Virus record (IMG/VR): IMGVR_UViG_2124908035_000009
Coordinates: 1-20,117 of that record
Strand: one strand, 5' to 3'
DNA length: 20,117 nt
DNA from: a virus
Shown: piece after piece, positions 1-20,117 of the stretch
How the letters are laid out: the number at the start of each line of letters is the position of its first letter
Position numbering within the stretch: position 1 is the stretch's first letter
Notes under the pieces: generated by a model
Databases searched by the model: none
What the model was told of the DNA's origin: nothing
The model's input: only the letters and a program-made list of their open reading frames with translations
Made by a program: the position numbers and the translations under genes

Positions 1-102
1 GGGTCTATTAAGTCGGAAGGGTTCACGAAGGTCTTTATTGACGCATCTGGTTTTAATAATAGATATAGTCCGTCCATTAAAAGTTTTTCACTTTTTGATT
101 AA
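1..102 (+). CDS. C-terminal fragment of an unknown protein (cut by window start)
   Basis: Frame 1 is open from the first base to a TAA at 100-102, giving 33 residues that end in SFSLFD. The following gene's ribosome binding site (AAAAGGAG, 101-108) starts right at this stop, the spacing expected of a real upstream gene in the same transcript. The fragment is too short to place in a family. It has a Ser/Phe/Lys-rich tail and no recognisable motif. Function unknown. Confidence 0.5.
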   Translation, partial: GSIKSEGFTKVFIDASGFNNRYSPSIKSFSLFD

Positions 103-112
103 AAGGAGATCT

Positions 113-187
113 ATGGACAAAAGAATTACTGCTCTTTATTTTTCAAATAATATAACAATTACGGAGGGCAGTAAAGATGAGGACTAG
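113..187 (+). CDS. 24-residue ORF overlapping the start of the sigma-like gene
   Basis: ATG at 113 has a very good Shine-Dalgarno (AAAAGGAG, 101-108, 4-nt spacing). The ORF ends at TAG 185-187, 11 nt inside the next gene. The peptide starts MDKRITALYF and ends SKDED; it has no membrane segment or known motif. It may be a leader peptide that couples translation to the sigma-like gene, or simply a small phage gene. The strong ribosome binding site is the main reason to list it. The next gene has its own good site, so coupling is not required. Confidence 0.35.
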   Translation: MDKRITALYFSNNITITEGSKDED

Positions 188-815
188 TTCTGTGCTTAAA
201 AACATGGATTTTCAGGAAATCGATGCAAGATTCTCAAATGAGAATGCGATCAATTATAATGGCTTTTTAAATGAATCCATCAGCTTTGAGGATATAAAGC
301 CTTTCCTAAACCGGCTCCCGACTCGGGAATTCGACCTGGTCGAGCTCTACTGCGTCTACAGGAAGAACCAGAAGGATATAGCTAAGATGTTTGGAGTAAC
401 GCAGGGGGCTATCTCCAGCCGGCTGTCCCGGGCTAAGAAACGCCTTATATTTTTACGAGACTTACCCAAGATTACGGAAGAAGAGATAGACCGGGATCTC
501 GGCAAGCTCTTCGAAGAAACTGAACGTGAAATAATAAAGTTTATGATGCAGACAACCTGCCAGAGTAAAACGGCTCAGTTATTAAATGAAAAATATAATC
601 TCACGGACGAAAAGAAGCACATGACTCAGGTCAAGGTCCGGCACCGGTTTGAGAAGTGCCTGATGAGGCTGAAGGAAGAGGCTAAGGCTCATCCTGAGTA
701 CAGGCGGTATCATCATTTGTTGGTGTTTTTGAAGGCTAATCTCTATCTTCTTCATGAAGTCCACTTACCCCACTTTGATCGTGGAAGTGCGGCCGTTTTT
801 TCGATGGTGATGTAA
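177..815 (+). CDS. Sigma-70 region-4-like protein with two helix-turn-helix segments
   Basis: A 212-residue, strongly charged protein. Residues about 48-92 (starting LPTREFDLVELYCVY, then DIAKMFGVTQGAISSRLSRAK) have the layout of a sigma-70 region 4 or ECF-type HTH, the part that reads the -35 promoter element. Residues about 112-168 form a second HTH-like unit (ETEREIIKFMM, KTAQLLNEKY, TQVKVRHRFEKCLMRLKEEA). No region 2 is seen, so it is not a complete sigma factor. It is more likely a phage transcription regulator, a divergent sigma, or a DNA-binding packaging factor. The ATG at 177 is chosen because GGAGGG (163-168) lies 8 nt upstream; a later Met at residue 10 has no better site. It overlaps a 24-codon ORF and is followed 3 nt later by the endonuclease gene. 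The HTH assignment is fairly secure; the role is inferred. Confidence 0.75.
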   Translation: MRTSSVLKNMDFQEIDARFSNENAINYNGFLNESISFEDIKPFLNRLPTREFDLVELYCVYRKNQKDIAKMFGVTQGAISSRLSRAKKRLIFLRDLPKITEEEIDRDLGKLFEETEREIIKFMMQTTCQSKTAQLLNEKYNLTDEKKHMTQVKVRHRFEKCLMRLKEEAKAHPEYRRYHHLLVFLKANLYLLHEVHLPHFDRGSAAVFSMVM

Positions 816-818
816 ATT

Positions 819-1967
819 ATGGGAAAAATAAAACGAGTTTCAAATACAGAGGAGTTTAAAAAAAAGGCCCAAAGTATCCATGGCATAGATAAATATGACT
901 ACTCATTAGTAAAATATAAAAAAAGCAATATAAAAGTTGATATAATTTGTCCAAAACATGGTGTATTTAAACAGCGTCCTTTTGGACATCTTTCTGGTAA
1001 AGGATGTGAAAGATGTGCTCGAGAACTTGTTCATTATAATCAAATGACGACGACCACCTTTATTGAGAAAGCAAAAAAGATTTATAATCAATATGATTAT
1101 TCTCTAGTAGCTTATAAAAAGAGTTGGATTAAAATTAAGATCATATGTTTGAAACACGGTCCGTTTGAAGTTACTTCAAATAACCATCTTAGAAATATGG
1201 GTGGATGTCCTAAATGTGCAGAAATAAGTCGTGCAGATAAACGAAGATTTAGTACTCAGGAATTTCTAGAGAGGGCTACAAAAAAGTTTGGTGATCGATA
1301 TGACTATTCTATGGTGGATTACCAGGGAATTGAAAAAAAAGTTAAGATTATATGTAAGTTACATGGCCCATTTTTAATGACTCCTGGATGTCATTTGATG
1401 AAAAAAGGTTGTCCTATATGTGGTAAATGGAGCTTATTAACTACCGAGATATTTAAGGAGCGTTGTACAAAGATACATGGTGGTATATACGATTACAGTC
1501 TGGTAGATTATAAAAATTGTCGTACTAAAGTTAAAATCATATGTAAAAAACATGGCATTTTCGAGCAGCGACCGCAGGCTCATTTTAAAGGGAGTGGTTG
1601 TGCCATTTGTTTGGAATCTCAGGGAGAGAAAAAGATAAGTCTGTTTTTAGAGAATCATAAAACAGCTTATGAGCGAGAAAGATCTTTTGAAGGCTGTCGA
1701 GACAAAAATCCTTTACAATTTGATTTTTATCTTCCAGATCATAATACTTGTATAGAGTTTGATGGTCTACACCATTTTCAACCTGTTGACTATTTTGGAG
1801 GAGAGAGAGTTTTTAAAGAAACCAAGAAACATGACCGCATAAAAAATAATTTCTGTGCAGATAATGGAATCAGGCTTGTTCGAATACCTCATAAAATCAA
1901 AGATATTAATTCTATTCTGGAAAAAGAGATTTTGGGACCGATCACGCAGGTCTATAAATACAAATAA
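819..1967 (+). CDS. Four-repeat zinc-finger protein with C-terminal PD-(D/E)XK nuclease (probable homing endonuclease)
   Basis: 382 residues. Four repeats of about 60 residues each follow the pattern F..KA....G..YDYS.V.Y......V.I.C..HG.F......H....GC..C. Probable zinc ligands are C44/H47/C63/C66, C110/H113/C130/C133, C179/H182/C198/C201 and C242/H245/C261/C264. This matches the DUF723-like treble-clef repeats I know from phage proteins. Residues about 268-365 look like a Vsr/DUF559-type PD-(D/E)XK fold: E270, D302 in FDFYLP, E313/D315 in IEFDG, then H338-D339 and K342 in KKHDRIKN. The last part also recalls the EDxHD group of phage homing endonucleases, but I cannot decide between these. The repeats would read DNA and the C-terminal domain cut it. 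The gene is visibly richer in A/T and AAA/ATA codons than the sigma-like and terminase genes, fitting an invading element. It starts 3 nt after the preceding stop and has no clear Shine-Dalgarno, so it may depend on coupling. Confidence 0.87.
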   Translation: MGKIKRVSNTEEFKKKAQSIHGIDKYDYSLVKYKKSNIKVDIICPKHGVFKQRPFGHLSGKGCERCARELVHYNQMTTTTFIEKAKKIYNQYDYSLVAYKKSWIKIKIICLKHGPFEVTSNNHLRNMGGCPKCAEISRADKRRFSTQEFLERATKKFGDRYDYSMVDYQGIEKKVKIICKLHGPFLMTPGCHLMKKGCPICGKWSLLTTEIFKERCTKIHGGIYDYSLVDYKNCRTKVKIICKKHGIFEQRPQAHFKGSGCAICLESQGEKKISLFLENHKTAYERERSFEGCRDKNPLQFDFYLPDHNTCIEFDGLHHFQPVDYFGGERVFKETKKHDRIKNNFCADNGIRLVRIPHKIKDINSILEKEILGPITQVYKYK

Positions 1968-1979
1968 AATAGGATCAAC

Positions 1980-2201
1980 ATGGATCGCTACTCCATAGCT
2001 CTAGGGAAAAGGCCTCCGCCCCGGAAGCCTGTTGAAGAGCCTCTGACCGGGTGGTTTTTAAAATCTACCGGGGAGCTCGAGGTCATAAACCATCCTCAGT
2101 CCTCAGAAGTTTCTAGTTTTTCTAGTTTTATTGGATATACGTTTGAGCCTTACGTTGCAATCGTTAACTCTCGTGCAACTGTTAGAGTAGTGAGAACATA
2201 A
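1980..2201 (+). CDS. 73-residue protein sharing an N-terminal tag with the next gene
   Basis: The protein begins MDRYSIALGKRPPPRKPVEE, nearly the same as the start of the following gene (MDRYSIALNKKPPLRKSVKE). The two genes also match closely in DNA over their first 63 bases. After residue 21 they diverge; the rest here (GWFLKSTGELEVINHP, then a Ser-rich stretch, ending VRVVRT) matches no family I know. AGGA at 1971-1974 is 5 nt before the ATG. Its TAA overlaps the next ATG by one base (TAATG), so the two are surely co-translated. Possible roles are a minor capsid or scaffold-associated protein carrying the same binding or sorting peptide, or a decayed partial copy. Function unknown. Confidence 0.65.
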   Translation: MDRYSIALGKRPPPRKPVEEPLTGWFLKSTGELEVINHPQSSEVSSFSSFIGYTFEPYVAIVNSRATVRVVRT

Positions 2202-2263
2202 TGGATCGCTACAGCATAGCCTTAAATAAAAAGCCTCCGCTCCGGAAGTCTGTTAAAGAGCCT
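2201..2263 (+). repeat. Duplicated gene start, second copy (first copy 1980-2042)
   Basis: Bases 1980-2042 and 2201-2263 are 221 bp apart and encode MDRYSIAL(G/N)K(R/K)PP(P/L)RK(P/S)V(E/K)EP. Most differences are at silent positions or give conservative changes, so the peptide is being kept by selection rather than being a fresh copy. A third, shorter version of the peptide (RNRYAIALGKKFA) is at the 3' end of the second gene (about 3258-3292). Confidence 0.75.
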
Positions 2264-3295
2264 TCCTCAAAGAAGGCGTCCTCCGTTAAAGAAAAAGATG
2301 AACTAATAAATCAGTTCTTGCAGACCTCTGAAGGTCGTCAAAGACTTGCTGCTTCAATGGTAAATCCTATGCGACGACGTTTGGACATGGGTTCCATAGC
2401 TCGTCGTGTTTTTTTAGTACAGTCTCTTCTAGAAGAAACTATTCCAATATATGATACGACTGGCCGAGCTCATTATGTAAGTGAAGATGGTGAGTCTGTT
2501 TCAGTTTCTGAGTCCCCTCGTATTGTAGTTCCTATATTTCCAGTCCAATCTGCTCCTCAGATTTCTTTAACGATGTTAAGACATTCCGCGTCTGATGCTT
2601 TTGAAAGAGCCCAAGATATAGCTTACCAGGAAATAAGAGCAGGAGAAGAAGAAAGAGCTCTTATGGTTCTGGACTCAGCCGTTTCATATGATCCAGTAGA
2701 TTCTGATCCGGCTATAATTAGAAGAACTGCAACGGTTTCCGAGCTCGATATTGAGGTGATGGCTGAAGGATTTGTTATGATTGAGCGTAGTGATTTGAGA
2801 ATGGCAAATGTTCTTATGAATGCTAGAGAATATTCAGATATACGTCGATATGGAAGAGACCAGCTTAATATAAATACCCATAGTTCAGAACTACGGCAAG
2901 GATTAATGGGGTCCTTATGGGGTGCTCAGATAACAGTGTCCAGGGCTATTCCTCCGGGTCAGATATATTTTCTTGCAGAGCCTCAGTTCGTAGGTCAGCT
3001 TCCCATACGGCAAGATATAGAGGTTCTTAGTGCTGACGATCCAGAAATGAGGCAAATCGGATTTAATTTTTCTGAACAAATTGGACTTGTCTGTACTAAT
3101 CCTTTTGGCGTTGCTCGAATTACTGTTTCTGGGTCTCGTCCTGTGGAGCCTAATGCTGCTGAGCGGATTCTTCGTGGTGTATCACTAGGCCGAGATCACA
3201 TGGTTCCTCAGCCCGCTATTTTAAGACCACCGCCCGGGCGGATTCCTAAAGGACGTAATAGATATGCTATAGCTTTAGGAAAAAAGTTCGCTTGA
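2201..3295 (+). CDS. HK97-fold major-capsid-like protein
   Basis: 364 residues. The N-terminal tail (1-45) is basic and Pro/Ser/Lys-rich. Residues about 50-160 include MRRRLDMGSIARRVFLV, IPIYD, an acidic turn, and a long helix ERAQDIAYQEIRAGEEERAL, resembling the N-arm and spine-helix region of phage capsid proteins. Residues about 190-310 follow the typical HK97 C-terminal order: VLMNAREYSDIRRYG, then GLMGSLWGAQITVSRAIPPG, FLAEPQFVGQLPIRQDIEV, and QIGLVCTNPFGVARITV, which fits a P-domain/A-domain. A C-terminal extension ends RNRYAIALGKKFA, echoing the N-terminal tag MDRYSIALNKK. It would form the capsid shell, or be a paralogous minor shell protein. It follows its 73-residue neighbour with a one-base overlap. 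The family call rests on remembered sequence patterns, not a search. No protease domain or scaffold is visible nearby. Confidence 0.68.
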   Translation: MDRYSIALNKKPPLRKSVKEPSSKKASSVKEKDELINQFLQTSEGRQRLAASMVNPMRRRLDMGSIARRVFLVQSLLEETIPIYDTTGRAHYVSEDGESVSVSESPRIVVPIFPVQSAPQISLTMLRHSASDAFERAQDIAYQEIRAGEEERALMVLDSAVSYDPVDSDPAIIRRTATVSELDIEVMAEGFVMIERSDLRMANVLMNAREYSDIRRYGRDQLNINTHSSELRQGLMGSLWGAQITVSRAIPPGQIYFLAEPQFVGQLPIRQDIEVLSADDPEMRQIGFNFSEQIGLVCTNPFGVARITVSGSRPVEPNAAERILRGVSLGRDHMVPQPAILRPPPGRIPKGRNRYAIALGKKFA

Positions 3296-3311
3296 GCCTG
3301 CCGGAAAATTG

Positions 3312-3317
3312 TATAAT
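3312..3317 (+). promoter_or_regulatory. Possible -10 box (TATAAT)
   Basis: A perfect TATAAT lies 5 nt before the ATG of the 50-codon gene, in the short gap after the capsid-like gene. TTGAGC at 3292-3297 is only 14 nt upstream, too close for a normal -35, and the box is so near the ATG that a transcript starting from it would be leaderless or start inside the gene. It could serve the downstream 364-residue gene at 3468. A chance match is quite possible in A/T-rich sequence. Confidence 0.22.
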
Positions 3318-3322
3318 ACAAT

Positions 3323-3475
3323 ATGGCTACAAATATTCATATAAATCAAGATATCATTATATTATCTAAGCATGAAGCTATAGTCCGTAAATGTTATGAT
3401 TGTGGAACTTATTGGTCTAAGTTAGGAAATGTAATTAAATTAAATACCTCTGCTAAGGATATAAAAAATGAATGA
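3323..3475 (+). CDS. Small 50-residue protein of unknown function
   Basis: ATG at 3323 to TGA at 3473-3475; the end overlaps the start of the next gene by 8 nt (ATGAATGA). The peptide starts MATNIHINQDIIILSKHEAI and contains one CYDCG pair, which alone cannot make a zinc finger unless the protein dimerises. The upstream site is weak. Placement in an otherwise empty gap and the overlap with its neighbour argue for a real gene. No family recognised. Confidence 0.5.
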   Translation: MATNIHINQDIIILSKHEAIVRKCYDCGTYWSKLGNVIKLNTSAKDIKNE

Positions 3476-4562
3476 GCTTGAAATCGCAAAGAAAAGTAAA
3501 ATTTCGAAATTTTTTGTCCCTAAAAATGCCGGTAAAGTTTTTGAGGATAAGTTATCCCCAGATGGAAAATATAGGATTGTGATTGCTCCATATGCGACTA
3601 AAAAAGATTGCTGGAATTTTTCACAGGGACTCGTTTTTAGAGTGGGAAGTGACAAGCCATTATTTGAAGTTCAACGCAATTATTGTAGCTTCCCGTATTC
3701 TTGGATAGATCATCCGAATAGTCATCAATACCTTGTCTGTGGGGAAGATTATCAAGGACAAACAGTCCTTGAATTGGACACCGGGAAAAGATTAGACTTT
3801 GTACCTACTGAAGCAAAAGATGGTGTAGGATTTTGTTGGGCGAATTATCGTTTTGACGTCACTTCAAAAATACTCGTGGTCTGTGGGTGTATATGGGCCT
3901 GTCCTTACGAATTCAGATTTTACGATTTTTCGGACCCTATGAACGGGTGGCCAGAGATTACAATTGAGGATAGTGATATTGACGAAGACCCTATGTGGCC
4001 TGTCTTTGAGTCTGAGGACATCGTTAAAGCTTATAGCACTCGGTCGTATGACGACGAAGATGATGAAGATGACGACAATAAGCCTGCCAAGCCTAAAAAA
4101 ATAAGGGCAATTAAAATTTTAAAGAGAGAAGGTCTAAAATTTAAATTGTTAGACGAAGAAGTTTCGGAGGAAGAAAAGACTAGAAGGAAGGAGCAAGAAG
4201 AGTATCAGCGGTTATACGAAGAAAAAATGAAACTTTTTAAAGAATCAGACCCTTTATATCTATGTCATTGTAATTTAATTAAAGATCCTGCTTTTTCTCC
4301 AGAAGATCACTTTGGTATAGGAATTACTCATAAAGATTGGTGTCCGCATTTTAAAATTGAAGAACAGAGATTCTGCAGAAGAATTGTGAGTTCTAAAAAG
4401 CTCACAATTGACCTAGAATGGGGCATGGTTTCAGGGCCTATAAAGTTGGTTATTTATAAAAAAGGAAAGTCTGCAGGGGATAAGTGGTTTGAGCATTCCG
4501 TTGATGGTATGACTCAGGCTTTTAAGACAATTAAAGATATGCAGTCAACTACCCACGGATAA
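3468..4562 (+). CDS. Uncharacterised Trp/Cys-rich beta protein with an acidic hinge
   Basis: 364 residues. The N-terminal half (about 27-165) has conserved-looking blocks: SPDGKYRIVIAPYATKKDCW, RNYCSFPYSWI, YLVCGEDYQGQTVLELDTGK, GFCWANYRF and CIWACPYEFRFYDFSDPMNG. The SPDGKY block and repeated strand-turn patterns suggest a WD40/beta-propeller-like sheet fold. I associate these blocks with an uncharacterised family in cellular bacteria, so acquisition from a bacterium is likely but not proven. Residues about 193-213 are an acidic-then-basic linker (YDDEDDEDDDNKPAKPKK), then a charged helix (230-258) and a C-terminal region with CHC (266-268) and a few more Cys/His. No enzyme motif is seen. 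AAGGA at 3455-3459 supports the ATG at 3468. It is the only plus-strand gene in the accessory block and is convergent with the VWA operon. The stop codon sits in the apex of a hairpin. Confidence 0.8.
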   Translation: MNELEIAKKSKISKFFVPKNAGKVFEDKLSPDGKYRIVIAPYATKKDCWNFSQGLVFRVGSDKPLFEVQRNYCSFPYSWIDHPNSHQYLVCGEDYQGQTVLELDTGKRLDFVPTEAKDGVGFCWANYRFDVTSKILVVCGCIWACPYEFRFYDFSDPMNGWPEITIEDSDIDEDPMWPVFESEDIVKAYSTRSYDDEDDEDDDNKPAKPKKIRAIKILKREGLKFKLLDEEVSEEEKTRRKEQEEYQRLYEEKMKLFKESDPLYLCHCNLIKDPAFSPEDHFGIGITHKDWCPHFKIEEQRFCRRIVSSKKLTIDLEWGMVSGPIKLVIYKKGKSAGDKWFEHSVDGMTQAFKTIKDMQSTTHG

Positions 4563-4571
4563 ATCCGTGGG
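4552..4571 (+). terminator. Hairpin enclosing the stop codon of the 364-residue gene
   Basis: CCCACGGAT (4552-4560) and ATCCGTGGG (4563-4571) are perfect inverted repeats. The TAA stop (4560-4562) is exactly at the tip, so the real loop is probably 6 nt (ATAAAT) on a 7-bp stem. The downstream sequence CTTGTGATC is not T-rich, so this is not a classical intrinsic terminator. It may protect the 3' end of the mRNA or assist termination together with the second hairpin 60 nt further on. Confidence 0.45.
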
Positions 4572-4633
4572 CTTGTGATCAGGCAAGTGCCACCACAATA
4601 GGCCGGTCAAAGGTCTTCTGCCAGAGCATAAGA

Positions 4634-4663
4634 AAGCCCCTCTAGATATGCTCAGAGGGGCTT
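4634..4663 (-). terminator. Strong hairpin between convergent genes, terminator for the minus-strand operon
   Basis: AAGCCCCTCT (4634-4643) and AGAGGGGCTT (4654-4663) pair perfectly over 10 bp around a 10-nt loop. Read on the minus strand the stem is followed by TCTTATG after GGGGCTT, a moderately U-rich tail, so it fits an intrinsic terminator for the VWA operon (stop at 4755). On the plus strand the tail is CCCCGTCC, so termination there would be weaker. The gap 4563-4754 holds no gene, tRNA or other ORF with a start site that I can see. Confidence 0.6.
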
Positions 4664-4754
4664 CCCCGTCCTCGTTACCTATCATCCAAGTGCTCTTCTG
4701 TGCGATCCGTCGAGGAAAGCTGGCGCCTTAGAGGATTTCAGGTTTCTGCAAGAA

Positions 4755-5459
4755 TTAGCACACCATTGATTTGGTTTCTAGCTCGGATAACTTCTCTCGA
4801 TTAATGTTCAGCATTTTGCAGATATCCTCTGGAGTCGTGTCTTTGGAGAGCATGTCTAAGACCTGAGCTCCAAGATTTATTTCATCAAACTCTTCCCGCA
4901 ATGTCTTGATCACAGCATCCAGGGCGTTGTCTGCTTGAATCATTAATCCGCCTGAGAAGGTGGCTAGAGTCTTAAAAGAGGACTCTGTATCACTGTCATG
5001 GGTCAAAGGAATTGAATAGATGGGCACATTTTTCTCTTCCGTTACTTGAATAGCGTCTCCCCAAGTCTTGCCACAGGTGCAGCATTCCGAGCCGTCCATG
5101 CCATGGGGCGGTGCATCTCCTATGAGGAAGGCTATTCTTCTCGAGCCTTCTCTCCAGCTCATAGAATTAACGCCTTCGATGATGCCATCAAGGACAGCCT
5201 CTGGTGTGTCTCCACCTCCTCCAACAGTTATTAAATCGATCTTGTTCTGGATCTCATCAATATTCATGAGATCGAAAGTTACTGTAACGAAAGAGTCTCC
5301 CTGGGAGGGATGGTCTCGATAAAGGGATAACCCTACTTTTGTGTCAACGTTGAATTCTGTTGTGAGCTGATTCAGTATATTTTTCATTCGCCTTTTTGCG
5401 TCGTCGATAAATCCGCCCATGGATCCTGTAATGTCGCAGATAAATAGTAGGTCAATCAT
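4755..5459 (-). CDS. VWA-domain (von Willebrand A) protein with complete MIDAS
   Basis: 234 residues, mostly one VWA domain. It opens directly with MIDLLFICDITGSMGG. The metal-ion-dependent adhesion site is intact: D9-x-T11-x-S13 (the DxTGS variant), T85 in GGGGDTPEAV, and D115 in FLIGDAPPHG. Such domains bind Mg2+ or Mn2+ and grip an acidic residue of a partner protein. A C126-C127-x-C129 cluster follows the third motif. The tail (about 197-234, LDMLSKDTTPEDICKMLNIN) looks like a short helical, HTH-like unit. There is no signal peptide or membrane helix, so it should act in the cytoplasm. The start codon overlaps the upstream gene's stop (ATGA), indicating translational coupling. It is last in a three-gene operon whose other members have Cys clusters. 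It probably forms part of a complex with them; no function is known to me. Confidence 0.9.
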   Translation of the reverse strand: MIDLLFICDITGSMGGFIDDAKRRMKNILNQLTTEFNVDTKVGLSLYRDHPSQGDSFVTVTFDLMNIDEIQNKIDLITVGGGGDTPEAVLDGIIEGVNSMSWREGSRRIAFLIGDAPPHGMDGSECCTCGKTWGDAIQVTEEKNVPIYSIPLTHDSDTESSFKTLATFSGGLMIQADNALDAVIKTLREEFDEINLGAQVLDMLSKDTTPEDICKMLNINREKLSELETKSMVC

Positions 5460-6664
5460 ACACTCACTCCTTCTACTGGTACGCCTTCTAGATAGCCTAG
5501 TTTATTGCCTTCAAGGTTATTGAATCCGTCCGCGGCATATTTTTCAAATTCTTCCTGGAATACGAAGTACAGTCGAATGACTCCGGCCGGTTTCTTTTCC
5601 CAGTCTTCAAGGGGTCTTTTGCTCTTGCTGATGGATTGATTTATTCTGGCGCCGGCTCCGATTCCGACTTCACTCCTGGCCTTATACGAGGCTACTAAGT
5701 CAGAGGAGTATGTTTTTGGATCTTCTATGTGGCTTTCAAAACCAGTGCTATGAATTAAGTTTATGGAGGTTTCTGAAGATGCAGATGCATTACATAAAGA
5801 CATTCCGCATCCTCGGCCATGGGTGCTGGCATAATATCCTCGAGATTCTGATAAGGTAGTAAAACTACCAGGGGTATAGCTGCCTCCTTCTCCTTTTGTA
5901 CCAGGTATTCCAGGTATTCCCGTTGGTCCTCTGTATCCTGTAATGCCAAGCACTCCCGTTGATCCAAGTACGCCGATTCCTACCGAGCTTCCGTAAAAAT
6001 GAATATTACTTTGAGAATCCTTTGGAAATTCGTTTTTAATATGGTTTCCACCTTCCCAGGTCGGGTTATAATTTTTGAGCTTAAAAAATGCAAAGCCAAA
6101 TGCGGGGACTGTATCTTCACGTCCGATGCAGAGCTCAGGAACAGACTTCGCCATGTCTTCTGTGAAATAGAATTGACGGACACCATCTGGAGTCACAAAC
6201 CCGTCCAAGTACAGGCTTGTAGGTTGGGCGATAAAGTTCTGGGCGGGCCATTTAAACCCACACTCTTTGCAGAGCCTTCCTTTGCTGAAGGGCTTATGGT
6301 GAACGGGACATTCGTCCTGATATTCCTCGAGTTCATAGCCATTAGTACGCTGACCGGTTAAAGGATTCATACCTTTTACCGAGGTCAGGACAGCTGTATT
6401 GGCCGGATTATTCATCGAATAGTTGAACCACAGGGACCAGCCCTCATCGACGGGGCATATGTAGCTTCCCTCGCCACCCACCCAGTTATCCGGCCGGGAT
6501 TTTAAATAGTCTACGGGAAGGACCGGGATAGGAATTCCTGGAGGGAGTCGACCATTGTCATTCGATTTCTTCTCCGCCCGCATAATTGAAGCAAAGAAGC
6601 CGTTTATATTCATGATCCTTTGCATAAAAGGCGTTATGGAAAAGCCTAAGATATCGTGATACAT
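5456..6664 (-). CDS. Zinc-ribbon protein with a collagen-like insert, partner of the VWA protein
   Basis: 402 residues. Residues about 60-110 contain CPVDEGWSLWF and TSVKGMNPLTGQ. A zinc ribbon follows at 119-135 (CPVHHKPF...GRLCKECG; ligands C119, H122 or H123, C132, C135), then KWPAQNFIAQP and an aromatic-rich region through TVPAFGFAFFKLKN (about 186-198). Residues 231-260 are ten Gly-X-Y triplets (GPTGIPGIPGTKG and similar), a collagen-like insert. After it come Cys286/Cys291 and a C-terminal domain (about 333-385) with GIGAGARINQSISK and GVIRLYFVFQEEFEKY. I associate the non-collagen parts with bacterial proteins encoded beside VWA proteins; the function is unknown. On the minus strand AAAGGA lies 7-8 nt before the ATG at 6664. 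The stop overlaps the VWA gene's ATG. A structural fibre role is less likely, since the collagen part is short and internal. Confidence 0.82.
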   Translation of the reverse strand: MYHDILGFSITPFMQRIMNINGFFASIMRAEKKSNDNGRLPPGIPIPVLPVDYLKSRPDNWVGGEGSYICPVDEGWSLWFNYSMNNPANTAVLTSVKGMNPLTGQRTNGYELEEYQDECPVHHKPFSKGRLCKECGFKWPAQNFIAQPTSLYLDGFVTPDGVRQFYFTEDMAKSVPELCIGREDTVPAFGFAFFKLKNYNPTWEGGNHIKNEFPKDSQSNIHFYGSSVGIGVLGSTGVLGITGYRGPTGIPGIPGTKGEGGSYTPGSFTTLSESRGYYASTHGRGCGMSLCNASASSETSINLIHSTGFESHIEDPKTYSSDLVASYKARSEVGIGAGARINQSISKSKRPLEDWEKKPAGVIRLYFVFQEEFEKYAADGFNNLEGNKLGYLEGVPVEGVSV

Positions 6665-6686
6665 GTTATATATCCTTTCTGAAGAT

Positions 6687-6717
6687 AGGGCCCTCTTAAT
6701 AAAAGAGAGCCCTTTTT
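6687..6717 (+). terminator. Hairpin plus T-run, oriented as a plus-strand terminator
   Basis: AGGGCCCTCTT (6687-6697) and AAGAGAGCCCT (6703-6713) form an 11-bp stem with one C-A mismatch and a 5-nt loop. The plus strand then runs TTTTT, the layout of an intrinsic terminator. It lies in the 55-bp gap between the first and second genes of the minus-strand operon. On the minus strand the tail is ATCTTC, so it would terminate poorly there and may act as an intercistronic stabiliser or attenuator. On the plus strand it would stop antisense readthrough coming from 3468-4562. Confidence 0.5.
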
Positions 6718-6719
6718 AA

Positions 6720-7781
6720 TTACTTTGTGTGGAAAGGGTCGGCCGGCTTTGAGTTCGGAAGACTCCGACTTATTTTTAACCGTGGAAGATCGTTTACCAG
6801 ATCTAGCCGGTCGTATTCTCTGGCTACTTTGGGCCATGTTTTTCGGAGATCATCGAGGCCTTTACCTGCACTGATCAGAATATCTTTACGGTCTGATTTC
6901 TCATAGTTGGCCGATTTAGTAATGAGATGGATGAAAGCTTTAACATTATCCGACATTCCGGAAAAATCGGCGTTGTCGGCTTCACAATAGCCTTTATAGA
7001 GTGCCTCTTTGCAAAAAGGGCACATTTCGATGACCTGGTCCTCGGGGTTCAATTCGCTAATGCGGTACACGTTGACAAACACGTCACCTTGGCGTACAAT
7101 CGATGGGTTAACCATGCGACGAGATCTTTTAAGCAGGTCTAGGCTCATATCTATGTCTATGGCTTTTTTACCGATACTTTCACTTGTGTCGAAGATCTTG
7201 GGACCTGGTTTTAATACAACAAATGCACCGTAGTTTGCCCTGTGATGGAGCTCTTGCTCGATTCCGTAGTCCCTATCTCGGTTGTACATTTCAAGTAGTT
7301 CTTTATCTTTCATCTGTTTGGGATCACGTAGACTTCTGGCAAGATCAATAAATTGATTGGCTACAATGGAGCCGTCAAGTAATTGTGCATTTGAGGTTGT
7401 TGTGGTCGGAGAAACCTGCCAGGAACCACTATTATTTGTTATTGTTGGTTCGACAATTTTTCCTGACACTTGCTCAGATTTTTTGAATGGGTCTCGGCCT
7501 TTTAAAATTGCTGAGGCTGCTTTCCTTGCAAGTAATGGGAATGAGCTATCAGGTCCAGATTTGTAGTAAACAGCCCCACTAGGAGCTTTGACAACAGGAG
7601 TTAAAGAGGAGAAAATAATATCTTCTGTTGTTGTTTCGGCATCTAAGAGTTGAAGCCCTTCTTGGTCTGGTTCAATACCTAAAGTATTTTTTAGGCATTC
7701 TATTAAGTCGGCTTCTGTAATTTTTAGGGTTTTTGAAGCTTGTTGAATGCGGAAATCGATAGAGGAAAAAGACATGTCCAT
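6720..7781 (-). CDS. Uncharacterised protein with a Cys cluster, first gene of the VWA operon
   Basis: 353 residues from the ATG at 7781. This start is chosen because AAAGGAG lies 6 nt upstream on the minus strand; the frame stays open to 7907 but the upstream ATG has no such site. Residues 1-60 are helical (IDFRIQQASKTLKITEADLIECLKN style), followed by a segment ending ARKAASAILKGRDPF (about 85-99). A low-complexity Ser/Thr linker (about 100-135) leads to a mixed alpha/beta core, MKDKELLEMY to GAFVVLKPGPK, DIDMSLDLLKRSRR and FVNVYRISEL. A Cys cluster follows, C254-P-F-C257 ... Y-C266: it looks like a zinc ribbon that has lost its fourth ligand. The C-terminal region (DDLRKTWPKVAREYDRLDLV, ending ADPFHTK) is helical. 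I associate this layout with uncharacterised bacterial proteins. It probably works with the two downstream genes; no catalytic motif is visible. Confidence 0.8.
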   Translation of the reverse strand: MDMSFSSIDFRIQQASKTLKITEADLIECLKNTLGIEPDQEGLQLLDAETTTEDIIFSSLTPVVKAPSGAVYYKSGPDSSFPLLARKAASAILKGRDPFKKSEQVSGKIVEPTITNNSGSWQVSPTTTTSNAQLLDGSIVANQFIDLARSLRDPKQMKDKELLEMYNRDRDYGIEQELHHRANYGAFVVLKPGPKIFDTSESIGKKAIDIDMSLDLLKRSRRMVNPSIVRQGDVFVNVYRISELNPEDQVIEMCPFCKEALYKGYCEADNADFSGMSDNVKAFIHLITKSANYEKSDRKDILISAGKGLDDLRKTWPKVAREYDRLDLVNDLPRLKISRSLPNSKPADPFHTK

Positions 7782-7958
7782 AATGGACTCCTTTGTTTTT
7801 GGCGACGTATTACGGTCAGCCGGTTTGGTCCAATTTGAGCAGTTGAACCTTACTGCCAGAACCAGGAAAGGCGGTTCTACCCTTGTGTGCTTTTTAAAAG
7901 CCTGCACACCACGGCCTATACATATATAAATGCTATTAATAGATAATTACAGGACTTT
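7782..7958. promoter_or_regulatory. Divergent promoter region with palindromes
   Basis: 177 bp separate the minus-strand operon from the plus-strand gene at 7959, so at least the minus-strand promoter must lie here. On the plus strand TATAAA (7925-7930) is followed at once by a perfect 10-bp palindrome CTATTAATAG (7933-7942), about 17 nt before the start codon. GTGTGC (7885-7890) and GCACAC (7904-7909) form an inverted repeat around an A/T-rich core, an operator-like or leader hairpin. On the minus strand TTGGAC and TAATAC are spaced 15 nt apart (near 7824-7850), a poor sigma-70 match. None of these is certain individually. Confidence 0.4.
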
Positions 7959-8594
7959 TTGGCTAAAAACCGTAATAATCTTTCAATACGAGAGATTCTT
8001 CAGGTTGTCTTTAAGCTAAGGATATTCTATTTGTTACAGAGACATGGAGACTCAATTTTTCATCAACCCGGTGGTTTTTCAAACTTACCGGGCACGGAGG
8101 ACCGCAATCCTTATTTGACCTGCCCTCCAGATACCATACGTAAGCTTCTGGAGACGGAGACAGACGAGGCTGAGCTTTTAAAGTTGAAGTCAGCCCTTAA
8201 ACAGTGGGAAAGGGTCTATGTTTATCCTGGGTTTCCATGGAAGAAGGTGGCAGACAACCTAAGGGCCATAGCCCGGCAGATCATAGCAGAAATAGAGAAT
8301 CCTCCGGAACAAGTAAATTACTACTATGATCAAGAGGTGCCGTCTGGAACGGAAGAGATCCTTGAGAGCTTAGAAGGTTTATACGATCAATATAATATGC
8401 CTCGATTTGACATCCCCCGACAAGGGGAGAGGCCTGTAAGGGATATAGATATTGGCCAGGGGGATTTCAGTGCTCCACATGATCCCATAGTGACTGATGT
8501 GAAGCCAAGGGGAGACGGTCCGGATCCTGAAGGATTGGAATGTGAAGAGCCTCCAACTGGCGGAGACATAGGGGGCTGGCCAGATGGAATTTAA
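7959..8594 (+). CDS. Unknown 211-residue protein, TTG start
   Basis: The frame has no ATG near its beginning. TTG at 7959 is the best start: AGGA (7951-7954) lies 4 nt upstream, just after the divergent promoter region. The N-terminal half is helical and basic (SIREILQVVFKLRIFYLLQR), with TIRKLLETETDEAELLKLKS and WKKVADNLRAIARQI further on. The C-terminal third is acidic, Pro/Gly-rich and probably unstructured (PRFDIPRQGERPVRDIDIG, ending GGWPDGI). No known family. It is the first gene of the plus-strand run leading to the terminase, so a virion or packaging role is plausible. Confidence 0.7.
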   Translation: MAKNRNNLSIREILQVVFKLRIFYLLQRHGDSIFHQPGGFSNLPGTEDRNPYLTCPPDTIRKLLETETDEAELLKLKSALKQWERVYVYPGFPWKKVADNLRAIARQIIAEIENPPEQVNYYYDQEVPSGTEEILESLEGLYDQYNMPRFDIPRQGERPVRDIDIGQGDFSAPHDPIVTDVKPRGDGPDPEGLECEEPPTGGDIGGWPDGI

Positions 8595-8604
8595 AGGAGA
8601 ATTT

Positions 8605-8892
8605 ATGGAAGAATATGTCGAACCTACCTGGGACCTAATGTACAACAGCCTTATTAAGGATGCCTGTAACATTAAAGACGAGGAAGATGTCTGCGGTATG
8701 GACGAGTACCTTACGGCCGATAAGATTAAGGTTGCTTCTATGAGCGACCTCTGTAACTTTTTTCGAGTCAGCAATGACACTCTCGTGCATAAGGCTGAGA
8801 AAGATCTCTGGAGAATTAGTGAGGATAAGAACGGTAAAGTCGTTATAGAGCGGCTTTTTAATCCAGACACCAAACAGCCCTTAAAGATATAG
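8605..8892 (+). CDS. Unknown 95-residue acidic protein
   Basis: The ATG at 8605 is preferred over an in-frame ATG at 8584 because AAAGGAG (8593-8599) sits 5 nt before it; the earlier codon lies inside the previous gene with no site. The product is MEEYVEPTWDLMYNSLIKDA..., with a probable helical middle part (DLCNFFRVSNDTLVHKAEKD) that could be a small HTH-like unit, and ends FNPDTKQPLKI. No family recognised. Confidence 0.7.
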   Translation: MEEYVEPTWDLMYNSLIKDACNIKDEEDVCGMDEYLTADKIKVASMSDLCNFFRVSNDTLVHKAEKDLWRISEDKNGKVVIERLFNPDTKQPLKI

Positions 8893-8901
8893 AGGTTTAT
8901 T

Positions 8902-8988
8902 ATGCTCATAGCAGGTATTGCAATTATTGTTGCTGCTGCTATTGCAATGGTAGTTGTGGCTGTAACAATAGATAACAGCAAATTTTAA
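8902..8988 (+). CDS. 28-residue single-pass membrane peptide
   Basis: ATG at 8902 to TAA 8986-8988, with AGAGG at 8891-8895 at good spacing. The peptide is an almost uninterrupted hydrophobic helix (MLIAGIAIIVAAAIAMVVVA) followed by a short polar tail (DNSKF). It fits between two well-formed genes with a 12-nt gap on the far side. Very small phage membrane peptides often act in lysis, superinfection control or membrane association of virion assembly; which applies here cannot be told. Confidence 0.6.
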   Translation: MLIAGIAIIVAAAIAMVVVAVTIDNSKF

Positions 8989-9000
8989 TAGGAAACTAAT

Positions 9001-9546
9001 ATGGCACGACAAAGATTCACAGATCATCCCGAGCTCATAAAAATAGCGGCTGGTGCAGCTCTTCGCCGTGAAATTCCTGAGGATTTCACCTACAACCCGA
9101 AGAAGTTAAAGCATTTAAAGCATATACTTCATAATGTGAGCATAGCTGTGGGAACCCTTACCTCAGCCCTTAATGAGTTCTCCAGGGTAAAAAGTCCGGA
9201 AATCAGCCCAGATGGGAAGCTCGGTGGAATCGGGTATATCATACCGGTCAAAGATGTAAAGCAATCGATTAATACATCCGTACATACTTTGAGTAATGTG
9301 GCTGATTGCATAGCCGATGAGCTCACGAATCCGCGGTGGAATGCTGAGGCTGATGCCGAAGTAAAAGAGCTTATCAAGGAAAAAGATAAGGCCGTGGACA
9401 AAGTAGAAGAAATTCCTGAAAATAGTGATGACATTAGTAATGATGATATAGTAACTGTTGAAGAAGAACCAGTTGAAATAAAAAAAGAAGCCCAGGATAA
9501 ACTGGCTTCGGCTGTGACTCAGTCATTAAAAAAATATTTTCGTTAA
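9001..9546 (+). CDS. Unknown 181-residue protein with acidic C-terminal tail
   Basis: AGGAA about 6 nt before ATG 9001. The N-terminal part is basic (MARQRFTDHPELIKI, KKLKHLKHILHNV), the middle is helical and contains GKLGGIGYIIPVKDVKQSIN, and residues about 125-165 are strongly acidic (KVEEIPENSDDISNDDI, EEEPVEIKKEAQ). The last residues are basic (LKKYFR). This charge layout is common in scaffold or internal virion proteins, but no family is recognised. Confidence 0.7.
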   Translation: MARQRFTDHPELIKIAAGAALRREIPEDFTYNPKKLKHLKHILHNVSIAVGTLTSALNEFSRVKSPEISPDGKLGGIGYIIPVKDVKQSINTSVHTLSNVADCIADELTNPRWNAEADAEVKELIKEKDKAVDKVEEIPENSDDISNDDIVTVEEEPVEIKKEAQDKLASAVTQSLKKYFR

Positions 9547-9561
9547 ATAAAGGAGTCCATC

Positions 9562-11091
9562 ATGTTAGGTGACCTAACCCCAGACATCATCGGCACATGC
9601 CCCAAATATCCGTCAATTGTGAACCACGATTGGCTCGATCCGCATCCTGCGTCTTATGATAACTATCCCAGCGACAATAATGCAGTCCGGGTCCTTCCTA
9701 AGCTCGCAGATCTGTGGGGAACCAAAGAGAGCACCGGAATCAACTTGGTTCCTAATCAAGGTGTTGCTCAGCCTTGTGGATGCCGTTCCGCGGTCGAGAA
9801 GGATGCAGATGTCGTGGATGAGGTTATCCGAGACGCCAAACAGGCTATGATGCTCGGTTATAAGGGCAAGGACTTCGTCGAGCATCTCCGGTCTAGGCAT
9901 TCGTCAGACAAGATTCTGAAGGCCAAGGATGCCCTTGAGAAGCTCTCCAGTGAGCAGGGCTTATTGGGTAATGTCTATATCGATGCCTCAGCTTTTGCCT
10001 CAGCTCGGGAAGCCGAAGAATTCTTGAAGCTTCATCGGACCCGCCTTGCTCGGGAGATCGTGGTCAATGCCAGCAAGATTAGTCCGAACGTTATTTATTT
10101 ATTGGCGTCGACGTTTCGTAAAAATGTTGTGGCCAGTGTTGATTATAATGAAGATCTCTTTAATCAGTATAAGACCCATTTGGTTGAAGCCGGCCGGATC
10201 GATAAGGATTTTGTAATTAATTCCAAAGAGACCCTTCGAGACGCTTTTCTGCATGTAAAAACAAAGGAAGTGGTCAAAACAGCTAAGGCGGCGCCGAAGA
10301 TCAGTGAAGATTTCTCGGCAAATAATGAAAAGTTATCGAATCAGGCCAAATTTGTCCAGGAAGAATTGAATTTCAAAGTTGTACGCCCGATCATTACATT
10401 TGCTCGGGAACAGCTGGCCAAGGGTAAATCAAAAGAGGCCCTTAAAGAGATGCTCCGACAGAAATACGCGGTCGAAGACCTTAAGCAGTCTGGAAAATAT
10501 CTTGCCATGGTCATTTCCGACCAGGGCCTTATTTCAGAGAATGTCGACAAGCTTGTTACAGCCAATGAAATTCCTGAATATATTGGTGAAGAACTAAAGA
10601 AACTCGGTCGGAAACTTCCTATTAAAGTAGAGGAAGAGGATGTAGGAAGAAAAACCGGTAAAATCATTGGTCAGCAAGGTTATTTTTATAACCTTACGGG
10701 GAAGTCTGCTTCCTCTGAGCATGTTACCACGGCCCTTGAGGCTTTGAGGAAGGGTGACAGCATACGAAAAGTTGCTTCTATGCTTTCGGAGAAGCTCCCG
10801 ATTGCCGAAGCAAAAGAAGTTCTGGCTAGTGCATTGAAGGCTTTTAATGCGTCTCCGATCGGTGTTAAGGCAAATGCTCCTGTGAAGATTGAAAAAGAGA
10901 AGGCTCCCGAGCTTAAACCTAAAGAGACTCTTCCTGATCCGAGTACGATCGAGGCCACTAGTAATGAGTACATAGACTTTTTCAGTGGCGCCAACACAGA
11001 TATTGCTTTCGACACGTCTCTTCCCGCCTCGGCCGGGGCCGTGGAAGTTGTCGACTTAGGAAATCACTCTGGCCTTGATTCTGTTTTATAG
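9562..11091 (+). CDS. Unknown 509-residue protein with three degenerate helical repeats
   Basis: AAAGGAG (about 9550-9556) precedes ATG 9562. Residues 1-75 are Pro/Asp/Asn-rich and end in PCGC. Three segments of about 45 residues align with each other: 92-136 (AKQAMMLGYKGKDFVEHLRS...), 281-325 (AREQLAKGKSKEALKEMLRQ...) and 391-435 (ALEALRKGDSIRKVASMLSE...). Each is a helix, a Gly/Lys/Ser turn, a second helix with L-x-x-K, then a third helix. Between the first two lies NVYIDASAFASAREAEEFL (137-155). The C-terminal 75 residues are Lys/Glu/Pro-rich and disordered, ending in an acidic Gly/Ser stretch. No family recognised. Its place upstream of the terminase suggests a virion-associated or packaging-related protein. 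Confidence 0.75.
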   Translation: MLGDLTPDIIGTCPKYPSIVNHDWLDPHPASYDNYPSDNNAVRVLPKLADLWGTKESTGINLVPNQGVAQPCGCRSAVEKDADVVDEVIRDAKQAMMLGYKGKDFVEHLRSRHSSDKILKAKDALEKLSSEQGLLGNVYIDASAFASAREAEEFLKLHRTRLAREIVVNASKISPNVIYLLASTFRKNVVASVDYNEDLFNQYKTHLVEAGRIDKDFVINSKETLRDAFLHVKTKEVVKTAKAAPKISEDFSANNEKLSNQAKFVQEELNFKVVRPIITFAREQLAKGKSKEALKEMLRQKYAVEDLKQSGKYLAMVISDQGLISENVDKLVTANEIPEYIGEELKKLGRKLPIKVEEEDVGRKTGKIIGQQGYFYNLTGKSASSEHVTTALEALRKGDSIRKVASMLSEKLPIAEAKEVLASALKAFNASPIGVKANAPVKIEKEKAPELKPKETLPDPSTIEATSNEYIDFFSGANTDIAFDTSLPASAGAVEVVDLGNHSGLDSVL

Positions 11092-11134
11092 AAAGATATT
11101 TTGCAATTTTAACTCTAAAACGTGAGATGAACCA

Positions 11135-11251
11135 ATGGTTGTTACGGTTTCTGAAAATTTTGTCGGTATGGAACACATACAAGAATTGTGTCTTAAAAAT
11201 GGATGGAAACTTGTTGTCTTAAAAATGAAATCACAAAAGGTAGAGGTATAA
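11135..11251 (+). CDS. Small 38-residue ORF
   Basis: ATG 11135 to TAA 11249-11251, just before the next ATG at 11253. The peptide MVVTVSENFVGMEHIQELCL... continues to LVVLKMKSQKVEV, a plausible strand-helix-strand mini-fold. The upstream region (GTGAGATGA) is a weak ribosome binding site. It fills most of an otherwise empty 161-bp gap, which is the main support. Confidence 0.42.
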   Translation: MVVTVSENFVGMEHIQELCLKNGWKLVVLKMKSQKVEV

Positions 11252-11252
11252 A

Positions 11253-11795
11253 ATGCCTGGTGATGGTTCTCATAGGCAAGACGCACAAGCTAATCTTGAT
11301 ACCTTTAACTCTGTTACACGGCCAGATAACTATCCAGTTCCTCAGACTCTTGAGGAAGTGGCTGTTACGCCGGCCGAAGAGCTTGCCAATGACGAGATCT
11401 GCATAGCTATCAGGGATGATGATCCTGCGGATACAGTATTAAAGACTGTTCTTATGGGTTTGGCTGAGGAGCAAAGTTCTTTAAGGAGTCTCCGTGTAAA
11501 GAAAAATAAGGATGGTAAGGACACATCTTTTATTTCTTTAAAACGGGGCACGCTTTTGAAATACATGTCTGAGACGTTAATTCAGAAGCAGTCTCTGACG
11601 GCGACCACAGGAGATCTTGATCTTCGTGGGCCTAAGTTCAGGAAAGTTTTTGAATTGTTCTTGGAAGTCATATCGAATACTTTTGACCAGATAAAATTAC
11701 CTCCGGAGTACCGCGAAATGTTTTTTCACGCATTTAAAACTAATCTCGAAGGTTGGGAACAACAGGCCGAAAAATTAATAAAAACGGTCGCATAA
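11253..11795 (+). CDS. Unknown 180-residue protein upstream of the terminase large subunit
   Basis: AGAGG at 11242-11246 precedes the ATG at 11253. The N-terminus is polar and probably flexible (MPGDGSHRQDAQANLDTF), the centre has EICIAIRDDDPADTVLKTVL, and the C-terminal half is helical (KVFELFLEVISNTFDQI, PPEYREMFFHAFKTNLEGWE). It ends one base before the terminase start. By position it could be the small terminase subunit, but I see no HTH or family signature, so that stays a guess. Confidence 0.7.
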   Translation: MPGDGSHRQDAQANLDTFNSVTRPDNYPVPQTLEEVAVTPAEELANDEICIAIRDDDPADTVLKTVLMGLAEEQSSLRSLRVKKNKDGKDTSFISLKRGTLLKYMSETLIQKQSLTATTGDLDLRGPKFRKVFELFLEVISNTFDQIKLPPEYREMFFHAFKTNLEGWEQQAEKLIKTVA

Positions 11796-11796
11796 G

Positions 11797-13725
11797 ATGA
11801 GTCTTTCCGATCTATGTTCAGAATATATAAACTCCGCAAAATTAAAAGATGAGTCTGAGAGAAATATAATCGAGTTTGCTGAGGCTCCATGGGGACTCGG
11901 ACTCGGTATTGGTGGAACACCTCCTCTTTTTCCCGTTCAAAAATTCATTTTCAAATGCTATTATAATATTCTGCTTGACGGTAATGAGAAAAATATAATC
12001 ATTAAAGACCGGTTTAATGAACAGGAACGGTTTCGTTTTACTGAAATTGAATATTTGAAATTTTTATGGAATGAAGGCCGGATAAATGTAAAGGAAATTA
12101 CTGGGGACCCGAAAAAGAGTCGGTCTAATCTCCACCTTGTTATCGGGCGCCGCGGTTTAAAGACGAGTAGTATCGCCATTCTAGTGGCCTTTGAAGCTTA
12201 TAAACTCCTTAAGAAAGTATGCCCCCAGGAATTTTACCGGATCATGCCGGACGACGAAATACGTATCTCCTGCATAGCCACAAACCAAGAACAAGCCGCA
12301 GAACTTTTCCGTAGAATTGCCGGGCATCTGGAGTGTTCGGATTATTTTAAAAAGTTTAGGGATAGACCCACCCTTAGTTATATGCGGTTAAGCACTCAAA
12401 GGGACATCGATAAGTATGGTGAGGGTGGTCGACCTTCTTTAAGAATTGTCGCGGCACCTTGTAGTGGACGTGGGCTCCGTGGACATAACAATATTATTGC
12501 AGTTATGGATGAAATGGCCTATTTCTTCGAAACAGACAGCTCCGTGGACAAGTCTGACAAGGAAATATATGACGCGGTAACACCCTCCGTTATTAAATTC
12601 AACCGTCCAGATGGGGAATCTGATGGGCGGATTATTTGTATTTCTTCTCCTGCGGCTCGTACGGGTAAGTTTTATGAAATTTATCAAAGATCCATGGAGA
12701 AGGAATGTGAAAATTTGTTGATGATTCAGGCTCCGACTTGGGAAGTGGATTATACAATACCGCCGAAGATGTTGCGGTCGAAATATGTAGAGAATCCTAT
12801 AACTTATATGAGCGAGTATGGAGCTCAGTTCAGTGACCGGGTTTCGGCGTGGATTGATAATGAACAGATTCTCAGGGTTAATATTGTTCCTGGTCTTAAA
12901 GTTAAGAAGATGAGTTATGAAAGAGTTCCACATTTCATGGGGATTGATCTTGGGCTTAAAAGCGATGGTACGGCAATAGCTATATGTCACGTTGTAAGAC
13001 AAACGGTAGAAGGTGGGACTAAGGATTTTATTGAATTGGATTTTATAGATGTACGATACGCCTTTGATGAGAAAAAGGACTGTGCTGAGGAAAATCGGTA
13101 TTTCAGGCCGGAAGAGATGGCGGATTGGATCGCAGAGTGTGCAAATAAATTTTTTATTTCCAAAGGAGTGCTGGACCAGCACTACGGTATGGCTATACTT
13201 CCTGCTTTGCACGATAGGGGGCTAAAGCAGTTTGAGGCGGTTCATTGTACCAGGGAATATAATTCAAGTGTTTACCAGAACTTTATGACGAAGATGCTGG
13301 ATGCTTCCTTAAGAATTCCAGAGGATGAGCCGCATATAGTTAATGAAAAAATGACCAAGGATCTGCCCCTGGTTACGGAAATGCTACGGTTACAGGCAGA
13401 TCTCTATTCAAAATACCTTATTTCTGTTCGGGCCCCTGACTTGAAGGGTCATCATGATGACCTCTCCGATGCCTTTGCTCGGGCTGTATATATAGCTACG
13501 GAGTTCATGGCTAAGGGTGGGGTAATCGGTAATAAAATTGTGGAATCGACCTCGGAACAGGGAAAATCCTACCGACAGTATTATCTTAAGCAGAAAAGGT
13601 CCGCTCTCTACACAATGAGACCGACCGCAGCTTTTCAGGCTGAAGTAGCCAGAAAAGGCATGAACTCGATGCTTGATAGAAATGCTTATTCCAGATTAGG
13701 AAGTCCTCTCGGCCGACTCCGGTGA
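11797..13725 (+). CDS. terL: Terminase large subunit (DNA-packaging ATPase and nuclease)
   Basis: 642 residues. The motor cuts concatemeric phage DNA and pumps it into the prohead at the portal. ATPase: Walker A variant GRRGLKTS (117-124) after LHLVI; a conserved RIAGHLE-type region; Walker B IIAVMDE (233-239) with D238 and catalytic E239; motif III CISSPAARTGKF (281-292) with the SSP coupling motif. RNase-H-like nuclease: D384 in MGIDLGLKSDGTA, D460 in GVLDQHYG, and D554/D555 in HHDDLSDAFARA, giving the expected acidic triad. Length is in the usual range for large terminases. The start follows the previous stop by one base and has only a weak ribosome binding site, so coupling is likely. No intein or intron interrupts it. 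This is the firmest identification in the window. Confidence 0.96.
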   Translation: MSLSDLCSEYINSAKLKDESERNIIEFAEAPWGLGLGIGGTPPLFPVQKFIFKCYYNILLDGNEKNIIIKDRFNEQERFRFTEIEYLKFLWNEGRINVKEITGDPKKSRSNLHLVIGRRGLKTSSIAILVAFEAYKLLKKVCPQEFYRIMPDDEIRISCIATNQEQAAELFRRIAGHLECSDYFKKFRDRPTLSYMRLSTQRDIDKYGEGGRPSLRIVAAPCSGRGLRGHNNIIAVMDEMAYFFETDSSVDKSDKEIYDAVTPSVIKFNRPDGESDGRIICISSPAARTGKFYEIYQRSMEKECENLLMIQAPTWEVDYTIPPKMLRSKYVENPITYMSEYGAQFSDRVSAWIDNEQILRVNIVPGLKVKKMSYERVPHFMGIDLGLKSDGTAIAICHVVRQTVEGGTKDFIELDFIDVRYAFDEKKDCAEENRYFRPEEMADWIAECANKFFISKGVLDQHYGMAILPALHDRGLKQFEAVHCTREYNSSVYQNFMTKMLDASLRIPEDEPHIVNEKMTKDLPLVTEMLRLQADLYSKYLISVRAPDLKGHHDDLSDAFARAVYIATEFMAKGGVIGNKIVESTSEQGKSYRQYYLKQKRSALYTMRPTAAFQAEVARKGMNSMLDRNAYSRLGSPLGRLR

Positions 13726-13764
13726 TTTAGGTCAATAATCTCTTAATTTCCAAATTAACTTACC

Positions 13765-13781
13765 AGCTATATAGCTATAAT
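13765..13781 (+). promoter_or_regulatory. Palindrome overlapping a perfect -10 box ahead of the fibre gene
   Basis: In the 89-bp gap after the terminase gene, AGCTATATAGCT (13765-13776) is a perfect 12-bp palindrome, and its last T begins a consensus TATAAT (13776-13781). No good -35 box is found at 16-18 bp, as in phage late promoters that rely on a modified or phage-encoded sigma. The fibre gene starts 33 nt downstream. The palindrome is well placed to be an operator. Confidence 0.4.
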
Positions 13782-13814
13782 GGCCTTTTAAATTTATTTC
13801 AAAAAGGTGTCCCC

Positions 13815-16800
13815 ATGTCCGAAACATATCATGGCGATTATGCCCCCGAATTATTTAATGAAGACAAAAGATATTACTTATTGCAAGCTCAAGAATTAGC
13901 CAATCTTACCGATGCCGAGCTCCGCGATCTTCATAACATATCCAACACATTTAATCGAAGGTTTATTCAGGCTCAGGTCGGGGACAGTGCCATAGACACA
14001 GCATTTAAAATTGTTCAGAATCCTTCAGATACGGTAAACAATTTCAGGATCACTGGGGGAGACGGAGCCTCTCCAGCAAATATGTATCTGGATGGGTACC
14101 GGTTATATTTAAATAGCGACATATCTTATAAAGATCAAACAAGTACGGGGCTCATAACTCGGGATGGGTATACAGCGACTCTTTTACCGGCTCTTACGAC
14201 GCCTGTTGGTCCTACGTCTGCTATTACTGATTTCAGCTTGAAAGATTCGACATTAGCATTAACGAATCTAGATACTGTTTTTCCTGTTTTTGTTTCAAAT
14301 GATTATGGTCGGAGCTGGGCTTCTAATACAATATACCCTACTGGGCAGACTTTTTATTCCGTGTCTTTTTTTGATGCGGCTAATGGTTTTGCCGTTGGGT
14401 CTTATGGAACTGTCCTAGAAACAGTTAATGGCGGATTGAATTGGACTAATGTTTCTCAGCCTCCATTACCTGTTACTAGTTTGAATTACTTGGGCTGTGA
14501 CTTTATTACAAACTTTGGGTGGGTCGTTGGGGAATCGGGAACAATACTCCTATATAATGCGGCTGTCTGGTGGGCAGCATCATCTCCTACCTCCTCTGAT
14601 CTAAGTGGGGTTTCAATTGCATCTCAGAATCAGAATTTTGCTTGGGCTGTAGGAGCTTCTGGAACAATAGTAAACTCTACCGATGGAGTCAGCTGGACTG
14701 ATCAGTCTAGTCCTGTGTCGACTAATCTTGCCCGAGTCTTTGCTCTGGATATCAATACAGTATATGCTGTTGGTGATAATGGTGTCGTAATAAGAACAGC
14801 AGATGGAGGAGTTCATTGGAGCTTATACAATTCGGATACTTCGGAAAATTTACACGATCTTTATTTTGCCAGTACGATTCTTGGATGGGCTGTTGGCTCG
14901 AATGGTGTTATAACTCAGACTACTAATGGAGTCACTTGGGACGCAACCATCATAGCTCCAGGAGTCAATCTGAATGCTGTAGTCTTTAAAGACACAACGG
15001 GTTTTGTTGGCGGAGCAAACGGGGCAATTTACAGGACTCTGGATGGAATTAACTGGGAACCTTACCGTACGGATTATGTTTATGTAGATTTTCATCTCGG
15101 TGAGGTTTCAGCTGATCACAGCAGTGAATATTACGATGCAGCCTTATTGGATCTTAAGGTTGGTTCTCCTAACGCAAACAGGCTTCGTATTGTATCCGAT
15201 ATTAAAGTTTCTGAGGGCTTTCCAAATCCTTCTGATTATTCTTCAGATGGTACGGTTCAAAATCTTACTTTAAACATAGCAAAAGTGCTACGGCCGGTTG
15301 GTCAGGCAAATATTCTTTCCAATATGATCACGGATACTCGGACTGTGGTCCGGACCATATCCGAGATAGACGGTTTATTTTCCAATGGAGGAATAGATAG
15401 CTCGGCGATCGCAGATGGTGCAATAACGCCTGCAAAGATTGATCCGACCGCGGATTATACTGTCGGAACTTTGTCGGTTACAAATGATGCCGAAATTCAT
15501 GGAGATTTAACCGTGGACGGGGAATTATTTGTTACGAGCATGTCTGCAAGTATGACTGTGGAAAGTCTGGAGGTTAAAGGAAATACTCAGCTAGGAGATT
15601 CCACGGCACCTTATGAGGATAAGGTCACGATTTATGGAAGTATAAATCAATATCATGATTCGACGACTCCTGCCTATAATATTACGGTTGATTCCACCTC
15701 TAAAAATGCACCTGTTTTTAATATTGTCTCCACAGGAACAGGTAGCATTTTCCATGTTGAACGAGATTCCTTAGACTCTACAAGTTGCTTGTTTGATGTT
15801 ACCAACCTTGGAAAGAGCTATGATTTTTGTTTGAATCATCTAGGGACTGATGGAGGAATATTCAAGATCCGGGATGATGCTAGCAGGGACTCTATTATAA
15901 TCACGAAGAATGCTCCAGGATTTTTGGGTTCGGTTTTAAACGTACAAAGTAATAGCACCAGTCCCTTATTTAATCTCTTCAATCAGGCTTCTTCTCCTTC
16001 CGTGACAATTAACGTGGATCAGACTGCTGGGACGATGGTCTATTTAAATACAAATTTTAATGCAAATGGAATTGCAGTTGTTTCGAAAGGAACTGGGAAT
16101 GACTTAACCATAGATCATTCCGGTTTATCTGGAATTCCATTGGATATTTATAGTAACAGTACTCAAGGTTCAATATTAGTTGCAAATAAAGCGGGTACTG
16201 CGGTTGAAATTATACAAATAGGTAATGATACTGCTTTATCCGTAAACAAAGATTCGTCAGGACTCGGAAGAGGCCTCGAAGTCTTTAATTGGGGCACGGA
16301 TGTGGGCCTTGGAGTTTATAATACCGGCTCAGGTATAGCCCAGTTAATCTCTCATGTTGGGGACAAGGTTGTTCTAGGACATGATACGACCAATCCCGGC
16401 CTTGATATTTTTGTTGCCGGTACCGAGGTCGGACCGGCTTTAAGAATTAATAAATCTAACGATAACACAGGTGAAGTCGTACGTTTATTGAATCAGGGCT
16501 TTAGTGAATCTTTATATGTTCTTCATAACAGGACAGATTCCTCGGCTACGATGATTCGATTACATAATGATTCGTCTGGACTTGATGTGAGTTCAGTTTG
16601 TTGGTGGATAGATAATAGAGGAAATTTTTATACTCTAGGTGATGTGACTACCTCGCTGGTTGCCTTTGATACAACGCATTATTTCTCCGCCCAAGGAATA
16701 TGGCTCGATGCTACACATTTTGATAGCTCTAATTCCGGAATTTATGGGCAAGCTTTTATAGAATCTGGATTCTTACGGGTAAGTGATGGTACCAATGTAT

Positions 16801-18941
16801 TACCTCCTATTGCAGGCGCGACGGGGGCTACGGGCCCGACCGGTTCTCAAGGGGTAACAGGTCCTTCAGGTGTTGGAAATACTGGGGCAACGGGCCCAAC
16901 GGGTCCAAATGGAGAGACTGGGTCGACGGGCCCAACAGGTCCTACTGGAAATGTCGGCTTTACAGGCTTGCAGGGTTTGACAGGTGTACAAGGGACTAGC
17001 GGTTCGACCGGGGTACAGGGTCAGGGAACAACAGGACTGCAAGGGAGAACAGGTTTACAAGGTATTACAGGTCCATCTGGTCCATATGGAGGTCCTAAAG
17101 GTGATACGGGTTTACAAGGACCTACAGGGGTTCAAGGATTGACGGGGTTACAGGGTCAGGGAACAACAGGGGTACAAGGAGCTACTGGGTTGCAGGGTCC
17201 GACAGGAGTTCAGGGGCCTACGGGATTGAAAGGTTTGACTGGTGTGCAGGGAATTACAGGAGCGTTGGGAGGAACAGGAGTTCAAGGTCAAACAGGTCTT
17301 CAAGGACTTACTGGGGCCAGTACACAGGGAGTTACTGGAGTTCAAGGAAAAACAGGATTACAAGGATTTACGGGGGTCGGGGCGACTGTAGCCAATCTTA
17401 TTCCTTTAGGGTTACCTACTGACGGAACATTTACGTCCGGAATATTTCCCTTTGTTGCGAGTACGATTACAACAGATGCTATCGATGACCTTAATGGACT
17501 TTTATTAGCCATAGCTCCTGCGGCGCCAGGTGCTCTGTCAGGTAGCCTGGTTATGTCCGGGCAAACAAAATATTCTGCTATTCTTCCTACAGGGTTATCA
17601 GCAAGTTTGTGGTATCAAGATGGTATGGCAGCAGGAAGTACAGTTACAGATTATGTGGTAGGGAATAACTATGTGCTTGCGAGTCCAGATCCTACAACAG
17701 CTTTTAAATGTGGCAGTACTTTTGGAGGAGATGTAGGGGCCATTGCTCATCTTGATGACAATGTGGCTACTTACACAAGGAATGCAAGTTCAGGAGCGGG
17801 GACCACAGGAGATCTTCAGGTCACTTCGGTTGCTCTTTATAACACGATATGGCATAAGGCTAATGCCCAGATAAATTATATACAAAGCACACCTGGATTT
17901 AAAAGGCATTCTTTAAAGTATACGGTCGGGGCTGTGGACCAGTCGACGAGTGATACTTTATTCTGGTATGATAACAGTAATTTAGCACCTTCTTTCCCGG
18001 CCGGTTTGACTGTAGTTCAAAACACTCTGGTTACTTCTCGATATTTGTCTGGAGTACGTTATTATTATTTGGGGGACACATTTAATTTTAATGCACAGAT
18101 CAGTAACCTGGCAAATCAGGCCATTAAGCCAACGAATCCTGTTTCTTATTCGATGTCGGGTTTGAACAACGTTGATGCAGTGATAAATGGGGCTAGTTTT
18201 GGATATAATCAAAATTATACCCTAGACCAGAGTGGTGTGGCGCTTAATGCTTCTAATGCTTATAGCATAAATGCACGAGGTCTCGTGACAGGTCGTAAGC
18301 CTAATGGAGACTCTGGTTCAAACTCATCGGCTTCGGTTAACCGTCTTGTTAATACTTATAGCACGACGTACAGTACTAATGGAAACATTACGATGTTTGA
18401 CGAAAATTATAGATTTCCATTATCAACTGATTTTTCATTGATACCCGGATCACTTACGGGAAACTGGAATAGTTTGACCACACTAAGTAATGGAGATGTA
18501 CAACTTTATAATTCAGTGTGGACATATCCTTCGATCAATTTTACTTCAGGTTATCTGCCGGCCCAGGCTGGTGATAATTATTCGGCTTTTACAGGGGATC
18601 AAACGGTGGTTTGGGGTGTAAGTATTGGTATGGGCTATTCCAATATGAGCGTGGTTTTTACAGGAATGAATTACACGGATATTTCTCCGGATCATTCTGG
18701 TAATCTGAATTTTGATATCAGGCTTCCTTCGGCGACGGACTGGTTAGATGGAGGTCGGGCATTTGGCAGTACAGTCGGAGATAGTACTGGGTGTCAGCTC
18801 GGGTCTTCTAATGGAGGTACTCTTAATCTAACTTTTGGAACAAGTTCTTCTTCATATTCATCTGGGGTTGTTTTTATACGGGCAGTTTTGAAGAATGTGT
18901 CAGCTGCGCAAGCATCTCATATAGTTGTTACAGGTTTTTAA
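13815..18941 (+). CDS. Giant tail-fibre-type protein: YCF48/BNR-like repeats, beta-rich linkers, collagen-like shaft
   Basis: 1708 residues; AAAAGGTG (13802-13809) precedes the ATG. The N-terminal 110 residues (helical, [14 protein letters not shown]) would attach it to the virion. Residues about 155-418 hold six repeats of the type VxFxDxxxGFAVGSxGTVLxTxNGGxxW, a YCF48/BNR-like beta-propeller pattern. After a region ending near 530 comes [13 protein letters not shown] (about 560-575), then long beta-rich passages with [23 protein letters not shown] and similar recurring units (about 620-920). Residues 1001-1189 are a collagen-like Gly-X-Y shaft rich in GLQG and GxTG, with a few interruptions. 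The C-terminal 510 residues are Ser/Thr/Asn/Gly-rich beta structure, likely the receptor-binding head; [15 protein letters not shown] and [14 protein letters not shown] are examples. No peptidase or glycosidase motif is seen. It is probably the main adhesion fibre, made late after the terminase. Confidence 0.85.
16815..17381 (+). repeat. Collagen-like Gly-X-Y repeat region
   Basis: About 189 codons in which nearly every third residue is Gly, with Thr favoured in the Y position and repeated units GLQGLTG, GVQGxTG and GPTG. The triplet phase is broken at a few places: VQGQGTTG and LQGQGTTG (one residue missing), PYGGPKG (one extra) and GASTQG (two extra). The two GQGTTG breaks lie in a 22-bp direct repeat 135 bp apart (around 17015 and 17150), evidence of internal duplication. 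Such segments form triple helices, so the fibre is probably a trimer. Confidence 0.88.
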
Positions 18942-18953
18942 AGGAGATTTTTG

Positions 18954-20117
18954 ATGTCTTGGAATACTGGTGATCTATCATTTAAAACCTTGATAAATAA
19001 ACGCGAGACTAACTCGGACAAGGCTTATTATAATGAGAATGGTGATGAAACCATAAATTTTAGTTTTGGAGAGATATGGACATCTCCTATTCCGACTGAT
19101 CCGTCTCTAGCGGTTTCTCAAGGAATAGCAGAACTGAGGACTTTGTTCACATTGACCGAGGATATAACCGTATCCGGTCAACAGTGTTATTATGCTTTTT
19201 CTGGAGGCCGGCTTGAAGATTGGATAAGTAACAAATTCAGTCCTTCTGCGGCGATGGGTACGGGTTATGATGTTCATATATATCAGAATAATGGCTCTGA
19301 AATATTTCCCACGGATAATTCTCAATGGTTTTTTGATTATCAGACAGGTATTCTAATTTTTAATGGGAGTACTACGGCTTTTTCTAAGCCTTTTAAGATA
19401 ACCGGTTATCGTTATGTTGGCAGAAAAGGTGTTATAGCTCCAACGGATATGACATCGTTACAGCCTTCTGAGCTCTTATTTGGTTCTGCTGATGGAACAG
19501 TAGCTCAAAGCACAATGATGTGTCTAGAAGGACCTGATGCAATAACGTTGTCAGTATTTGGGACTAAAAAAATAAGTGTTGGTTTAAGTGCTCTTAATAT
19601 TGATTCTTCTGGAGCAACAGATGTAAATGTATTTAATAATAATAGTAGTGGTATAGTTCTTTACTCGACAGGAACCGACTACACTAATTTTGGATCTCAG
19701 TATCAAAATGTAAGTGCTCTTGAATCAGATCTTCCATTAATTATAGGAACTGTTGCAGACGTACCCTTTACTATTGCACACAATAATGTTTTTGTAGCTA
19801 CTTTTGATAGTTCAAAATATTCGACCTCTTTGTCTGTAGACACTTCCAGTGGATATCAAATTAATGGTCTAGCACCAGCCGGGCATTACTTACGTGGAGA
19901 TGGAGTGCATTATGCTGATGCAACAATAGTCTTATCTGATCTTCCTAATGGTTTTGGAGCAACAGGGCTCCAAGGACTCACCGGGCCTCAGGGTCAGACA
20001 GGGCTCCAAGGACCCACAGGGCCTCAAGGTCAGACAGGGCTCCAAGGGCTAACAGGGCCTCAAGGTCAGACTGGACTCCAAGGGCTAACAGGTCTCCAGG
20101 GTCAGACGGGGCTCCAA
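18954..20117 (+). CDS. Second fibre-type protein, incomplete at the window end
   Basis: ATG 18954 follows AAGGAG (18941-18946) directly after the previous stop. 388 codons are open to the window edge with no stop. The product starts [20 protein letters not shown] and goes on through [44 protein letters not shown] and [14 protein letters not shown], a beta-rich block I associate with uncharacterised phage tail proteins. A Ser/Asn-rich beta region follows, and from residue 335 a collagen-like tract TGLQGxTGPQGQ repeated. It is probably a partner fibre or accessory adhesin of the preceding gene, in the same transcript. No catalytic motif. Confidence 0.82.
19962..20117 (+). repeat. 36-bp tandem repeat (12-codon collagen-like unit)
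   Basis: Copies start at 19962, 19998, 20034, 20070 and 20106, the last cut by the window end. Each begins ACAGGGCTCCAAGG or a close variant and encodes TGLQG(L/P)TG(P/L)QGQ. Copies differ mainly at silent positions. The period is an exact multiple of three, so gain or loss of copies keeps the frame. Confidence 0.9.

Follow-up and report, generated by a model that had tools for sequence, protein, structure and literature searches.

Three minus-strand genes in a mainly plus-strand phage region raise the question of whether they form a functional unit and what such a unit would do. In stress, assembly and conflict systems, VWA proteins accompanied by partner genes are a familiar theme. The initial annotation had described the genes as a transferred operon encoding a VWA protein, a zinc-ribbon protein and a protein with a Cys cluster. 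The window, i.e. the whole stretch of DNA analysed, is an IMG/VR virus record, 20,117 bases in length.

The operon and its phage setting

The open reading frames of the operon were found where they had been annotated. Elsewhere in the window the main genes lay mainly on the plus strand; among them were a terminase gene (11797-13725), a sigma-70-like gene, very long tail-fibre genes of collagen-like type and an HNH homing endonuclease gene. The best match of the terminase was in LR745208, an uncultured 485-kb phage (35% identity), and the second nearest in the 309-kb Tunturiibacter phage Tunturi_5, which identifies the record as a fragment from a jumbo-phage relative.

The first gene of the operon, here called third (6720..7781, minus strand, 353 aa), is separated by a 55-bp gap from the second, middle (5456..6664, minus strand, 402 aa). 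The VWA gene (4755..5459, minus strand, 234 aa) starts within the stop codon of middle, and the reported ATGA stop/start overlap was located at 5456..5459 on the minus strand. The intergenic region between the operon and a divergent plus-strand gene (7782..7958) is the presumed promoter region, in which no strong sigma-70 consensus was found. Between the convergent genes at the other end, a perfect 10-bp inverted repeat AAGCCCCTCT...AGAGGGGCTT (4634..4663), without match in Rfam, is a candidate operon terminator. The pN/pS values of 0.17-0.43 across the three genes indicated purifying selection on all of them; because of this and of the recurrence of the genes in other phages, the three reading frames are not due to chance.

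Some further features were observed in the window and in LR745208. The HNH gene (819-1967) adjoins the sigma gene, has a much lower GC content (0.33) and is missing from the same position in L004/L005, and was therefore considered a recent insertion. The two successive genes at 1980-3295 share the N-terminal start motif MDRYSIALxKxPPxRK, and the second of them also ends in RNRYAIALGKK, thus repeating a short tag. A perfect hairpin CCCACGGAtaaaTCCGTGGG (4552-4571), also without match in Rfam, spans the stop of the gene at 3468-4562 and presumably recalls the ends of IS200/IS605 elements. In LR745208, a TnpB-like gene (named by eye; L099:10599-11900) lies immediately ahead of the terminase.

A constant pair of genes with an exchangeable VWA gene

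IMG/VR was scanned with single proteins and profiles, and the pair of third and middle was found in 25 virus records including the window, or 22 distinct records after near-identical pairs were collapsed. The carrier records, the window itself excepted, spanned 47 to 548 kb. The terminase family phrog_2 was detected in 10 of the 20 carrier records tested, the remainder being viral by IMG/VR label. One Parcubacteria MAG contig, from a collection of one genome per species (84,980 species), carried the third-middle pair. As single queries middle and third had no match in INPHARED phages or plasmids, and third had none in the viral contigs, for which profiles were needed.

In each of the 26 records (25 virus records and the MAG), third and middle were collinear neighbours with their order unchanged, and homologues of third were found solely adjoining middle. 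Also the pairwise distances of the two proteins agreed (Mantel r 0.84, 0 of 20,000 permutations), which partly reflects shared phage ancestry. The window-type VWA gene was present in eight distinct records, its start overlapping middle in 8/8, and in the profile scan all VWA relatives with more than 50% identity were inside the set, while the next best (31% or less) were elsewhere. A second VWA family, of DRSGSM type, adjoined the pair in seven other distinct records, either downstream (L016, L021, L022, L025, L033) or upstream (L018, L019). L002 carried both types, and in L020 the second-type VWA was encoded approximately 270 kb from the pair. No adjacent VWA gene was seen in 8 of the 23 distinct records (7 virus records and the MAG), a count to be read as weak evidence of absence because many carrier records are fragments; based on these eight, the VWA protein may be an optional helper. 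A tight link between VWA and middle in the Rctr197k record was dropped, as one gene is found at each end of this linear, partial record, which has no terminal repeat. The constant core of the set is the inseparable pair of third and middle, and VWA is its exchangeable part. The profile and neighbourhood survey thus bore out the proposed recurrence in that the set recurs in unrelated phages, but not the constancy of all three genes, since VWA varies.

The flanking genes were common within phage groups only and differed between groups. LR745208 retains the order sigma, p8584-like, p9001-like, p11253-like and TerL; in place of the cassette, three different genes stand between sigma and p8584, and two of these looked tail-type by eye. 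The cassette is accessory, as this related huge phage lacks it at the syntenic position. In the MAG, the pair sits between rlmN-like and mutM-like genes on contig JABHSK010000001, and no virion genes were seen within 8 kb (gene names by eye). This copy looks chromosomal, although the contig could be misbinned.

Neighbour gene names outside the Pfam-scanned genes were assigned by eye. A NADAR-domain gene (PF08719) overlaps the VWA stop in L007 (10002-10463) as a fourth operon gene, and in L002 (257-736) another is found upstream, some 5 kb from the set. A ClpP-like protease gene is located directly 3' of the second-type VWA in L022 (9972-10544) and, by eye, in L033 (9939-10511), and a GIY-YIG-like homing endonuclease (by eye; L025:9311-10036) forms an insertion that separates middle from the second-type VWA. 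Macro-domain and TROVE neighbours had also been guessed by eye and were not confirmed by Pfam.

Conserved features of the three proteins

The VWA protein matched the Pfam families PF25106 VWA_4 (9.6e-12; 45.2 bits) and PF00092 (8.9e-07; 29.7 bits), both above the curated cut-off. The predicted metal-site motifs DxTxS, GGGGDxPE and GDAPxHG occur in this order, and the MIDAS residues D9, T11, S13, E87 and D115 were invariant among seven aligned homologues. H119, C127 and C129 were conserved as well, placing an invariant His and two Cys past the third motif. With a profile match above cut-off and the metal-site residues intact, the protein is a genuine member of the VWA domain family, and the full MIDAS read from the window was confirmed. 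The usual Thr of the second motif is not conserved, GGGGDxPEA with the invariant E87 being present instead. This is the arrangement of the integrin beta VWA (I-like) domain, in which Glu likewise replaces the MIDAS Thr and a DxPE motif is found. The integrin beta matches were weak (best E 0.0022) and, unlike integrin beta, the window protein is a stand-alone, presumably cytoplasmic phage protein without other integrin domains.

Middle consists of a beta-rich N domain with a predicted inserted zinc ribbon (CPVH-x9-CKEC), a linker, and a C-terminal domain with the motif GIGAGAxIxQ. The ribbon CPVH...CKEC was invariant in 17 homologues (consensus CPxH-x9-CxxCxFKWP), and middle is indeed the zinc-ribbon protein of the first description. 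The linker is Ser/Gly-rich and variable: it contains 17% Ser against 6% elsewhere in the homologue alignment, and its column identity is 0.27 against 0.63 and 0.54 for the parts on either side. In the window copy it includes a short collagen-like stretch (res. 230-262); such repeats were found in the window, L004 and few others, and the linker of the homologues is often Ser-rich without them. The PHROG tail-fibre matches of middle arise because the window linker happens to be collagen-like. The idea of middle as a collagen-like tail fibre was rejected, as this region is a variable linker and not a conserved fibre.

Neither sequence search nor Foldseek gave a match of middle to the PDB; p53-like Foldseek matches (prob 0.03 or less) were rejected as noise. 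The sole fold match was the Edafosvirus giant-virus protein A0A3G4ZV90 (E 1.7e-3, prob 0.99). The AF2 models of middle and third were built on 17 sequences and had modest confidence.

Bacterial relatives of middle were found in a family here called A7, which was used as query and tested by profile comparison. The whole N-terminal domain was matched (hhalign prob 98.7, E 3.7e-16), reciprocal hmmsearch gave E 1e-9 to 1e-25, and the C part was matched by motif. The A7 proteins have the same two-domain plan (LPP...W...NxITG...QNY...WLDG...RQF, linker, GAGGxIxQ...W), and middle has both conserved halves, pointing to membership of the family. Unlike the phage set, A7 genes lack a zinc ribbon, a third gene and an adjoining VWA. 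Relative to A7, the ribbon of middle is an exact insertion between NxITG and QNYI, and middle in this respect departs from the ribbon-less family; since 17/17 aligned members carry CPxH...CxxC there, the phage proteins form a derived A7 subfamily. No Pfam model was found for A7. The members found were on six large plasmids (Kovacikia, Euzebya, Miltoncostaea, Bradyrhizobium, Bosea, Streptomyces) and in two phage records (Rctr197k, LR756511); the Edafosvirus protein was grouped with them by fold only. XRE-type regulators were close to the A7 gene on three plasmids, and on two it was followed by an M12 peptidase gene. The M12 metallopeptidase genes after the A7 relatives were at L051:7353-9488 and L053:7426-8491, and the Bradyrhizobium relative is followed by an M12 metallopeptidase and also by caspase and trypsin-type genes.

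Third is mostly helical, with a zinc-ribbon-like motif between helical N- and C-terminal parts (AF2 mean pLDDT 74); the N-terminal part of one homologue resembles IF2_N. The reported Cys cluster is present as CPFC...YCEADN but keeps 3/4 ligands, where relatives have CPxH/C...CEEC. With three Cys/His ligands, the window copy would not make a four-ligand zinc ribbon. Window-type relatives have four ribbon ligands and a remote clade has none, and zinc may be dispensable in third because the ribbon is damaged in the window copy and lost in that clade. The ribbons of third and middle were homologous (hhalign 94.7%). No match was found for third in the PDB by sequence or by Foldseek, SipD/eIF2 Foldseek matches being rejected as noise.

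Middle and third belonged to no named family in Pfam, NCBIfam, PHROGs, PADLOC or PDB. The window proteins had no match in PADLOC, the lone match of a homologue being Cas11 (E 0.011). No PHROGs structural family matched the conserved parts, and the collagen-like linker matches (best 0.00094) were the only ones. By these profiles, the set appears to be neither a catalogued defence system nor made of virion proteins; the earlier view that it is not a virion component is supported, as no virion family matched apart from the low-complexity collagen-like matches.

A proposed client-binding complex and known VWA systems

Many unrelated, very large phages carry the three genes jointly as an optional cassette, and the genes therefore very probably encode one undescribed machine, as far as can be judged from sequence. 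No description of the set was found in literature searches, in line with its initial designation as undescribed. The accessory cassette may well encode one cytoplasmic complex that grips a client and acts during infection, not in the particle, a reading held tentatively. Third and middle, whose ribbons are related, would form a zinc-ribbon heteromeric scaffold on which VWA docks, and the flexible Ser/Gly linker would connect the two conserved halves of middle. The Mg2+-loaded, integrin-beta-like MIDAS would grip a host or phage client by one of its acidic residues or by an extended peptide, and vWA domains in general bind such targets by their MIDAS (PMC7159879). The client would be sequestered or adapted rather than unfolded because the set has no ATPase, and the complex would serve inside the infected cell as an aid in host takeover, counter-defence or stress. 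The location of the set near tail or terminase genes in several phage groups speaks against this explanation. So do the records in which no VWA adjoins the pair, the damaged or lost ribbon of third and the possible misbinning of the MAG contig. A more specific version is possible though unlikely: jumbo phages would disarm or redirect specific host proteins with an ATPase-free, zinc-scaffolded client-binding complex, derived from a widespread unnamed bacterial family and carrying an interchangeable integrin-beta-like VWA reader.

The tail and terminase neighbours could instead indicate a virion-assembly chaperone, in which VWA and the zinc-ribbon partners assist jumbo phages in folding or assembling their baseplates or large tail fibres. 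In the window, TerL and collagen-like tail-fibre genes lie close to the set, as do tail-type genes in L009, L012 and L090. There is also a precedent, as MoxR-vWA is needed for the tails of Acidianus two-tailed virus and has been proposed to serve the same role in group 2.2 jumbo phages (PMC7824862). However, MoxR (PF07726) was above cut-off in 0/20 carrier records, many of them fragments, against 10/14 control genomes. The set is furthermore transcribed opposite to the structural genes in the window and missing from a related phage whose terminase neighbourhood is the same, and a ribbon-less relative of middle occurs in bacteria, outside phages. An assembly role is therefore a minor possibility. 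It is quite improbable that the set is part of the virion itself, with middle as a minor fibre or decoration protein and VWA as a cell-surface adhesion domain. The collagen-like repeats, the resemblance of VWA to integrin beta and the weak PHROG tail-fibre matches fit such a role, but the matches are confined to low-complexity sequence, mostly res. 225-280, which is variable linker in homologues. Moreover, zinc ribbons suit the reducing cytoplasm, both conserved halves of middle are common to bacterial proteins, and the chromosomal-looking copy has no virion genes nearby.

A further reading is a phage-borne defence cassette that would keep out competing phages or plasmids (superinfection exclusion) instead of aiding the phage's own infection. 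The set is accessory and patchy with swapped modules, NADAR, ClpP or patatin genes are nearby in some phages, and genes for M12 peptidase, caspase and trypsin adjoin the bacterial relatives. Nevertheless, PADLOC gave no match, the set has no recognisable toxic effector domain, and its neighbours are lineage-specific rather than constant, which makes defence rather unlikely. The client-gripping complex would be a motor-less conserved set whose VWA is exchangeable and which occurs in phages that are among the largest known. Built on a bacterial family without name or structure, the set defines two protein families that merit naming and structure determination, and offers a concrete, testable way into the many uncharacterised genes of jumbo phages.

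Well-studied bacterial chaperone-type VWA systems use an AAA+ motor. A connection with Ter-type systems or MoxR chaperones was not supported, since neither TerD (PF02342) nor MoxR above cut-off was found in the 20 carrier records searched whole, many of them being fragments. Ter systems with TerY-TerF vWA proteins share with the set a VWA domain and zinc-ribbon partners. The three window proteins had no Ter-family match in Pfam or NCBIfam, and with neither a TerD-family protein nor other Ter genes, the VWA in PF25106 and the partners in unnamed families, the set would not be a Ter stress or defence system. The MoxR-vWA ternary systems are likewise modular and patchy, and combine vWA with conserved partner genes (PMC7159879). 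The set differs from them in its unrelated partners and lack of a linked MoxR AAA+ ATPase, and is thus unlikely to be such a system. The chaperones NorQ/NorD, RavA/ViaA and CbbQ/CbbO also need an AAA+ motor, none of which is linked to the set; the likeness to them lies in the VWA MIDAS, by which NorD grips its target through binding of an acidic patch on the client (PMC9976466).
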